From the NCBI GenBank assembly GCA_022486705.1, contig JAKVKC010000006.1, positions 1 through 64,000 on the forward strand: a stretch of DNA of 64,000 bases, written 5' to 3'. Below are positions 1 through 64,000 of the stretch, piece by piece. Origin of the DNA: Solobacterium sp. (GTDB lineage: Bacteria; Bacillota_I; Bacilli_A; Erysipelotrichales; Erysipelotrichaceae). The first letter of the stretch is position 1. Every line of letters begins with the position of its first letter. The notes beneath the pieces are model-generated. The model saw nothing but the letters and a program-made list of their open reading frames with translations, searched no databases and had not been told where the DNA came from. A program made the position numbers and the translations under genes.

Positions 1-50
1 ACCAATCAAGTACTTTCCAGTTCTGTATCTGCCTTCAGTAATATATGCAT

Positions 51-80
51 AAAGAAAACCAGAAGAATTTCTTCCTCTGG
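51..80 (-). terminator. Rho-independent terminator
   Basis: On the minus strand a 7-bp stem (CCAGAGG with CTTCTGG, one G-U pair) is followed by a T-rich tail. It lies about 70 bases beyond the patatin stop codon and probably ends that transcript. The rest of 1-149 shows no gene. Confidence 0.55.
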
Positions 81-149
81 TAAAAGCTTCTTTTAATTAA
101 CCTGTCCTTGACTTGGGGTACAGTTTAGCGTGTAAACTGCTTTTTTCAT

Positions 150-1007
150 TCATTCGCTTTTATGATCAATGAAGTGCAGGATCTCTTCCCTGCGTGCTTC
201 CATATCCTGATAGCCAAGATCATACAGTCTGGTCGTATTCTCCACATCGCCATGATAGCGGCTGACTTCAATATCTTCACTCGGCAGGATCTGAATGCAT
301 TTTCCCTCTTTGATCAGCTGATCAATGATATCGATCTGATGATAGTAGTTCAGGTGTCTCATAGCATAATCCTTCGAAATCTGTGCACAGTTCTTATACA
401 TATGCTTCATCACGAACGTCTCGATCTTGGAAGATGGCTTTCTGACATAGTCCGCTGGTTTTGTTGTAATGACAACATACTTTGTGCATCCCTGTTCCTG
501 TGCTCTTTCAATCGGGATCATTTTCGTAATGCCGCCATCCAGCAGATGTCTGCCCTGATACACAACTGTCTCCGCCACGCATGGCAGCGCACATGTTCCT
601 CTGAGCAGTGTCATATTGATATCTTTGGCACCATAGTACTCGGTCTTTCCATCTTCAAGAATATAGGCACCGACTTCCACCGGCAGATTCTTTTCACTGA
701 TTGCCGATACATCCATGTGCTCCGTATCGCTCAGATAATGTTCAAAGATCTTCCGCAGGGCAACATAATGTCCCTCTGTCCGCAGAGCCGCAAAGCCGAC
801 AACATCTTTGCCGGAAGCATAGTGGATCGACATATTCTTCGGTGTATGTGTATCATTTACCATGTAGCATGCTAAGTAAACAGCCCCGGAAGAAATACCG
901 ACATTATAGTCAAAGGTCACATGATTATCATTCAGCCAAGCCAAGGCACCGGCTGTATAAGCACCGCGTACGCCGCCGCCTTCCAATACCAATCCAATTT
1001 TTTCCAT
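150..1007 (-). CDS. Patatin-like phospholipase family protein
   Basis: Predicted serine acyl hydrolase of the bacterial patatin family (285 aa), probably cytoplasmic and acting on lipids or acyl esters. The oxyanion motif GGGVRG is at residues 10-15, the nucleophile motif GISSG at 37-41 (Ser39), and the dyad Asp lies in DGG at 157-159, so all catalytic parts are present. No signal peptide is visible. The ATG has a strong ribosome binding site (TAAGGAGA). It lies 10 bases downstream of cardiolipin synthase on the same strand, so the two may be co-transcribed and linked to membrane-lipid turnover. The exact substrate cannot be read from sequence. Confidence 0.9.
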   Translation of the reverse strand: MEKIGLVLEGGGVRGAYTAGALAWLNDNHVTFDYNVGISSGAVYLACYMVNDTHTPKNMSIHYASGKDVVGFAALRTEGHYVALRKIFEHYLSDTEHMDVSAISEKNLPVEVGAYILEDGKTEYYGAKDINMTLLRGTCALPCVAETVVYQGRHLLDGGITKMIPIERAQEQGCTKYVVITTKPADYVRKPSSKIETFVMKHMYKNCAQISKDYAMRHLNYYHQIDIIDQLIKEGKCIQILPSEDIEVSRYHGDVENTTRLYDLGYQDMEARREEILHFIDHKSE

Positions 1008-1017
1008 TCTCTTCTCC

Positions 1018-2544
1018 TTAGACCAAAGGGATAAATATATTCATGAATGCCCGGAACAGACGTACGATCGCCCATTCTTTCTTCAGTTCTTCTTCGGTGA
1101 TCTGATGCGATTTTGCAATTGAGGCTAAGAAGTCATCGCGGATCTGTGTGATCTCCGGCGTATTTCCCATCAGCACGCCATTTTCAAAATGCAGGAAATA
1201 GCTGCGGTAATCGGTATTGGCCGAGCCGACAATCGCTAAACGATCATCGCTGACAAAGTTCTTTGCATGATTGAAGCCCGGTAAGTACTCATAAATCTTA
1301 ACACCTTTTTCGACCAGCCGCTGATAGTATCCGCGGGTGATCTGGAAGACACCGATCTTATCCGGAATATGCGGTGTCAGAATGCGCACATCCACCCCGC
1401 TCTTCGCTGCCCGGATCAAAGCTTCCGCCATCGTTTCCGGCAGGATCAGATACGGCGTATCAATATAGATATATTTCTCTGCACTGCTCACCAGGTTCAG
1501 ATGCATGTTCAGAGCGACCGGTTCATTATCTGTCGGTGTATCGCTGTATGGCTGATAGAAGCCCTGATCATCCACGGCATCGCATGGCAGATGATATTTC
1601 TGATAATCGATCGGATCTTTCAGGGTCCGCACATACGAATACATGCCTAAGAACATGACGGTCAGAGACCAGACAGCTTCGCCATGGATCTTGATCGCAC
1701 TGTCCTTCCAATAGCCAAAGCGCTTGATGCGGTTCACGTATTCATCGGCCAAGTTGACTCCGCCGGTAAAGGCTACGTTATTATCAATGACCGTGATCTT
1801 GCGATGATCGCGGTTGTTCATCTGCACAATAAAGGCCGGACGTACATGATTGAAGCGATAGGCTTCAATGCCTTCTTTCTGCAGCTGCCGGTCGTAGTGA
1901 TGCGGCATCGTAATAGATCCGAAATCATCATAGATGATCTTGACATCAACACCCTCACTGACTTTTTCTTTCAGCACCGCATGGATCTCATCCCATACCG
2001 ACCCTTCATCAATGATAAAGAATTCGATGAAGATAAAATGCTTTGCCTGCTTCAGAGCAGAAAGATATTCCGGCAGCCATGCTTCACCAGACGCATAGTA
2101 TTTAGATTCTGTATTGCAGTAGACGGGAAAACCGGAAGCGTTCACACCATATTTAAAAACATTCTGCAGTTCCTTCGGCGCTTTGGCCCCTGTTTGGATT
2201 GCTTCATCATCATTCTGCAGCAGCCCATCCATATCTTTGCTTGCCTGGATCGTACCGTTGTTCAGCTTCTTCGGCACATGACGGTTGCCGGCAAGAAGAT
2301 AGAGCGGTATCCCAATGATCGGTGCGCCTAAGATCACTAAGATCCAGCTGATCTTATACGCCGGATCCACGGTTCGATTGAGCACAAAGATCGAAGTCAC
2401 AATAGAAATGAGAGAGAGAAAAGGAAGGATTTCTGTAAAGTCGGCCATGCCGTAGAGAAGCATCGCGAACAGACCGAACTGCAGGATGACCAAGGGAACA
2501 ACAATGATCAGTCTGCTTGTCAGTATTTTCAGTATTCTGCGCAT
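1018..2544 (-). CDS. cls: Cardiolipin synthase (phospholipase D family)
   Basis: Membrane enzyme that joins two phosphatidylglycerol molecules into cardiolipin. The 508-residue length is normal for the family. Two hydrophobic helices (about 10-33 and 40-85) anchor the N terminus. Two phospholipase D motifs follow: HRK with Asp at about 247-254, and HAKNFVSDD from about 426. No ribosome binding site precedes the ATG. Instead TATAAT (2551-2556) ends six bases before it, so the mRNA may be leaderless. Patatin lipase follows 10 bases downstream. Confidence 0.93.
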   Translation of the reverse strand: MRRILKILTSRLIIVVPLVILQFGLFAMLLYGMADFTEILPFLSLISIVTSIFVLNRTVDPAYKISWILVILGAPIIGIPLYLLAGNRHVPKKLNNGTIQASKDMDGLLQNDDEAIQTGAKAPKELQNVFKYGVNASGFPVYCNTESKYYASGEAWLPEYLSALKQAKHFIFIEFFIIDEGSVWDEIHAVLKEKVSEGVDVKIIYDDFGSITMPHHYDRQLQKEGIEAYRFNHVRPAFIVQMNNRDHRKITVIDNNVAFTGGVNLADEYVNRIKRFGYWKDSAIKIHGEAVWSLTVMFLGMYSYVRTLKDPIDYQKYHLPCDAVDDQGFYQPYSDTPTDNEPVALNMHLNLVSSAEKYIYIDTPYLILPETMAEALIRAAKSGVDVRILTPHIPDKIGVFQITRGYYQRLVEKGVKIYEYLPGFNHAKNFVSDDRLAIVGSANTDYRSYFLHFENGVLMGNTPEITQIRDDFLASIAKSHQITEEELKKEWAIVRLFRAFMNIFIPLV

Positions 2545-2550
2545 GTGCCT

Positions 2551-2578
2551 ATTATATCATTTTTGCATCATGCTACAA
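2551..2578 (-). promoter_or_regulatory. Promoter of cls, probably giving a leaderless mRNA
   Basis: On the minus strand -35 TTGTAG (2573-2578), a 16-base spacer and -10 TATAAT (2551-2556) preceded by TGA (extended -10). The A of the cls ATG is the seventh base after the -10 box, where transcription normally starts. There is no room for a Shine-Dalgarno sequence. Confidence 0.65.
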
Positions 2579-3028
2579 AACGAAGAGATAGATCTCCTTG
2601 AGCTTCTCCCCGCGCTTGTACAGCCAATGCCATTCTGGCACATCTGCCGTCCGCAGATACTTTCCGCCAAGCCTCACAAGTGTCTTATGCGAAGCAATAT
2701 TATCCGGCGAACAGGTGATGATCAGTTCCTTCTGATGCAGACGGTTCTTGGCAATATCAAAAAGGATCAGACATGCCTGATACGCATAATGATTTCCGCG
2801 CCAGCCATCATAAATGCGATAGCCGATATTTCCTGCATAGGTCAGCTCATCGTTGGAGCCGATCCTTAGATCGCATTCACCGATCTTCATGCGCTGCCGG
2901 TGCAGACAGATACTGTAATCAATTGTCATGACATTCTGGTTCTGACTGCATGGTTCATCTACAGCCTCCTGGATCAGATCAACGACCTCTCCGGGAAAAC
3001 AGTTCGAATGAAGAAATGGGATCCTCAT
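2573..3028 (-). CDS. GNAT family N-acetyltransferase
   Basis: Small acetyltransferase (151 aa) of the RimJ/RimL-like GNAT group, which moves an acetyl group from acetyl-CoA to an amine. The recognisable core is the segment around IGYRIYDGWRGNHYA (the CoA-binding R-G-x-x-x-A region) and the later NIASHKTLVRLGG motif typical of this branch. The substrate is unknown. The start has only a weak AGAAAG-like ribosome binding site. The -35 box of the cls promoter overlaps its 3' end. Confidence 0.75.
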   Translation of the reverse strand: MRIPFLHSNCFPGEVVDLIQEAVDEPCSQNQNVMTIDYSICLHRQRMKIGECDLRIGSNDELTYAGNIGYRIYDGWRGNHYAYQACLILFDIAKNRLHQKELIITCSPDNIASHKTLVRLGGKYLRTADVPEWHWLYKRGEKLKEIYLFVL

Positions 3029-3073
3029 ATCTGCTTCTTTCTAGATATCATATCTAATACAAGTATAACAAGA

Positions 3074-3106
3074 AACGGGCAGCATTTCAGTCTGCTGTCC
3101 GTTGAA
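3074..3106 (-). terminator. Terminator overlapping the end of the thioredoxin-like lipoprotein gene
   Basis: Minus-strand hairpin AACGGACAGC / GCTGCCCGTT followed by TCTT. Its 5' arm contains the last codons of the upstream gene. It should end the long hydrogenase-to-lipoprotein transcription unit. Confidence 0.6.
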
Positions 3107-3665
3107 TAATATCTAAATATAGATTTTTCAGTTCTTTTTTCTGTGCATCATTCATCTGATCTGTATCCGACTGGATCACAAAGCCATCCACAAGGGATGT
3201 ATGGTGTCCGGTCACTTTGCCCTTCTTTACACCGACGACCATCGGCACATAGAAATCCCGATTGCCATCCGCATCGACCGGAAGCGCATCATAAATATCC
3301 TGTTTCAGGATATCCATATCAGAAGAATCATATGTGTCCTTCATGTCCGCATAATAGACTGTCACGCCTTTTTCAAGGATGGCTTCATTCAGTACAGGCA
3401 CTGCTCTTTCACACCACTTGCAGCCAGGATAGCCAAAGAACAGGATACCGGATCCCTGTTCATCGAACAGCCGCAGCACTTCTTTCATGGTCACTTTGCG
3501 GAAGTCGCCGATCTCATCGCCAATCCAAGTATACTGATCCATATCTGCGTCGCTTGTATTCAGTTCCACTGTATTGGTGATCTTGGTCTTGGCACTGCTG
3601 CATCCTATCAATGTGACAAGCAGGAATGCAGACAGGGCTCCCTTTATGATCTGATGATATTTCAC
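3087..3665 (-). CDS. Thioredoxin-fold lipoprotein (paralogue of 46761-47462)
   Basis: Exported lipoprotein of 192 aa. A short signal peptide ends in the lipobox LIGCSS. A thioredoxin-like active site follows (GYPGCKWCERAVPVLNEA, CxxC), which suggests disulfide exchange outside the membrane. The C-terminal block HHTSLVDGF ... SDTDQMNDAQKKELK is nearly identical to that of the second copy at 46761, so the two form a local family. It overlaps the sugar kinase stop by four bases (ATGA) and is the last gene of the long hydrogenase unit. The redox partner is unknown. Confidence 0.8.
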   Translation of the reverse strand: MKYHQIIKGALSAFLLVTLIGCSSAKTKITNTVELNTSDADMDQYTWIGDEIGDFRKVTMKEVLRLFDEQGSGILFFGYPGCKWCERAVPVLNEAILEKGVTVYYADMKDTYDSSDMDILKQDIYDALPVDADGNRDFYVPMVVGVKKGKVTGHHTSLVDGFVIQSDTDQMNDAQKKELKNLYLDIIQRTAD

Positions 3666-4588
3666 GCAATCTTCTCCACTTTTGTTGTCTCATAGAAGTT
3701 GTCAATATTTGCACGCGTTGCTAAGCCCTTGGAATAGGCAGTTGCGGAACCGCAGGAAGCACCGAAGCGGAAAGAATCCAGCGGATTCTTGGTCCGCATA
3801 TAGTTCATTAAGAAGCCCGCGATCAGAGAATCGCCCGTTCCGACAAAGCTGACATACTTCTCATCTCTGGTCAGCTGTACACGATACGTACCTTCTTTGC
3901 ATATCAGATATGCCGAACGGCTGTGATCCGTCACAATGACATAGCGGGCACCTGCTTCATGCAGTTCTTTCGCACCGGCAATGGCATCCGCTTCATTCTT
4001 TACTTCCCGGTCGATCAGGGCCGGCAGTTCTTCCATTGTTGTCTTGATCATGAACGGATGGCACGGAAGGATCTTTTTGACCAAGGGCGCATTGGTATCC
4101 AAGACGACCTTGACTTCATCCTTGATGGCATTCTTAAGCATCTCTTCGGCACTGCTGCACAGGTATTCCTGTGTATGTCCCGCCAATACAAAGTAATCCT
4201 GACTGTACAGGGTCGATACCTTATGCATCAGATTGTCCATATCCTCAGCGGTAATGATCGGTCCGCTGGCATTGAGATCTGTCCACTGTCCCTCGGCGGA
4301 ACATTTCACATTGATACGGGTATGACCATTGATATATGTAAAGTTCGGCCGGATATTCTCATACTTCGCTAATAAGGAAATATAGAAATCCTTTGTAAAG
4401 CCGCCGACAAAGCCAAAAGCTCTGGTCGGAATGCCTAAGTTGTTCAGTACGATAGAAACATTGATGCCTTTTCCGCCGGCTTCATAGTATTCCAAAGAAC
4501 TGCGGTTCACGGCATCATTGCCATTCAGTTCTTTATCAAATTCCATATAGTAATCCAATGAAGGATTCATTGTGCAAGTGCAGATCAT
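3662..4588 (-). CDS. fruK: 1-phosphofructokinase / tagatose-6-phosphate kinase family (PfkB)
   Basis: Sugar-phosphate kinase of the PfkB/ribokinase fold, 308 aa, most like 1-phosphofructokinase, which makes fructose 1,6-bisphosphate. The substrate-binding GGKGINVS motif lies near residue 38 and the catalytic signature VGTGDS near residue 250, with Thr in place of the common Ala of GAGD. No fructose PTS gene is adjacent, so tagatose-6-phosphate remains possible. The ATG has a strong AGGAGG site, and pepT ends one base upstream. Confidence 0.8.
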   Translation of the reverse strand: MICTCTMNPSLDYYMEFDKELNGNDAVNRSSLEYYEAGGKGINVSIVLNNLGIPTRAFGFVGGFTKDFYISLLAKYENIRPNFTYINGHTRINVKCSAEGQWTDLNASGPIITAEDMDNLMHKVSTLYSQDYFVLAGHTQEYLCSSAEEMLKNAIKDEVKVVLDTNAPLVKKILPCHPFMIKTTMEELPALIDREVKNEADAIAGAKELHEAGARYVIVTDHSRSAYLICKEGTYRVQLTRDEKYVSFVGTGDSLIAGFLMNYMRTKNPLDSFRFGASCGSATAYSKGLATRANIDNFYETTKVEKIA

Positions 4589-4589
4589 A

Positions 4590-5810
4590 TTAAGCCTCCT
4601 GCGTATGCTGAATAATATGAAGGATCAGCTGCGAAGCCTGTTCCAATTCTTCCATTACACAGTACTCATAGCGTCCATGGAAGTTGCCGCCGCCATTGCC
4701 AAGATTTGGACATGGCAGTCCACGGAATGACAGCACTGCGCCATCTGTCCCGCCGCGGATCGGTGCATCCTTAGGATCAATGCCCAAGTCCTGCAGGCTC
4801 TGCCAAGCGATCTTTCGTACTTCCGGTTCTTTCTTCAGCACTTCATACATATTGCGGTACGCATCTTTGATCGTGACTGTGCATACCTTCTTTCCATGCA
4901 GATCATTCAGATAGGAAGCTGCTGACTGCAGCAGTTCTTTCTTCTTCTCCAAGAGCTGAGCATTGTGATCTCTGAGGATATAGGAAAGCTCTGCTTCTTC
5001 TGTATTTCCCTTGATCGAGATCAGATGAATAAAGCCTTCTCTGCCCTCGGTATGTTCCGGTGTCATATGCTTCGGCAGGATCTCCTGAAATTCACAGGCT
5101 AGCGATGCCGCATTGATCATGCGGTCCTTTGCATCACCGGGATGAATGGAAAAGCCATGCATTTCAACTTCTGCTGAAGCAGCGTTGAATGTCTCTTCAC
5201 TGAATTCATCAATTTCTCCGCCATCCATTGTATACGCAAAATCAGCGCCGAATTTCTGCACATCAAAATACTTCGGTCCGTTGCCGATCTCTTCATCAGG
5301 TGTAAATGCGACCGCAATGCGGCCATGCTTGACCTCTGGATGCGCATGAAGATAAGTCAGTGCTTCCATGATCGATACAACGCCCGCTTTATCATCTGCT
5401 CCCAGCAAGGTACTGCCATCTGTTACCATGAGCCGCTTTCCCTTCAGTTCTCTCATCTGCGGAAAATCGCTCATCTTCATTGTTACTTCTGGATTCAGAA
5501 CAATATCTTTTCCATCAAAGCTTTCAATGATCCTTGGCTTTACATTCGTTCCGGAAAAATCCGGAGCGGTATCCATATGGGCAATGAAGCCTACTGTCCG
5601 GCATTTCTTTTCGGTATTTGCCGGCAGCCATGCATACACATAGCAATGCTCATCCAGGGTCGCATTCTCCATACCTAGATCCTTCAGTTCCTTTTCCAGG
5701 ATCTTTGCCAAGTCAAACTGTTTCTTGGTCGAAGGTGTCTCCCCTTCATTGTTCGGATCCGATTGGGTATCTACCTTGCAATACCGGATCAATCTTTCTT
5801 CAGCGCTCAT
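4590..5810 (-). CDS. pepT: Peptidase T (tripeptidase)
   Basis: Cytoplasmic M20-family aminotripeptidase of 406 aa that needs two metal ions. Metal ligands and catalytic residues are visible: AHMDTAPD, GADDKAG, the TPDEEIG glutamate pair, MDGGEID and the late FHGRYEY histidine. I place the start at ATG 5810 (MSAEERL), matching the family N terminus and preceded by a GAGG site. An in-frame extension to 5897 reads through the upstream gene and is unlikely. It overlaps the upstream gene by 11 bases. Confidence 0.93.
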   Translation of the reverse strand: MSAEERLIRYCKVDTQSDPNNEGETPSTKKQFDLAKILEKELKDLGMENATLDEHCYVYAWLPANTEKKCRTVGFIAHMDTAPDFSGTNVKPRIIESFDGKDIVLNPEVTMKMSDFPQMRELKGKRLMVTDGSTLLGADDKAGVVSIMEALTYLHAHPEVKHGRIAVAFTPDEEIGNGPKYFDVQKFGADFAYTMDGGEIDEFSEETFNAASAEVEMHGFSIHPGDAKDRMINAASLACEFQEILPKHMTPEHTEGREGFIHLISIKGNTEEAELSYILRDHNAQLLEKKKELLQSAASYLNDLHGKKVCTVTIKDAYRNMYEVLKKEPEVRKIAWQSLQDLGIDPKDAPIRGGTDGAVLSFRGLPCPNLGNGGGNFHGRYEYCVMEELEQASQLILHIIQHTQEA

Positions 5811-6384
5811 TTTCTTCTGCCTCAATCTTTCCATCTTCCGTAATATTTGCTTCGCAGAACGTACAGTCAAAAACAGAATCATTCGGACTGCATGCAAACA
5901 GGCTCACGGCTGTAATTCCTGTCTCATCGACATGGAATTCCCGCAGATCCGTATAGCGAGTTCCGGCAAAGCTGTATTGGATCACACATGCACCTGCACG
6001 GTAGATGACACGGTAGAAGATCCTGCCAAGTGCCGCACCGACATCGCGCATGCTCAGGTCTCCGCCATCTTGGCTGAAAACATTCACGCCAAGCCGCAGA
6101 TACTCCTCATCCTTCTTTTCTGTGCATACGATCGCCTTCTGCACGTTCCCGTTATACAATATGAACCCACACTGGTCAAATGGTTTATCGTAGACAAATT
6201 CTGTACATAAAGTGAAAATAAAGTTTCCTCTCAGCTCTGTCTGGATCTCAGCGCCCGCCTGATTGTCTTTGGACGCATGGCAGTATGTGTATGGCTGTGT
6301 TTCAATCGTCAGCCGATACGAATCACATATATATAAGTGCGGCCGATGGACCCACTTCATTTTGGTAAAGTCTACGTTTCCCAT
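5800..6384 (-). CDS. DUF1349-like (concanavalin-fold) protein
   Basis: Protein of 194 aa with no signal peptide. The pattern of aromatic beta strands (KMKWVHRPHLY, CGFILYNGN, YLRLGVNVFSQDGGDLSMRD) resembles the DUF1349 family, whose members have a concanavalin/laminin-G-like beta sandwich. The biochemical role is unknown. The preferred start is ATG 6384, with AGGA close by and GGGGGA further upstream; a TTG start at 6417 would extend further into the previous gene. It sits between the SpoIIE-type phosphatase and pepT in the hydrogenase unit. Confidence 0.6.
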   Translation of the reverse strand: MGNVDFTKMKWVHRPHLYICDSYRLTIETQPYTYCHASKDNQAGAEIQTELRGNFIFTLCTEFVYDKPFDQCGFILYNGNVQKAIVCTEKKDEEYLRLGVNVFSQDGGDLSMRDVGAALGRIFYRVIYRAGACVIQYSFAGTRYTDLREFHVDETGITAVSLFACSPNDSVFDCTFCEANITEDGKIEAEENER

Positions 6385-6403
6385 TCCTGCTGTTTTCCCC
6401 CGT

Positions 6404-7588
6404 TCAGTCCATATCAATATGGACGATCTTTCCTATCTCCTGCAGATTGTCTCCCAATTCATTGATCAATGCGATCTTCGCATTCAGTGAGATCGGTGAA
6501 TAAGCAATCGCATCATGGGCAGGATTGTCGCTCAGTCCTACCATAAAGCGGATGCCCGTCGATTTCAGCAAAGCTTTGACAAGACAGGATGCCCCATCTT
6601 CTTCTTTGCTGGTCAGCAGAGATTCCAAATACATTGGATCTGCTTTTGCTTTATTCAGATAGCGATTCACTTTCTGCAGTGTGAGAACGCCTTCTGTCAC
6701 AAGATCGATGCCATCAATAAATCCCTTCGGCGGTACGTCAGCCGCACTTGACAGCATGCCATCTGTCTTTAATTCTTTGTTCAGTACACGGGCCACGATC
6801 TCTGAGGTCGTGCCGCCGCAGCAGATCTTCAGGCCGCTCGCACTCATCAGTCTGTGCACCACTGCTTCATCCTGCTCTTTGCTGCTGGGCGGGCCTACCA
6901 TGATGCGCGTCTCCGCTGCCGGCACAATGCATACCGCTGCTACCGTGCTGTCATCGCCCGGTTCTCCGCCATACAGATAATTCACATTGGCCAATAAGAT
7001 CCGCGAGATCTCTCTGGCAGAATCATGAGGACGTGTTTCCTGCAGCAAAAATTCTTCTACTTCTTTCTGTCCCCAGCCGAAATTCAATGTCATGCCTACA
7101 CCTGCATGCAGGACACCGTCGGAAAAGGTAATGATATTGTCATACGGCTGTGCATCAAAATTTGATACATGCACGTTTCGGCCGCTGACGTTCACGACTG
7201 TCTCCTCCGGATGGAACAGATGTCCATCACGGATGATAACACAGGTCGGATTGTCGAACTGTGCCAGATATGCACGGCCGTCATAAAAGATCTGAATGAT
7301 CGTAAAGGTACTGTATGCAACGCCGCGCTCTTTGCATGTCGGCAATGTTGCAGCAATCGTTTCGACCGCATCTTTCAATGGCATGCCGCGGAAGATCATT
7401 TCTGAAATGATCGTAGAAGTCAGCGTGGAAAGTATATTTGCTTTGACGCCTGAGCCAAGCCCATCTGCCAAGACCATGACATAGCATTCCGCGTTATGTT
7501 TCTCCATGACTCTGTCGCCGCAGAGCTCTTCTTTGTTCTTATTCAGCGACCGCCAGAAAGAGTCAATGTGTATTCTTTCCGCTGTCAT
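6404..7588 (-). CDS. SpoIIE-type PP2C phosphatase of the sensory hydrogenase cluster
   Basis: Protein of 394 aa. Its N-terminal half is a SpoIIE/PP2C serine phosphatase domain: MVLADGLGSG with the metal Asp, FSDGVLHAG, and GDDSTVAAV. The C-terminal half is a separate unannotated domain. SpoIIE-type phosphatases downstream of sensory [FeFe] hydrogenases are known from the hfs clusters of thermophilic clostridia, where they are thought to relay a redox or hydrogen signal. The start is ATG 7588 (MTAERIH) with AGGAGA. It overlaps the upstream sensor gene by 26 bases, which implies translational coupling. The phosphoprotein target is unknown. Confidence 0.82.
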   Translation of the reverse strand: MTAERIHIDSFWRSLNKNKEELCGDRVMEKHNAECYVMVLADGLGSGVKANILSTLTSTIISEMIFRGMPLKDAVETIAATLPTCKERGVAYSTFTIIQIFYDGRAYLAQFDNPTCVIIRDGHLFHPEETVVNVSGRNVHVSNFDAQPYDNIITFSDGVLHAGVGMTLNFGWGQKEVEEFLLQETRPHDSAREISRILLANVNYLYGGEPGDDSTVAAVCIVPAAETRIMVGPPSSKEQDEAVVHRLMSASGLKICCGGTTSEIVARVLNKELKTDGMLSSAADVPPKGFIDGIDLVTEGVLTLQKVNRYLNKAKADPMYLESLLTSKEEDGASCLVKALLKSTGIRFMVGLSDNPAHDAIAYSPISLNAKIALINELGDNLQEIGKIVHIDMD

Positions 7589-9266
7589 CTTCTTCTCCTG
7601 TAATGACCTGCTGCAGCTTGACCAAAGCAACTTTGGATTCCGCAGTTGTTTCGCCCAGCAGAGAAGCAATCTCCTGCACGGCCCGCATCTGATCATCCAA
7701 CACCTTCTGCGTAACGGTCATTGTCTCATCGCGCATCTTGGTCATCATCTTTTCTTTGTATTCTTCTTCCGTACGATCCATCAGGATCACAACGGTCAGA
7801 TCATCATTGGCGATATGCACGATCGCATGTTCAAACAATCTCTGATACATATCATAGTAGCTGCGCAGATACTGTGTCTTCGCCTGCTTCTGGGCAACGA
7901 TCTCAGCCAGTTCAGGATTTGGCAGCACTGCATCCAACGGCATGCCGGTCGGATTGACCATCTCATAGGACAGCAGCTTTCTCGCTGCCGGATTCATCTC
8001 ACGCACCTTCAGATCTGTATCAAACACAATAATGCCATTCGGTGTATTTTCATTGACCACACTTGCCAAGGACTGTGCTCTTTCCAGAGCTTCCGGCATA
8101 CAGATCTTCGGATCCGCTTTGCCATCCAGAACGGCGATTGCTTTTAAACGGCAGCTCTCATAGCCGCAGGCACCGCAGTCATGGATCTTATCCGGAGAAG
8201 TCTTGCCCATGGCAATCATTTCTTCATCGATCTCTTCTTCCGTATGCTTCGGACGGTAGATATTCTCCTCTGCCCAAGAAGCATCCACATCCACATCTAC
8301 TTTCCCTGGCGTGATCTTCTGCAGATCCATATTCTTATGGATCCGGGAAGCACCGACCCATTCATTATGCGTAAAATGCGAAAGCAATGGTCCTCCCATG
8401 CAGGATCCCTGGCATGCATTCACTTCGACAAAGTATCCTTCCAAATGATCTTTGCGCATCGATTCCAGCAATGACTTGACCCGTGCTACACCATCAACAG
8501 CAATATACTTGTAGTGCTCGCTCGGCGCCAATGTCTGCAGGATCCCGCCGGCTGTCGGATAGATTCTTGAGATTGATCCCTGGAAATCTGTCCATTCATC
8601 AATCTCATCATCTTTCAGATCTGCCTGGATCCAATCCAGGATCTCTTCCATACCGATGCAGGCATCGACTGAACCCGTAAAGCGCTGATCTTCAATTTCT
8701 TTATACTTAGCAATGCATGGTGAAAGAAAAACCACTTTTGCGTTCGGATACTTTTCCTTCAGCATTCTGCCATGCGCAATAAAAGGAGAAACGACCGGTG
8801 CCATATAAGACACCAGATCCCCATATTCCTTTTCAATCAATGTGTTGATCGATGGACAGGCAGTTGAAATGATATTCTTCATTTCTGCCTTTTCAATCAG
8901 ATTCTCATACGCTTTTGATACAACTGCCGCACCTCTTGCGGTCTCTTCAATATGAGAAAAGCCTCTTCCTTTCAGGATCTTCTCCAAAGAAGAGAGCTTC
9001 GGCCATACAGCCGCAAAAGAAGGAGCGACCGAAAGAACAACTTCCTGTTTCTCATCCAGCCATTTCTGTACCTGAGCAAATTCGCTCAGCAGAGATTTCG
9101 CTTCATGCGGACACGCCACATAGCATCCGCCGCAGAGGATGCATTCCTCTGCCGCAATAGAAGGTTCATTATGAACATACGTCATTGCACCAACTGGGCA
9201 TTCCCGAACACAGCGCATGCAGTTGTGGCACTGTGCTTCTACCAGGCGAATATATTTTGATTTCAT
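7563..9266 (-). CDS. Sensory [FeFe]-hydrogenase/PAS protein (HydS/HsfB-like)
   Basis: Cytoplasmic iron-sulfur sensor of 567 aa. Order: two 4Fe-4S sets (Cys13-23 and Cys42-52), a [FeFe]-hydrogenase H-cluster domain (L1 STACP at 134-138, L2 SPCIAKYKE near 182, L3 NACQGSCMGG near 284), a further Cys set CGACGYESC near 364-372 with Cys389, a PAS domain (about 405-500) and a helical tail. In L1 the proton-relay cysteine of catalytic enzymes is Ala136, as in sensory hydrogenases such as HydS, so it probably senses hydrogen or redox state rather than turning over hydrogen fast. It is coupled to the phosphatase downstream. Confidence 0.88.
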   Translation of the reverse strand: MKSKYIRLVEAQCHNCMRCVRECPVGAMTYVHNEPSIAAEECILCGGCYVACPHEAKSLLSEFAQVQKWLDEKQEVVLSVAPSFAAVWPKLSSLEKILKGRGFSHIEETARGAAVVSKAYENLIEKAEMKNIISTACPSINTLIEKEYGDLVSYMAPVVSPFIAHGRMLKEKYPNAKVVFLSPCIAKYKEIEDQRFTGSVDACIGMEEILDWIQADLKDDEIDEWTDFQGSISRIYPTAGGILQTLAPSEHYKYIAVDGVARVKSLLESMRKDHLEGYFVEVNACQGSCMGGPLLSHFTHNEWVGASRIHKNMDLQKITPGKVDVDVDASWAEENIYRPKHTEEEIDEEMIAMGKTSPDKIHDCGACGYESCRLKAIAVLDGKADPKICMPEALERAQSLASVVNENTPNGIIVFDTDLKVREMNPAARKLLSYEMVNPTGMPLDAVLPNPELAEIVAQKQAKTQYLRSYYDMYQRLFEHAIVHIANDDLTVVILMDRTEEEYKEKMMTKMRDETMTVTQKVLDDQMRAVQEIASLLGETTAESKVALVKLQQVITGEEDDSGKNTH

Positions 9267-9273
9267 GTGAGGG

Positions 9274-9528
9274 TCAGTTTAAAGCAGCACTGATCTCGTT
9301 CTTCAGCATCTCTTTGGCATTCTGCATGGTAACGCCTTGGAGCTGTTTCCCATTCACTCGGATTCCAAGTCCCCATTTGTTCTGGCAGGACTTCATACAG
9401 AAAGATCCTTTGATCTCCACCTGATCTTTCCAGCCGTTTTCTTCAACCAATGCATTCAGGTCCTTTACAACTTGACTGCTTCCCTTTACGTAGCAGGCAC
9501 TGCCAATACATATCTCTATGCTTACCAT
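9274..9528 (-). CDS. Thioredoxin-like [2Fe-2S] ferredoxin domain protein
   Basis: 84-residue electron carrier of the thioredoxin-like 2Fe-2S family (NuoE C-terminal domain type). Ligand cysteines lie in GSACYVKGS near residues 9-12 and KGSFCMKSCQNKWG near 44-48. Small subunits like this feed electrons between NAD(P)H modules and hydrogenases. It lies between the catalytic-type and sensory hydrogenase genes, with gaps of 7 and 17 bases, so it is probably their redox partner. Confidence 0.85.
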   Translation of the reverse strand: MVSIEICIGSACYVKGSSQVVKDLNALVEENGWKDQVEIKGSFCMKSCQNKWGLGIRVNGKQLQGVTMQNAKEMLKNEISAALN

Positions 9529-9545
9529 GATGTGTCCTCCGCACT

Positions 9546-11015
9546 TTACTTATGGATATGAATATCAAAGTCTTTTACTTTGAATAATTCCAGTGAATCG
9601 TTAATGGTCTTCTGATCCGTCTCTTTATTCTCTTTCATCATTCTGGCCCGTGCAACATTGGCATCCTGTACTGTACCAGGTCCGGCAATGCATCCGCCTT
9701 CACAGCACATTCCTTCCAGAATATCAGCATTGAACTTGCCGAACTTCATCAGCATCAATTGTTTCTTGCATTCGCCTGCGCCATTGGCCGCCGCAAATGT
9801 AAATGGCTCATCGCCTCTTTCTTTGCATGCTTCGCTGACCGCTGCAGCGACACCTCCGTTATGGGCAAAATTGCGTCCGTAATTGGATGGATAATCTTCC
9901 GGATCATCTACTTTGACATCTGCCGGCACAATGCCTTTGGCAGCGAACAGTGCAACTGTTTCTTCAAAGGTCAGGACATAATCGACCGGTGTCAGTTCTG
10001 ACATCGCTTCCTGCTTCTTCGCAACGCACGGTCCGATAAAGACAATGCCATGATCCGGATGATCATGCTTCAGCTTCTTGGCCAAAGCCATCATCGGTGA
10101 CAGCGCTGTGCTCTTATTCTTGGCATACTGATCTGGAAAATGGATCCTCTCCATATTCACAAAGCCTGGGCAGCAGGATGTTGTCATCGGAATGCCGGCT
10201 TCTTTATGTTCTTTCAGTTCCGCATACTCTGTATCCGCGACCATATCCGCGCCAAGTGCCACTTCATAGCACTTCTCAAAGCCCAGCATTTCAATTGCTT
10301 TCATTGTCTGCGGCAGGGTCGCTTCTTCAAACTGTCCCTGGATCGAAGGTGCCACAATTGCATACGCCGGTGCCCCAATCTTCAGCAGCTGAACGACCGG
10401 TACGACCCAAGAGATATCTTCAATGGCACCGAACGGACATGCATTCAGGCATAATCCGCAGTTGATGCACTTATTTGTATCAATGACCGAAATATTATTT
10501 TCATCCCAGCTGATCGCATCGACTGGGCAGTGCGACTTGCACGGACGCTCCGTAATAACAATAGCACTGTACGGGCACGCTCTTGCACAGGCACCGCACT
10601 CCTTGCACTTGGCATAATCAATCTCCGCATGCTCTGAGCCCATATTCATAGCCCCAAAGCGGCAGGCAGCCATACAGCTCTTGGCCATGCACTTGCGGCA
10701 GTTGTCTGTTACTCTGACCTTCTTGATTGTACAGCCATCGCACGCAGCATCGATGACCTGAACGATCTGATGCGGATTGTACTCCGCCGCATCATTCGCC
10801 ATCATCCCCATCGCCAGACGCACTCTCTGCCTTAATACTTCTCTTTCCTTATAGACACAGCAGCGGTATCTAGGCCCTCCTAAGGTAACGAGCTTCCTCG
10901 CCCAAGCCTGGATTTCTTCTTCCTGCACGCCTTTTTCAGAATATGCTTCTTTTGCTAGCTGTACCATGACATCGAACTTGAACGTCCGCGCATCATTTGA
11001 AAACATGTTTGCCAT
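9546..11015 (-). CDS. [FeFe] hydrogenase, monomeric group-B-like
   Basis: 489-residue enzyme for hydrogen production or uptake. A Cys-rich N-terminal region carries several 4Fe-4S sites (about 105-118, 137-147 and 183-193). The H-cluster domain follows, with L1 TTSCCPGF at 278-285, L2 GPCVAKKQE near 328 and L3 EGMCCEGGCIAG near 434-445. Here L1 keeps both cysteines, unlike the sensor at 7563, so this is likely the active enzyme of the cluster. Maturation genes hydEFG are not in the window. It follows the DJ-1 gene by 16 bases. Confidence 0.92.
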   Translation of the reverse strand: MANMFSNDARTFKFDVMVQLAKEAYSEKGVQEEEIQAWARKLVTLGGPRYRCCVYKEREVLRQRVRLAMGMMANDAAEYNPHQIVQVIDAACDGCTIKKVRVTDNCRKCMAKSCMAACRFGAMNMGSEHAEIDYAKCKECGACARACPYSAIVITERPCKSHCPVDAISWDENNISVIDTNKCINCGLCLNACPFGAIEDISWVVPVVQLLKIGAPAYAIVAPSIQGQFEEATLPQTMKAIEMLGFEKCYEVALGADMVADTEYAELKEHKEAGIPMTTSCCPGFVNMERIHFPDQYAKNKSTALSPMMALAKKLKHDHPDHGIVFIGPCVAKKQEAMSELTPVDYVLTFEETVALFAAKGIVPADVKVDDPEDYPSNYGRNFAHNGGVAAAVSEACKERGDEPFTFAAANGAGECKKQLMLMKFGKFNADILEGMCCEGGCIAGPGTVQDANVARARMMKENKETDQKTINDSLELFKVKDFDIHIHK

Positions 11016-11031
11016 AATTTATTTTCCCCTT

Positions 11032-11619
11032 TCATTCTGGCTTCTTCAATGTACGAAAGGTATGCTCATACTGCATTCCATACTCAAGTTTCCGCATCAT
11101 ATCTGGATCTATGATCTCTGCTAAGATCATGCGGGCGAATTCTACTGTCGCTCCCATGCCTCTGGCTGTGATCACATTGCCGTCTTTTACTGCAAGTTCA
11201 TTCTGATAGAGACCGCCATAGTCCCCATCAAATTCAGGAAAGCAGGTATATTTCTTCCCCTGCAGGATCCCCAAATGTCCAAAGATCGAAGGTGCCGCGC
11301 AGATGGCACATGTCCATCTGCCTTCTTTGAAATGCTTTATCAATGCATCTTTCAAAGAAGCACATGCCTCCAGGTTCTTTGTGCCGCGCTTGCCGCCCGG
11401 CAGGATCAGAATATCGTAAGCATCCAGATCTGTGTCTTTATATGTTCTGTCTGCCATTAATGTAATATTATGCGAAGTATGTACTGTAAGATCCGCGTTC
11501 ATAGAGATGGTATCGATCTGGACTCTTGCTCGCCGGAACATGTCAATGGTAATCAGTCCCTCGGAGTCTTCAAAGCCATCTGCTAGGAATATTGCTGCTG
11601 ACATAGGATCTCTCTTCAT
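11032..11619 (-). CDS. DJ-1/PfpI family protein
   Basis: 195-residue member of the DJ-1/ThiJ/YajL superfamily. The elbow cysteine is in CAICAAPSIFGHLG and the DILILPGG motif precedes it. Relatives are chaperones or deglycases of oxidative and carbonyl stress; the activity here is unproven. It is the first gene of the hydrogenase unit. ATG 11619 lies nine bases after TATAAT with no ribosome binding site, suggesting a leaderless or near-leaderless mRNA. An internal ATG at 11604 (MSAAIF) is the alternative start. Confidence 0.85.
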   Translation of the reverse strand: MKRDPMSAAIFLADGFEDSEGLITIDMFRRARVQIDTISMNADLTVHTSHNITLMADRTYKDTDLDAYDILILPGGKRGTKNLEACASLKDALIKHFKEGRWTCAICAAPSIFGHLGILQGKKYTCFPEFDGDYGGLYQNELAVKDGNVITARGMGATVEFARMILAEIIDPDMMRKLEYGMQYEHTFRTLKKPE

Positions 11620-11628
11620 GATGAAAAA

Positions 11629-11637
11629 ATTATATCA
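11629..11637 (-). promoter_or_regulatory. Extended -10 promoter of the DJ-1/hydrogenase unit
   Basis: Minus-strand TGATATAAT, with TATAAT at 11629-11634, sits nine bases before the DJ-1 ATG. No clear -35 box is seen at standard spacing. A small hairpin (GCCGG-aaa-CCGGC, 11658-11670) lies just upstream and could be an operator or a short upstream terminator. Confidence 0.5.
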
Positions 11638-11680
11638 TAAAACAGGGCTCAAAATCTGCCGGTTTCCGGCATTTTAGTTC

Positions 11681-11707
11681 AAAAAGAGAAGCCTTCGCGA
11701 GGCTTCC
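11681..11707 (-). terminator. Rho-independent terminator
   Basis: Perfect minus-strand stem GAAGCCT / AGGCTTC with loop CGCGA, followed by TCTTTTT. It separates the decayed region and the MFS/GH1 unit from the DJ-1/hydrogenase unit. Confidence 0.75.
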
Positions 11708-12160
11708 CTTCAATCCATCCATGTACTTGTTCCGCTGCTGATACATTTGAATCTATGGGACATGATTCTTTGTTTCAGCTGATGGAGATCATGACTGTTT
11801 CTGATCCAAGTCCTTTGATTCTCTGTCCCTCACACACATTGTTTCTGTCATTCCGCACTGCTTCATAAGTATTCTCTATGATAGCGATTATTTCTCAGTG
11901 CCTTTTCTATATGCTTAGCAGCTTCGTACATGGAGCGATGTCCATGTTTTGTGCAGGCTCTCACCTGCTTTAAGAAATACCCGGTCCTTTCATTGGGAAC
12001 CTCCTTCGGACACTTCTATTGCTGAATGATGCTATTTATGATGATGTTCTGTGTCCTTTTTCTACTTATATGATAGCTGATGGATCTGAAAAGAACAGTC
12101 TAGGCAAAGGATTTTTTATCTGCTAATATTAATATGTTGGGGATGGGTGCACCATCCTTT

Positions 12161-13354
12161 TTATTCTGCTTTGTTCAGGACCCGGATGCCAAAGAACATG
12201 AGCACCGCACCAATGACGGTCGCAGCCAAGCCGATCAGCAGAACACCGTGTACACTCATAACTGAGAGCAGGATGCCGCCGAAGAGACTTGCCAACAGAC
12301 CGCCGATCGTAGTGGCAGCGTTCATCACTGTCTGGCCCTGATTGCGGTCCTGCGGTGCAACATGTTCTTCGGCAAAATAGACAGATGCCGGAATCAGGAT
12401 CGCATAAGAGAACATCTGCAGGATCATGGCCGCATAATATACCGGCATGCTTGGGGCAAAGCAGATCAGTGCATGTTTCAGGACATAGCAGACACTGGCA
12501 AAGATCATCAGTGTATTGACCTTGAATTTCTTCAGGATCAAAGCAAATAAGAACATCGTCGGCAGTTCTGCCATCGCCTGAATAAAGATGGCATTGCCTT
12601 GGTCGGCCGTGTTTCCGCCGATCTCCTTGATGACATCGATCATATAGGTATTGATCATCATATGACAGAAGAACAGCATGATCATAGCGGCAATGACCAC
12701 TGTGATCTTCTTATATTTGCGGAAAAATTCCCGGTAGGAGATCTGGGAGCCTGCGGTGTGCTCGGCAGATACTTTCTTTGGATCTTTCATGGTCAGTAGG
12801 CAGAGAACCGTCAGAATACCAGTAACGATCATATAGTACGGGAATATCTTCACGATCATTTCATCCGCGCCGCCTTGCCAAGCGACCAGACCGCCGATCA
12901 CTGCACCGCCCACAGCATAGGCAGCGGAACCGATGCCGCGTCCAATACCGTAGTTGATCTTTTTCCCTTCCTGTTCATACGCAAAAGCAAGCGAATTGAT
13001 AAATGGCATGCCGGCTACCGTCAAGGCAAAGCCGATCACACAGACTGCCAATAATGCAAAGGATCCTTCCGGGATCACAAGCATCGCTGCATACAGAATA
13101 ATTGCAATGATCAAGGTCGTCAGGATCAGTTTCTTTTCATTCCACTTTTCCGAGCGATCGATCACCGGTGCCATAAATGTCTGGATCAGCAGTGCCACGA
13201 TTGAGACCAATGTCAATGTAATACCGATAACAGAAGTATCAAACTCGCTGTATTTCAGAAAGTTGTAGCCATAGCTTCCTGAGCCGCATACAAGCATAAA
13301 ATAGAAAGCATTGACCAGAGCATACTTCAGATTCAATTCAAAATTCTTATTCAT
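12161..13354 (-). CDS. MFS transporter, oligosaccharide/nucleoside-symporter type
   Basis: Membrane transporter of 397 aa with about 12 hydrophobic segments, most like the MFS_1-like/LacY branch that takes up sugars or nucleosides with protons. Short charged loops such as PVIDRSEKWNEKK after the second helix pair fit the family. It follows a GH1 glycosidase on the same strand and may supply its substrate, although a terminator lies between them. The start is ATG 13354, with AGGGAG eight bases upstream; a TTG six bases further upstream is in frame but poorly placed. Confidence 0.82.
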   Translation of the reverse strand: MNKNFELNLKYALVNAFYFMLVCGSGSYGYNFLKYSEFDTSVIGITLTLVSIVALLIQTFMAPVIDRSEKWNEKKLILTTLIIAIILYAAMLVIPEGSFALLAVCVIGFALTVAGMPFINSLAFAYEQEGKKINYGIGRGIGSAAYAVGGAVIGGLVAWQGGADEMIVKIFPYYMIVTGILTVLCLLTMKDPKKVSAEHTAGSQISYREFFRKYKKITVVIAAMIMLFFCHMMINTYMIDVIKEIGGNTADQGNAIFIQAMAELPTMFLFALILKKFKVNTLMIFASVCYVLKHALICFAPSMPVYYAAMILQMFSYAILIPASVYFAEEHVAPQDRNQGQTVMNAATTIGGLLASLFGGILLSVMSVHGVLLIGLAATVIGAVLMFFGIRVLNKAE

Positions 13355-13423
13355 ATGCAAATCTCCCTAATACGAATTATATTCTGCCTGGCGCCTCATT
13401 TCCTGTGTTTTCGCTTTTTGGAA

Positions 13424-13450
13424 CAAAAAAGCCCGATCTTTGCAGATCGA
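13424..13450 (-). terminator. Terminator after the GH1 gene
   Basis: Minus-strand stem CGATCT / AGATCG followed by GGCTTTTTT, 14 bases beyond the glycosidase stop. Confidence 0.85.
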
Positions 13451-13463
13451 AGCTTCTTCCTGT

Positions 13464-14885
13464 TTATTTCAGATCATCCAGATCATCGCCATTGGAAGCA
13501 ATGACCTGCTTATACCAATAGAAAGAATCCTTGCGGTATCTCTTCATTGTACCAAGATCAAATTCATCACGATCTACATAAACAAAGCCGTATCTCTTCT
13601 TCATGCCTTCATGTGTCGATATCAGATCAATAGCAGACCATGGGCAGTAGCCCATCATTTCAACGCCATCGCTGACAGCCAATCTGAGCTGTTCAATATG
13701 CTGGCGGAGATAATTGATCCGATATTGATCATGGATCCTTCCATCTTCACCAAGCGTATCATATGCACCTAAGCCATTTTCTGTAATGATGATCGGCAGA
13801 TGGTAGCGGCTGTAGATCTCACGCATTGTATTGCGGAAGCCTACCGGATCGATCTCCCAATCAAATTCCGTCCGCGGCAGATATGGATTCTTTACGGAAG
13901 CAAACAGTCCTTCTGCTCCTGGCAGAACTGCCTGATCCGCCTTGCCCTGATCTGCTTCTTCTTTCCATGCACCGACAGTCGCCGTGGAATAATAGTTGCA
14001 GCCGAGGAAGTCCGGATGAGCAGAGGCCAATGCTTCGGCATCGCCTGGTGCAAAGTCAGGTGCTGCATCATGTTCTTCCAAGTATGCCCATACCAGATTG
14101 TTGTATCTGCCATAGACCGCCATATCCAAATACAGCCAATTGCGGATCGCATTGAAGTTCTGCGAAGCCAGAATATCTTCTGGGCGGCAGGAAGCCGGAT
14201 AGACCAAAGAAATATTCGGTGCCGGTCCGATCTTTGCCTGCGGCAGCATCTGATGGCAGAGGACCATTGCCTTTGCCTGTGCGACCAGCATGTGATGGTT
14301 CTGCTGATACGTTTCCTTTAATACATTCTTTGTTCCGGCTGGGATCATCAATGTCCCGATGACCGGTCCGACCAGTGTCAGCATGTTCTGTTCATTGATC
14401 GTCAGCCAATACTTGACCCGATCGCCGAAGTTAGCAAACATCACTTTGGCAAAATTCAGGAACCATTCGACAGATTCCGGATTTGACCAGCTTCCTCTTT
14501 GATCCAAAGCAGCCGGCATATCAAAGTGGAACATTGTGACCAGCGGTTCAATATGATATTTCACGCATTCATCAATCAGATGATTGTAGTATGCAATGCC
14601 CTGCGGATTCACTGCGCCGGTGCCTTCCGGCAGGATCCGCGACCATGAGATTGAAAAACGATATGTCTTCAGCCCCATCTCTGCAAATAAAGCAATGTCT
14701 TCTTTGTAGTGATGATACTCATCTGCACAGACCTTCAGATCTGAAGTCCCTTCCGGCACTTCTTTGACATCCTGGCAGGACGGTCCCTTGCCATCTTCCA
14801 AAGAAGCTCCTTCAACTTGATACGCAGATGTACTTGCGCCCCACAGAAAATCCTTAGGCAATTCCTTTAAGCTCTTATGCAGCAT
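13464..14885 (-). CDS. Glycoside hydrolase family 1 (beta-glucosidase / 6-phospho-beta-glucosidase)
   Basis: Cytoplasmic beta-glycosidase of 473 aa with a standard GH1 barrel. The family start (PKDFLWGASTSAYQVEG), the acid/base glutamate in TINEQN near residue 170 and the nucleophile in ITENGLGAYD near residue 370 are all present. The acid/base motif has Gln where many GH1 enzymes have Pro. The phosphate-binding tail of 6-phospho enzymes is not decisive by eye, so free or phosphorylated beta-glucosides are both possible. The neighbouring MFS transporter suggests import of an unphosphorylated sugar. Confidence 0.9.
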   Translation of the reverse strand: MLHKSLKELPKDFLWGASTSAYQVEGASLEDGKGPSCQDVKEVPEGTSDLKVCADEYHHYKEDIALFAEMGLKTYRFSISWSRILPEGTGAVNPQGIAYYNHLIDECVKYHIEPLVTMFHFDMPAALDQRGSWSNPESVEWFLNFAKVMFANFGDRVKYWLTINEQNMLTLVGPVIGTLMIPAGTKNVLKETYQQNHHMLVAQAKAMVLCHQMLPQAKIGPAPNISLVYPASCRPEDILASQNFNAIRNWLYLDMAVYGRYNNLVWAYLEEHDAAPDFAPGDAEALASAHPDFLGCNYYSTATVGAWKEEADQGKADQAVLPGAEGLFASVKNPYLPRTEFDWEIDPVGFRNTMREIYSRYHLPIIITENGLGAYDTLGEDGRIHDQYRINYLRQHIEQLRLAVSDGVEMMGYCPWSAIDLISTHEGMKKRYGFVYVDRDEFDLGTMKRYRKDSFYWYKQVIASNGDDLDDLK

Positions 14886-14938
14886 CGCAATGCCTCCTTC
14901 TTTTTCTAACAGAAGTATCTTCTCATATCAAAAGCAGA

Positions 14939-16111
14939 TTATGGTTCCAGATTTGCGAACAGCTGTTTTAGAAGATCGCTGATGTCTTCTTTCACGGTAC
15001 GGAAGTTCCCCTGCAGAATATCAGAAGTTCCTCCCCCTGCTCCATGCAGGCTTTCATTCAGCAGACGGCTGTACTTCTTCAGATCGACCGTATGGGATAC
15101 TAAGACATAGCCATACGCATCCTCACTGCCGCAGAGCACTGCTGCCACACGGCAGTTCTTCTTTTCAACCAATGCGATCGCCATCGCCCGCATCGTTTCA
15201 CGATCCATATCTTTTTCATAGATCATAGCCAATGGCTGATCTGCTTCATAATCCTGCAGCTGATATGTCATCAGTTCCTTCTGCAGTGCACCAATCTGAT
15301 ATCGCTGGTCACTAAGCTTCTGCATCAATTCTTTCACTGCTGCCCCCGTCTTTTTCATCTCACTGGAAAGCAGTACAGAGATCTCATGATCCTGATCAAA
15401 GATTGCCTGATCGTACTGCAGTGCTCTTCGTCCTGCCAGCATCTGCACTCTGGTGCCATTCTTATGTTTCTCGGCCGAAAGAATACGGATCAGTCCGATC
15501 TCTCCCGTTGAAGCAGTATGCGTACCGCAGCAGGCACAGACATCGCCATCTGGGATCGTAACGATCCGCACTCTGCCATGCAGTTCTTTCTTTGAACGAT
15601 AGGACAGTACCTGCAGTTCTTCTGGTGAAGGATAGGATATTTCAATCGGTTCATTCTGCCAGATCACTTCATTTGCCCGTACTTCAATCTGGCGCATTTC
15701 CTCAAATGACAGACTGCCGCTGAAATCCACCTGAATGGTCTCTCCCATATGAAAGCCGACATTGTCAAAGCCATATTTATGAAAGATCAGTCCTGAAACA
15801 AGATGTTCCCCCGAGTGTTCCTGCATATGTTCAAAGCGGCGCTGCCAATCCAGCACCCCATGGACTTTCTTGCCAAGCGGCAGCGGAACATCTGCACAAT
15901 GAACAATGACGCCATTCCTGCGCTGCACATCCGTAATATTGATCTGATCCAATGTACCGGTATCACATGGCTGTCCGCCGCCTTCGGGATAGAAAGCAGT
16001 ATCGTTCAGTATGATCTCATAATGATCCTGTACATGCGTGCATCCGATCACTTCCGCATCAAATTCTCTTGTATATGGTTCCCGATAAAACAGTTCATTC
16101 ATTTCTTCCAT
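14939..16111 (-). CDS. Alanyl-tRNA editing protein (AlaX-like, with DHHA1-like C terminus)
   Basis: Free-standing homologue of the AlaRS editing domain that clears mischarged tRNA-Ala. It has an AlaRS-like beta-barrel with YPEGGGQPCDTG, then the zinc motifs HSGEH and CCGTH, and a C-terminal domain with GGGTSDILQG resembling DHHA1. At 390 aa it is a long AlaX with the C-terminal extension. Three ATG codons lie in tandem; 16111 has the best spacing from AGGAG. It is followed on the same strand, after 53 bases, by the GH1 gene. Confidence 0.88.
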   Translation of the reverse strand: MEEMNELFYREPYTREFDAEVIGCTHVQDHYEIILNDTAFYPEGGGQPCDTGTLDQINITDVQRRNGVIVHCADVPLPLGKKVHGVLDWQRRFEHMQEHSGEHLVSGLIFHKYGFDNVGFHMGETIQVDFSGSLSFEEMRQIEVRANEVIWQNEPIEISYPSPEELQVLSYRSKKELHGRVRIVTIPDGDVCACCGTHTASTGEIGLIRILSAEKHKNGTRVQMLAGRRALQYDQAIFDQDHEISVLLSSEMKKTGAAVKELMQKLSDQRYQIGALQKELMTYQLQDYEADQPLAMIYEKDMDRETMRAMAIALVEKKNCRVAAVLCGSEDAYGYVLVSHTVDLKKYSRLLNESLHGAGGGTSDILQGNFRTVKEDISDLLKQLFANLEP

Positions 16112-16161
16112 CATCATTCTCCTGCATTTTGTCTGCTTCTATTCTAGTGCAGAGCAGGCTT

Positions 16162-16842
16162 TCATCCAAGAATACTGAAGGCGATCATGCATTGTGCCAG
16201 GTAGTAAAGGATCAGCAGCACAGCATGGAACCACACGATCTTTTTAATGCCGAAATAATCATAGACCAGCATATGATCGCTGATGACAAACAGCAGTGTG
16301 CCCCATGCCATCCATGCACTGCCGCTGCCTGAGATCCACAGTCCCATTGCCAAGAAACAGGAAAGATCTAAAACAAGCAGATACAGGACGCCTGTCACCT
16401 TTACATCAGCCGGCGGAAAAACCACCTTGAACATCTGATGAATGATCACGCCGCCAAACATACAGCCAAGCAATGCGTACAGCACAAGCATCCATTGACC
16501 GCTCTCTGCAATAATGATCATACTGCGGGCAATATAGAACAGATGTCCGATAAAGAAAGCCCCGCATCCCAACATGAATGATTTCTTCTGCAGAGCAGGG
16601 AAGACCATATCTGCATCCAGAAAGAAATCCCCGATGACGCCAAAGCCAAGACCGCCAGCGATCAGCCAGCTCAGGAAATGATCCTGATAGTTCAATGTAC
16701 AGAACAGACCGATGCATAAAAACAGCAGAGAAGACAATGTCTTAAAGAACAGCACTCTTTTATACTGTGCTTTATAAAAACTGATGATAAAAATAATGTC
16801 TAAAACAATTCCTATTGCAAATATCCAAGCAATGATCTTCAT
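16162..16842 (-). CDS. YhhN family membrane protein (lysoplasmalogenase-like)
   Basis: 226-residue integral membrane protein with seven to eight hydrophobic helices, of the YhhN/TMEM86 family. The hallmark GFGVIGDFFLDAD in the third helix region carries the conserved Asp residues. Animal and some bacterial members cleave the vinyl-ether bond of lysoplasmalogen; many anaerobes contain plasmalogens, so the role is plausible but unproven here. The ATG is preceded by GGAGAAA, and an extended -10 (TGCTACACT) lies about 40 bases upstream. Confidence 0.82.
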   Translation of the reverse strand: MKIIAWIFAIGIVLDIIFIISFYKAQYKRVLFFKTLSSLLFLCIGLFCTLNYQDHFLSWLIAGGLGFGVIGDFFLDADMVFPALQKKSFMLGCGAFFIGHLFYIARSMIIIAESGQWMLVLYALLGCMFGGVIIHQMFKVVFPPADVKVTGVLYLLVLDLSCFLAMGLWISGSGSAWMAWGTLLFVISDHMLVYDYFGIKKIVWFHAVLLILYYLAQCMIAFSILG

Positions 16843-16942
16843 AAGATTTCTCCGCTGTACTGATAACTACAGTGTAGCATAACCAGCACCATATTCGATA
16901 AACTGTCTTCTTCATGTTAAGATACCCTCGTCAGGAGGTACC

Positions 16943-17494
16943 ATGCAGTTAAGAGAACAATTCAATAAAACAGATTATGAAAACATCGCAGCACTTTATG
17001 TGTCTGCGTTTCCAAAGGAAGAAAGACTGCCTTTTGCCGTACTGAAGAAAAAAGCAGAGAACAAAAAAGGATCTTTCCTCATCATTGAGGAAGGATCGCA
17101 GTTTATTGGTTTCATGCATATATCGGAAGGACCGTCTCTGGTATATTTAGCTTTCTTTGCGATTGATGAAGCATGCCGTGAGAAGCATTATGGAAGCACT
17201 GCATTGCAGATGCTGAAAGAAAGATATCCTAAGAAAACAATATTGATTGCCAGAGAGACTTTGGATCCAGCCGCTGAGAACTATGGGCAGCGTGTACGCC
17301 GCTATGGCTTCTATCTGCGCAATGGCTTTCAGGATATTCCTTATACGATCCATGAGTGCGGCATCGTCTATGATGCAATGAGCACTTCTGCAGATACTGT
17401 TCCAGAGCAGTATCTTGAAGCCATTCATGCATGGGCTGATCCAATGACCTTCAAAACAATTGGCTTTGCCATGAAAAAAAGGAATGCAGACTGA
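16943..17494 (+). CDS. GNAT family N-acetyltransferase
   Basis: 183-residue acetyltransferase with a GNAT core: YVSAFPKEERLPF at the start, a central GFMHISEG strand, and REKHYGSTALQML matching the acetyl-CoA-binding loop. The substrate is unknown. A strong AGGAGG site precedes the ATG. It is a single-gene plus-strand unit between divergent YhhN and convergent purine permease genes, and ends in a bidirectional terminator. Confidence 0.78.
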   Translation: MQLREQFNKTDYENIAALYVSAFPKEERLPFAVLKKKAENKKGSFLIIEEGSQFIGFMHISEGPSLVYLAFFAIDEACREKHYGSTALQMLKERYPKKTILIARETLDPAAENYGQRVRRYGFYLRNGFQDIPYTIHECGIVYDAMSTSADTVPEQYLEAIHAWADPMTFKTIGFAMKKRNAD

Positions 17495-17512
17495 TCTGCA
17501 TCCCTTTTTTTG
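17475..17512. terminator. Bidirectional terminator
   Basis: Stem ATGCAG / CTGCAT flanked by an A-run and a T-run. It serves both the plus-strand acetyltransferase and the minus-strand purine permease, whose ends face each other here. Confidence 0.85.
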
Positions 17513-17514
17513 GT

Positions 17515-18885
17515 TTAGATAAAGAAGTATTTTGCAACAAAGAGAACTGCCAATACATACATCAATGGCGAAGTCTCATCTGTCTTCTTCATGATCAGAT
17601 GCAGAACGACCCAAGTGATGACACCTAAAGAGATACCTTCAGAGATGGAATAAGCAAAGCCCATCATTGTGATAGCAACAAAGCAAGGAATCGCATCGAT
17701 CAGATTTGACCAATTGATCTTTGATACCTGCTGCATCATCAGGAAACCAACAACGATCAGTGCAGGTGCTGTTGCAAAGGAAGGTACCGTCAGGAACAAT
17801 GGAGATAAGAACAGAGCCAGGATGAACAGCAGACCAACAGTGCAGCTGGTCAGACCAGTGCGGCCGCCTTCGGAAATACCGGCAGAAGACTCAACATATG
17901 TTGTGATGGTAGAAGTACCGCAGCATGCGCCGACGACAGTACCGACAGAGTCAGCTAATAAGATGCCCTTGATCTGCGGCAGTTTGCCGTTTTCATCCAG
18001 CATGTCGACTTTGGAAGCACAGCCAATAACAGTTCCCAATGTATCAAATACATCAACGAACAGGAACGAGAACATCATGACAAAGAAGTCCAGCGGATGT
18101 TCCGCAATAAAGCCGAAGTCGAACTTGAAGAATGTCGGTGCCATAGACGCTGGCATGGAGAAGATTGCATGCGGAATGACAGAATAGAAACCTGCTTCAG
18201 CATTCGGTACATAGAGACCTGTCAGTTCGCAGACAATGCCAAGTACCCAAGTGATCAGGATGCCCCAGAGCATATATCCCTTGACGCCCTTCATCATTAA
18301 CAGTGCAATGATGATCACACCAAGCAGCGCTAAGATGACAGTGATGCCCTGTGTATTGAAGGAACCGGCAGCGAACGCATTCTTCATGGTGAACAAGCCG
18401 ACCAGTGTCGATTCATTGTTGACAATGATGTGTGCATCCTGCAGTCCGATGAAAGTAATGAATAAGCCGATACCTACAGATACCGCAATTTTCAGCTGAC
18501 CAGGAATGGCGTTGAAGATTGCTTCTCTGATGTTGGTCAAAGACAATACGATGAAGATGATGCCTTCGATCAATACAGCCGTCAATGCTGCCTGCCATGA
18601 ATATCCCATGGCACCGCAGATCGTGTAGGCAAAGTAGGCATTCAGTCCAAGACCTGCAGACAGTGCAAATGGTTTATTTGAGAAAGCAGCCATTGCAAAG
18701 CAGGCAACTGCGGATGCAACTGCTGTTGCTGTCAATACAGAACCAGCATCCATGCCGGAAGCACTCAGAATACTTGGGTTGACAGCTAAGATGTAGACCA
18801 TGGTCATGAAGGTTGTCAGACCGGCAACTAATTCGGTACGAACAGATGTTTTGTTATCTTTCAGTTTAAAAAGCTTTTCTAACAT
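17515..18885 (-). CDS. NCS2-family purine permease (AzgA/PbuG type)
   Basis: Uptake carrier for hypoxanthine, guanine or adenine: 456 aa, about 12-14 membrane helices. AzgA-type markers include ELVAGLTTFMTMVYIL at the start and SSAGISEGGRTGLTS in the later transport region. The start is ATG 18885 (MLEKLFKLKD) with GAGGG upstream. A guanine riboswitch with an attenuator immediately precedes it, which supports a purine substrate and predicts shut-off when guanine or hypoxanthine is plentiful. Confidence 0.93.
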   Translation of the reverse strand: MLEKLFKLKDNKTSVRTELVAGLTTFMTMVYILAVNPSILSASGMDAGSVLTATAVASAVACFAMAAFSNKPFALSAGLGLNAYFAYTICGAMGYSWQAALTAVLIEGIIFIVLSLTNIREAIFNAIPGQLKIAVSVGIGLFITFIGLQDAHIIVNNESTLVGLFTMKNAFAAGSFNTQGITVILALLGVIIIALLMMKGVKGYMLWGILITWVLGIVCELTGLYVPNAEAGFYSVIPHAIFSMPASMAPTFFKFDFGFIAEHPLDFFVMMFSFLFVDVFDTLGTVIGCASKVDMLDENGKLPQIKGILLADSVGTVVGACCGTSTITTYVESSAGISEGGRTGLTSCTVGLLFILALFLSPLFLTVPSFATAPALIVVGFLMMQQVSKINWSNLIDAIPCFVAITMMGFAYSISEGISLGVITWVVLHLIMKKTDETSPLMYVLAVLFVAKYFFI

Positions 18886-18921
18886 ATCTATCCCTCTTTC
18901 TTTCCTCATCATCGTAAATAG

Positions 18922-18963
18922 TAAAAGACCTTCTGCGTACTATCCCATATCGCTGAAGGTCTC
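18922..18963 (-). terminator. Attenuator of the guanine riboswitch
   Basis: Minus-strand stem AGACCTTC / GAAGGTCT followed by TTTT, between the aptamer and the permease gene. It would form when the aptamer is occupied. Confidence 0.85.
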
Positions 18964-18975
18964 GCTTAAAAGATT

Positions 18976-19042
18976 CGTCGTAGTCCCGTTATTAAGGTAA
19001 CAGGGTAGAGACACTTTCGCCAATCCGAAAGCATATACGATA
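18976..19042 (-). ncRNA. Guanine (purine) riboswitch
   Basis: Purine aptamer on the minus strand. P1 is TCGTA/TACGA. P2 is CTTTC/GAAAG with a loop containing TTGG. The core is TCTACC. P3 is CCTGTTA/TAACGGG with loop CCTTAA, whose CC can pair with the GG of the P2 loop. The 3' junction reads GACTACG, and the C of ACTACG is the residue that selects guanine or hypoxanthine over adenine. An attenuator follows, so ligand binding should stop transcription. Confidence 0.9.
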
Positions 19043-19056
19043 TGAAGGATGTTCCT

Positions 19057-19087
19057 ATTATACCTTACAGATCCAAATTCGCTCCAA
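19057..19087 (-). promoter_or_regulatory. Promoter of the purine permease
   Basis: Minus-strand -10 TATAAT at 19057-19062, about 15 bases before the aptamer. A weak -35 TTGGAG (19082-19087) has a 19-base spacer. Confidence 0.5.
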
Positions 19088-19118
19088 CGAATTTCACAAA
19101 TTTCTGCGTTATTTTTCC

Positions 19119-19427
19119 TTAAGAATAATTGTAAGGGCTTTCCCCTTCACCTGCATTCTCATCTGCCCTTCTGTCTGTATAAACTTCGGTATATGTTGCC
19201 ATGCTTTCGCCCTTTTTTCGGACCCAGATGCCTAGATGATCGTCCTTTGTTTTCGTCTCATCCAGGATGGCATCAACGATCTGCGCTCCGCTGAAAGTCT
19301 GAAAGATATCTTTCAGCAGCAGCGGGTCTTCTCTGAGCAGCTGACAGAAGCGTGCTGGCTGCTCTCCTTCTTTCTGCCGCATCCTTTCCTTGATCCATGA
19401 AAGCAGTTCTTCTTTGTCCTCGTTCAT
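19119..19427 (-). CDS. Hypothetical protein, 102 aa
   Basis: Unrecognised soluble protein with a helical, charged N-terminal half (KEELLSWIKERMRQKEGEQ) and a short beta-like section (HLGIWVRKKGESMATYTEVYTD). No signal peptide, membrane segment or metal motif is seen. It is likely real because a strong AGGAGGG site is well spaced from the ATG. It stands alone between the S18 terminator and the purine riboswitch. Confidence 0.6.
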   Translation of the reverse strand: MNEDKEELLSWIKERMRQKEGEQPARFCQLLREDPLLLKDIFQTFSGAQIVDAILDETKTKDDHLGIWVRKKGESMATYTEVYTDRRADENAGEGESPYNYS

Positions 19428-19517
19428 TCTTTTTCCCTCCTATCTTTATATTCACGGCAGATCTTATAATTCTCAATTCATGAATATATGATTGGTGTAC
19501 CATTCCCTAGGAAATAA

Positions 19518-19546
19518 AGAAAAAGGACTCTCCGAAGAGAATCCTC
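19518..19546 (-). terminator. Terminator of the rpsF-ssb-rpsR operon
   Basis: Minus-strand hairpin AGGATTCTC-ttcg-GAGAGTCCT with a UUCG tetraloop, then TTTTTC, shortly after the rpsR stop. Confidence 0.9.
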
Positions 19547-19560
19547 TGTATTTGGACCAA

Positions 19561-19791
19561 TTAGTCTGCTACGTAAGGCAGCAAAGCCATCTGACGAGCA
19601 CGCTTAATAGCGACTGCCAGCATTCTCTGATACTTCGCACGAGTTCCTGTTACACGTCTTGGCGTGATCTTGCCATTGGCGCTGATAAACTTTCTGAGGA
19701 GCTCAACATCTTTATAGTCGATCGTCTTGATGTTATTTTTTGTGAAGTAGCAGACCTTTTTACGGCCCATTCTCTGTTTTCTGAATGCCAT
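19561..19791 (-). CDS. rpsR: 30S ribosomal protein S18
   Basis: Small-subunit protein of 76 aa that binds S6 on the platform of the 30S subunit. The sequence is typical ([25 protein letters not shown]). CxxC zinc residues are absent: position 9-10 reads KKVCYF with a single cysteine. It is third in the classic S6-SSB-S18 operon. Confidence 0.98.
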
Positions 19792-19806
19792 GTCTGTTCT
19801 CCTTTT

Positions 19807-20289
19807 TTAGAATGGCAGATCATCGCTGGAAATATCCAAGGATGATGCTGCACCATAATCTTCATTGCTTCCGCTGCCGGTATTCTGTGCTGGCTGCGGC
19901 TGTGCATAGGAAGGCTGCTGGAAACTTGATTCCTGCTGAGCTCTCTGCTGAGAGGAGCTCTTGCTTTCCAATAAGTTCGCATTGTCACATACAACTTCTG
20001 TTACATAATGACGATTGCCCTGTGCATCATCATAGGTACGTGTCTGAAGTCTTCCATCCACTCCTACAAGTGCACCTTTCTTAGCATATGTGCCAAGGAA
20101 GTCAGCTGTCTGACGCCATGCAACACAGTTGATGAAATCTGCGGTCGGCTGATTGCTGTTTTGATCCTGGGAACGTGAGACTCTGCGGTCTACTGCTACC
20201 GTAAAGGAAGCAACTGACAGCTGGCTCTGCGTCTTGCGGATCTCAACATCTTTCGTAAGCCTTCCAACCAAAACAACGCGGTTGATCAT
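19807..20289 (-). CDS. ssb: Single-stranded DNA-binding protein
   Basis: 160-residue SSB with an N-terminal OB fold (MINRVVLVGRLTKD, FTVAVDRR), a Gln/Ser/Pro-rich linker and the acidic C-terminal tip DISSDDLPF that recruits repair and replication partners. Its ATG overlaps the rpsF stop (TAATG), so translation is coupled. Confidence 0.98.
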   Translation of the reverse strand: MINRVVLVGRLTKDVEIRKTQSQLSVASFTVAVDRRVSRSQDQNSNQPTADFINCVAWRQTADFLGTYAKKGALVGVDGRLQTRTYDDAQGNRHYVTEVVCDNANLLESKSSSQQRAQQESSFQQPSYAQPQPAQNTGSGSNEDYGAASSLDISSDDLPF

Positions 20290-20594
20290 TACTTAGCCTC
20301 CTGAACAGGAGCTTCAGCTTTTGTGATCATGAAACGGACAATGTTAGTATTCAGACCTAATAAACGATCGAATTCCTTAACGCATGCGTTGTCGGCTTCA
20401 AAAGCACTGACTACATAATAGCCTTTTGTCATATCATCAATACGGTATGCGAAATCTCTCATACCCCATTCATCTGTCTTGTTGACCTTACCGCCATTTT
20501 TCGTGACGATACCGGAGACGGATTCGATGAGCGCTGCTCTCTTATCGTCTTCAACAGATGCGTTGATGATGTACATGACTTCATACTTCTTCAT
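20289..20594 (-). CDS. rpsF: 30S ribosomal protein S6
   Basis: 101-residue S6, typical from MKKYEVMYIINA to the MITKAEAP tail. The start is ATG 20594 with a perfect AAGGAGG; an extension to 20645 would run into the leader hairpin. S6 and S18 form a pair that in many bacteria represses its own mRNA leader, and a candidate leader lies just upstream. Confidence 0.97.
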   Translation of the reverse strand: MKKYEVMYIINASVEDDKRAALIESVSGIVTKNGGKVNKTDEWGMRDFAYRIDDMTKGYYVVSAFEADNACVKEFDRLLGLNTNIVRFMITKAEAPVQEAK

Positions 20595-20599
20595 TTTGT

Positions 20600-20655
20600 A
20601 CACCTCCTTCTGGACTAACGGCCATTTCTGGCAAGGAGTGGTCAAACCACTCGCC
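20600..20655 (-). promoter_or_regulatory. Possible S6:S18 autoregulatory leader
   Basis: The minus-strand leader has a perfect hairpin GAGTGGT/ACCACTC (20636-20653), then a short stem GCCA-gaaa-TGGC followed directly by CCG just before the rpsF ribosome binding site. Known S6:S18-binding leaders carry a conserved CCG next to a small stem. The match is by eye and partial. Confidence 0.4.
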
Positions 20656-20660
20656 TGAAG

Positions 20661-20689
20661 ATAATATCAGTTTTCGGCTCGATTGTAAA
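20661..20689 (-). promoter_or_regulatory. Promoter of the rpsF operon
   Basis: Minus-strand -35 TTTACA (20684-20689), 17-base spacer, -10 TATTAT (20661-20666). Confidence 0.75.
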
Positions 20690-20702
20690 CAAATACTTGC
20701 GT

Positions 20703-20864
20703 TTACCGGGCAAAGGAACGGTCCATTTTTTTCATCATGGCGACGGCAAACACGGCTGTGCACAATTCAGTGATCGGCATTGCCCACCATAAAGTACTGC
20801 CAAAGGATGCTGCTAAATACTTCAGGTAGATCTTTTTTAAATCTCCATTCAGAAAATCCGTCAT
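20703..20864 (-). pseudogene. MATE-family efflux pump reduced to its two ends
   Basis: 53-codon frame with a good AGGAGG start. The first about 20 residues (TDFLNGDLKKIYLKYLAASFGS) match the N terminus of a MATE multidrug pump and the last about 30 (WWAMPITELCTAVFAVAMMKK) match its C-terminal helix. The roughly 400 residues between are missing, so a large in-frame deletion has fused both ends. A working pump is impossible, though a short membrane peptide could still be made. A strong terminator lies just upstream of its start. Confidence 0.7.
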
Positions 20865-20887
20865 ATGTTTCCTCCTTATATACAAAC

Positions 20888-20937
20888 AAAAAGCCGGATG
20901 AGACAGCAGACATTTCAGTCTGCTACCTTATCCGGCC
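20888..20937 (-). terminator. Strong terminator between the membrane protein gene and the MATE remnant
   Basis: Minus-strand stem GCCGGAT / ATCCGGC with an inner AGCAGAC / GTCTGCT stem, then TTTTTG. It may end the 21020 transcript or act as an attenuator of the former MATE gene, since it lies only 24 bases before that start. Confidence 0.85.
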
Positions 20938-21019
20938 TGTTATTTCTATCGAACAACCTGCCTCCGAGTGAGCAATTGGTATCGTAGCTTTTTGTTTTCG
21001 GAATGTCAATCCGCTTTCT

Positions 21020-21973
21020 TCAGGCAGTTTGTTCCTGTGCTTTTGCATGAGCCTTCCGGAATTTTGCAGAAATGCCATCCAGCTGTGCCATATCTGTTTC
21101 TGCCGGTGTACTTGCAATGCCAGCCTTCATGTAATTGCGCATGACACCGACCAATACAAACGGACGGACAAAGACAGAATGCAGGACGAGCCAGCTGATC
21201 AGAGCGAACATTGCCGAAACAACGACCAATGCCGTTGTAGGATCGGCGATATCTTCACCCGTTTCACTGGCCGACGCAATGATCTGTGCTGCGCCGGAAA
21301 CAAAGTCTGGGAAATTGCTGAATAATGCATAATAGCCAACGCCAAGCACACCGCCGATGACCAGCAGAGAAACGAGCCCTAACCCCAATACTCTGCCCAT
21401 ATTCTTGATCAGCGTCTTCCAATTTTTAAAGTAAAGAACAGCCCCTTCGCATGTTGCTTTGAAAGCATTCTCATCCTTGCGATAGAATACCCAGCCTAAG
21501 CAGCAGCTGCATAAATAGGCAACGGCTGTATTGATCACTGCACTGACCGCACTTGTGACACCTTCCACGGCTTCGCCGCCGCCGGAAGCTAAACTATTCA
21601 GGCCCTTGGTCAGTTCACCGAAGATGCCTCTGATCGTTCCGGTGATCGCATAATAGACCGATACCGTAACAAATCTTTTCCTGACTATTGCTTTGCCTTC
21701 TTTGGATACATGCTCCGGCAGTTCATTCTCGACCACTGCTTTCGTGATCATCGCAATCTGCGCAGCCTTGAGCAGATAGGCAACGTAATGAACGATCAGG
21801 CCGAAGATGATAAGACCGATCACAAACCCAATGCCAAGACCGATCACATCATCCGGCTGGAACAGATAGCCTGCAATTGTGCAGGCAGCCATTACGGCGA
21901 TGCCGATCAGATAGACAAAAAGCCGCTGCCATGAAAATGTAAATGTCCTGCGGAAAATTTCAAAATTGCTCAT
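21020..21973 (-). CDS. Multi-pass membrane protein of unknown function
   Basis: 317-residue protein with about six hydrophobic helices, including a glycine-rich segment (IGLGIGFVIGLIIFGL) and a CSCCLGWVFYRKDE motif that puts three cysteines at a membrane edge. I recognise no transporter or enzyme signature. GGGGGAG precedes the ATG. The C-terminal tail (FRKAHAKAQEQ) is charged and probably cytoplasmic. It stands alone between the Lrp gene and the MATE remnant. Confidence 0.65.
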   Translation of the reverse strand: MSNFEIFRRTFTFSWQRLFVYLIGIAVMAACTIAGYLFQPDDVIGLGIGFVIGLIIFGLIVHYVAYLLKAAQIAMITKAVVENELPEHVSKEGKAIVRKRFVTVSVYYAITGTIRGIFGELTKGLNSLASGGGEAVEGVTSAVSAVINTAVAYLCSCCLGWVFYRKDENAFKATCEGAVLYFKNWKTLIKNMGRVLGLGLVSLLVIGGVLGVGYYALFSNFPDFVSGAAQIIASASETGEDIADPTTALVVVSAMFALISWLVLHSVFVRPFVLVGVMRNYMKAGIASTPAETDMAQLDGISAKFRKAHAKAQEQTA

Positions 21974-22027
21974 ATGAGCTCCCCCTCTTTCTCGGCCAAG
22001 CCGATCCGTACCTATTTTGCAGAGATA

Positions 22028-22519
22028 CTATGCCGATACCGGCATCCGATCATCTTCCACTTCCGGTTCCAGATCCATGGCAACACCATTGACCTTATAT
22101 TTTTTCAGAATAAACATCGTCGTAGTCTGCGAAACACCCTCGACCGGTGCCAGCTTCTCACCGACAAAGTCCGCAACTTCCCGCATTGTCTTAGCATTGA
22201 CATTGACCAGGAATTCCGATCCGCCTGACATCAGATACAGCGAAGATACTTCCGGGAACTTGGCAATGCGCTGGGCGATCTTATCGTAGCCGGTATTGCG
22301 CTCTGGCTTTGCGGATACAGCAATTACTGCATCGACATGTTCAATATTGGTCTTATCCCAATTGATCACCGTATGATAGCCGCAGATGATCTTATCTTTT
22401 TCCAGACCATTCTTGGCAGCTTCTACATCTGTTTCTTTCTCGCCCAACACATCGGCGAGATCTGTTACTGTGGCTCTTGGATCATTGACCAGCAGCTGCA
22501 GCAGTTTATTTGTATCCAT
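22028..22519 (-). CDS. Lrp/AsnC family transcriptional regulator
   Basis: 163-residue DNA-binding regulator with an N-terminal helix-turn-helix (LLQLLVNDPRATVTDLADVLG) and a C-terminal RAM/AsnC ligand domain (YLMSGGSEFLVNV). Such proteins usually sense an amino acid. It overlaps the end of the aminotransferase gene upstream, so it probably controls or responds to amino-acid metabolism handled by that enzyme. Of three tandem ATGs, 22519 has the best spacing from GGAG. Confidence 0.9.
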   Translation of the reverse strand: MDTNKLLQLLVNDPRATVTDLADVLGEKETDVEAAKNGLEKDKIICGYHTVINWDKTNIEHVDAVIAVSAKPERNTGYDKIAQRIAKFPEVSSLYLMSGGSEFLVNVNAKTMREVADFVGEKLAPVEGVSQTTTMFILKKYKVNGVAMDLEPEVEDDRMPVSA

Positions 22520-22521
22520 CA

Positions 22522-23709
22522 TCATTCTCCTTTATATATATGATTTTCTTTCAGGAATTCTTCAATGCGCCGCATCGCTGTCTGCAGATGATCCAGACTG
22601 TACGCATAGGAGATCCGGGCAAATCCTTCGCCCGAAGCACCGAAGGCAGTGCCTGGCACAATTGCCACCTGCTTCTGTTCCAGCAGCTTCATGCAGAATT
22701 CATCACTGCTCATGCCTGAGCAGGAAATATTCGGGAACACATAGAAGGCGCCCTGCGGTTCAAAGGTAGGCAGTCCCATCTCATTCAGTTTCCGTACACA
22801 GTACTTCCGCCGGAAATCATACTCCTGCCGCATCTTTTCTACTTCTTCATCCACTTTGACATTCAGTGCATCGATGGCCGCATACTGCGAAGTGGTCGGT
22901 GCCGTCATAATGCATGACTGATGGATCTTGATCATGGTCTTGATCAGAGGTTTCGGTCCGCAGGCATATCCTAAGCGCCAGCCGGTCATGGAATATGTTT
23001 TAGAGAAGCCATTGACGACGATCGTTCTCTCCCGCATGCCGGGAATATGCGCAATGCTTTCATACGGTGCATCGCTGTAGATCAATGCCGCATAGATCTC
23101 ATCGCTGATCACGATCACATTGGTGTCCTTCAGTACTTCCGCAATCTCCAGCAGATCCTGATGTTCCAGGATCGCACCAGTCGGATTGTTCGGATAGCTC
23201 AGCACCAGGAGCTTTGTCTTCGGCGTAATTGCTTTCCTGATATCAGCGGCTGTTACGCGGAAGCGATCCTTTTCTTTTGTCGCAATGGGAATCGGCACAC
23301 CGCCAGTCAGCGTCGTGATCGGTTCATAGGATACATAGCATGGCTCCGGGATGATGACTTCATCGCCTGGTTCGACCATGGCCCGTATCGCCAGATCGAT
23401 TGCTTCTGATCCGCCGACGGTCACGATCATTTCATCAATGCCGTAGTCCAGATCATATTTCCGTTTCATGTAAGTACTGATAGCTTCCCGCAATGGCTTC
23501 AGCCCTGCGTTGGCCGTATATTTGGTCCGGCCCAATTCCAGTGAATGGATCGCCGATTCGCGGATCGTCCACGGTGTCTGAAAATCCGGTTCTCCTACGC
23601 CTAAAGATATGCATTCCGGCATATCCATGACAAGATCAAAGAACTTGCGGATCCCGGATGGTCTCATTGCCAAGGCAGTCTTTGACTGCAGCTTTTCGTA
23701 ATCCAGCAT
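22522..23709 (-). CDS. PLP-dependent aminotransferase class I/II (aromatic/branched type)
   Basis: Cytoplasmic transaminase of 395 aa, fold-type I. Family landmarks are SLGVGEPDFQTP, SYPNNPTGA, SDEIYAALIY and the PLP lysine in GFSKTYSMTGWRLG. It resembles PatA/aromatic aminotransferases, but substrate preference cannot be fixed by eye. It is co-transcribed with the Lrp gene. The ATG follows AGAAGGGGTGG. Confidence 0.9.
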   Translation of the reverse strand: MLDYEKLQSKTALAMRPSGIRKFFDLVMDMPECISLGVGEPDFQTPWTIRESAIHSLELGRTKYTANAGLKPLREAISTYMKRKYDLDYGIDEMIVTVGGSEAIDLAIRAMVEPGDEVIIPEPCYVSYEPITTLTGGVPIPIATKEKDRFRVTAADIRKAITPKTKLLVLSYPNNPTGAILEHQDLLEIAEVLKDTNVIVISDEIYAALIYSDAPYESIAHIPGMRERTIVVNGFSKTYSMTGWRLGYACGPKPLIKTMIKIHQSCIMTAPTTSQYAAIDALNVKVDEEVEKMRQEYDFRRKYCVRKLNEMGLPTFEPQGAFYVFPNISCSGMSSDEFCMKLLEQKQVAIVPGTAFGASGEGFARISYAYSLDHLQTAMRRIEEFLKENHIYKGE

Positions 23710-23736
23710 AAATTTCCACCCCTTCTAATTCATTTC

Positions 23737-23765
23737 ATTATACAATATTTCAGCTTGTTTCAGAA
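23737..23765 (-). promoter_or_regulatory. Promoter of the aminotransferase-lrp pair
   Basis: Minus-strand -35 TTCTGA (23760-23765), 17-base spacer, -10 TATAAT (23737-23742), in the gap after uvrB. Confidence 0.6.
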
Positions 23766-23772
23766 AACATTT

Positions 23773-25749
23773 TCATTCCGATTTCAATTCAAAGATCATA
23801 TCCCGCAGCTGTGCCGCTCTTTCGAAATCCAGAGAGCCTGCTGCTTCTCTCATCTCAGCTTCCATATCCGCAATCAAAGAAGCCTTGTCCTTCTTGGACA
23901 TCTTCTGCTTCTTCTTGATATACTTAGCAGCCATTTCCTGCGTTTCCTTGCCATGGATCGCATCCTCGATCGGCTTGACGATCGTATGCGGCGTGATCCC
24001 ATGAGCCTTGTTATACGCTTCCTGCACAGCTCTGCGGCGGTTGGTCTCTTCAATAGCGAACTTCATCGAGTCAGTCATAACATCGCCATACATATACACT
24101 TCGCCATGTTCATTTCTGGCCGCTCTGCCAATCGTCTGGATCAGCGATCTCTGTGAACGCAGGAAGCCTTCTTTATCCGCATCCAGAATGCATACCAGAG
24201 ATACTTCCGGAATATCCAATCCTTCTCTTAACAGGTTGATGCCGACGATGGCATCGATCTTCCCCGCCCGCAGATCATGAATGACCTGGGTACGTTCCAA
24301 TGTCTTTGTTTCATGATGAAGATAGGAGATATGATATCCTCTTTCTTTCAAATACTCGCTCAGGTCTTCCGCCATGCGGACTGTCAGGGTCGTGATCAGC
24401 ACACGCTCATGCTTGGCAATGCGATCATCCAGGGCCATGCAGATATCATCGACCTGTCCCTTGGTCGGCTTCACCGTAATGATCGGATCGACCAGACCTG
24501 TCGGACGGATGATCTGTTCAGTCACATGATGATCCACTTCATCCAATTCATAATCACCTGGCGTCGCTGAACAGTAAATGACCTGATTGACCATGCCTTC
24601 AAATTCATCAAACTTCATCGGCCGGTTGTTCAATGCGCTTGGCAGCCGAAAGCCATATTCCACCAATACCTGCTTGCGCTGACGGTCGCCGTTGTACATG
24701 CCGCGGATCTGCGGCAGAGATACATGCGATTCATCCACGAACATCAGAAAATCTTTTGGAAAATAATCAAACAGATTCCATGGCCGCTGTCCTTCTTTGC
24801 GTCCGTCAATATGCATCGAGTAATTCTCAATGCCGGAGCAGTATCCATTCTCCCGCAGTGCTTCAATATCAAAGCGCGTCCGCTGTTCCAGGCGTTCTGC
24901 TTCCAAGAGCTTGCCATGATCTTTAAAGTACTTCAGTCTTTCATCCAATTCTTTTTCAATATCATCGCATGCACGCATCATGGATGCATGGCTGCGGGCA
25001 TAGCCCGAAGCTGGAAAAATATTATAGAACTGATAGGCATTCAGTGTGTGCCCCGTCAATGGATCCACTTCCGTGATCCGTTCGATCTCATCGCCGAACA
25101 TCTCAATGCGGATATTGAATTCATGCGTATAGGATGGCGTCAGATCAATGACATCTCCGCGCACGCGCATTGTACCTCTTGTTTGATCCACATCATTGCG
25201 GGCATACTGCAGCTCCACAAATTTCCGCAGCAGTTCATTGCGCTCATACGTTTCACCGACCCGGATCGTCACGAACATATCGCGGTACTGCACTGGATCG
25301 CTGGCCGCATAGATGCAGGCGACCGATGCAACAACGATCGTATCGCGCCTTTCCAGCAGAGAGTTCAATGCTGATTCCCGAAACATATCCAGTTCTTCAT
25401 TGATCGCTGCTGTCTTTTCAATATACATATCATTCTTCGGCATATATGCCTCCGGCTGATAGTAGTCAAAATTAGATACGAAATATTCGACACGATTGTG
25501 CGGAAACAGTTCTTTGAACTCCGAATACAGCTGTCCTGCCAGTGTCTTGTTATGCGAAAAGACCAGGGTCGGACGATTTTCGCGGGCAATGATATTGGCC
25601 ATTGTAAACGTCTTGCCAGTACCTGTTGCACCTTCCAGCACCTGTTCTTTTTTTCCTTCATGAAGACCTGCGCACAGTTCATCGATAGCAGCCGGCTGAT
25701 CGCCGGTAGGATGATACGGTGAAACAAGTTCAAACTTATGATCAGCCAT
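23773..25749 (-). CDS. uvrB: UvrABC system protein B
   Basis: Central helicase-like protein of nucleotide excision repair: it verifies damage brought by UvrA and recruits UvrC. The 658-residue length is normal. Seen are the Walker A GATGTGKT, the beta-hairpin [15 protein letters not shown], helicase motif QTIGRAARN and a C-terminal UVR domain ([16 protein letters not shown]). The start is ATG 25749 ([10 protein letters not shown]), overlapping the ctpA stop by eight bases. uvrA is not adjacent. Confidence 0.98.
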
Positions 25750-27286
25750 GCAGGATCTCCTGTGCCTTCTGCAGCTGCGTATCATGATTGCTTGTCGTGC
25801 CCCAATCCATTCTGACTGCCGAGATCAATGCCTCATAAACTGTTTTATTCAGTACGCCATCCGCTGCTAACGAATGATCGCTTTCATACTGGATCAGCGC
25901 TTCTTTGGTCATCTCAGAAAAGTATCCATCCATGCGGCCCGGATTGTATCCCAGATAGTCTAAGCACAGCTGCATATCTTTTACTGCATCTGCGACGGAG
26001 TCAAAACTATAGGATTCATCATCTTCCATGCCTGCATATGTATTGTACAGAGCATCATGAAGACGCACAGTCTCATCTGGGGTAATGCCGACACCATTGA
26101 CCCAAGTGCCATCCGGAGATACCCACTTGGCCGTTGTATACTTGATGGCTGAGCCATCGCTGAATGTACGGCTGACCTGCACCGTTCCCTTGCCATAAGT
26201 CGTTGTGCCGACGATCGTCACATCATCTCTCTGCTGCTTCAAAGCAAGTGTCATCACTTCGGCTGCACTGGCTGTATCGCCATTGACTAGAATGACGATC
26301 TTATGAATATTTGTCAGCTGACCGCCGCTGGTCTTGATCGTCTCATCCGGACCGCTGGCATACTGTTCCGTCATGACGGTTTCCCCTGACGGCAGGAATA
26401 AAGAAGCCACTGCCGAAACAGAATTCAGATAGCCGCCGCCGTTATTTCTCAGATCCAGGATCATCTGATCGCTGTCATCGACGGCCAGATCGCTCAAGTA
26501 TCCTTTTACCTCATTGACCGTTCCTTCACCAAACTGGGCCAAGCGCAGATAGATCGTACCGTCATCCAATTTCTTGCCGAAAGCGGTAGCGGATACAGCT
26601 GCCCTGGTAATTTCAAACGTCAGATACTGTCCTTCGCGGATGAATGTCACACTGACCTTCGTTCCTTCATCCCCTTGGATCAGATCCTTGATATCGCTGC
26701 TCGACATGCCGTCAATGACCGTGCCATCCACAGCATGAATAATATCGCCTGCTTTCACCCCTGCTTTTTCAGCTGGGGAATCCTTAAATACTTCTTCGAT
26801 CATATTGGTATCGCCATTCTGAATATAAGCAACACCAATCCCTACATAGTTGCGGTTGATCGACTGCGTAAAGCTGCTCATCTCTTCCGCGCTCATATAT
26901 TCTGTATGCGTATCTTCTTCATTGCTTGTGATCGCTGTCAATGCCTGATCTTTCAGACGTTCATCCAAGTTGTCGATCGAACTGCCGAAATACCAATCAT
27001 TCTCCATGATCTTCAGCACTTCTGCGATCTTATCATCCGAAGACAGGCCAAAAGCTGCATTCAGACGGGAACGGAAACTGTTCAGAAAAGACATCGGCAC
27101 TAAACTGCCGCCCATCCAGCCAAGCAGTACGCCAGCTATAACAACGATCACAAGCGCTCTTTTCAAGTGCTTGATCTTTTTCTGGGATTTCTTGAGGGCA
27201 AGTTCATCTGACCAAAGATGGACAGAACCGCTGTTCTCAATTTCAGTATCTTTCTTCTGATTTTCTGTTTTGTTTTCTTCGCTCAT
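25742..27286 (-). CDS. S41 carboxyl-terminal processing protease
   Basis: Membrane-anchored protease (514 aa) acting outside the cell. One N-terminal helix (about 43-63) is followed by a PDZ domain (about 130-215, with [15 protein letters not shown]), an S41 domain with the serine in [10 protein letters not shown] and the lysine in TYGKGTVQ, and a C-terminal peptidoglycan-binding-like domain ([15 protein letters not shown]). CtpA enzymes often trim or activate cell-wall hydrolases, and the ftsEX/M23 set lies directly upstream, which suggests a shared role in division. Confidence 0.92.
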
Positions 27287-27302
27287 AATCCGTTCCTTTT
27301 TC

Positions 27303-27334
27303 TAAAAAAGAGTCTCAGCAAGTGAGGCTCTTCT
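27303..27334 (-). terminator. Terminator after the first M23 gene
   Basis: Minus-strand stem AGAGCCTCA / TGAGACTCT then TTTTTT. It lies between the hydrolase and ctpA; ctpA starts 17 bases later, so partial read-through is likely. Confidence 0.8.
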
Positions 27335-27368
27335 ATTGTATTACATTTTACCGATCTTATCGTGAAGA

Positions 27369-28799
27369 TCACTCACCGAAGACAGTCTCCGGACGGATAC
27401 GGCATGGTGCATCATATCCATGATCGCATCTGCGGCCATAGCCATCATAGCTTCCGGCCCAGCCGCAGCCAAATCCTAAATCACCGTTCCATGAGGACAG
27501 CCAGGAAGAATAATCCGAAGCTGCACCTAAATACGTCACTTCAACATGCGTATGCGGACCAGTCGAGTTGCCGGAAGAACCAAGCTGTCCGATCTGATCG
27601 CCTGCACTGACGATCGTGCCGGCAGCGATAGGTGAATTCAGAAGCATATGCGCATAGATCAAGGCATAGAGGCTGTCGCCGACAATGCAAAGCTCATACA
27701 CTTGGTTGCCGCCGCCCCATAGACCGCCCTGTGCTTTGCCGCAGCCATCGCCTAAGTAGCCATAGCCGCATCCATTTGCACTGGCAATGATCAAACCATT
27801 GGCCGCTGCCACGATTGGTGTTCCTAAGGAAGCCGCAAAGTCATTGCCCAGATGGATCGTTACGCCATCCGGATAGGTCCACGCACCAGCACTGCGATAG
27901 GCACCAGGTACTGGCCACGTCCAGCCATCTGATACCTGCGGTTGACCGTCTTGGGCTGCCACCTGGCTCAGTGTTTCCTTGATCGCATCAATATTAGAAG
28001 AAATACCACCTTCAATTGCCAGCTGTTCCGCTGCCAACTGTGAAGCTGCCGCCGCCGCATTCTGTGCCTGCTGCTGCAGTGTAAGCAGATCGTTCTGATC
28101 TGCTGTCAGCTGATCTTTCTGTTTCGTCTGATCATCCTGACTTGTTTTCAATTCAGTCTGCGCTGTCTGCAGATCTTTCTTCTGCTGATCCTGCGTTTCG
28201 CGCATCGTCACCAGTTCATCGCTGGAATTCTTATCACTTTCAGAAATAGCCTGCAGTCCCGAGATGATCCGGAACCAATCCTCCAAAGTGGAAGCACCCA
28301 TCAGAATGTCTAAATACTTATTGATTTTCAATGAGCTCTGTTCATTGACCATTCTCTGTTTGATCTTTGTACTGATATCATCGATCTTTTTCTGCGTCGC
28401 ATTGATCTCTTTCTGCTTCGCATCGATCTCTTTCTGCTTGGCATCGATCTGCGTCTGCAGATCATCGATCTTTGCCTGCACATCATTGATCTCCGTCTGT
28501 TTAGCATCAATATTTGTCTGCAGAGCTTCTACCTGAGCTCTCGCGTCAGCAGCGTTTGATTCATAGAGCTTGCGCAGATCTTCCGCGCTCTGCAGCTGTG
28601 AAGCAGCTGTGCTCTTCTGGTCATTTAAATAGGAACGATAGGCATTGCATGCATCAGACAGATTGTTATCTGAATTAGTGCAGTAGCTGTTCCAATAATC
28701 TGTATCTGAATATGGCGGATCTTCCGCCTTGATGACCTGCAGCGGGATCATGCATGCACACATAGCAAGTGCGGTCACCGTCTGGATCAGTCTTTTCAT
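27369..28799 (-). CDS. M23 peptidoglycan hydrolase with N-terminal coiled coil (PcsB-like)
   Basis: Secreted cell-wall hydrolase of 476 aa. A signal peptide (MKRLIQTVTALAMCACM) precedes a long coiled coil (about 55-270, heptads such as IDAKQKE) and an M23 domain with the zinc histidine of IHLGNDF and HTHVEV. FtsEX directly upstream (start overlaps the ftsX stop by four bases) identifies it as the hydrolase that FtsEX switches on at the septum, as for PcsB. A close paralogue lies at 32868. Confidence 0.92.
   Translation of the reverse strand: MKRLIQTVTALAMCACMIPLQVIKAEDPPYSDTDYWNSYCTNSDNNLSDACNAYRSYLNDQKSTAASQLQSAEDLRKLYESNAADARAQVEALQTNIDAKQTEINDVQAKIDDLQTQIDAKQKEIDAKQKEINATQKKIDDISTKIKQRMVNEQSSLKINKYLDILMGASTLEDWFRIISGLQAISESDKNSSDELVTMRETQDQQKKDLQTAQTELKTSQDDQTKQKDQLTADQNDLLTLQQQAQNAAAAASQLAAEQLAIEGGISSNIDAIKETLSQVAAQDGQPQVSDGWTWPVPGAYRSAGAWTYPDGVTIHLGNDFAASLGTPIVAAANGLIIASANGCGYGYLGDGCGKAQGGLWGGGNQVYELCIVGDSLYALIYAHMLLNSPIAAGTIVSAGDQIGQLGSSGNSTGPHTHVEVTYLGAASDYSSWLSSWNGDLGFGCGWAGSYDGYGRRCDHGYDAPCRIRPETVFGE
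28381..28513 (-). repeat. 21-bp tandem repeats encoding coiled-coil heptads
   Basis: Four to six imperfect 21-bp copies inside the first M23 gene, each encoding one heptad (KEINATQ, KEIDAKQ and similar). Copy number could vary by slippage without shifting the frame. Confidence 0.8.
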
Positions 28800-29698
28800 C
28801 TCTTCCACCTCAGATAGCGGGTAACGGAAAGCCACGAACCAATGAAGCCAACCGCAATTCCCATGACTAATAAGATACCGGAAATGTAATATACAAATGG
28901 GAATGGCTCAACTAAGTGGAACATATTAGAGAGCAGGATCCCGCCTGCACGATCGTACAGAACAAGATATCCCCATATTGTTGCTACAATCGGAAGAATC
29001 GCTCCCAAGATGCCGATAATGATTCCTTCGATCAGGAATGGCGAACGGATAAAGCGATTGGATGCGCCGACATTGCGCATGATCTCAATTTCTGTTGCCC
29101 GTGCGGTAATCGTCAGTTTGATCGTATTCTGAATCAGGAAGATTGCCAGCAGCATCAAGCCGACAACTAAGATCAGTCCGACCTGACGGATCTTTGCCAT
29201 GGCATCGACAATAGATATCGTGCTCTGACCGCCGTAGTTGACCTGATAGATGCCCTTGCCATCGCTCTTCATCTGTGACAGTTCATCTGCAATGCTCTGG
29301 ATCTTTGATCCATCCGATGCTTTGACATAGAATGCATCATGCATTGGATTGTCACTTCTGAATGGTTCAAAAGCTTCTTTTGTTTTTTCATCTGTAAATG
29401 AATCTAAGTATGCATCGAATTCTGCGCTCTTCGGGCTCAGCGTTACACTTTCAACACCATCGATCGCTTCAATTTCTTTTTTCAGAGATGCTTCCTGATT
29501 CTCCGAATTGTAATCAACGGATGCATAGATATCCAAAGATGATTCTATATTCTGTGTAAAGTTATTGACGTTCCATGTCAATAACAGAAAGATCGAGATG
29601 ATCACCAAAGTGATCGTTACGGCAATGGCACTGGAAATAGACATGGCCCAATGTCTGCCGACGCCGGAAAATCCTTCTTTCAATGGTCTATTGATCAT
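28796..29698 (-). CDS. ftsX: Cell division protein FtsX
   Basis: Membrane half of the FtsEX complex that drives peptidoglycan hydrolysis during division. The 300-residue layout is one N-terminal helix, a large extracellular loop (about 50-165) expected to bind the hydrolase, then three helices in the FtsX/MacB region. ATG 29698 and 29707 are both possible starts; the shared AAGGAGG is closer to 29707 but very tight. It overlaps ftsE upstream and the M23 gene downstream. Confidence 0.93.
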   Translation of the reverse strand: MINRPLKEGFSGVGRHWAMSISSAIAVTITLVIISIFLLLTWNVNNFTQNIESSLDIYASVDYNSENQEASLKKEIEAIDGVESVTLSPKSAEFDAYLDSFTDEKTKEAFEPFRSDNPMHDAFYVKASDGSKIQSIADELSQMKSDGKGIYQVNYGGQSTISIVDAMAKIRQVGLILVVGLMLLAIFLIQNTIKLTITARATEIEIMRNVGASNRFIRSPFLIEGIIIGILGAILPIVATIWGYLVLYDRAGGILLSNMFHLVEPFPFVYYISGILLVMGIAVGFIGSWLSVTRYLRWKR

Positions 29699-30380
29699 GA
29701 CGGACATATCCTCCTTCCGCAAGATCTGCGACAATATGGCCGTGTTCCAAAACGACCGTTCTTCTGCGATAGCGGTTCACGATCGACGCATCATGCGTTA
29801 CCATAACAACCGTTGTGCCATATTTTTTATTGATCTCAGCTAACAGATCCATGATCTCAGCTGACTTTGCCGGATCCAGATTTCCTGTCGGCTCATCTGC
29901 GATCAGTACCTTTGGACGGTTGGCAATCGCACGGGCAATCGTCACACGCTGCTGCTGTCCGCCGGAAAGCTCACGCGGAAAGCTGTCGCCTTTTTCTTCC
30001 AGGCCGACGACTTCCATGACTTCCTTGACCCGCTTATCGATCTGCGGCTTCTTCATATTGATGACTTCCAAGGCATAGCTGATATTTTCGGCAACTGTCT
30101 TTTCCGGCAGCAGACGGAAATCCTGAAAAACAACACCGATATTGCGGCGGTAGACAGGAACCTGCTTCCGCTTCAATTTTCCGACATCAATGCCAACTGC
30201 CTTTACACTTCCTTTTGTCGCTATTTCTTCACCATCTAAAAGCTTGATCAAAGTTGATTTTCCCGAACCAGTCGGTCCGATAATGTAAATGAACTCGCCC
30301 TGATTGACTTTCATGTTAATGTCGTATAAGGCATTGGTTCCATTTTTATAGCGCATGAATACATGGGAGCACTCTATCAT
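29688..30380 (-). CDS. ftsE: Cell division ATP-binding protein FtsE
   Basis: ABC-type ATPase of the FtsEX complex, 230 aa. Walker A GPTGSGKST is near residue 36, signature LSGGQQQR near 139 and Walker B VLIADEPTGNLD near 158. ATP hydrolysis is thought to move FtsX and so activate the PcsB-like hydrolase encoded two genes downstream. GAGGAGGG precedes the ATG. Confidence 0.97.
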   Translation of the reverse strand: MIECSHVFMRYKNGTNALYDINMKVNQGEFIYIIGPTGSGKSTLIKLLDGEEIATKGSVKAVGIDVGKLKRKQVPVYRRNIGVVFQDFRLLPEKTVAENISYALEVINMKKPQIDKRVKEVMEVVGLEEKGDSFPRELSGGQQQRVTIARAIANRPKVLIADEPTGNLDPAKSAEIMDLLAEINKKYGTTVVMVTHDASIVNRYRRRTVVLEHGHIVADLAEGGYVRHDQ

Positions 30381-30394
30381 AAACCCTCCTCACT

Positions 30395-30441
30395 AAAAAA
30401 ACCGGATAATAAATCCATTACGATTTTATCATATTCCGGTT
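30395..30441 (-). terminator. Terminator after the YitT gene
   Basis: Minus-strand stem AACCGGA / TCCGGTT with a long AT-rich middle, then TTTTTT. It lies between YitT and ftsE. Confidence 0.7.
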
Positions 30442-30449
30442 GTTTTCGC

Positions 30450-31322
30450 TTAAATATTCGGTGAACTGTAAGTGAATCCTTCGCCATGCATATCGGATGC
30501 ATCGGTCGTAATAACGAAGGCACGATCATCAATTTCACGAATGATGCCAAGGAGCCTTGTATACTGACGGCCGCTGACAACACAGAGAATTACTTTCTTC
30601 GGATCAGAGGAATAGCCGCCTTCGGCATCCAGCAGGGTCACCCCGCGATCCAATTCTTTATTGATCGTTTCCGTTATTTCCTGATAAGAATCCGAGATGA
30701 TCTGCACGCTCTTGGCCGAAGAGCCCTGGCCTGCTTCCAAAGTGTAGCGGATGCCTGCACCGGAAGCGAAAACGGAGATCAGACCGATCAATGCTGCATT
30801 GAGGTCATAGGCAAGAATGCCGATCAAAACGGTAAGGCCATCGGTAATTACGACTAACGTTGAGATCTTTGCCCCCGTGATCTTATGCAGGATCAATGGC
30901 GGTACATCCATACCGCCGGAAGAAGCACCTGCACGCATGATCAGGCCAATGCCGACACCGCCCAGCAGACCGGCATAGAAAGAAGCCAGCATCGGCGGCA
31001 CCGTAATATTGAAATCCACCCAGCTCAGAAGCGTTGTAAAGCATGGATACAGCAGAGAAGAAAATGCCGTATTGATGGCAAACTCTTTGCCCAGGACTGC
31101 CCAGCCTACAAAGAACAGGATCAGGGTCAGGGCATTGGCCAGCAGTGTCTTATCAATATGAAAGAACGGTTCCGCTGCGACCGCAATACCGGCAACCCCG
31201 CCTGACAGAATGTTATAGGGAATAACAAACATCTCTACAGACATTGCTAAGATCAGTGTTCCGGCAATTATGAAGCATGCATCAAGCATCTTATTTTTAA
31301 ATGTTCTGACTTTTACTGGCAT
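30450..31322 (-). CDS. YitT family membrane protein (DUF161/DUF2179)
   Basis: 290-residue protein with five or six membrane helices followed by a cytoplasmic DUF2179 domain (RGVTLLDAEGGYSSDPKKVI). The helix regions NILSGGVAGIA and GLIMRAGASSGGMD match the family. Function is not established. An extended -10 (TGCTATAAT) lies nine bases before ATG 31322 and three before ATG 31328, with no ribosome binding site, so a leaderless mRNA starting at 31322 is most likely. Confidence 0.88.
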   Translation of the reverse strand: MPVKVRTFKNKMLDACFIIAGTLILAMSVEMFVIPYNILSGGVAGIAVAAEPFFHIDKTLLANALTLILFFVGWAVLGKEFAINTAFSSLLYPCFTTLLSWVDFNITVPPMLASFYAGLLGGVGIGLIMRAGASSGGMDVPPLILHKITGAKISTLVVITDGLTVLIGILAYDLNAALIGLISVFASGAGIRYTLEAGQGSSAKSVQIISDSYQEITETINKELDRGVTLLDAEGGYSSDPKKVILCVVSGRQYTRLLGIIREIDDRAFVITTDASDMHGEGFTYSSPNI

Positions 31323-31331
31323 CGCCATGGT

Positions 31332-31340
31332 ATTATAGCA
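31332..31340 (-). promoter_or_regulatory. Extended -10 promoter of YitT, leaderless type
   Basis: Minus-strand TGCTATAAT, with TATAAT at 31332-31337. It lies within the short divergent gap shared with the VanZ gene. Confidence 0.6.
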
Positions 31341-31356
31341 TAGCTAAGGAGGTGCC

Positions 31357-31824
31357 ATGAAAAAAAGAACAGTACTGAATCTTCTGATCTGGATCGGTGT
31401 TGGATGCTATGTTGCATGGATCTTTTCCAATTCACTGACCATCGGCGAATACAGCAGTGCGGTTTCCACAAAGGCTGCCAACTTTCTATTGCGCTATGTG
31501 AACCGTGCCGGCTTCACGATCGATTTCAATCTGTTCCATCATTACGTTCGCAAGCTGGCTCACTTTTCCGAATATGCCCTGCTGGGATTTATGCTTGTCT
31601 TAGCAATCCGCATCGCACCTCTGATGAAATCAAAATTCCTGAACTTTATCATCATCATGATCGGCATTCCTTTCACGGATGAACTGCTCCAGCATTTTGT
31701 TCCAGGAAGAACAACTGCTTTCCTGGACAGCTTCATTGATATGGCAGGCATTCTGGCGGGATCCTTTGTTGCCTATGTGCTTGTCCTGATCATTCTGGAT
31801 ATCTTCAAAAAGCGATCTGCCTGA
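31357..31824 (+). CDS. VanZ family protein
   Basis: 155-residue membrane protein with four helices. Conserved VanZ motifs are visible: VRKLAHFSEYALLG near residue 65 and FTDELLQHFVPGRTTAFLDSFIDMAG near 105-130. VanZ-like proteins can raise teicoplanin resistance in enterococci, but most chromosomal members have no proven role. A strong AGGAGG precedes the ATG, in contrast to the leaderless divergent YitT gene. Confidence 0.88.
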   Translation: MKKRTVLNLLIWIGVGCYVAWIFSNSLTIGEYSSAVSTKAANFLLRYVNRAGFTIDFNLFHHYVRKLAHFSEYALLGFMLVLAIRIAPLMKSKFLNFIIIMIGIPFTDELLQHFVPGRTTAFLDSFIDMAGILAGSFVAYVLVLIILDIFKKRSA

Positions 31825-31840
31825 GCAGATTGTTTTTTTT
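31813..31840 (+). terminator. Terminator of the VanZ gene
   Basis: Stem ATCTGC / GCAGAT followed by TGTTTTTTTT, overlapping the last VanZ codons. Confidence 0.85.
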
Positions 31841-32795
31841 ACTCCGGAATGGAGAAATGCATGTACTGATACAGTTCTGGATCTTCTTTATGGGCCAGCA
31901 GTGTACTGGTGCAGCTTGGCAGCAGTGTCGACATGGATGTCCGCGTATGGTATTCATTGAAAGCTGCGTCATCCAGATTGAAGAAATAATACGGATCATC
32001 TGCTGAAGCACAATCATCCCATGTCAGATCGACATTGTAGAAGGACCCATCGATCAGCACAATGTTCCAAGCATGATCCTGTCCTTCGCTTGTTCCGATC
32101 ACGTAGTAGCATGGAATATTCAGTTTCTGCAGAAGATACTGAAAACTGCGGGCATAGCCGGCACATACCGTACGGCCATTGACCAATGCACTGTACGCAC
32201 TTTGATTGAGCGCAGCACTGACGTCATACTCTGTCTTCTCGATCAAGGCATCATGAACATATTTTTCTTTTTCATATTCACTGCTGCACTGCTCCGCTGC
32301 CACTAAGATCTCATTGCCAGCGTGTTCAAAGCTCTGTTTTGCGGCATCGATATCCGCAGCCGTTTCATTGTAATTCAGTGAGATCGAGATCACTCTGTCA
32401 CTGTCGCTCAGACAGCGGTAATTATATTTCGTATCCAGCCAGAATAATTCCGGATGATCGCAGAAGAGACAGCGGAAGACCGTTTCGACATCCGCAGAGG
32501 TGACATCTTCATTCGGCAGGAACATCTCATTCAATGAGGATGCATTTGTGTAGAATTCCTGATAGAGCGCTTTCTGTGCTTCGTTCAGCTGATCATAGTA
32601 AGGATATGTCGAAGCATCAAAGACCAATTGATCATTCGGCACAGGTGTAGATGCTGGTGAAGCAGATGTCTTAGCAATCGTCAGCGGACCATCCCAGCTG
32701 ATATACTTTCCTGCATATTCGGCCAAGAAAAAGACCATGCCGATCAGCAGGCACAGGATCACGATTGTTTTGCACAGACGTCTGAGAAATTTCAT
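31839..32795 (-). CDS. Membrane-anchored transglutaminase-like protein
   Basis: 318-residue protein with one N-terminal membrane helix, an extracellular linker and a C-terminal transglutaminase-like cysteine-protease fold. The Cys-His-Asp triad is seen in GRTVCAGYARSFQYLL, QDHAWNIV and YNVDLTWDD. In Firmicutes such domains are often cell-surface enzymes of unknown substrate. ATG 32795 has no ribosome binding site. A TGCTATTGT extended -10 ends six bases upstream, so the mRNA is probably leaderless. Confidence 0.82.
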   Translation of the reverse strand: MKFLRRLCKTIVILCLLIGMVFFLAEYAGKYISWDGPLTIAKTSASPASTPVPNDQLVFDASTYPYYDQLNEAQKALYQEFYTNASSLNEMFLPNEDVTSADVETVFRCLFCDHPELFWLDTKYNYRCLSDSDRVISISLNYNETAADIDAAKQSFEHAGNEILVAAEQCSSEYEKEKYVHDALIEKTEYDVSAALNQSAYSALVNGRTVCAGYARSFQYLLQKLNIPCYYVIGTSEGQDHAWNIVLIDGSFYNVDLTWDDCASADDPYYFFNLDDAAFNEYHTRTSMSTLLPSCTSTLLAHKEDPELYQYMHFSIPE

Positions 32796-32801
32796 GACCA
32801 C

Positions 32802-32830
32802 ACAATAGCATAGCTGTCGCGCTGAAACAA
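32802..32830 (-). promoter_or_regulatory. Promoter of the transglutaminase-like gene, leaderless type
   Basis: Minus-strand -35 TTGTTT (32825-32830), 17-base spacer, -10 TATTGT (32802-32807). The start codon begins at the seventh base after the -10 box. Confidence 0.65.
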
Positions 32831-32837
32831 TGCATAT

Positions 32838-32868
32838 GAAAACCAGAAGAGAATGATCCCTTCTGGTC
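32838..32868 (-). terminator. Terminator of the second M23 gene
   Basis: Minus-strand stem ACCAGAAG / CTTCTGGT followed by TTTC, directly after the stop codon. It overlaps the region just upstream of the next gene's promoter. Confidence 0.75.
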
Positions 32869-34430
32869 TAATATCCCCAAATTGTTTCCGGCCGGATACG
32901 GCATGGCGCATCATAGCCTGCTTCGCATCTGCGGCCATAGCCATCATAGCTTCCAGCCCAGCCAGCACCATATGCCAAGTCGCCGTCCCATGTTCTGGCA
33001 TAGTTTGCAAAGTTGCTGCCATCGCCTAGGTACATCACTTCAATATGGCAATGCGGTCCAGAACTGTTGCCGGAGGATCCGGATAAGCCTAAGTAATCCC
33101 CAGCCTTGACAATCGTTCCCTGCGACACCAAAGTACCGTCCGTCATATGACAGTAGATCAAGCCATACAGACTGCCATCTACAACGCACAGCAGATACAG
33201 CTGATTGCCGCCGCCATAGCCGCCGCCGTCTTCACCGCATCTGGAGCCAAGATAGCCAACGGGGCATCCGCTGACGCTCAGCATGATGACGCCCGTCCCT
33301 GCGGCATACAGCGGTGTGCCGGAGGATACCGCAAAGTCATAGCCCAAATGAATGCCGCCGCCTGGATATTCCCACGTTCCTGCACTGCGGTAGGAGCCAT
33401 AGACCGGTCTTGCCCAGCCAGTCGTCACAGGCTGTGAATCCGGCGTACTGTCCGGTGTATTGACAGGCTGATCTGTTGCAGAAGGTGCATCCGTTGACGA
33501 AGGATCGCTGGTCGGTGTCGGTGCAATCGTCGGTGCCGGTGTTGGATTCATGATCTGATCCTGCAGCGCATCCAAAGAATCGGAAATGGATGACATCTGC
33601 GACTGCACTTGGGCAATATTTGTAGCGACATGATTGCCCTGCGCCTGCAGAACAGCTTCCTGGGATTGTGCTGCGGTTTCAATGACCTGTACTTTATACT
33701 GGTCTACCAAGACCTGTTCTCTTTGATTTGAAATGATGACTTCCTGCTGCTGCAGCTCGGCTTCCTGCTGGGAAAGCTGATCCTGGCTGTCCTGCAGGAC
33801 CTGCTTGGCTGAGTTCAGTTCCGTCATCGCCTGCACGAGTTCATCATTTTCACTTTTTTCTTTATCCGCAATGCTGGCAAGTCCAGAAGCGACCCGCATA
33901 AAATCAGAAAACGTTTTAGCGCCCATCAGCACATCGATCAGATTATTCACGCGCAGGGTCGCCTGTGCATTGACCATTCTCTCCTTGACCTTGGCGCTCA
34001 TACTGTCAATGACCGTCTGCGCATCCGCCAAGGACTGCTGTTTTGTCTCGATCTGTGCTTGAGTATCGGCAATCTGTGCCTGCAGCGTTCCTCTCTGTGC
34101 TTCCAGATCAGAGATCGTACCATTCAATGTTTCGACATTGTTCTGATACTCCGTCAATTGATCCTGATAGGCAGAGATATTGGCTTCAATATCGGCTTTC
34201 TGCGCATTGATCGCATCCAGCTGTGCCTGCAGATCCGGTGTATTTTCAGCGATATATTCGGTATATGCTTTGCAGGCTTGGAAATCATCCTGTGTCTTTA
34301 TATTGTCACTCTGGCATTTTTGATTCCAGTAGTCACTGTCGCTGTAGTCTTCAGCATGGATCGGAACAAGAGGGAAGATAGATAGAACTAAAGCTGTACT
34401 GACAATAAATTTTACTGCGGTATTTTTCAT
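32868..34430 (-). CDS. M23 peptidoglycan hydrolase with N-terminal coiled coil, second copy
   Basis: 520-residue paralogue of the hydrolase at 27369. It has a signal peptide, the same mature start pattern (EDYSDSDYWN), a coiled coil (about 60-275), a Pro/Thr/Ser-rich linker (about 300-345) absent from the first copy, and an M23 domain with IHLGYDF and HCHIEV zinc ligands. It is not next to ftsEX, so it probably has a different activator. No ribosome binding site precedes ATG 34430; TATACT ends seven bases before it, indicating a leaderless mRNA. Confidence 0.9.
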   Translation of the reverse strand: MKNTAVKFIVSTALVLSIFPLVPIHAEDYSDSDYWNQKCQSDNIKTQDDFQACKAYTEYIAENTPDLQAQLDAINAQKADIEANISAYQDQLTEYQNNVETLNGTISDLEAQRGTLQAQIADTQAQIETKQQSLADAQTVIDSMSAKVKERMVNAQATLRVNNLIDVLMGAKTFSDFMRVASGLASIADKEKSENDELVQAMTELNSAKQVLQDSQDQLSQQEAELQQQEVIISNQREQVLVDQYKVQVIETAAQSQEAVLQAQGNHVATNIAQVQSQMSSISDSLDALQDQIMNPTPAPTIAPTPTSDPSSTDAPSATDQPVNTPDSTPDSQPVTTGWARPVYGSYRSAGTWEYPGGGIHLGYDFAVSSGTPLYAAGTGVIMLSVSGCPVGYLGSRCGEDGGGYGGGNQLYLLCVVDGSLYGLIYCHMTDGTLVSQGTIVKAGDYLGLSGSSGNSSGPHCHIEVMYLGDGSNFANYARTWDGDLAYGAGWAGSYDGYGRRCEAGYDAPCRIRPETIWGY

Positions 34431-34437
34431 ACTTAAA

Positions 34438-34465
34438 AGTATACTCACTTTTCAGTCAGGTACAA
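34438..34465 (-). promoter_or_regulatory. Promoter of the second M23 gene, leaderless type
   Basis: Minus-strand -35 TTGTAC (34460-34465), 16-base spacer, -10 TATACT (34438-34443). Confidence 0.65.
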
Positions 34466-34482
34466 ATAAGCTCTCTCTTTTT

Positions 34483-34980
34483 TTACTGCTTCTGCTTCAG
34501 AAATACGACGGACAGATAATATGCAAGAATGGAAGCGACAGCGCAGTCAATGCCTCTGAACAGTGCACCTTGGATCTGACTGATCTCGCTCACATCCATG
34601 CATACGATCAAGCCCATAGTAAGCAGCGTCGGCAGAAGGATGCATATGAGGATCAGAATGATCTGTGTTATCAGGCCATTGTCAGGAAATGCGGCCAGGA
34701 GAAGATGATTGTCTTTAGTATAAGGAATTGAAAGCTGCGGATCTTTCCTGAGCTTCTGACGGATCAGAACAGGATACAGATAGATCAGGATGATGCTCAG
34801 TATAATATTGGTGATCAATGTCCCTATCATATAATTATGCAGATCGCTTTGTTCTGCCGAAAGGAAATAGCAGAGCACGGCATTGATGATGCCATTTGTC
34901 AGACCATTGTTCAGAAACATTTCTTTCCAAAGAAAAGAATGAAATACTGCGGAAGATTCTTTCTGCGGATATGCTGTCAT
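34483..34980 (-). CDS. Hypothetical four-helix membrane protein
   Basis: 165-residue protein with four predicted membrane helices (about 25-42, 52-72, 105-130 and 143-160) and polar tails. No family signature is recognised. The start is ATG 34980 (MTAYPQKE), with AGAGGA seven bases upstream; the longer frame to 35022 has no site. It is divergent from the fluoride channel gene. Confidence 0.55.
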   Translation of the reverse strand: MTAYPQKESSAVFHSFLWKEMFLNNGLTNGIINAVLCYFLSAEQSDLHNYMIGTLITNIILSIILIYLYPVLIRQKLRKDPQLSIPYTKDNHLLLAAFPDNGLITQIILILICILLPTLLTMGLIVCMDVSEISQIQGALFRGIDCAVASILAYYLSVVFLKQKQ

Positions 34981-35085
34981 ACTAGTGTCCTCTTTCCAGC
35001 AATACTGCTCTGCTTCAATCATAACATGCGATTCTTCATGTTTGTGCTAAAATCAAACAAGCAAAAAAAGAAAGAAGGCAGCGAT

Positions 35086-35454
35086 ATGATCAATTGTCTA
35101 TGTGTAGGAATAGGAGGATTTCTTGGCAGTGTATGCCGTTATCTGGTCGGACTGATCCCCCTAAAGGAACAGACATCTTTTCCCTTTAAAACATTTGCCA
35201 TCAATATTGCCGGTGCTTTTCTGCTTGGTCTTCTTTCTGCCTATGCCGCCAAGAATCCCAACACCAGTCCGCGCCTTCTGCTTTTATTGAAAGTCGGTGT
35301 ATGCGGCGGTTTTACGACTTTCTCTACCTTTGCCTATGAATCGACTTCTTTATTCACCGATGGCAAATCAGCCATTGCTTTGACCTATGTTCTATTGAGC
35401 ATCACCTTAGGCATCTTAGCGGTCTATGCTTCTCAGCTGATCATTCATTCCTGA
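35086..35454 (+). CDS. crcB: Fluoride channel CrcB/FluC
   Basis: 122-residue small membrane protein with four helices that exports fluoride as a dual-topology dimer. Signature residues are GGFLGSVCRY near the start, the Asn in FAINIAGAFLLG and GGFTTFSTF carrying the Phe gate residues. Only one copy is present, whereas many Firmicutes have a tandem pair, so this one should form a homodimer. No fluoride riboswitch is seen upstream. Confidence 0.93.
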   Translation: MINCLCVGIGGFLGSVCRYLVGLIPLKEQTSFPFKTFAINIAGAFLLGLLSAYAAKNPNTSPRLLLLLKVGVCGGFTTFSTFAYESTSLFTDGKSAIALTYVLLSITLGILAVYASQLIIHS

Positions 35455-35521
35455 TCTGGACAGCTGCAGCAAATGTTCTACAATGAAGTCAGCGTTTTAA
35501 GGCAGCTCATTGGGGGAACAT

Positions 35522-38323
35522 ATGTCAAATCAATTTCTGACAAATTATACAGATACAACATTTCTGAAAAAGATCCAGGAAGATCTGCGCACCTGCCAGA
35601 GCTTTGCTTTCAGTGTCAGCTTCATCAAGAAAGCAGGACTGATCCTTCTGTACAAAGATCTGGAAGCAGCTCTGCAGCGCGGATGCCAAGGACGTCTGAT
35701 CACTTCAACATACCAGAACTTCACCGACATTGATTCGCTGCGGCGTTTTTCTTTTCTGATGCAGAAATATCCTGCTTTTTCATGCCATCTCGACTATAAC
35801 AGTTTTATGGATGCATCCTATTCAGCTGTAGGCTACCATTCCAAAGGCTATTTATTTGCGTTTGCCGATCATACCGAAGTCATTGTCGGTTCTTCCAATA
35901 TTACGCGCTATGCCCTTCTGAAGAACATTGAATGGGATGTCGTTATTGATGAACAGACCGATAAAGAGGTCTATCCGCAAGCCATTGCCGAATTTGAAGA
36001 CAAATGGAACAGAACATCTGAGCTGAATAAAGAACTGATTGAAAAATATACTCGCCAGCTGAGCTTTGCGGTAGAACGCTGGGATATGGACTATGATCTG
36101 TCCCGAGCAGAGATCAAGCCGAACTTCATGCAGCGAAAAGCATTGAAAGAGCTCAATCGATATCGTGCTATGGGCACTTCAAAAGCATTGATCGTCGCTG
36201 CTGCCGGCAGCGGCAAGACCTATCTTGCGGCCTTTGATGCACTGAACTTTGATGCCAAGCATCTTCTGTATATTGTTCATGAAGAATCAATTCTGAAGAA
36301 AGCGAAAGAGACTTTCGAAACTGTCTTCGGCGGCAGTGTCTCCTACGGTATTTATACCGGCCATCAGAAAGAAAGCGATGCCGACTTCTTATTTGCCACC
36401 AATCTCACCATGTGCAATTCACTGGATCTGTTCGATCGAGATGAATTTGACTATATCATCATTGATGAATGCCATCACGCAGCTGCCTCTACCTATCAGA
36501 AGATCCTTTCTTATTTCACGCCGGAATTTCTGCTTGGCTTAACGGCTACGCCAGAACGTATGGACAATCAGGATGTCTTTGCTTTGTTTGATGAGAACAT
36601 TCCCTTTGAGCTTCGTTTAAAAGATGCCATCATCAATGATCTGATCGTTCCTTTCCATTACTACGGCATCCGCGATGCTTTGATCGATTACGGTCTTTCG
36701 CCAAAAGAAGAACGCCGTGCAGCTGCAGAGCTTTCCACCGAAGAGCACTGCAGTTTCCTGCATGATCAGATTGAAAAGCATCGTCCCGCCGGCAAGCTGA
36801 AGGCCCTGGCTTTCTGCCGTACAGTCACGCATGCCAGGCAGATGTCAGAAGCGATGTCGGTCTACTATCATACCGCATACCTGACAGGAAAGAATGACAT
36901 CGGTGAAAGGATCCGTGCCTACAATGATCTGCAGAATGATGACAGTGATCTGGAGATCCTTTTCACCATTGATATCCTGAATGAAGGGGTCGATATTCCT
37001 GGCGTCAATATGGTCCTGTTCCTCAGACCGACCGATTCTTCTACCGTCTTTATTCAGCAGCTAGGCAGAGGCCTGCGGAAATATGAAGGAAAAAAATATG
37101 TAACTGTATTGGATTTCATCGGCAACAGCTATCAGCGCAGTGTGCAGATTGCCTATGCACTGTCTACCCTTTCCGATCAGTTCGTGGTTGAAAAGAAACT
37201 GATGAGCTCTTTGGTCAGGGATGACTTCTCTGCTTTAGGTCTGCAGGACTACGGTGTCGAGATCCATATCGATGACCTCAGCAAAGAAGAGATCATAAAC
37301 TATATTCAGCAGGAGAACTTTAACAGTATCCGCTTCTTAACAAAGGACTACTTCAATTTCAAAAAGTATATCAACGCAGAATCCTATCCGACCCATATGG
37401 ATTATCTGAACAATGACTGTGCCCCGGATCTGATGCGCTTTCTATCTGCTAAATGCAATGGCCGCAAGAACAATTCCTATTACAGTTTTCTGAAGGGAAT
37501 CAAGGAAAATAATCTTCCGATCTTCAGTGAACAGCAGGTATTATTCCTGAACACCTTATCCAGCTATCTTCCTTTGGCCCGGCCGCATGAATATAAAATC
37601 ATCCAGTGCATCCTGCATGGTACGGTTCAAAGAGATGCCATTGAACATGCATTAAGCGATGAGATCGTTGGATATCAGAAGTTGCAGTTTGACCATGCAT
37701 TGAACAATCTGACGAAAGAGAAAAACAAACCAGGTGTCGTAAAGCTCATCAATGAAGCAGACGGTCTGCTGTCACTGCATGCTGAACGCGATCCGCAGTT
37801 CGATGAATACCTGGAAGATCTTCTGCAGTATGGCCTGACCCGCTATCAGATCGAGCTAGGCGATACCCAGGGCTTCAAGCTCTGGCACAGCTATCGCAAG
37901 GAACAGGTCATGATGGTCCTCTGTCGGCCGGATGCGACCATGCTTGGCACATATTATATTGATGACTGCATCTACATCTTTGCGGCTTTAAAGAAAGATG
38001 CCAGCATTGCCGAGCATCTGAACTATAAAGATAAGTTCCTGCAGCCGGATGTCTTTCAATGGGAAAGCAAAGGGAATCTTTCCGCTTCAGACAGGAACAA
38101 TCTGACTCATCTGACAAAAGCAGAGCTCTTTATCCGCAAAGTAGAAAATGAAGATGGAGTGACCTTGCCATTTACATATGTCGGCACCGGCACCATGACC
38201 AATATGCAGGAAACAGGCAGTGCGACCGGTACTCTGCTGTTCCAGATCCAGATGGATCATGAACTGCCAGCCGATCTCCAATATGATTTCGGTCTTGATC
38301 CAGACGCACAGAAAAAGAACTGA
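35522..38323 (+). CDS. PLD-like nuclease / SF2 helicase / DUF3427 fusion
   Basis: 933-residue three-part protein. The N terminus is a phospholipase-D-like domain with HSK near 106 and VGSSN, as found in DNA-cutting or DNA-binding enzymes. The middle is an SF2 DEAD/DEAH helicase: AAAGSGKT near 226-233, DECHH, GLTATPER and QLGRGLRK. The C-terminal about 370 residues match DUF3427. Function is unknown; such proteins are suspected in DNA repair or phage defence. The start is ATG 35522 with GGGGGA; a TTG at 35510 is less likely. A Nudix gene follows after 20 bases. Confidence 0.88.
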   Translation: MSNQFLTNYTDTTFLKKIQEDLRTCQSFAFSVSFIKKAGLILLYKDLEAALQRGCQGRLITSTYQNFTDIDSLRRFSFLMQKYPAFSCHLDYNSFMDASYSAVGYHSKGYLFAFADHTEVIVGSSNITRYALLKNIEWDVVIDEQTDKEVYPQAIAEFEDKWNRTSELNKELIEKYTRQLSFAVERWDMDYDLSRAEIKPNFMQRKALKELNRYRAMGTSKALIVAAAGSGKTYLAAFDALNFDAKHLLYIVHEESILKKAKETFETVFGGSVSYGIYTGHQKESDADFLFATNLTMCNSLDLFDRDEFDYIIIDECHHAAASTYQKILSYFTPEFLLGLTATPERMDNQDVFALFDENIPFELRLKDAIINDLIVPFHYYGIRDALIDYGLSPKEERRAAAELSTEEHCSFLHDQIEKHRPAGKLKALAFCRTVTHARQMSEAMSVYYHTAYLTGKNDIGERIRAYNDLQNDDSDLEILFTIDILNEGVDIPGVNMVLFLRPTDSSTVFIQQLGRGLRKYEGKKYVTVLDFIGNSYQRSVQIAYALSTLSDQFVVEKKLMSSLVRDDFSALGLQDYGVEIHIDDLSKEEIINYIQQENFNSIRFLTKDYFNFKKYINAESYPTHMDYLNNDCAPDLMRFLSAKCNGRKNNSYYSFLKGIKENNLPIFSEQQVLFLNTLSSYLPLARPHEYKIIQCILHGTVQRDAIEHALSDEIVGYQKLQFDHALNNLTKEKNKPGVVKLINEADGLLSLHAERDPQFDEYLEDLLQYGLTRYQIELGDTQGFKLWHSYRKEQVMMVLCRPDATMLGTYYIDDCIYIFAALKKDASIAEHLNYKDKFLQPDVFQWESKGNLSASDRNNLTHLTKAELFIRKVENEDGVTLPFTYVGTGTMTNMQETGSATGTLLFQIQMDHELPADLQYDFGLDPDAQKKN

Positions 38324-38343
38324 TAGAAATAAGAGGAAATAAA

Positions 38344-38721
38344 ATGGTCGAAGTAGTTGCAGCACGTATTTGGAAAAATGATACCTTTCTGATCTGTCAG
38401 CGAGGAAAAGAAAAGTCGCAGGGAATGCTGTGGGAATTTGTCGGCGGCAAAATCGAACCTGGCGAAACAAAGCAGCAGGCACTGATCAGAGAATGCCAAG
38501 AAGAACTGAAGATCACCTTAGCTGTTGGCAGAGAAGTATGCGATGTCACGCATGCCTATCCCGGCATGACTATTCATCTGACTTTATTTGATGCCAAGAT
38601 CATCGCAGGCGTACCGACAAAAACAGAGCACAATGATCTGAAATGGATCAAAGAAAAAGAGATCTCAGAGTATCCTTTCTGTCCAGCAGATGAAGAAATG
38701 ATCCGGATCATCTATCACTAA
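38344..38721 (+). CDS. Nudix (MutT-like) nucleoside triphosphate pyrophosphohydrolase
   Basis: 125-residue Nudix hydrolase with a full Nudix box (GGKIEPGETKQQALIRECQEEL), most like 8-oxo-dGTP or (deoxy)nucleoside triphosphate pyrophosphohydrolases that cleanse the nucleotide pool. AGAGGA precedes the ATG. It is co-transcribed with the large helicase and ends the unit, so a shared task in DNA or nucleotide quality control or in defence is plausible. Confidence 0.88.
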   Translation: MVEVVAARIWKNDTFLICQRGKEKSQGMLWEFVGGKIEPGETKQQALIRECQEELKITLAVGREVCDVTHAYPGMTIHLTLFDAKIIAGVPTKTEHNDLKWIKEKEISEYPFCPADEEMIRIIYH

Positions 38722-38746
38722 AAAAAGGAGAGGTCTCCTTTTCTTT
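38720..38746. terminator. Bidirectional terminator
   Basis: Stem AAAAGGAGA / TCTCCTTTT with flanking A and T runs, between the converging Nudix and ybaK genes. Confidence 0.8.
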
Positions 38747-39233
38747 ATTCATCAATCCCGATTGGTGCCGCAATGCCATCGGTGATCTTCAGCAGATCAT
38801 CCGAATTGACTTCTACCTGCGTGCCGACTCTGCCGCCCGATACCAAGATCGTATCAAACAATACAATGGTCTCATCAAAGACGGTCTTGAATTTTTTCTT
38901 CATGCCAATAGGGGAACATCCGCCATGGATATACCCTGTCAATGGCAGCAGTTCTTTCTGCGGGATCATTTCAACATGTTTTGCCCCGACTGCTTTCGCG
39001 CATGCTTTCAGATCAAGCTTCTGCGCTACCGGTACCGCAAAGACATAGTGCTCGCCATCATTGCCGACCGTCACCAGTGTCTTGAATACCTGTTCGGGAT
39101 CCTCATTGCATTTTCGAGCAACGGACAGACCGTCGATCAGATCATCGTCTGTTTCATATGTATGCAGCGTATATGCGATCCCTTCGCTTTCCAGGATCCG
39201 CATTGCATTTGTTTTCGTTTCTTTCTTTGCCAT
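38745..39233 (-). CDS. ybaK: Cys-tRNA(Pro) deacylase YbaK/EbsC
   Basis: 162-residue editing enzyme that removes wrongly attached amino acids from tRNA-Pro. The family pattern includes the conserved lysine in EQVFKTLV, FAVPVAQKLDLKA and GYIHGGCSPIGMKK. It begins exactly at the end of the TrpZ-like ATPase gene and probably rides on that transcript, although its function is unrelated to uptake. Confidence 0.92.
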   Translation of the reverse strand: MAKKETKTNAMRILESEGIAYTLHTYETDDDLIDGLSVARKCNEDPEQVFKTLVTVGNDGEHYVFAVPVAQKLDLKACAKAVGAKHVEMIPQKELLPLTGYIHGGCSPIGMKKKFKTVFDETIVLFDTILVSGGRVGTQVEVNSDDLLKITDGIAAPIGIDE

Positions 39234-40024
39234 TATTCTTCCCTTAACAGTATACGATCATCGTCAAGGTCATTGCGGAATTTCTGCATCAGATCTTCGA
39301 CCGTAGACTGTTTTTTCTCTGCGGCAGAGAGATCAGAGATGATCCGGCCATTGGACATCATGATCGTACGATTGCCCAGCTGCAGTGCCTGATGAAGATT
39401 ATGCGTGATCATCATGCATGTCATATGGTTCTTTTCAACGATCTGCTTGGTCAGGGCCAAGATCTTCTCCGCTGCTTTGGGATCCAAGGCTGCGGTATGT
39501 TCATCCAGCAGCAATAACTTCGGCGGTACAATGGTCGCCATCAAGAGCGTCAGAGCCTGTCTCTGTCCGCCGGACAGCGTACCTACCGGTACATCCATGC
39601 GGTCTTCCAATCCCATATCCAATTGTTGCAGGCAGGCGGCATACATTTCTCTGTCCTGCTTGGAGATGCGGGAGAAACTGTCCGTATGCGAAGAAGCACT
39701 GAGGTTGGCCAGCGCAAGATTTTCTTCAATGGTCATATGCGGTGCGGTGCCCTTCAAAGGATCCTGAAATAAACGGCCGATATATTTGGAGCGCTGATAT
39801 TCTTTCTGAAAAGTGATATTCTCACCATCCAGGACGATCTTTCCTTCATCGATCCGAAAGTTGCCGGCGATTGCATTGAACAGTGTTGATTTGCCTGCAC
39901 CATTGGAGCCAAGGATGGTAATGAAATCACCATCCGCCACCGACAGAGAAAGATCCTTCAGAGCTGTTTTTTCATTGATCGTACCGGCATTGAAGATCTT
40001 GGTAAGTCCCGTTATCTCCAGCAT
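39233..40024 (-). CDS. ABC transporter ATP-binding protein (TrpZ-like)
   Basis: 263-residue ATPase of a BMP/ABC_sub_bind-type importer. Walker A GSNGAGKST is near residue 38 and signature LSGGQRQALTL near 149; Walker B reads LLLLDEHTAALD with His where Pro is usual. It starts at the stop of the permease gene (one shared base region) in the order binding protein, permease, ATPase. A Trp-reading T-box controls the set. Confidence 0.9.
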   Translation of the reverse strand: MLEITGLTKIFNAGTINEKTALKDLSLSVADGDFITILGSNGAGKSTLFNAIAGNFRIDEGKIVLDGENITFQKEYQRSKYIGRLFQDPLKGTAPHMTIEENLALANLSASSHTDSFSRISKQDREMYAACLQQLDMGLEDRMDVPVGTLSGGQRQALTLLMATIVPPKLLLLDEHTAALDPKAAEKILALTKQIVEKNHMTCMMITHNLHQALQLGNRTIMMSNGRIISDLSAAEKKQSTVEDLMQKFRNDLDDDRILLREE

Positions 40025-40926
40025 CAGTTCTTCCCCTCCCTTCTGGCTTTCAAGGCATACTGCATGTTTTCTTTAATGGTCGGTGCAGCAATAGCCAAAG
40101 CAACAATGATCGCTGTCACCAGTTTCAGGCATTCGATTGGAATAATGCTTGTGCGCAGAATAATGGCATAGATCAGACGATAGATAATATTTCCGATCAG
40201 ACATGCAAGAATGTTCCGGCCCATATTCTTTCTGCCATTGATCAAAGTCTCACCGATGATCAGGCAGGCAAGACCGATGACAACGATGCCCGTACCGCCG
40301 TTGATATCGGCGCTCTTCTGCATCTGTCCAGCCAATGCCCCAGATAAGCCCGTCAGACAGTTGGCGATCACCAAGCCAAGCGTGATCGTATGGCGCGGAT
40401 CAATGGAAGAAGCAGAGACCATATCCTTATTGTCGCCAGTCGCCCTGATCGAAAGACCGATCCGTGTCGACAGGAACCATTTCATCAGGATCATGCATAC
40501 TGCACAGATGATTCCCGCTAAGACTGCTTTATACCATGTGCCCCCAATGCCCAGGCCTTTGAACAGCGTGTAGATGGTATCGCCTTTGAGCAGAGAGACA
40601 TTGGAGCTCCATCCCATGGCGGCCAGATTGACCGTGTAAAGACCGGTATTTGTGATAATGCCAGCTAAGATCGAAGGAACGCCCATGCGTGTCTGCAGGA
40701 AAGCTGTCACATAGCCAGCACATCCGCCGGCGATCATGCCTAAGAAGACGCCTAAGATCGGGTGCCCTGCCGCAGCCGATGAGACCGATACTGCCATGCC
40801 CAGGATGAAGCATCCGTCCGTCGTCAGATCGGCGATATCCAAAATGCGATAGCTCAGGAACAATGCCAAAGCGACCAAAGAATAAACACAGCCCAATTCC
40901 AACGCTGTCTGAAAAATAAATAGCAT
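40024..40926 (-). CDS. ABC transporter permease (TrpY-like)
   Basis: 300-residue membrane permease with 8-9 helices, of the branched-chain/BMP permease superfamily. The family segment LTTDGCFILGMAV and the coupling region GLSGALAGQMQ are visible. In this transporter class a single permease forms a homodimer. It is encoded between the lipoprotein and ATPase genes with overlaps. Confidence 0.9.
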   Translation of the reverse strand: MLFIFQTALELGCVYSLVALALFLSYRILDIADLTTDGCFILGMAVSVSSAAAGHPILGVFLGMIAGGCAGYVTAFLQTRMGVPSILAGIITNTGLYTVNLAAMGWSSNVSLLKGDTIYTLFKGLGIGGTWYKAVLAGIICAVCMILMKWFLSTRIGLSIRATGDNKDMVSASSIDPRHTITLGLVIANCLTGLSGALAGQMQKSADINGGTGIVVIGLACLIIGETLINGRKNMGRNILACLIGNIIYRLIYAIILRTSIIPIECLKLVTAIIVALAIAAPTIKENMQYALKARREGKN

Positions 40927-40940
40927 AACTGCCTCCTAAC

Positions 40941-41942
40941 TTATTCCTTTGTTGTTGCGACCTCAGTAACGGTACCGAACTTTGCAAATACAGATGTATC
41001 TGCGCCCAGTTTCTTTGCGGTATCTGAATTGACGGTCACAATGCCGCCATCCATCAGATAATAATCATCCAGCTTGTCATAGCCCTCCATAAATGCCTGA
41101 TAGGCAAGGTCAGCTGTCTTTGTGCCAAGGTCTGTATAGTTGACGCCGCATGTCGCAAAGGCGCCATTGCGGACGAAGGAATCAGCGCCTGTATAATGAG
41201 GGATCTTCGCATCTGCGAAGGTCTCAGCAATTGCCAATTCGGCCGACATGATGACATTGTCCGTCGGTGTGAATACAGCATCTACCCCCGCGGATACTAA
41301 GGACGCTGCTGCCGCAATGACTTCATCATTCGTATTGGCTGTCGCTTCTGTATAGGAAATGCCTTTGGCATCAAGATACTCTTTCGCTTCCTTGATCGGC
41401 TTTGCAGAATTGGCTTCGCTCTTGGAATACAGGAGACCGACTTTCTTTGTATTTGGATTCTCGGCCAGCATCATATCAATGATCTGCTGGGTATTCAGTG
41501 CATCGGATGTACCGGTCACGTTCTTCATGCCGGTCAGTCCTGCTGTTTCCGGATCAGAGACAGCTGCGTAGACGACCGGCGTCTGTGAATCTTCCGCACT
41601 GTTGACAGCGACCTGGGCTGCCAACGTAGCGATCGGGATGATCACATTGGCCCCATCGGCGACCGCCTGATCGCAGATCTGCTTCAGTGTGGTCTGATCA
41701 TTCTGACCGGAATACACACTGCCATAATCGATCTCGGCACCATTCTTAATAGCCAGAGCATCCAATTCATCGGTAACGGCCTGGGCGATCTCATCGAGAG
41801 ATGCATGGTCCAGCTGCTTGATGATCGCAAACTTGATCGACTTTGCGCCGGTCGAAGCGGACGAAGAAGGAGAAGCGGACGAACATCCAAACATTGTGGC
41901 GAATAAGGCTGCGGATAAAACTGCTTTGCATAACTTTTTCAT
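40941..41942 (-). CDS. ABC transporter substrate-binding lipoprotein (TrpX-like)
   Basis: 333-residue lipoprotein. A signal peptide ends in MFGCSS, then a Ser/Ala tether, then an ABC_sub_bind fold (AIIKQLDHASLDEIAQAV, TNTKK-like hinge, PTDNVIMSAELA). Streptococcal TrpX has this architecture and imports tryptophan. The upstream T-box with a UGG specifier independently points to tryptophan. The start is ATG 41942 with GGGAGGA. Confidence 0.9.
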   Translation of the reverse strand: MKKLCKAVLSAALFATMFGCSSASPSSSASTGAKSIKFAIIKQLDHASLDEIAQAVTDELDALAIKNGAEIDYGSVYSGQNDQTTLKQICDQAVADGANVIIPIATLAAQVAVNSAEDSQTPVVYAAVSDPETAGLTGMKNVTGTSDALNTQQIIDMMLAENPNTKKVGLLYSKSEANSAKPIKEAKEYLDAKGISYTEATANTNDEVIAAAASLVSAGVDAVFTPTDNVIMSAELAIAETFADAKIPHYTGADSFVRNGAFATCGVNYTDLGTKTADLAYQAFMEGYDKLDDYYLMDGGIVTVNSDTAKKLGADTSVFAKFGTVTEVATTKE

Positions 41943-41991
41943 GTGACTTTCCTCCCTTTTCTGTGCATTTCCCTGCGGGATACCATAGATA

Positions 41992-42258
41992 CAAAAAACA
42001 CCTGTCCTATTGTTAAGGACAGGCGTATATGTCTGCGGTACCACCTTAGTTAAGAGATCTCTCTCTTCTCTCTGTATGAAAATGCAATCACATTTTCTGT
42101 CTGCTAACGCTGACACTGCGTCCTGAAGTACTTGCCGAAGCTTTCATCAGGCCCTCATGGGTCCATTTGCATATCTCATCACTGCCAGGTCTCACCATTC
42201 CCTGTACTCTCTGAAAGCTGCTGATATGTTTGATCTCCCACTCATTGGTTTGGGTATG
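41992..42258 (-). ncRNA. T-box leader, tryptophan (UGG specifier)
   Basis: Minus-strand T-box. Stem I has base TGGG/CCCA, helix CATATC/GATATG, the AGAGAG bulge and the distal hairpin CAGG...CCTG. The specifier loop reads GCAAATGGACCC, with UGG at 42163-42165. Stem II carries TGAA/AGTA between CCTGA and TCAGG. The antiterminator GGTGGTACCGC is at 42035-42045. The terminator is CCTGTCCT / AGGACAGG with TTTTTT. Uncharged tRNA-Trp should turn the importer on. Confidence 0.9.
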
Positions 42259-42263
42259 CCTGT

Positions 42264-42292
42264 ACTATAAGCGATGCTTATTTTGAAGTCAA
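42264..42292 (-). promoter_or_regulatory. Promoter of the Trp T-box operon
   Basis: Minus-strand -35 TTGACT (42287-42292), 17-base spacer, -10 TATAGT (42264-42269). Confidence 0.8.
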
Positions 42293-42350
42293 TATGAATT
42301 CTGTAAATAATTGAATTTGTTTCAGCACAGTCATGAAATATTTTCATAAT

Positions 42351-43073
42351 TCAATTTGATATCGGCGTGACCCCGACCTGCGGCATTTTCTCAATACGGA
42401 TCGCTTCGATGTAATAGAACGGCTGCCCAGCCTGTCCTGTCTGCGGATACATTGTCCCCTGCCGAAGAAGGCCGCTGACTTTGATCCAAGAACTTTCTGA
42501 AACTAGTGACGAAAGATCCTGATCGGTCTGGAACTCAAAATTCACATAGCCGCCGGTACAGTATGGACAGGTCGGTCCTTTTCTGCCGACATAGGTATAG
42601 CCGCCGAACTTCATATAAAAGCCTTCAATCGCGACCGACTTACCGGCATATTCTGAAAAGTTCATGAACCAATCATTGATCTGTGTCGCATACAGAGAAT
42701 CACCGACCGTGATATTGATATGGCTGGCATCAAAGGAAGGACGGTCAGCCTGAATGCTGTAGGGATATTCATTATTCAGACCGGAAGAAGAGGCAGCAGC
42801 TGATGGAGCTGCGGTGCTGCTTGGTTCCTCAGCCGCAGGTGTTTCTGATGCAGCAGACGGAACGGGCTGATCTTCGCTCACGGATCCCTCGCTCACAGCT
42901 GAGGCGCTGGATGAAGGAGAGGAAGAAGGAATATCCAGGTAATTGCTGCTGGGCTCTTTTGTCGGTACATAATGTGTTGCTTTTTCGCTTTCACATCCGC
43001 TGTTCAAGGCAAGCAGAAGAGTACATGCAAAAACAGATATTTTTTTCAGTATGCTTCTTTCTGCTTCAGGCAT
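42351..43073 (-). CDS. Lipoprotein with DUF1980/YcgQ-like C-terminal domain
   Basis: 240-residue lipoprotein. A signal peptide ends in LNSGCES, followed by about 70 residues rich in Ser, Pro and Ala, then a compact domain (about 125-235) resembling the C-terminal part of the YcgQ/DUF1980 family (INDWFMNFSEYAGKSVAIEGFY). A CPYC pair in GPTCPYCTGGYV could bind metal or form a disulfide. YcgQ proteins usually pair with a permease, which is absent here. Its ATG overlaps the oxidoreductase stop; no good ribosome binding site is seen, so coupling is likely. Confidence 0.65.
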   Translation of the reverse strand: MPEAERSILKKISVFACTLLLALNSGCESEKATHYVPTKEPSSNYLDIPSSSPSSSASAVSEGSVSEDQPVPSAASETPAAEEPSSTAAPSAAASSSGLNNEYPYSIQADRPSFDASHINITVGDSLYATQINDWFMNFSEYAGKSVAIEGFYMKFGGYTYVGRKGPTCPYCTGGYVNFEFQTDQDLSSLVSESSWIKVSGLLRQGTMYPQTGQAGQPFYYIEAIRIEKMPQVGVTPISN

Positions 43074-43701
43074 TTGGGATCTTCGGTCTTGCGGAAAGAT
43101 CTTTCGGACTGCCTCCCTCTGCTTTGATCATTGTTTTCCAATTGTGATTGGCAACAAATACATAGAGCCATTTCGGCATGGCAATGGAAAAATAATTTTC
43201 TTTTGCGTGGCCATCATGGATCGACTGATACAGTGCTTCATATGCCTGCGGCAGCTGTTTCAGGAACAGCTTTCCGGTCGGGATATCCTTCATGCCCAGA
43301 AGTGCGCCGCCGCCGCCAAAGCCAATGCCGCCCAAGAAATCATATTTATTCTGCCGGCACCATTGCTTGATCAGTTCCATCGCAAGTTCTGTATTTTCAG
43401 CTTCATAGAAGCCGCACTGCAGGATCACCGCTACTTTCAGTTCTTTTTTCTGCACTCTTGCCTCAATGACATCCATTAAAGCAAGCATGCTGGAAGGAAG
43501 ACTGCTGACATAGATCGGCGATACGATCACGATGGCATCGCTTGCCATCACTGCTTTTACGGCCAGATCTTCTTTCATCTGCGGATTGACCTGCAGGATC
43601 CCATATTCATCGCCCTTGAGAAAAGGGATCAGCCGATCGATCAGCTGCTGTGAGCCGCTGTGCTCTGCTTTCGGCGAAGCATTCATCAATGTGATCTTCA
43701 T
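43066..43701 (-). CDS. Flavodoxin-fold NAD(P)H-dependent oxidoreductase
   Basis: 211-residue FMN-binding flavoprotein. The phosphate loop is TLMNASPKAEHSGSQQL at the N terminus, and IVIVSPIYVSSLPSSM matches the second FMN loop. Such proteins reduce quinones, disulfides or iron with NAD(P)H. The start is ATG 43701 (MKITLMN) with GGAGGAAAG. It overlaps a second flavodoxin-fold gene upstream by four bases. Confidence 0.8.
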   Translation of the reverse strand: MKITLMNASPKAEHSGSQQLIDRLIPFLKGDEYGILQVNPQMKEDLAVKAVMASDAIVIVSPIYVSSLPSSMLALMDVIEARVQKKELKVAVILQCGFYEAENTELAMELIKQWCRQNKYDFLGGIGFGGGGALLGMKDIPTGKLFLKQLPQAYEALYQSIHDGHAKENYFSIAMPKWLYVFVANHNWKTMIKAEGGSPKDLSARPKIPNA

Positions 43702-44183
43702 TGCTTTCCTCCGATCTGCCAGGCATCCTGATACCAATGGATCTGATGATCCTTCAGATGATAATTCTCTGTTTCATCCCTCAGGATCTTTTCCGCCAGT
43801 TCTTTTTCTTCTGGTGAAATATGCTTTTCATAGAAATATACCTGCATCGAAATCTCATTGTTATATCTTGGGTGATGGCGCATTCTTCCTTCGCGCATTT
43901 CAAAGCCAGGCTGCACATACGGCAATGCTCTTTCAAAGACCATTTTCACAAAGGGTGAAAAGGAGCCATGGAAGCAGCGTGATACGATCAGGATCTCATC
44001 GCATTTTGAAAGCAGAGCGCCTAAATACTGGGCATCATCCTGCTGAGCACAGATGCCCGGGGTATGCGTCCAGCATTGGAAACAGCCAAGACATGGATGA
44101 ATATGATTCTGCGGACGGAAGATGCGGTCCTCAATACTGATTCTGCCAGGATACGTACCTGTATCTGTAATAATAATTTTCAT
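43698..44183 (-). CDS. Flavodoxin-family protein with CxxC
   Basis: 161-residue flavodoxin-fold protein of the NAD(P)H-oxidoreductase superfamily. HPCLGCFQCWTHTPGIC carries the CxxCxxC cluster typical of iron-sulfur flavoproteins, though shorter than usual. ILIVSRCFHGSFSPF matches the FMN loop. It is first in a three-gene unit. TACAAT ends seven bases before the ATG and only weak AGAAGA precedes it, so this is another possible leaderless start. Divergent from the aldolase gene. Confidence 0.72.
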   Translation of the reverse strand: MKIIITDTGTYPGRISIEDRIFRPQNHIHPCLGCFQCWTHTPGICAQQDDAQYLGALLSKCDEILIVSRCFHGSFSPFVKMVFERALPYVQPGFEMREGRMRHHPRYNNEISMQVYFYEKHISPEEKELAEKILRDETENYHLKDHQIHWYQDAWQIGGKQ

Positions 44184-44254
44184 GTCTTCTATTGTAGCAG
44201 ACGATTGTCAGCTGCGGTCTTTGAATTCATGAAAAAGAGTTTAAAATAAAAGGC
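44184..44254. promoter_or_regulatory. Divergent promoters of the flavodoxin and aldolase operons
   Basis: Minus strand: extended -10 TGCTACAAT, with TACAAT at 44191-44196. Plus strand: -10 TAAAAT (44242-44247) with TTTGAA (44220-44225) as a 16-base-spaced -35. Both -10 boxes end seven bases before their ATG codons, so both mRNAs may be leaderless. Confidence 0.55.
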
Positions 44255-44905
44255 ATGATGAAAACAGTCAATTACAAAAAAATGCTGCTGCAGGCCGGCA
44301 TTGAAATGCAGAAAAGAGACCTGACCGTAGAGACCTGGGGAAACATCTCTTTAAAAGATCCGGATACCGGGCTCATTTATCTGACGCCATCCGGCATGGC
44401 ATATGATACGCTGCAGGAAAGCGATGTCTGTGTGCTGAATGGCCATGGCGATATTGTCGAAGGCACAAGAAAGCCAAGTGTTGAAAAGATGCTCCATGTG
44501 CTGATCTATCAGGAACGCAGCGATGTCCTAGCGATATTGCATACGCATCCGATCCAATCAACGGTCTTCGGCATCCTGCATCAGGCGATCCCCGTCGTTA
44601 CAGATGAGATGGCCCAGGCCATCGGCGGTGCGGTGCAGTGTGCGGCGTATGCCCTGCCTGGTTCGATCGTCCTAGCACAGAATACAGTGCAGGCATTGGG
44701 AAAAGTACAGGCATGTCTTTTAGCAAATCACGGGGCCGTCTGTGTCGGCCATGATATCAAAGAATGCTTCAAAGTGGCAGAAGTGCTGGAGACATCCGCC
44801 GAGATCTATCAGAAAGCACTGGCGATCGGCAGACCGATCGAGATCACCAAAGAAAATACCGATTGGATGCGCGATTTCGCCCTCAATCATTACGGACAGA
44901 GATAG
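44255..44905 (+). CDS. Class II aldolase (5-deoxyribulose/methylthioribulose 1-phosphate type)
   Basis: 216-residue zinc aldolase of the fuculose-phosphate family. The metal site shows in LHTHPIQS and LANHGAVCVG, with GNISLK near the start. The order aldolase-mtnA-deoD strongly suggests cleavage of 5-deoxyribulose 1-phosphate or methylthioribulose 1-phosphate to DHAP and an aldehyde (DHAP shunt), rather than fuculose metabolism. The start codon sits seven bases after TAAAAT with no clear ribosome binding site apart from AAGG. Confidence 0.82.
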   Translation: MMKTVNYKKMLLQAGIEMQKRDLTVETWGNISLKDPDTGLIYLTPSGMAYDTLQESDVCVLNGHGDIVEGTRKPSVEKMLHVLIYQERSDVLAILHTHPIQSTVFGILHQAIPVVTDEMAQAIGGAVQCAAYALPGSIVLAQNTVQALGKVQACLLANHGAVCVGHDIKECFKVAEVLETSAEIYQKALAIGRPIEITKENTDWMRDFALNHYGQR

Positions 44906-44914
44906 GAGAACAGA

Positions 44915-45967
44915 ATGTCAAAGCAATTAGAAGTTGTAAAGCTGAATGAAAAAGGGGATGCGGTCATCATCTTGGATCAGACGAAGCTTCCCAATCATGA
45001 GGAGTATCTGACTTTAACCAAGGAACCGGAAATGTGGCAGGCCATCAAGCTGCTGCAGGTGCGCGGTGCACCAGCCATCGGTGTCTTTGCCGGCTATGCT
45101 ATGGCAGCCCTTGCACAATCGCTGAAAGAACTGCCGTATGACAGCTTCAAAGAAAAGTTCGATGCCTTGGCAGATCATCTCAATACATCCCGGCCGACCG
45201 CAGTCAATCTCAGCTGGGCCCTGAACAGAATGAAGAAGTTCGTCAGCGATCATAAAGAAGATACCGCTGAGCTCTGTGCAGATCTGATCAAAGAAGCGAA
45301 GACCATCAATGCTGAGAATCTTGCCATGAATCAGAAGATAGCTGAATATGGGGTCACCCTGCTCCATGAGGGCGATGGGATCCTGACCCATTGCAATGCC
45401 GGATACTTGGCCTGCTTAGGCTATGGCACCGCAACGGCGCCGATGTATCTCGCGCATGAAAAAGGCATGCATATCCATGTCTATTCCGATGAGACCAGAC
45501 CGCTTCTGCAGGGCGCCCGTCTGACTTCCTACGAACTGTACAAAGCAGGCATTGATGTTACTTCGATCTGCGACAATATGGCTTCGCTGGTCATGAAGCA
45601 GGGAAAGATCCAGTGCGTGATGGTCGGCTGCGACCGCATTGCGGCCAATGGCGACTTTGCCAATAAGATCGGCACCTCTGGGGCAGCGATCTTGGCGAAG
45701 TATTACGGCATTCCCTTCTATACCCTGGGACCTTCATCCACCATTGATTTCAATACCCCGACCGGCAAAGAGATCAAGATTGAAATGAGAGATCCTGAAG
45801 AAGTCGGAGAAATGTGGTATAAAGAACCCATGATCTTAAAAGAGATCAAGAAATTCAACCCTTCTTTCGATGTCACCGATCATGAACTTGTCTCTGGCAT
45901 TGTTACTGAAAGAGGCATTGTCTATCCGCCATTCCAAGAAAATCTGAAGAAACTGTTCCGCAAATAA
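44915..45967 (+). CDS. mtnA: S-methyl-5-thioribose-1-phosphate isomerase family
   Basis: 350-residue aldose-ketose isomerase of the MtnA/eIF2B-like family. Active-site landmarks are VRGAPAIGVFAGYA, the catalytic Cys in LTHCNAGYLA and the Asp in GCDRIAANGD. It converts methylthioribose 1-phosphate, and in related operons 5-deoxyribose 1-phosphate, to the ribulose form. It sits between an aldolase and a purine nucleoside phosphorylase, nine bases after the former. Confidence 0.93.
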   Translation: MSKQLEVVKLNEKGDAVIILDQTKLPNHEEYLTLTKEPEMWQAIKLLQVRGAPAIGVFAGYAMAALAQSLKELPYDSFKEKFDALADHLNTSRPTAVNLSWALNRMKKFVSDHKEDTAELCADLIKEAKTINAENLAMNQKIAEYGVTLLHEGDGILTHCNAGYLACLGYGTATAPMYLAHEKGMHIHVYSDETRPLLQGARLTSYELYKAGIDVTSICDNMASLVMKQGKIQCVMVGCDRIAANGDFANKIGTSGAAILAKYYGIPFYTLGPSSTIDFNTPTGKEIKIEMRDPEEVGEMWYKEPMILKEIKKFNPSFDVTDHELVSGIVTERGIVYPPFQENLKKLFRK

Positions 45968-45979
45968 AAGGAGAAAAAC

Positions 45980-46708
45980 ATGGAACCAAAAGAGAGTATT
46001 TCTGCTTCAATCGTTGTCAAAGATGAATTGGCAAAAGTTGTTCTGATGCCGGGCGATCCGCTGCGGGCAAAAACATTGGCTGATAAGTATCTCAGCGATG
46101 TCGTCTGCTTCAATGACACAAGAAACATGCTTGGCTTTACCGGTACGTATAAAGGAAAGCGCATCTCTGTCATGGGCCATGGCATGGGCGTTCCTTCTGT
46201 CGGTATCTATACGCATGAATTATTTACCCAGTTCGGGGTTGATGCGATCATCCGCATTGGCTCTGCCGGCGGACTGTCCATGGATGTCGATCCGATGGAT
46301 GTCGTCATCGCTGAAGCTGCTTCGACCAATTCCAATTACGGCAATGCCTATGGGATCCCTGGACAATTGGCCGCATGTGCCGATTATGACATGCTGGAAA
46401 CAGCCGTTGATGCCGCCAAGAAGAATGGCGTCAAGTATAAAGTAGGCAAAGTATATACTTCTGATTTCTTCTACTACCCGCAGGCCGGCCTGAATGAAAA
46501 GCTCAGGGACTTCGGCCACTTAGCCGTTGAAATGGAGACCGCAGGTCTCTATTGGGAAGCCTGTGCATCGCAGAAAAAAGCATTGTCCATTCTTTCCATC
46601 TCCGATCATCTTTTCAAGCCAGAGGCACTGTCTGCTGAACAGAGACAGAATGGCTTTACAGATATGATGGAAATTGCTTTGGAAACAGCTTGGAAGTTTG
46701 CAGAATAA
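45980..46708 (+). CDS. deoD: Purine-nucleoside phosphorylase
   Basis: 242-residue trimeric/hexameric-type PNP. Motifs: MPGDPLRAK, GHGMGVPSVGIY, IRIGSAGGL and the catalytic Asp in SISDHLF. It splits purine nucleosides with phosphate. In this operon a substrate such as 5'-deoxyadenosine or methylthioadenosine would give the 1-phosphate needed by MtnA, making a separate kinase unnecessary. It starts 12 bases after mtnA with AAGGAG. Confidence 0.95.
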   Translation: MEPKESISASIVVKDELAKVVLMPGDPLRAKTLADKYLSDVVCFNDTRNMLGFTGTYKGKRISVMGHGMGVPSVGIYTHELFTQFGVDAIIRIGSAGGLSMDVDPMDVVIAEAASTNSNYGNAYGIPGQLAACADYDMLETAVDAAKKNGVKYKVGKVYTSDFFYYPQAGLNEKLRDFGHLAVEMETAGLYWEACASQKKALSILSISDHLFKPEALSAEQRQNGFTDMMEIALETAWKFAE

Positions 46709-46713
46709 GTAAA

Positions 46714-46764
46714 AGAAAAGATCGGCAGGATGACGGAAGTGCTCATCCCACTGATCTTTTTTAG
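46714..46764. terminator. Bidirectional terminator after deoD
   Basis: Stem AAAGATC...GATCTTT with an inner GGATGA/TCATCC stem and T-run. It separates deoD from the converging lipoprotein gene. Confidence 0.8.
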
Positions 46765-47462
46765 TCGGCAATTGCTTTGATCAGATCTTCATAGATGCCT
46801 TTTAATTCAGCTTTCTGGGCATCGCTCATCTGATCGGTATCGCTGGTCATACTGAAGGAATCTACTAAAGATGTATGATGGCCCGCAATAGCGCCCTTCT
46901 TAATGGCAACGACCTCTGGCGTATACAGAGATGGTTCGCTCTTGCCCGTGGTCTCATTTGTTTCATGTTTCAGGATGGAATCAAAATGACTGAGCATATT
47001 CTGGATGACTGCTTTGCCTTCGACCGAGAAAGATTTTCCCGTCGCATCCATCAGTTCGCTCTCATACACATCCACATAGTACACATGAATGCCCATTTCT
47101 TTCGCCGCCTCATTGAGGACAGGCACAGCACGGTTGCACCATGGACATGTCGGATAGCTGTATAGGATGATCCCGGTGCCGCCTTCATCGACCAGTTTCA
47201 GCGATTCGCTCATCGAGATCTGGATAAAGGCAGGATCTTTATCGGTCAGCCATTCATAGCCGGACATATCCAATGTCTTGGATGTAACAGCGGCTGAATT
47301 GGTGATCGTCACTTTCTTGGAAGTATCTGCCGATGCACTGGCGGAAGATGATGCAGCAGCCGAAGCAGATGCAGCTGAAGAAGTATTTGTATTCTGATGT
47401 GTCTCACTGGCACAGCCTGTCAATAAGAGCAGGCATAAAGTACATGTCATTAATTTTTTCAC
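46761..47462 (-). CDS. Thioredoxin-fold lipoprotein (paralogue of 3087-3665)
   Basis: 233-residue lipoprotein with signal peptide ending in LLTGCAS, a Ser/Ala tether of about 25 residues, then a thioredoxin-like domain with YPTCPWCNRAVPVLNEA. The C-terminal block (GHHTSLVDSF, SDTDQMSDAQKAELKGIY) matches the copy at 3087. The start is most likely GTG 47462, with GTGAGG eight bases upstream; the longer frame lacks a signal peptide at its N terminus. A role in extracellular disulfide chemistry is inferred. Confidence 0.8.
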   Translation of the reverse strand: MKKLMTCTLCLLLLTGCASETHQNTNTSSAASASAAASSSASASADTSKKVTITNSAAVTSKTLDMSGYEWLTDKDPAFIQISMSESLKLVDEGGTGIILYSYPTCPWCNRAVPVLNEAAKEMGIHVYYVDVYESELMDATGKSFSVEGKAVIQNMLSHFDSILKHETNETTGKSEPSLYTPEVVAIKKGAIAGHHTSLVDSFSMTSDTDQMSDAQKAELKGIYEDLIKAIAD

Positions 47463-47524
47463 GAATATAGCCTCACTTTCGTATGGGATATATAATAGCA
47501 CATGAAGATGAAACGAGAAAAAAG

Positions 47525-48241
47525 ATGACAGAAGAACAGTACATTCGCACAGAATTTCTCTTAGGAAAAGAAAAGATGGAAAAGCTCCGGCAGTCACGCG
47601 TCGCTGTCTTCGGCCTTGGCGGTGTCGGCGGCTATGTGGTCGAAGCTTTGGCCAGGAGCGGCATCGGTACCCTGGATATCATTGACCATGATATCTTTGT
47701 GCCATCCAATCTCAACCGGCAGATCTTAGCCACAGCTGATACTTTAGGCATGAAGAAGATTGAGGCGGCCAAAGCCAGGATCCAAGCTATTGATCCAGCG
47801 ATCAGCGTGCATGCCTATGACTGTTTCTACCTCCCGCAGGAAAAAGAGAAATTTGCTTTCCCGCAGTATGACTATATTGTGGATGCCGTGGATACGGTCA
47901 CCGCAAAGATCGATCTGATCGAAGAAGCAGAACAGTGCAATGTGCCGATCCTTTCGGCCATGGGATGCGGCAATCGCCTTGATCCTTCTAAGCTGGTGAT
48001 CACCGATATCTATCAGACCCAAGGCGATCCTTTGGCACGCATCATGCGCTATGAACTGCGGAAGCGCAGCATTGCCTCACTGAACGTCGTATACAGTACC
48101 GAGAAGCCGCTGGCCCCTGTCTATCCGGCAGGATTTGTCAATGATCCAGCTAAGCCGACCCCTGGATCCATGGTCTTTGTCCCAGCTGCGGCCGGTCTTC
48201 TGATTGCTTCAAAAGTCGTCTCTGACCTGAGCATCAAATGA
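47525..48241 (+). CDS. tcdA: tRNA threonylcarbamoyladenosine dehydratase
   Basis: 238-residue E1-like/ThiF-fold enzyme that uses ATP to cyclise t6A37 in tRNA. The nucleotide loop GLGGVGGYVVEALARSGIG, DHDIFVPSNLNRQ and the later RKRSIASLNVVYSTE match TcdA/CsdL. The start is ATG 47525 (MTEEQYIR), with GAGAAAAAAG upstream; the frame extends to 47483 without a good site. A -10 (TATAAT) lies about 30 bases upstream in the gap shared with the divergent lipoprotein gene. Confidence 0.88.
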   Translation: MTEEQYIRTEFLLGKEKMEKLRQSRVAVFGLGGVGGYVVEALARSGIGTLDIIDHDIFVPSNLNRQILATADTLGMKKIEAAKARIQAIDPAISVHAYDCFYLPQEKEKFAFPQYDYIVDAVDTVTAKIDLIEEAEQCNVPILSAMGCGNRLDPSKLVITDIYQTQGDPLARIMRYELRKRSIASLNVVYSTEKPLAPVYPAGFVNDPAKPTPGSMVFVPAAAGLLIASKVVSDLSIK

Positions 48242-48296
48242 CCAATTCTTCTTTTCTTCCTGTATACTGTAAGCAATAGAAGAAAGGAGAACAATC

Positions 48297-48455
48297 ATGG
48301 ATAAATATCAGTGCCCATGCGGATATGTTTACGATCCTGCAGAAGGTGATCCAGCTAATAATGTAAAGCCTGGAACAGCTTGGGAAGATGTACCTGAAGA
48401 TTGGATCTGTCCTGTCTGCGGTGCACCTAAGAGTGCCTTCTTCAAAGTCGAATAA
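48297..48455 (+). CDS. Rubredoxin
   Basis: 52-residue iron protein with four cysteine ligands in two pairs, CPCGYVYDP and CPVCGAPKS. The family core [20 protein letters not shown] lies between them. The first pair is CxC rather than the usual CxxCG: ligands are Cys6 and Cys8 of QCPCGY, so check whether Cys6 pairs as normal. It carries single electrons, often to rubrerythrin or superoxide reductase in anaerobes. AAAGGAGA precedes the ATG, and TATACT lies about 30 bases upstream. Confidence 0.93.
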
Positions 48456-48460
48456 GCATA

Positions 48461-48494
48461 CAAAAAGGCTTCGCTTCTCAGCGAGGCCTTTTCT
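48461..48494. terminator. Bidirectional terminator after rubredoxin
   Basis: Stem AAAAGGCTTCGC / GCGAGGCCTTTT with a six-base loop. It serves rubredoxin and the converging ABC operon. Confidence 0.85.
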
Positions 48495-48509
48495 TTGCAT
48501 GCATGTAAT

Positions 48510-49319
48510 TTACTGATTGGTAAGATCGGCACCGAAGTACTTCTCCGACAGTTTGGCCAATGTGCCATCCTCACGCATCTCTTTCAATGCCTGGTTGATG
48601 GCTTCTGCTAAGCTGTCATTGTCCGCATTCTTGATCATCGGAATAGCATAGGATGTCGCATCCTCTGATACCGCCGCAACTTTCAGATTCTTTTCCCCGG
48701 TCGTCTTCAGATAATCCTGCACCGAAGTCTGCGCATTGACCGTCGCATCGACTGTCCCATTGAGGACCAGCTCCATTGTCTCGGCTAAAGTATCGACCCC
48801 AGAGACAGTCGCACCATACTGTTCACCAATCTCCATATAAGTGGAGCCGATCGAGTTGGCTGTCTTCTTTCCCTTCAGATCTTCAAACGTATTGATATCT
48901 GTATTGTCTGCCTTTGTCACAAGCACGGTATGGTCATAAGCATACGGATCTGAGAAGGCAAAGGTCTTTTCTCTTTCTTCGGTGACATCGACGCCATTGA
49001 TGACAATGTCATATGTCCCGCTGGAGAGACCGGCAAATAAGCCATCCCAGGCTGCTTCAACAATATCTGCCTCCACCCCGATCTTCTTGGCAATATTCTG
49101 TCCGACTTCCACATCATAGCCGACCAATGCATTGGTATTGTCATGATAGGAAAACGGCTGCCAATCTCCTTCCAGACCGATAATGATCTTCTGTGCGCTC
49201 TTGATCTTGGCCAGATGATCATTGGCAGATGCACTGGACGAACTGCCGGCTGCTGCGCTGCTGCACCCAGCAAGGCTCAGAGCCAATACGGCGGAAACGA
49301 TCTTTGTGATTCTGTTCAT
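48510..49319 (-). CDS. Polar amino-acid ABC transporter, substrate-binding lipoprotein
   Basis: 269-residue SBP_bac_3 lipoprotein. A signal peptide ends in LAGCSS and is followed by a Ser/Ala tether and a periplasmic-binding fold with [28 protein letters not shown] and [14 protein letters not shown]. The last motif and overall pattern suit cystine or another polar amino acid, but the ligand is not fixed. It is the last gene of a permease-ATPase-binding protein operon. Confidence 0.9.
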
Positions 49320-50074
49320 ATTCTTTCTCCTTCTTGTTTGACTTCCATCCGCAGAAATTCTCTTGTCCGTGCCTGCTTTGGCGCGGCAAAGAATTCCTGT
49401 GAATCATTTTCTTCAACAATATTTCCCTTTTCCATAAAGATGACATGATTGGATACATCTCTGGCAAAGCCCATTTCATGAGTCACTACGATCATGGTCA
49501 TCCCATCTTCTGCTAACTTCCGCATGACTTCCAGCACTTCCCCGATCAATTCCGGATCCAAGGCCGAAGTCGGCTCATCAAAATAGATGATCTGCGGATC
49601 TGTCGCCAAGGCTCTGGCAATCGCGACCCGCTGCTGCTGGCCGCCGGATAATTGAGATGGATAGTAATTGCAGCGATCTGACATGCCGACCCGATCCAGC
49701 ATTTCCCGGCCGATCTTTTCCGCTTCTGCTTTGGTCTTCTTCTGGGCAAGCGTCAGACCTAACGTTACATTCTGCAGCGCTGTCTTGTTGGCGAACAGAT
49801 TATAGTTCTGAAAGACGAAAGCGGTCTTGGCACGGACCTGGGCAATCTCTTTCTTTGTACTGTGGGCCAGATCATAGGAGATGCCATCAAACGTCATGGT
49901 GCCTTGATCTGCCGTTTCCAGAAAATTGATGCATCTTAGCAGTGTCGTCTTGCCGGATCCGGAAGGTCCCAAAATTGCAGTGACATCTCCCTTATGGATC
50001 GAAAGATCGACACCTTTCAGGACATCCAGGCCGCCGAATGATTTATGGATATTTTTGATTTCCAGCATCGCCAT
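49316..50074 (-). CDS. Polar amino-acid ABC transporter, ATP-binding protein
   Basis: 252-residue ATPase of the GlnQ/HisP type. Walker [10 protein letters not shown] is near residue 36, Q-loop region VFQNYNLF, signature LSGGQQQR near 142 and Walker [13 protein letters not shown]. It overlaps the binding-protein start by four bases. GAGGAAG precedes ATG 50074. Confidence 0.95.
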
Positions 50075-50078
50075 CGGA

Positions 50079-50747
50079 TCACTTCCTCTCCCCGCTGTAG
50101 AAATTCAGCTTCTTTTCGCCCCATCTCTGCAGCCATGTCAGGATCGTAGAGAAGATCAGATAGACGGCTGCGACGGTCAGATACATCGCCATAAAGCGAT
50201 AATTCCGGCCGGCAATGCGCTGGGTCTGGAAGAACATCTCCATCACAGTTATATTCGATGCCAAAGAAGTATCCTTCAGCATACTGATCAAAGAATTGCT
50301 CAAAGCAGGGAAAGCCGTGCGGATGGCCTGCGGCAGAACAATATGGCGCATGATCTGCCAATAATTCAAACCAACGCAATAGCCTGCTTCCATCTGTCCC
50401 GCCGGCACTGATTCTAGGCATCCGCGGATCGTTTCGGCACAATAGGCGCCTTCATTGACCGCAAATACCGCGACCGCCGACCAGAAAGGATCGGTATGGA
50501 TCCCAATGGAAGGAAAGCCATAGAAGACTACGAACAGCTGCACCAGCAATGGCGTACCGCGGATGATCCAGATATAGAAACGGCAGATCTGCCGCAGAAC
50601 GGGAATCTCGGCATACTGGACCAAAGCTGCAAGGATCGCGATGATCAATGCAAGCGAAAAGCTGATGATCGTCAATGGAATGGTCATCGTCAATCCAGCC
50701 ATAAAGATCTGCGGAAAAGAATCCAGCATGAGCTGCCAATCTGACAT
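50079..50747 (-). CDS. Polar amino-acid ABC transporter, permease
   Basis: 222-residue HisM/GlnP-type permease with five helices. The N-terminal family segment [18 protein letters not shown] and the coupling loop [24 protein letters not shown] are clear. It is first in the operon, preceded by a 140-base region with two TGCATGCA palindromes. Confidence 0.94.
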
Positions 50748-50789
50748 GAATCTGCCCCCTTTGCGTACTATATATTAAGGTGTCATAGG

Positions 50790-50845
50790 AATGCATGCAA
50801 TTCATTTGCCCTGCTTATCGATACTTATTATGCATGCATTGCATA
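50790..50845. promoter_or_regulatory. Two TGCATGCA palindromes in the ABC operon promoter region
   Basis: AATGCATGCAATT (50790-50802) and ATGCATGCAT within 50829-50838 both contain TGCATGCA, with centres about 39 bases apart. On the minus strand TTGCAT from the first palindrome can serve as a -35 box with a 17-base spacer to TAATAT. A repressor binding both sites could close the promoter. Confidence 0.45.
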
Positions 50846-50861
50846 GCGAAACTTCATCTAT

Positions 50862-50886
50862 AAGAAAGGACACTGCTGCGTGTCCC
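50862..50886 (-). terminator. Terminator of the YqeY/chorismate mutase unit
   Basis: Minus-strand stem GGACAC / GTGTCC with loop GCAGCA, then TTTCTT, directly after the YqeY stop. Confidence 0.8.
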
Positions 50887-51332
50887 TATTTTAAAATGCT
50901 TGATAATACTTTATTGACCGTCTTGCCATCAGTCTTGCCGGCATACTTTGCCATGACTTCTTTCATGATCGGTCCCTGGCTCTTCTTTTCGGCAGCCAGT
51001 CCCTTTTCTGTCATGATGGCTTCGATCGCTGTTCTGATCTCTGCTTCGCTCATCTGCTTTGGCAGATATTCTTCGATCAGAGCAATCTTCTTGTTGTTCT
51101 CATCAATGATATCAGTCCGATTGGCTGGTGTTTCCGCCAAGGCTTCCTTGGTCTGCTTCAGTTCTCTCTGCACATACTTCAGCTCTTCATCCTTGGTCAG
51201 TTCCTTGCCCGACTCTTTCTCCGCTAAAGCAATGGCTGAGATCAGCAATGAATAGACGCCTTTCTTCAATGCATCATGATCCTTCATTGCCTGCATGTTA
51301 TCTTTTCTTAACTGCTTTAATAGTTCTCCCAT
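50886..51332 (-). CDS. GatB/YqeY domain protein
   Basis: 148-residue protein like the C-terminal tRNA-binding domain of GatB found alone as YqeY. Helix-rich sequence, KRDNMQAMKDHDALKKGVYSLLISAI-like start, and the conserved YLPKQMSEAEIR and GPIMKEVMAKYAGKTDGK motifs. The role is unproven, probably tRNA-related. It follows the chorismate mutase gene by nine bases. Confidence 0.92.
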   Translation of the reverse strand: MGELLKQLRKDNMQAMKDHDALKKGVYSLLISAIALAEKESGKELTKDEELKYVQRELKQTKEALAETPANRTDIIDENNKKIALIEEYLPKQMSEAEIRTAIEAIMTEKGLAAEKKSQGPIMKEVMAKYAGKTDGKTVNKVLSSILK

Positions 51333-51341
51333 ACTTCCTCC

Positions 51342-51620
51342 TTATTTTTCATCCTCGATCTGCTTCTGATATTCCCGTGAAAGTTTCAGCAGTTCGCTGA
51401 AATATTTCCGATAATATGCCCGAATATCATCATCTTCGATCCGCCGGCAGTTCTTCTCAGTGATCTCTGCCTCTCGATTGCTGTCCAGGATCGGCATCTG
51501 ATTCTCAATCTTATAGCTGATGATATCTGCGACGATCTTAAATCTCTCTTCAAAAAGAGCAGCCATCTTGGCATCGATCGCATCGATTGCCTTCCGGTCA
51601 TCTTCCAATTTATCTGCCAT
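51342..51620 (-). CDS. Chorismate mutase (AroQ type)
   Basis: 92-residue stand-alone AroQ-fold enzyme turning chorismate into prephenate for Phe and Tyr synthesis. Three helices; active-site-type residues are seen in KAIDAIDAKMAALFEERFKIVADI and the conserved LDSNREAEI motif. No other aromatic pathway gene is adjacent, and its partner here is YqeY. GGAGGTG precedes the ATG and TATAAT lies about 25 bases upstream. Confidence 0.85.
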   Translation of the reverse strand: MADKLEDDRKAIDAIDAKMAALFEERFKIVADIISYKIENQMPILDSNREAEITEKNCRRIEDDDIRAYYRKYFSELLKLSREYQKQIEDEK

Positions 51621-51669
51621 CCCGCACCTCCGTCATTTTTATATTATACATCATCTGGCAATGAGTGTT

Positions 51670-51697
51670 TTGCCATCAAGTTCGGCTGTGATAAAAT
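51670..51697 (+). promoter_or_regulatory. Promoter of the ATP-grasp/esterase pair
   Basis: -35 TTGCCA (51670-51675), 16-base spacer, -10 TAAAAT (51692-51697). Confidence 0.65.
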
Positions 51698-51721
51698 ATT
51701 CTGAAACAAGGAGGTGGGCAT

Positions 51722-52930
51722 ATGTCAAAGAACTTTGTTTTTATTTCACCGACATTTCCCAAGACGTACTATCAGTTCCCAAAAGCTTGGAAAGCACTGG
51801 GCGGTACGTCTCTCTGCATCGGTGAAGACAGCTATGCATCTCTAGCAAAAGAGATGAAAGAAGCCTGCAGTGAGTACTATCAGGTCAGTTCCATGAAGGA
51901 CTATGACCAGATGTACCGTGCCGTTGCGTGGTTTGCCCATAAGCATGGAAAGATCGACTGGCTGGAGAGCAACAATGAATTCTGGCTGGAACAGGATGCC
52001 AAGCTCCGCACCGATTTCAATATCACGACGGGGGATAAGACAGAAACAGTCATGCGCTACAAGACCAAGTCCAACATGAAAGCTTTTTATGAGCAGGCAC
52101 ACTGCCCTGTTGCCAGATATCACTTAGTCACCGATCTTGATGCCGGAAAGAAGTTCATTGAAGAAGTCGGCTACCCCGTTATTGTCAAGCCGAATGATGG
52201 CGTTGGGGCAACCACTACCTGGAAGATCCACAATGAAGAAGAACTGACTGCTTTCTATGATAAGAAACTGCCTGTACCATTTATTATGGAAGAATTCGTG
52301 CCGGGCTATATCGTCTCCTTTGACGGCATCACCGATCAGGATGGCCGGATCATCTTCAAGACATCGCATCATTTTCCGGAACCGATCATGAATATTGTCA
52401 ACAGCACGGAAGAATGTTTCTATTGGAGCGAACGTACGATCCCAGCAGATCTCGATGAACTTGGTACCCGCGTCATTGCGGCCTTTGATATCCGCGCCCG
52501 CTTCTTCCACACCGAATACTTCCGTTTAACAGAAGATAAGCCAGGACTTGGTGTCAAAGGAGGTCTTGTCGGCTTAGAAGTCAACATGCGTCCCCCAGGA
52601 GGCTATACCCCAGACATGATGAACTATGCCAACAACATAGATGTCTATAAGATCTATGCAAACATGGCGATGTTCAACACAAATACATATCAGAGCGACC
52701 GTCCGTATCACTGCATCTATGTCGGCAGACGCGATGCGTTTGTCTATACGAACAATGCCGCATCCATCTTTGCCAAATATGGCAAGAATATCATGATGCA
52801 TGACCGCATGCCGCAGCTGCTTGGCGAAGCCATGGGCAATGAGTTCTATATCGCCCGCTTCAAGACAAAAGAAGAATGTATGGCATTCACCGACTTCATC
52901 TACGCAAAAGTGAAAGAGGAAACCAAATGA
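51722..52930 (+). CDS. ATP-grasp ligase of unknown product
   Basis: 402-residue enzyme of the ATP-grasp fold, which joins a carboxylate to an amine or similar nucleophile through an acyl phosphate. Visible are a Rossmann-like start (NFVFISPTFPKTYY), the ATP-binding strand VIVKPNDGVGATTTW, hinge FIMEEFVPGYIVSFDG and the metal-binding LEVNMRPPGG. It resembles neither purine nor D-Ala ligases closely. It is coupled by an ATGA overlap to an esterase gene, so the two act together. Confidence 0.85.
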   Translation: MSKNFVFISPTFPKTYYQFPKAWKALGGTSLCIGEDSYASLAKEMKEACSEYYQVSSMKDYDQMYRAVAWFAHKHGKIDWLESNNEFWLEQDAKLRTDFNITTGDKTETVMRYKTKSNMKAFYEQAHCPVARYHLVTDLDAGKKFIEEVGYPVIVKPNDGVGATTTWKIHNEEELTAFYDKKLPVPFIMEEFVPGYIVSFDGITDQDGRIIFKTSHHFPEPIMNIVNSTEECFYWSERTIPADLDELGTRVIAAFDIRARFFHTEYFRLTEDKPGLGVKGGLVGLEVNMRPPGGYTPDMMNYANNIDVYKIYANMAMFNTNTYQSDRPYHCIYVGRRDAFVYTNNAASIFAKYGKNIMMHDRMPQLLGEAMGNEFYIARFKTKEECMAFTDFIYAKVKEETK

Positions 52931-53682
52931 AAATCTCCTATCGGAAAGAATACTCGAACTGTCTGCACCGCGACATGGAATATAAGATCTATGGGCATGC
53001 AGGCATGCCTGTGCTTGCCTTCCCATCCCAGGATGGACGCTTCTTTGACTTTGAAGATCAGGGCATGATCGGCAGTATTGCAGAATTCATTGAAAACGGC
53101 AGGATCCAGGTATTCTGCTGTGATTCCAATGACATCAATTCCTGGTCCTCCACCAATTGGGATCATCGCAAAGCCATTGAGAATCAGGAAGCGTATTTTC
53201 ATTACATCACCGATGAGCTCTGCCCGAAGATCTATCAGATCAATCGCGATGCCAACGGCGGCATTCCCCGCGGAGCTATTCTGACCACAGGATGTTCCTT
53301 AGGAGCGACCCATGCATTAAATGCCCTGCTGCGCCGCCCGGATATCTTCTCGGGATGCATTGCTTTATCCGGTGCCTACAATGCCCGGTACTTCTTCCCT
53401 GATTATTGGGATGATCTGACCTATGCCAACAGCCCTGTGGATTATCTTGATGGCATGCCTTACAGCCATCCCTATGTCGATCTCTACCGTACCAAGAATA
53501 TCATTCTCTGCTGCGGTCAGGGCGCGTGGGAGCATCCAATGCAGGAGGACGCTGCCAGAATGAAAGAGCTCTTTGCCTACAAGGACATTCCCGCATGGGT
53601 CGACTTCTGGGGCAAGGATGTATGCCATGACTGGTCATGGTGGAAGCAGCAGCTGCCTTATTTCATGAACTATGTTTGCTGA
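52927..53682 (+). CDS. Alpha/beta-hydrolase esterase paired with the ATP-grasp enzyme
   Basis: 251-residue cytoplasmic esterase of the esterase-D/COG4947-like group. The nucleophile elbow is GCSLGA, and the aromatic-rich end KDVCHDWSWWKQQ supplies the catalytic His. No signal peptide is seen. The start is ATG 52927, overlapping the ATP-grasp stop. Pairing of ligase and hydrolase suggests that one makes and the other trims or transfers a small peptide-like or ester compound. The substrate is unknown. Confidence 0.82.
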   Translation: MKISYRKEYSNCLHRDMEYKIYGHAGMPVLAFPSQDGRFFDFEDQGMIGSIAEFIENGRIQVFCCDSNDINSWSSTNWDHRKAIENQEAYFHYITDELCPKIYQINRDANGGIPRGAILTTGCSLGATHALNALLRRPDIFSGCIALSGAYNARYFFPDYWDDLTYANSPVDYLDGMPYSHPYVDLYRTKNIILCCGQGAWEHPMQEDAARMKELFAYKDIPAWVDFWGKDVCHDWSWWKQQLPYFMNYVC

Positions 53683-53710
53683 AGGAGAAGAAGATTCTCC
53701 TTTTTTCTTT
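53681..53710 (+). terminator. Terminator of the ATP-grasp/esterase unit
   Basis: Stem AAGGAGAA / TTCTCCTT followed by TTTTTCTTT. Confidence 0.85.
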
Positions 53711-53774
53711 CCCTTCATCTCTGCAATTGCGCATTTCTTTTTCTCTGCTTTTTTGTTAAGATAGTAAAGCACAT

Positions 53775-53856
53775 GGGGAATTGGTGGAATTGGTAGACAC
53801 GTCAGCCTTAGGAGCTGATGATTAACGTCGTAAGGGTTCGAGTCCCTTATTCCCCA
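53775..53856 (+). tRNA. tRNA-Leu (anticodon UAG)
   Basis: Acceptor stem GGGGAAT/ATTCCCC with discriminator A. The D arm has GGTAGAC. Anticodon stem TCAGC/GCTGA carries loop CTTAGGA (anticodon TAG, reading CUN codons). A long variable arm and a T arm AAGGG-TTCGAGT-CCCTT complete this class II tRNA. CCA is not encoded. Confidence 0.97.
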
Positions 53857-53881
53857 CTAAAATATTCATCTTCATGCATTG

Positions 53882-53917
53882 GCCTTCGTCTTATTCTGAA
53901 TAGGATGAAGGTTTTTA
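53882..53917 (+). terminator. Terminator after tRNA-Leu
   Basis: Stem CCTTC / GAAGG with inner pairs, then TTTTTATG. Confidence 0.6.
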
Positions 53918-53963
53918 TGTGTTTGCCTTAAATAAATTCAATTAAATAAAAAGATAAGTCATC

Positions 53964-53995
53964 AAAAAAGGGCTGCAATGGTTAGCAGTCCTTTA
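53964..53995 (-). terminator. Terminator of the surface protein gene
   Basis: Minus-strand stem AAAGGACTGC / GCAGCCCTTT then TTTG, right after the stop codon. Confidence 0.85.
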
Positions 53996-53998
53996 ATA

Positions 53999-55504
53999 TT
54001 AATCATCCCAAAATTGTGCTTTCAGATTTACTGCATTCTTTGGCATATCAAATTCAAGAGGATTTTCTGACACATTTGAAACTGTTATTCCCGTTGGAAT
54101 CCAATGGAATGTTTGATGAGGGTATAAATCCAAATTTTCTGTAGCTACCACATGAGAGCCCCATGCAACTTTGGCGCCACTGCTAACAGTTTTTCCATCA
54201 ACGGTGATAGTGCAATTGGTCGTGGTTATTGTATATGTTCTTTTTGCAAATTCCACACTGATTGTCTCGTCGTTATCACTGTTTTGTACATAATCCATGC
54301 TTGCACTAGTGGGCATATCATCTGTCTCTTTTATTTGTCCCCCACTAGTAATTGATTTAATGTAATACCCGTCATCTGCATCAAACTCAATATGCTTTGT
54401 ATCGCCATACTTTAATTTTACTGTTCCCGATGGAGAAATCGTTCCACCTTTGCTCGCCGATAACGTTAGTGTGTATTCGTTTGCCGTATAGTTTGCTATT
54501 ACATTTGCATTACTTGCTGGCATTGTGAATGTTGTGGTCGCTGCACTTGCATCTTCGATGGTTCCACCATCAGCAATCCATTTGTCAAAATGACAATGCT
54601 CTGGCGCTCTGCCCGCAACAAGAGTGGCTTTTTCACCGGCGGCGCGCTTTAAGGAAAGCGTTCCAGATTGATTCTTTATTATTAGAGAATACTGCTTAGC
54701 AGTATAGTTAGCCTTTACCGTGACTGGTGCTGATGGCATTGTGAATGTCGTGGTTATTTTTGTTGCATCCGCAAGAGTGGCTTCACCGCTCTCTACTGTC
54801 CAGCCAGTAAATGTGCTGGATGCTGGTGCATTATCCGCGGTAATCGTAACGACATCACCTTCAGCATACGTTCCTGTTCCTGTGCCATTGGTAACTGTAA
54901 CATCATTATGGATAACATATCCGTATGTGACCTCAGCTGTAAATGTCATTTTCTTACCGTCAACAGTCAGGTCTTCCAATGCAGTAAAGCTCTTATCCTC
55001 TGCTTCTACTGCTGTAGGCATCGCCATTGTTCCGATCACTGCAGCACAGAGAATCAGAGAAGCAATCGTCTTGCCTTTCTTGTTCCTGATAATCACTACA
55101 GCTAATGCACTGCCTGAGATTACCATCAGTGCAGCCCACAAAGGAAGCTGAGAACCTGCTCCAGTGTCAGGCACGGTGTAATCCTGAGTTTCTGCTTGCT
55201 TAATTGCAATCACATCGTTAGCTGCGCTCTTGCCAGCCTCTAAACTAAACGCATTCTGCGTCAGGCTTCCTGACTTCAGCTTTATACCATCCGGCAATGT
55301 GATCTTAGTCTGGATTCCATCTACCCCATACTTGTTCGCGTTAGTGACGGTAAGTTTCAGATCGATGTCTTCATTAGCGGAATATGCCGTCTTTTCAGAA
55401 GTGAGAGCTGCCGATATTCCAACTGCATCTGCGGCCATAACGGTCATGCCTGTTGAAAACATGAATACTAGGCTCAATAGTACTGTAATGATCTTTCTTT
55501 TCAT
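53999..55504 (-). CDS. Surface protein with mid-protein sortase-like motif and InlB-type repeats
   Basis: 501-residue exported protein. Order: signal peptide (ends VMAADA), a CARDB-like beta domain (about 25-125), the sequence VPDTGAGS (about 136-143) followed by a membrane helix and KKGK, a second helix ending in an AEAEDK-like cleavage region (about 165-200), then at least three repeats of the InlB-B/divergent type (each ending FTMP...VKANYTA). A sortase signal normally ends a protein, so this layout is odd. Base composition is more AT-rich than its neighbours, hinting at transfer. GGAGGGG precedes ATG 55504. Confidence 0.75.
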   Translation of the reverse strand: MKRKIITVLLSLVFMFSTGMTVMAADAVGISAALTSEKTAYSANEDIDLKLTVTNANKYGVDGIQTKITLPDGIKLKSGSLTQNAFSLEAGKSAANDVIAIKQAETQDYTVPDTGAGSQLPLWAALMVISGSALAVVIIRNKKGKTIASLILCAAVIGTMAMPTAVEAEDKSFTALEDLTVDGKKMTFTAEVTYGYVIHNDVTVTNGTGTGTYAEGDVVTITADNAPASSTFTGWTVESGEATLADATKITTTFTMPSAPVTVKANYTAKQYSLIIKNQSGTLSLKRAAGEKATLVAGRAPEHCHFDKWIADGGTIEDASAATTTFTMPASNANVIANYTANEYTLTLSASKGGTISPSGTVKLKYGDTKHIEFDADDGYYIKSITSGGQIKETDDMPTSASMDYVQNSDNDETISVEFAKRTYTITTTNCTITVDGKTVSSGAKVAWGSHVVATENLDLYPHQTFHWIPTGITVSNVSENPLEFDMPKNAVNLKAQFWDD

Positions 55505-55876
55505 GGTTTCCCCTCCAATAATACTTTTCATCAGCATATCATCAAAATGTCAGCTTTGTCACACCCATCTTTTGAATTACACAAGGCTATTGACATGCTC
55601 GCCCAGAAATAACAAAAAGCACTCAATATAAAGGATCAAACATATAAAAATACGTTTCATCATTGTCCAGAGAATCGTTTCAAAAATGAAACGCAAATGA
55701 AGCGCAAAATTTTTCGTTGCATTTGCGTTTGTCTTTGCGTTCAGCCGCATAATTATAAAAAATTACGTATTTATCTAAATCATTGCCTGAAAACTGCTTT
55801 CTCACGACTCATTAATATGTATAAAAGAAGAAGCCAATTTCAAAATGATATGGAATCAGCTTCTTCTTTTTATGTG
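55505..55876. other. 372-base AT-rich gap with nested palindromes
   Basis: No gene seen. Between 55670 and 55745 lie GTTTCA-aaaa-TGAAAC and a larger inverted repeat AACGCAAATG...CATTTGCGTT, with further GCG/TTTGCG copies. A terminator occupies 55823-55872. A promoter for the surface gene must lie at the low end, but none is convincing. Confidence 0.55.
55823..55872. terminator. Terminator of the thi operon
   Basis: Perfect stem AAGAAGAAGC / GCTTCTTCTT around a 24-base middle, with T-runs on both strands. It ends the thiM-cytX transcript on the minus strand. Confidence 0.85.
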
Positions 55877-57061
55877 TTATGCGATTTTTTTGTCTTTCTT
55901 ATGAACATTGATCTTTGATGCCGCCAAACAGATCAGTATAGTGATGACCATATCCGGCAGTGTATTGCCTACTGCAATATCCACTTTCATTAACAGACGA
56001 TAAATAGCAAAGCCAATGATCCATATGATCATATTTTTAATATCAAAAGCCTTCTGACTGCGATCCTCATGAAGCAGGAAGTAATCGGCAATCTGGATAG
56101 CGATCATCGGGGCAAAGACAGAACCGATCAGATATAGAAAATCAGTGATGCTGTCCATCGGATAGAAAATGGCGCCGATCATACCGATAGCGGCAGCAGC
56201 GATGGCTGCCCATTTCCCCTTCATCTTTGGAAAGACGGTCTCACTGGAGACTCCGGCAGAATAGGCATCGAGGAACGTTGTCGTTACTGTTGAGAGCACA
56301 ATGATCAATAGAGATGCAATGCCAAGGCCTGCTTTGACTATGATCTGTGCAATGTCATATTCGCCCGTATAAATAGCAGCGCCCATGCCGATCACATACA
56401 TCCAGCAGCTGACCAGACCATACACAGCAGCACTGACGGCCGCTGCTTCGACAGGCTTTTCTGCACTGCGGGTGTAATCGCTGATCAAAGGCAGCCAGGA
56501 CAATGGCATGGCAACGGACAGTTCGACTGCCGCACCAAAGGAAATACTTTCTTCGGCAATTCCTGCCGACATGCCGCTGCCAAAGATCTTCCAGCAGAGG
56601 ATCAAGCTCAGGATAAATAAAGCAGCCATAGCGATGGTATTGATCCGGCCGAGATTCTTAATGCCTGCTAAGATCCATAGAATGATCAAAGTGCCAATGA
56701 CAAGGCACCAGATCCATGATCCGATCGGCCAGGCACTTTCGGCAGCCAAAGCGCCATCATAGATCATGATGGCTGTCCAGCCGACAAGCTGCAGGATATT
56801 CAGCAGGGCAAAGAACAGACTGCCCTTCTGCCCAAAGCTCAGTTTCACAGTCTCCATCGAGCTCTGCCGCATCTTTCCGCCGATCACACCAGCTAAGAAC
56901 AGCATGGTGCATCCGATGACGTGTCCGATCAGAATGGCAAGCAGTCCCTTGGCAAAGCCGAGCGGTGCAAAATACGTACCGGTCAGGATCTCAGCTAAAG
57001 AAACACCGGCACCGAACCAGAGCAGAGCGTTATCAAATAAAGACGTTCTCTTCTCGCTCAT
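55877..57061 (-). CDS. cytX: Hydroxymethylpyrimidine transporter CytX
   Basis: 394-residue NCS1-family permease with about 12 helices. ALLWFGAGVSLAEILTGTYFAPLG at the start and the charged PLSWLPLISDYTRSAEKP loop match CytX, the presumed importer of the thiamine pyrimidine HMP. It overlaps the thiD stop by four bases and is the last gene of the TPP-controlled operon, which supports the substrate. Confidence 0.93.
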   Translation of the reverse strand: MSEKRTSLFDNALLWFGAGVSLAEILTGTYFAPLGFAKGLLAILIGHVIGCTMLFLAGVIGGKMRQSSMETVKLSFGQKGSLFFALLNILQLVGWTAIMIYDGALAAESAWPIGSWIWCLVIGTLIILWILAGIKNLGRINTIAMAALFILSLILCWKIFGSGMSAGIAEESISFGAAVELSVAMPLSWLPLISDYTRSAEKPVEAAAVSAAVYGLVSCWMYVIGMGAAIYTGEYDIAQIIVKAGLGIASLLIIVLSTVTTTFLDAYSAGVSSETVFPKMKGKWAAIAAAAIGMIGAIFYPMDSITDFLYLIGSVFAPMIAIQIADYFLLHEDRSQKAFDIKNMIIWIIGFAIYRLLMKVDIAVGNTLPDMVITILICLAASKINVHKKDKKIA

Positions 57062-57867
57062 GCCTTGTGCTCCTTGGCAAACTCGCCCTGCAGATCAAAG
57101 GCATGATTCATCGGACCGCTTCCTTTGCCAAGATCAAGCATGGCTCCAAGAGCTCCGGAAATATATGCTTTCGCGCGTTCGACCGATGTGTTCATTGAGA
57201 AACCCTTGGCAAGATTTGCGGCAATGGCACTGGAAAGCGTGCAGCCGGTGCCATGGGTATTTGGATTGTCGATATGTTTGCCATTGAACCATATGTATGC
57301 ATGGTCTGCGTACAGCAGATCATTAGCATCATTCAGATTGTGACCGCCCTTGCATAAGACCGCACAGCCGTATTTTTTATTGATCTTCTTGGCTGCTTCG
57401 ATCATATCCTGCGGCTTCTGGATCTTCATTTCTGCTAAGACTTCCGCTTCCGGAATATTCGGTGTTGCAATATCAGCTAAAGGAAGCAGTTCCTTTTCCA
57501 ATACCGCAATGGCATCCTCACTGATCAGCTTTGCGCCGCTGGTCGCGACCATGACCGGATCGAGGACGATCTTTTCAGCGTGATAGAATTTCAGCCGATC
57601 CGCAATTGTCCGGATCAGATCGGCCGAAGATACCATACCGATCTTGACCGCATCAGGACGGATATCGGTAAAGATATCATCAATCTGTTCGGCTAAAAAT
57701 GCGGGCGATGCCTCCATGATGCCTGTTACGCCGGTCGTATTCTGTGCGGTAAGTGCAGTGATCGCGCTCATCGCATAAACACCATTCATGGTCATAGTTT
57801 TGATATCAGCCTGAATGCCGGCGCCTCCGCAGGAATCGCTCCCTGCGATCGTTAATGCTGTTTTCAT
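57058..57867 (-). CDS. thiD: Hydroxymethylpyrimidine/phosphomethylpyrimidine kinase
   Basis: 269-residue kinase that phosphorylates HMP twice for thiamine synthesis. Landmarks: TIAGSDSCGGAGIQAD at the start, DPVMVATSGAKL and the GTGCTLSSAIAANLA anion hole. The start is ATG 57867 with AAAGGAGAG; the frame extends upstream without a site. It lies 74 bases after the HAD gene. Confidence 0.96.
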   Translation of the reverse strand: MKTALTIAGSDSCGGAGIQADIKTMTMNGVYAMSAITALTAQNTTGVTGIMEASPAFLAEQIDDIFTDIRPDAVKIGMVSSADLIRTIADRLKFYHAEKIVLDPVMVATSGAKLISEDAIAVLEKELLPLADIATPNIPEAEVLAEMKIQKPQDMIEAAKKINKKYGCAVLCKGGHNLNDANDLLYADHAYIWFNGKHIDNPNTHGTGCTLSSAIAANLAKGFSMNTSVERAKAYISGALGAMLDLGKGSGPMNHAFDLQGEFAKEHKA

Positions 57868-57941
57868 TTTTTTCTCTCCTTTTTTCGCATTAGTTTTATA
57901 TAGCGGCAGAAGATGGTGCCCCCGATCTGCTGCTGAAGCCT

Positions 57942-58604
57942 TCACTTCTGCAATGAAGTCTGCTTCCAAAATGTATTGAGATCCAAATAATCAGGCAGAT
58001 AATACGCTGCCAGTTTTTTTACTTTATCTGTTTCTTTTTCTGATGCATCCCATACAGCAGCTACTGGAAAGCCATCCTCAGCAGCCGTTTTGACGGCATA
58101 GAGCGCATCTTCAAAAACAAGTGTGTCACTTTTTGCTGTGCCCAATTCCTTAGCAGCACGGCGATAGATCTCTGGTTCATCTTTGCCAGAGCCGACCGCG
58201 GTGCAGGTCAGGATATCCGCAAAGTAATGCGCCAAGCCATATTTCTTCAGGGCCGCTTCGATCAAAGTGCGATCGGTCGCGGTCGCAATGATCATCCTGA
58301 CGCCATTATCAGAAAGTTTCTGCAGGAAAGCTGGAACACCTTCTTTGGGCTGAATGACGTTGCGGTAGTAATGTTCGATCATATGATTGACCCCATCCAT
58401 GATCTCCTTTACAGAGAGCGTTACGCCATATTCTTTCTGATACCAGCAGGCCGCCTGTACCAGGCTCATGGATTTAAAGACCTCACTGAGATCTTCTTTC
58501 GGTTCATAGCCAATGGAACGAAGATAGTCATTGCCGATCGTATCCCAGATGAACATGGAATCGAACAGCGTGCCGTCAAAATCAAAGATTGCGCCCTGGA
58601 TCAT
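57942..58604 (-). CDS. HAD-family phosphatase within the thi operon
   Basis: 220-residue HAD hydrolase with a helical cap (subclass I, beta-phosphoglucomutase-like). Motif I FDFDGTLFDS, motif II IATATD, and motif III/IV GSGKDEPE and VFEDAL are complete. Placement between thiE and thiD, with a four-base overlap to thiE, suggests a thiamine monophosphate or HMP-phosphate phosphatase. Neither thiL nor thiN is in the operon. The role is inferred from context. Confidence 0.85.
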   Translation of the reverse strand: MIQGAIFDFDGTLFDSMFIWDTIGNDYLRSIGYEPKEDLSEVFKSMSLVQAACWYQKEYGVTLSVKEIMDGVNHMIEHYYRNVIQPKEGVPAFLQKLSDNGVRMIIATATDRTLIEAALKKYGLAHYFADILTCTAVGSGKDEPEIYRRAAKELGTAKSDTLVFEDALYAVKTAAEDGFPVAAVWDASEKETDKVKKLAAYYLPDYLDLNTFWKQTSLQK

Positions 58605-59242
58605 GCGGCGACCATCTTTGCGGTGAGTGCTTTTAGCTTTTCTGTTGCCTGACAGATATTATCTTCAGCAAAAATTGCACTGATCACAGCAATGCCGCAG
58701 ATCCCGCTGCCAGACAGCTGCGTGACATTGTCTTTCGTGATCCCGCCGATGGCGATAACGGGGATCTTCACAGCTTGGCAGATTGCTTTCAGCGTTTCAT
58801 AGCTGACATCTTCTGCATCTGCTTTGGATCCGGTATGAAAGACGGCACCGACGCCTAAATAATCGGCGCCTCTTTGTTCCGCAAGGACTGCCTGTTCGAC
58901 AGTCTCTGCAGAAACACCGAGGATCCTGTCTCTGCCGATCAGAGCACGTACATCATCTGCTTCCATATCGCTCTGGCCAACATGGATGCCATCGGCATCT
59001 GCTTTCAGAGCGACTGCTACATTATCATTGACGATGAAGGGTACACCATACTGATGGCAGAGCGTTTTGATCTGCACTGCCTCAGCAGCGAACTGTTCTG
59101 GATCCAGATCTTTTTCACGCAGCTGGATCATTGTCGCTCCGCCTTTCAGTGCCTGTTCGCACTGCTGCAGCAATGTACTGTTCTTCAGCCAGCGGCGGTC
59201 GGTGACCGCATACAGAAGAAGATCTTTTTCAGCGAAGTTCAT
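58601..59242 (-). CDS. thiE: Thiamine-phosphate synthase
   Basis: 213-residue TIM-barrel enzyme coupling HMP-PP and thiazole phosphate to thiamine monophosphate. Motifs: LREKDLDPEQF, FIVNDNVAVALKADADGIHVGQSD and IAIGGITKDN. It overlaps thiM upstream by 14 bases. Confidence 0.96.
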   Translation of the reverse strand: MNFAEKDLLLYAVTDRRWLKNSTLLQQCEQALKGGATMIQLREKDLDPEQFAAEAVQIKTLCHQYGVPFIVNDNVAVALKADADGIHVGQSDMEADDVRALIGRDRILGVSAETVEQAVLAEQRGADYLGVGAVFHTGSKADAEDVSYETLKAICQAVKIPVIAIGGITKDNVTQLSGSGICGIAVISAIFAEDNICQATEKLKALTAKMVAA

Positions 59243-60050
59243 ACTTGGCTCCCTGCTTCAGGATCGTGCTGTCCATATTGTATACAGCATCGATGATGCG
59301 ATTGCGATAGGTCGCATTGCCTTCCCCTGCCTGCATGTGCTGCATGCCGATCTCGCCTGCTAAGCCCATGGTGCAGACAGCAGCGGCAGCGGCTTCCAAT
59401 TGATTCTCTGGATTGGCTGCTAAGAAAGCAGTCATCATGCCGGACAGCTGACAGCCTGTCCCGGTGATCTTTCCCATTTCAGGTCTGCCATTGCGGATGA
59501 CATAGCAGTGTTCCTGATCTGCGACCAGATCGATTGCACCAGTGATGGCAATGATACTGCCTGTTTCGGCCGCAAAGTTCTTGGTGAAAGCAATCATCTG
59601 TTCAAGATTCTTATCTGTCACAGCATCAGCCGCATCGGCATCGACGCCTTTGGTCGTGCCGCTTCCCTTTGCCAGTGTCTTGATTTCAGAAACATTGCCG
59701 CGGATGACATTGAAATGCAGTTCCTTCATCAGTTTCAAAGCGGTGTCTGTGCGCAGGCTGCTTGCCCCGGCTCCAACCGGATCCAGCAGAAGCTGATGCG
59801 AAAGTTCTTCTGCTTTATGACCGGCGATGAACATTGCCTCAATGCTGCGCTGATTCAAGGTACCGATGTTGATGTTCAGTCCGCCGCAGATCGAAGTGAT
59901 CTCTGCAACATCCTGCGGTTCATCAGACATGATCGGACTGGCACCGCATGCAAGAATGATGTTTGCCACATCGTTTACCGTAACGTAATTCGTAATATTG
60001 TGGATCAGCGGAGCCTTTTTTCTCAGAACATCCAAACAGTTGTCAATCAT
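59229..60050 (-). CDS. thiM: Hydroxyethylthiazole kinase
   Basis: 273-residue ribokinase-fold enzyme salvaging thiazole. Motifs: PLIHNITNYVTVNDVANI, DPVGAGASSLR and ITGTGCQLSGMMTAF with the anion hole. First gene after the TPP riboswitch. The start is ATG 60050, with GGAGG eight bases upstream; ATG 60065 overlaps that site and is less likely. Confidence 0.96.
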   Translation of the reverse strand: MIDNCLDVLRKKAPLIHNITNYVTVNDVANIILACGASPIMSDEPQDVAEITSICGGLNINIGTLNQRSIEAMFIAGHKAEELSHQLLLDPVGAGASSLRTDTALKLMKELHFNVIRGNVSEIKTLAKGSGTTKGVDADAADAVTDKNLEQMIAFTKNFAAETGSIIAITGAIDLVADQEHCYVIRNGRPEMGKITGTGCQLSGMMTAFLAANPENQLEAAAAAVCTMGLAGEIGMQHMQAGEGNATYRNRIIDAVYNMDSTILKQGAKYELR

Positions 60051-60079
60051 CTTTTCTTCCTCCATCTATGCCCTGCTCA

Positions 60080-60115
60080 CAAAAAAAGCAGGCACCTTGA
60101 CTTAGCATGCCTGCT
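60080..60115 (-). terminator. Attenuator of the TPP riboswitch
   Basis: Minus-strand stem AGCAGGC / GCCTGCT followed by TTTTTTG, between the aptamer and thiM. Confidence 0.88.
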
Positions 60116-60131
60116 AGAAATCCTGTATACA

Positions 60132-60213
60132 GTTCCCTCCGTTGGCATTATCCAAATCAGGTATATGGGTCGAAGGTCATACCTTCCTCTCAGCCTGTCA
60201 TACAAGCTCCCCT
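60132..60213 (-). ncRNA. TPP riboswitch
   Basis: Minus-strand THI element: GGGGAGC, GCTGAGAGGA, GACCC, ACCTGAT, TGGATAATGCCAACG and GGAGGGAA in the standard order. With the terminator that follows, TPP binding should stop transcription of thiM-thiE-HAD-thiD-cytX. Confidence 0.97.
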
Positions 60214-60228
60214 AATGATCGTATTCAG

Positions 60229-60256
60229 TGTATCACGGTCTGCATGAAAAGCAATC
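60229..60256 (-). promoter_or_regulatory. Promoter of the thi operon
   Basis: Minus-strand -35 TTGCTT, 16-base spacer, extended -10 TGATACACT, ending about 16 bases before the aptamer. Confidence 0.55.
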
Positions 60257-60259
60257 AAA

Positions 60260-60303
60260 GAAAAAAGCTGCAGCTGCATGCGAGCATGCTTACTGCGGCT
60301 TCT
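60260..60303 (-). terminator. Terminator of the GGGtGRT operon
   Basis: Minus-strand hairpin GAAGCCGCAG...CTGCAGCTT with inner GCATGC/GCATGC, then TTTTTTC, 15 bases past the stop. Confidence 0.8.
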
Positions 60304-60317
60304 CTGATTGATTAAGA

Positions 60318-61331
60318 TCAGAACTTGTTTGCTTTGGCAGCTTCCTGGATAGCAACTGCTACCGAGACACTGGCACCGACCATAGGGTTGTTGCCCATAC
60401 CGATGAAGCCCATCATCTCGACGTGTGCTGGAACAGAGGAGCTTCCGGCAAACTGCGCATCGCTGTGCATTCTGCCCATGGTATCGGTCATACCGTAGGA
60501 AGCAGGACCTGCGGCCATATTATCTGGATGCAGTGTTCTTCCTGTGCCGCCGCCGGATGCTACAGAGAAGTACTTCTTGCCCTTCTCCCAGCATTCCTTC
60601 TTATATGTACCTGCAACAGGGTGCTGGAAACGTGTTGGATTGGTCGAATTTCCGGTAATGGAAACATCAACGCCTTCCTTCCACATAATAGCGACGCCCT
60701 CACGGACATCATCTGCACCATAGCAGCGTACTTTTGCACGCTCGCCCTTGGAATATGGTGTTTCAGATAAGATATGCAGTTCTCCTGTATAGTAGTCGAA
60801 CTGTGTCTCAACATAAGTAAAGCCATTGACTCTGGAAATGATCTTAGCAGCATCTTTGCCTAAGCCATTCAGAATGACCTTCAATGGTTCTGTACGAGCC
60901 TTGGAAGCATTCTTAGCAATACCGATGGCACCTTCGGCTGCGGCAAAAGACTCATGTCCAGCTAAGAAAGCGAAGCACTTGGTATCATCATCCAGCAGCA
61001 TCGCTGCTAAGTTGCCGTGTCCTAAGCCGACCTTGCGGTCATCAGCGACAGATCCGGCAATGCAGAAAGCCTGCAGGCCTTCGCCCAATGCCTTCGCAGC
61101 TTCTTTAGCTGTGCGGGCATTCTTCTTGATAGCAATTGCTGCCCCAACGGTGTATGCCCAGCATGCATCATCAAAGCAGATCGTCTGGATCCCTCTGACC
61201 ATGCCGGCAGCGTCAACACCTGCATCATCACAGATCTTCCTGCATTCCTGTACATCCTTGATGCCATACTGCTTTAAAACTGCGTTGATCTTGTCGATAC
61301 GACGCTCATAATTTTCAAATAGTTCTGCCAT
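60318..61331 (-). CDS. GGGtGRT protein
   Basis: 337-residue protein of the family named after its conserved GGGTGRT loop, seen here in SVASGGGTGRTLHPDN near residue 270. Many conserved glycines and a DDACWAYTVGAAIAI segment are present. Biochemistry is unknown. In anaerobes it is repeatedly found beside the NifU-like scaffold gene, as here (12-base gap), so a role in Fe-S handling is inferred. GGAGGAGAAC precedes the ATG. Confidence 0.85.
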   Translation of the reverse strand: MAELFENYERRIDKINAVLKQYGIKDVQECRKICDDAGVDAAGMVRGIQTICFDDACWAYTVGAAIAIKKNARTAKEAAKALGEGLQAFCIAGSVADDRKVGLGHGNLAAMLLDDDTKCFAFLAGHESFAAAEGAIGIAKNASKARTEPLKVILNGLGKDAAKIISRVNGFTYVETQFDYYTGELHILSETPYSKGERAKVRCYGADDVREGVAIMWKEGVDVSITGNSTNPTRFQHPVAGTYKKECWEKGKKYFSVASGGGTGRTLHPDNMAAGPASYGMTDTMGRMHSDAQFAGSSSVPAHVEMMGFIGMGNNPMVGASVSVAVAIQEAAKANKF

Positions 61332-61343
61332 GGTGTTCTCCTC

Positions 61344-62036
61344 CTATTCATGACGAGGGTCAATAACTTTGACAGCCTCATCATAACGTCCGTATCTTGA
61401 TTTGTTCTTGGCCAATGCTTCATTGGCATCCATGCCGCTCTTGACTGCTTCCATGAACTTGCCCATATTGACATATTCATAGCCGATGATCTCATCATTT
61501 TCATCCAGAGCGATCTTATTGATATATCCTTCGGCAAGCTCCAGGTATCTAGGTCCCTTTGCCTTTGTGCTGTAAACAGTACCGATCTGCGAACGGATGC
61601 CCTTGCCCAGGTCTTCCAGGCCAGCGCCGACATTCAGTCCATTTTCAGAGAAAGAAGACTGGGAACGTCCGTAAGCGATCTGCAGGAACAGTTCTCTCAT
61701 TGCTGTGTTGATTGCATCGCAGACAAGGTCTGTGTTCAAAGCTTCCAAAGCTGTCTTGCCGACAATTGCTTCTGAAGCCATGGCTGCTGAATGCGTCATG
61801 CCAGAGCATCCGATCGTCTCGATCAATGCTTCTTCAATGATGCCCTGCTTGATGTTCAGTGTCAGTTTGCATGCGCCCTGCTGAGGTGCGCACCAGCCTA
61901 CACCGTGTGTCAAACCGGAAATATCTTTGATCTCTTTGGAATATACCCATTTTCCTTCTTCAGGAATCGGGGCACATCCATGCTGTCCGCCGCAGTGGAC
62001 TTTGCACATGTTCTCTACTTCTTTTGTGTAATCCAT
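61344..62036 (-). CDS. NifU-like iron-sulfur scaffold protein
   Basis: 230-residue homologue of the IscU/NifU N-terminal scaffold. The cysteines lie in CKVHCGGQHGCAPI, VGWCAPQQGAC and IGCSGMTHSAAMASE; the last matches the IscU active loop. The N-terminal Cys-rich extension distinguishes it from housekeeping SufU. The start is ATG 62036 with AAAGGAGGAC. It leads the GGGtGRT operon behind a long structured leader. Confidence 0.82.
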   Translation of the reverse strand: MDYTKEVENMCKVHCGGQHGCAPIPEEGKWVYSKEIKDISGLTHGVGWCAPQQGACKLTLNIKQGIIEEALIETIGCSGMTHSAAMASEAIVGKTALEALNTDLVCDAINTAMRELFLQIAYGRSQSSFSENGLNVGAGLEDLGKGIRSQIGTVYSTKAKGPRYLELAEGYINKIALDENDEIIGYEYVNMGKFMEAVKSGMDANEALAKNKSRYGRYDEAVKVIDPRHE

Positions 62037-62079
62037 ATGTCCTCCTTTTGACATTTGAATTGGAATCTCCCTCACTGAA

Positions 62080-62133
62080 ACAAAAAGCTGATGCATTCTG
62101 TATTCATAAAACAAAATACAGAAGTCATCAGCT
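62080..62133 (-). terminator. Attenuator upstream of the NifU-like gene
   Basis: Minus-strand hairpin AGCTGATG...CTGTATT / AATACAG...CATCAGCT followed by TTTTTG. CTGAAAC and GTTTCAG extend the stem beyond the T-run. Confidence 0.85.
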
Positions 62134-62182
62134 GTTTCAGCAGTTCAGGATCTCTCCTAGGGAGAACTTCATTCCCTGCCAT
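62133..62182 (-). ncRNA. Unidentified structured leader (possible riboswitch)
   Basis: Minus-strand RNA with GCAG/CTGC closing a three-way junction of AGGGA/TCCCT and AGGA-gaga-TCCT (GNRA-like loop). It is followed at once by a terminator whose 5' arm starts inside the 3' side of this domain. The layout is that of a ligand- or protein-controlled attenuator. I cannot match it to a known class. Confidence 0.5.
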
Positions 62183-62216
62183 TAGAATATCATAAGTGAG
62201 ACAAAAAGAAATATAA

Positions 62217-62342
62217 TTATTTGCTTTGACCGCACTCCGTGATCCTCTCAGCTGCATATAATGGCAGGTTGATCAGCCATGTTTTGCCAACTTGTCTCCC
62301 GCCCTTGCGACAAGAGGCATGAGGTCCTGCAAATCTTTCCAT
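62217..62342 (-). pseudogene. Fragment of an AAA-type ATPase (RQVGKT family)
   Basis: 41-codon frame whose centre GGRQVGKTWLINL has a Walker A loop and the RQVGKTWL signature of the AAA_14/DUF4143 ATPases. Nothing of the remaining about 350 residues is present, so it is a remnant at most. It lies in the gap upstream of the NifU leader. Confidence 0.4.
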
Positions 62343-62409
62343 AACTTTAGTTCACATTTTTATGCACGAACTTTTGAATGAATCATACACTTTTATGCAC
62401 GAAGTTATG
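62340..62409. repeat. Inverted repeat enclosing two direct repeats
   Basis: CATAACTT (62340-62347) and AAGTTATG (62402-62409) are exact inverted copies. Between them TTTTATGCACGAA occurs twice (62357-62369 and 62391-62403), 34 bases apart. This could be the end of a lost mobile element or an operator cluster. Confidence 0.6.
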
Positions 62410-62449
62410 TTTTGATGTAATAATTTTCAGAAATAATTTTGAAAAATGT

Positions 62450-62478
62450 TTGACAATTCCAAACTGATACATTACAGT
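62450..62478 (+). promoter_or_regulatory. Promoter of the Arg T-box operon
   Basis: -35 TTGACA (62450-62455), 17-base spacer, -10 TACAGT (62473-62478). Confidence 0.85.
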
Positions 62479-62484
62479 ACTGTT

Positions 62485-62722
62485 ATCTTCGATGAACAAA
62501 AGAGTATTTGATCCTGTCCATCAGCGAGCCGGAACAGAGTGGAAGTCCGGCGGCAACGGGTTCGAAGAAGCGCATTTGGGAGAAGACTTTCTGAACTTAG
62601 AGTAGGAAAGTACGTATACCGGCGTTAACGGAATAGAGCAGGTCAGCAGACAGTATTGCTGGCAATCAGAGTGGTACCGCGATCAAAGTCGTCTCTGGAG
62701 ATATCCAGAAGGCGGCTTTTTT
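62485..62722 (+). ncRNA. T-box leader, arginine (CGC specifier)
   Basis: Stem I base CAAA/TTTG (62497-62500 with 62575-62578), then AGTA (62503-62506) and helix TTTGATCC/GGTTCGAA. The specifier strand is GAAG-CGC-A, with CGC at 62571-62573. The AGCGAG bulge and CCGG/CCGG distal hairpin follow the family plan. Stem II is ACTTTC/GAAAGT with TGAA/AGTA. GTGGTACCGC lies at 62671-62680 and a terminator with TTTTTT ends it. Uncharged tRNA-Arg should induce the importer. Confidence 0.9.
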
Positions 62723-62817
62723 GTTTCTTATAAGGAGGTGGGTCAATGAAAAGCCGACGCAGCCGCGTATTTCACACAGAAAACAGACATACCGAAAAGA
62801 AAAAGGAGAAAACAAAT

Positions 62818-63606
62818 ATGAAAGCACTCAATCAGATCTTCAAGGCAGCTATCGCTGCTTCAGCCGCACTCAGTCTTACCGCCTGCTCGTCAGGTACAGC
62901 ATCCAGTTCTTCTGCATCCGCTGCTTCTTCCGCAGCTGCACAGAACATTGTCATTGCCATTTCCCCAGACTATCCGCCATTTGATTCCTTAACGGCAGAT
63001 GGCAAGCTGGAGGGCTTCGACTATGATATGGGCGAATGGATCTTCAACTGGCTGGATAACAACGGCTACAGCTATACACATGAATGGAAACAGATGAGCT
63101 TTGATACCATCGTTTCTGCCATTCAGACAGATCAGGTAGACTTAGGCATCTCCGGCTTCACCTATGCGGAAGACCGGAAAGTATTATTCTCCGATCCTTA
63201 CTATGACAGTGCGCAGGTCGCTGTTGTCGCTGCTGACAGCACCATCACTTCCAAAGATGATCTGAAAGGCAAGAAGATCGGTGCACAGCTTGGCTCGACT
63301 GGTGAAACATGTGCCAATGAAATTGAAGGTGCTGCCGTTCAGGCCGTCGAAGATATGGGCGTCATCATGGAGACTCTGAAGTCCGGCGGCATTGACGCTG
63401 CCATCCTCGATATTGCTGTTGCCGAGAATTATGTCGCAACGGGGAACTTCAAGAAGCTGGATGGATCTCTGCTGGATGAGAATGTCTATGTGATTGCCAA
63501 GGAAGGCAATACAGACTTGATGACACCGGTAAACAAGGCATTGGCTGCTTTCTTGGCAAGCGATGACTTTGACACCTATAAAGCAAAGTGGATCAACGCA
63601 AAGTAA
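62818..63606 (+). CDS. Amino-acid ABC transporter, substrate-binding lipoprotein (predicted arginine)
   Basis: 262-residue SBP_bac_3 lipoprotein. A signal peptide ends in LTACSS, followed by a Ser/Ala tether and a binding fold with ISPDYPPFDSLT, GFDYDMGEWIF and YAEDRKVLFSDPYY. The Arg-reading T-box directly upstream predicts arginine, or a precursor such as citrulline or ornithine. The start is ATG 62818 with AAAGGAGA; ATG 62746, which follows an AAGGAGG site close to the T-box, would add 24 charged residues before the signal peptide. Confidence 0.9.
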   Translation: MKALNQIFKAAIAASAALSLTACSSGTASSSSASAASSAAAQNIVIAISPDYPPFDSLTADGKLEGFDYDMGEWIFNWLDNNGYSYTHEWKQMSFDTIVSAIQTDQVDLGISGFTYAEDRKVLFSDPYYDSAQVAVVAADSTITSKDDLKGKKIGAQLGSTGETCANEIEGAAVQAVEDMGVIMETLKSGGIDAAILDIAVAENYVATGNFKKLDGSLLDENVYVIAKEGNTDLMTPVNKALAAFLASDDFDTYKAKWINAK

Positions 63607-63612
63607 GCGATC

Positions 63613-64000
63613 ATGAGCGATATCTTTACTGCTGAAAATATTCTCTTTATGTTAAAAGGAGCGGGCTATAGTTTATTGCTCGCTCTTGGTGCGATTGCGA
63701 TTGGCTGCGTCATCGGTGTCCTGATTGCAGCTGCGAAGCTCTCGCAGTCAAAAAATATTGGTTCGACGATCCTGCGCTGGATCGCAAATATCTATGTTGA
63801 ACTGTTCCGCGGAACGCCTATGCTCCTGCAGATCCTGTTCTTCTATCTGGGCGTACCGGTCCTGTACCAAAGGATCACAGGCATGCGCCTGAGCGTCAAT
63901 CCTTATGCAGTCGGCATTCTTGCCCTGAGCTTCAACTCCGGTGCCTATCAGGCAGAACTGATCCGTTCCGGCATCCAGGGCGTAGATAAAGGACAGTGGG
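63613..64000 (+). CDS. Amino-acid ABC transporter, permease (partial, runs off the window)
   Basis: First 129 residues of a HisM-type permease, six bases after the binding-protein stop. Three membrane helices, the family segment IYVELFRGTPMLLQILFFYLG and the start of the coupling loop (SGAYQAELIRSGIQGVDKGQW) are visible. The matching ATPase is expected beyond the window. No ORF break is seen. Confidence 0.93.
   Translation, partial: MSDIFTAENILFMLKGAGYSLLLALGAIAIGCVIGVLIAAAKLSQSKNIGSTILRWIANIYVELFRGTPMLLQILFFYLGVPVLYQRITGMRLSVNPYAVGILALSFNSGAYQAELIRSGIQGVDKGQW

Follow-up and report, generated by a model that had tools for sequence, protein, structure and literature searches.

Fluoride riboswitches usually stand ahead of genes for a fluoride exporter, a Na+/H+ antiporter, MutS, enolase, a pyrophosphatase or similar proteins. 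The mutS gene has been published as one of their targets (PMC2864571), overlap of a terminator with the aptamer is the family's published mechanism (PMC2864571; PMC8752731; PMC13273304), and a linchpin role has been described for A40-U48 (PMC8752731).

The window, which is the whole stretch of 64,000 nucleotides analysed (positions 1 to 64,000 of contig JAKVKC010000006.1, Solobacterium sp.), carries a structured leader on its minus strand, between the start of a T-box leader at 62483 (+) and a NifU-like gene (62036-61344, -). The leader folds at -50.1 kcal/mol compared with a shuffle mean of -32.2 kcal/mol (z = -4.6), and none of 200 dinucleotide shuffles was as good, providing evidence that the leader proposed from the sequence alone is present on this strand. 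A Rfam scan of the whole window identified it as RF01734 (fluoride riboswitch, crcB motif) at 62185-62112 (-), where it scores 44.0 bits (gathering score 34 bits) with an E value, computed over the whole window, of 6.6e-9. The alignment is full length (model 1-64 of 64) and untruncated. The sequence-only reading was right in placing a riboswitch-type attenuator ahead of the NifU-like/GGGtGRT operon, as the RF01734 match and the terminator indicate. It erred in leaving the class unassigned; it had named a scan against RNA family models as a check and a match there as contrary evidence, and the match to RF01734 is of that kind. MicroRNA families also matched here, but far under their gathering scores, and these matches arise from the terminator hairpin. 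The window leader is a real, probably working fluoride riboswitch, a known kind of RNA with an unusual target. The features of the locus are as follows.

62180..62192, minus strand: likely extended -10 promoter element TGATATTCT and transcription start just 5' of the aptamer, read from sequence
62112..62185, minus strand: fluoride riboswitch aptamer (RF01734, crcB motif); Rfam 44.0 bits, 80.9 bits with R1, a covariance model built from the order's fluoride aptamers
62160..62176, minus strand: P1 stem-loop, GGGA 62176-62173 with UCCC 62163-62160 (Rfam alignment; paired in 100% of cells, 30 homologues); its loop contains AUG 62172-62170 and the 5' strand of the pseudoknot
62166..62170, minus strand: pseudoknot 5' strand GAAGU, partner ACUUC 62125-62121; alternating paired versions in homologues
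62147..62158, minus strand: side hairpin AGGA-gaga-UCCU, inserted with respect to the Rfam model; two-sided changes in 4 of 4 pairs, 82% of cells paired
62131..62141, minus strand: P3 hairpin GCUG-aaa-CAGC (Rfam alignment); 90% of cells paired, 2 pairs with two-sided changes
62120..62130, minus strand: conserved 3' segment UGAUG-ACUUC-U, in agreement with the family consensus; UGAUG 62130-62126, pseudoknot 3' strand ACUUC 62125-62121, linchpin U 62120
62082..62133, minus strand: intrinsic terminator, stem 62133-62086 and U tract; fold -24.0 kcal/mol
62040..62046, minus strand: ribosome-binding site AGGAGGA, from sequence
61344..62036, minus strand: NifU-like protein, operon gene 1; weak match to NifU_N that narrowly misses the Pfam cut-off (E 4e-4)
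60318..61331, minus strand: GGGtGRT protein, operon gene 2; PF14057, E 5.8e-193

Read 5' to 3', the RNA consists of P1, the side hairpin, AACUGC, P3, UGAUG, ACUUC and U62120. Among 30 homologues from the order, 93% of cells are paired and 8 of 17 pairs carry changes on both sides; 46 cells are changed on both sides, compared with 15.7 in shuffles, and control structures slid by one to three columns score far lower. The H-type pseudoknot that marks RF01734, joining the P1 loop to the 3' segment, is present. At each of its positions 43-45 of 45 sequences are paired, the middle pair is AU, GU or UG, and the versions GAAGU/ACUUC, GAUGU/ACGUC and GGAGU/ACUCC alternate among homologues.

The three-way junction proposed from sequence alone survives in part. 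Its AGGGA/TCCCT helix is P1 of the aptamer and its AGGA-gaga-TCCT element is the side hairpin, and both pair and vary compatibly in the 30 homologues, with covariation across the order. The outer GCAG/CTGC helix, and with it the junction, is not upheld, being paired in 43% of cells with 0 pairs changed on both sides and doing no better than shuffles. Its supposed CTGC strand is part of an AAC(C/U)GC segment, the GC of which opens P3. P3 and the GAAGU/ACUUC pseudoknot, both absent from that fold, are present. A three-way-junction attenuator class, which requires a conserved outer closing helix, was rejected on the same 43% of paired cells. The window RNA shares with RF01734 the P1 stem, the pseudoknot, P3, a UGAUG-type 3' segment and a terminator overlapping the aptamer; it differs in the covarying side hairpin between P1 and AACUGC, which is common in this order, in having AACUGC in place of the commoner AACCGC, and in its unusual target operon.

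All mapped positions of the fluoride pocket and linchpin (62172-62170, 62130, 62128-62126 and 62120) match the consensus. We take them to correspond, in T. petrophila numbering, to A6, U7, G8, U38, A40, U41, G42 and U48. By analogy with the family, and with the pocket intact, the ligand of the window leader is predicted to be fluoride; the iron, cysteine, Fe-S or redox signal suggested by the sequence-only reading is unsupported.

The terminator stem consists of eight pairs, a small internal loop and ten pairs, followed by UUUUU. The strong terminator proposed from sequence alone is confirmed (-24.0 kcal/mol). It does start at the end of the aptamer, and the aptamer 3' strand is in fact common to both structures. 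Its 5' arm takes in sequence of P3 and of the 3' strand of the pseudoknot, so that the expression platform overlaps the aptamer 3' strand as in RF01734. Because of this overlap the ligand would be expected to turn the genes on, as it does in the family (PMC2864571; PMC13273304), from which the direction of control is taken. Without fluoride, the aptamer 3' strand (AGCUGAUGACUUCUGUAUU) would pair downstream into the terminator, and transcription would stop short of the NifU-like gene. When Mg2+-bound fluoride is present, the GAAGU/ACUUC pseudoknot and a capping A-U pair would lock the 3' strand into the aptamer, no terminator would form and the operon would be transcribed. The leader is very probably a fluoride riboswitch that switches on the NifU-like/GGGtGRT operon by antitermination. 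The putative extended -10 element at 62180..62192 was not detected in a promoter scan; its TATGATATTCTAATG is the same in the sister species, while the flanking DNA differs.

The pairing of this riboswitch with this operon is rare. RF01734 occurs in 57 and GGGtGRT in 47 of 148 genomes of the order, and among 70 genomes of the genus the counts are 26 and 9; by the listed coordinates the two are adjacent, in either set, only in the window species and its sister. A broad link between the riboswitch and the operon was rejected, there being no canonical fluoride riboswitch ahead of NifU-like/GGGtGRT in 80 named loci (0 of 80) and no intact pairing in any further genome with GGGtGRT, whether of the order or of the genus. 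At nearly all other loci in the order, the gene behind the riboswitch encodes a protein of about 390-420 residues; by eye these proteins form one family, one member of which, checked by Pfam, is a Na_H_Exchanger (E 4.9e-43). The riboswitches before these Na+/H+ antiporters have nearly identical aptamer sequences and the same terminator arrangement as the window, but different downstream genes. The antiporter orthologue is absent from the window genome and from the sister, where only paralogues of about 23-28% identity were found. The usual targets, a correlate of the family and not a defining feature of the RNA, are replaced here by NifU-like/GGGtGRT. The literature searched does not name these two genes in the fluoride response, which tells against the proposed switch, as does the confinement of the intact arrangement to two closely related species. 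That search found no link between fluoride riboswitches and GGGtGRT, although the Baker 2012 list of fluoride-regulated genes lay outside its coverage and might include this target. The window leader is best regarded as a known riboswitch with a new target, which would extend the list of fluoride-regulated genes by NifU-like/GGGtGRT.

Remnants of the same arrangement are found in a related genus. R1 was run over the NifU-like leaders of the family, and beyond the two intact copies all six matches with E < 1 fell in the leader, on the coding strand and in one other genus (g4); with the hits treated as independent, position alone would give six out of six with a probability of about 1e-10. Seven of the eight g4 genomes with a NifU-like gene have, by eye, truncated or mutated fluoride-riboswitch pieces in its leader (L194, L196, L200, L202, L206, L207 and L214), mostly unlike one another. 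G114 retains the 5' half only (TGGGAATGAAGTTCTCCCA), and G208 and G228 the 3' half and terminator only; the aptamer is full-length but altered in G223 and shortened in G229, and the pieces in G227 and G098 are more doubtful. L196 and L202 have the terminator half only, adjoining a promoter-like TATGTTAAAAT. Genome-wide, RF01734 matches best at this leader in G223, G208 and G228, in each case below threshold. The pseudoknot partners in the most diverged leaders, L206 and L207, are complementary, but a random 5-base partner occurs within 60 bases about 37% of the time and the complementarity is therefore not claimed. The pieces in seven of eight genomes suggest that the link between riboswitch and operon is probably older than one species, and the simplest reading is that an older link is intact in the window species and mostly decayed elsewhere. 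The riboswitch-linked NifU-like genes do not form one clade in a NifU tree, so gene replacement, transfer and repeated gain are not distinguishable. Leaders of similar layout precede NifU-like genes in RUG246 (L105) and G007 (L009); L105:2347-2441 and the L009 leader have in common ACAGGGAA...CCUUGGG...CCCUAAAGAGCUUCUGGCUAAUA, in a fluoride-aptamer-like layout without the conserved pocket, and the L105 leader received no Rfam call.

A second fluoride-type leader is present in the window genome.

G000:C16:20782-20853, minus strand: second fluoride-type leader (L002 / L222), before rex and two MutS-domain genes (rex-mutS-mutS); RF01734 36.2 bits, order model 71 bits

To our knowledge, rex is not a named fluoride-riboswitch target. 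The presence of a second RF01734 match in this genome, ahead of genes that include the published target mutS, favours the fluoride reading of the window leader. This second leader has the same aptamer layout and a terminator as in the window, but in its P1 loop AAG replaces the AUG that all 44 other aligned sequences share. With this change ligand binding is doubtful, and may be impaired or altered.

These altered relatives bear on two further readings. It is unlikely that fluoride riboswitches of the family were recruited to NifU-like/GGGtGRT and that the leaders of the related genus are evolving into variants with changed pockets, perhaps with an Fe-S-linked ligand. Distinctly unlikely, too, is a fluoride-riboswitch scaffold in the window with a changed ligand, for example another anion or a metal tied to Fe-S metabolism. 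The target genes, unlike the order's usual antiporter, the scaffold pieces with altered pocket positions before NifU in several relatives, and the loss of the near-invariant AUG in the second leader are all consistent with a changed ligand, but every mapped pocket position in the window matches the consensus. The altered relatives, moreover, differ from one another and share no new consensus, which looks like decay.

Decay could also be supposed for the window itself, as a fluoride riboswitch left before a gene that it no longer usefully controls. An apparent precedent is g4, where seven of eight genomes carry truncated or mutated versions ahead of this operon and three have their best RF01734 match in that leader; the comparison with the sister species (G118) makes this very improbable for the window. 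The sister has the same arrangement, and its NifU-like protein is 99.6% identical. Between 62184 and the terminator loop a single base separates the two aptamers, G62179, which lies in the 5' flank and outside the conserved helices (R1 scores 80.9 bits in the window and 78.2 in the sister), whereas changes and indels are numerous in the DNA upstream of the aptamer. The terminator keeps its pairing although its loop has been rewritten and its 3' arm has changed, with a fold of -24.1 compared with -24.0 kcal/mol in the window. A nearly identical aptamer and a terminator whose pairing is kept amid diverged DNA are the pattern expected of a functional switch. A new attenuator class sensing iron, cysteine, Fe-S or redox, to which the gene context and the iron-dependent expression of the homologous Bacteroides operon (PMC10434189) might point, has next to no likelihood given the significant full-length RF01734 match, which refutes it as a new class, and the lack of conservation of the supposed three-way junction.

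NifU/IscU structures are matched by profile to the NifU-like protein with E values of 3e-4 and weaker. GGGtGRT is deeply conserved, its homologues across Firmicutes, Bacteroidota and others being 72-82% identical to the window protein, and we know of no function for it. A sequence search for a related solved structure found none, and comparison of the predicted model (pLDDT 79.7) with the PDB gave no match with E <= 0.001; its structural matches are Rossmann-like and of middling strength at best (Z up to 7.5), suggesting nothing specific on function. A weak NCBIfam hit of GGGtGRT for membrane pyrophosphatase, at 18.8 bits where the cut-off is 1055, was not taken as real. We know of no fluoride response of the homologous operon in other bacteria. 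Iron has been implicated: the homologous operon of Bacteroides thetaiotaomicron changes 11-13 fold (tabulated -12.8 to -11) within an iron-dependent stimulon (PMC10434189), and GGGtGRT is among the iron-affected proteins of Clostridium pasteurianum (PMC5395762). The fluoride riboswitch ahead of GGGtGRT offers a testable hint that the operon may serve the response to fluoride or to accompanying metal or Fe-S damage. The operon could contribute to fluoride tolerance, perhaps through repair or replacement of Fe-S functions.

Other elements of the window include a crcB gene (Fluc-type fluoride channel) at 35098-35430 (+), with no fluoride riboswitch detected ahead of it. An imperfect direct repeat resembling AACTTCGTGCATAAAAGTGT (minus-strand reading) lies upstream of the riboswitch at 62340-62412 and is partly deleted in the sister. 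The T-box leader at 62483-62699 (+; 118.3 bits) is divergent from the operon and precedes an amino-acid-type ABC transporter substrate-binding protein, and another T-box lies at 42012-42254 (-). A purine riboswitch occurs at 18961-19060 (-), and a TPP riboswitch at 60117-60223 (-) is located just downstream of GGGtGRT, before apparent thiamine genes.
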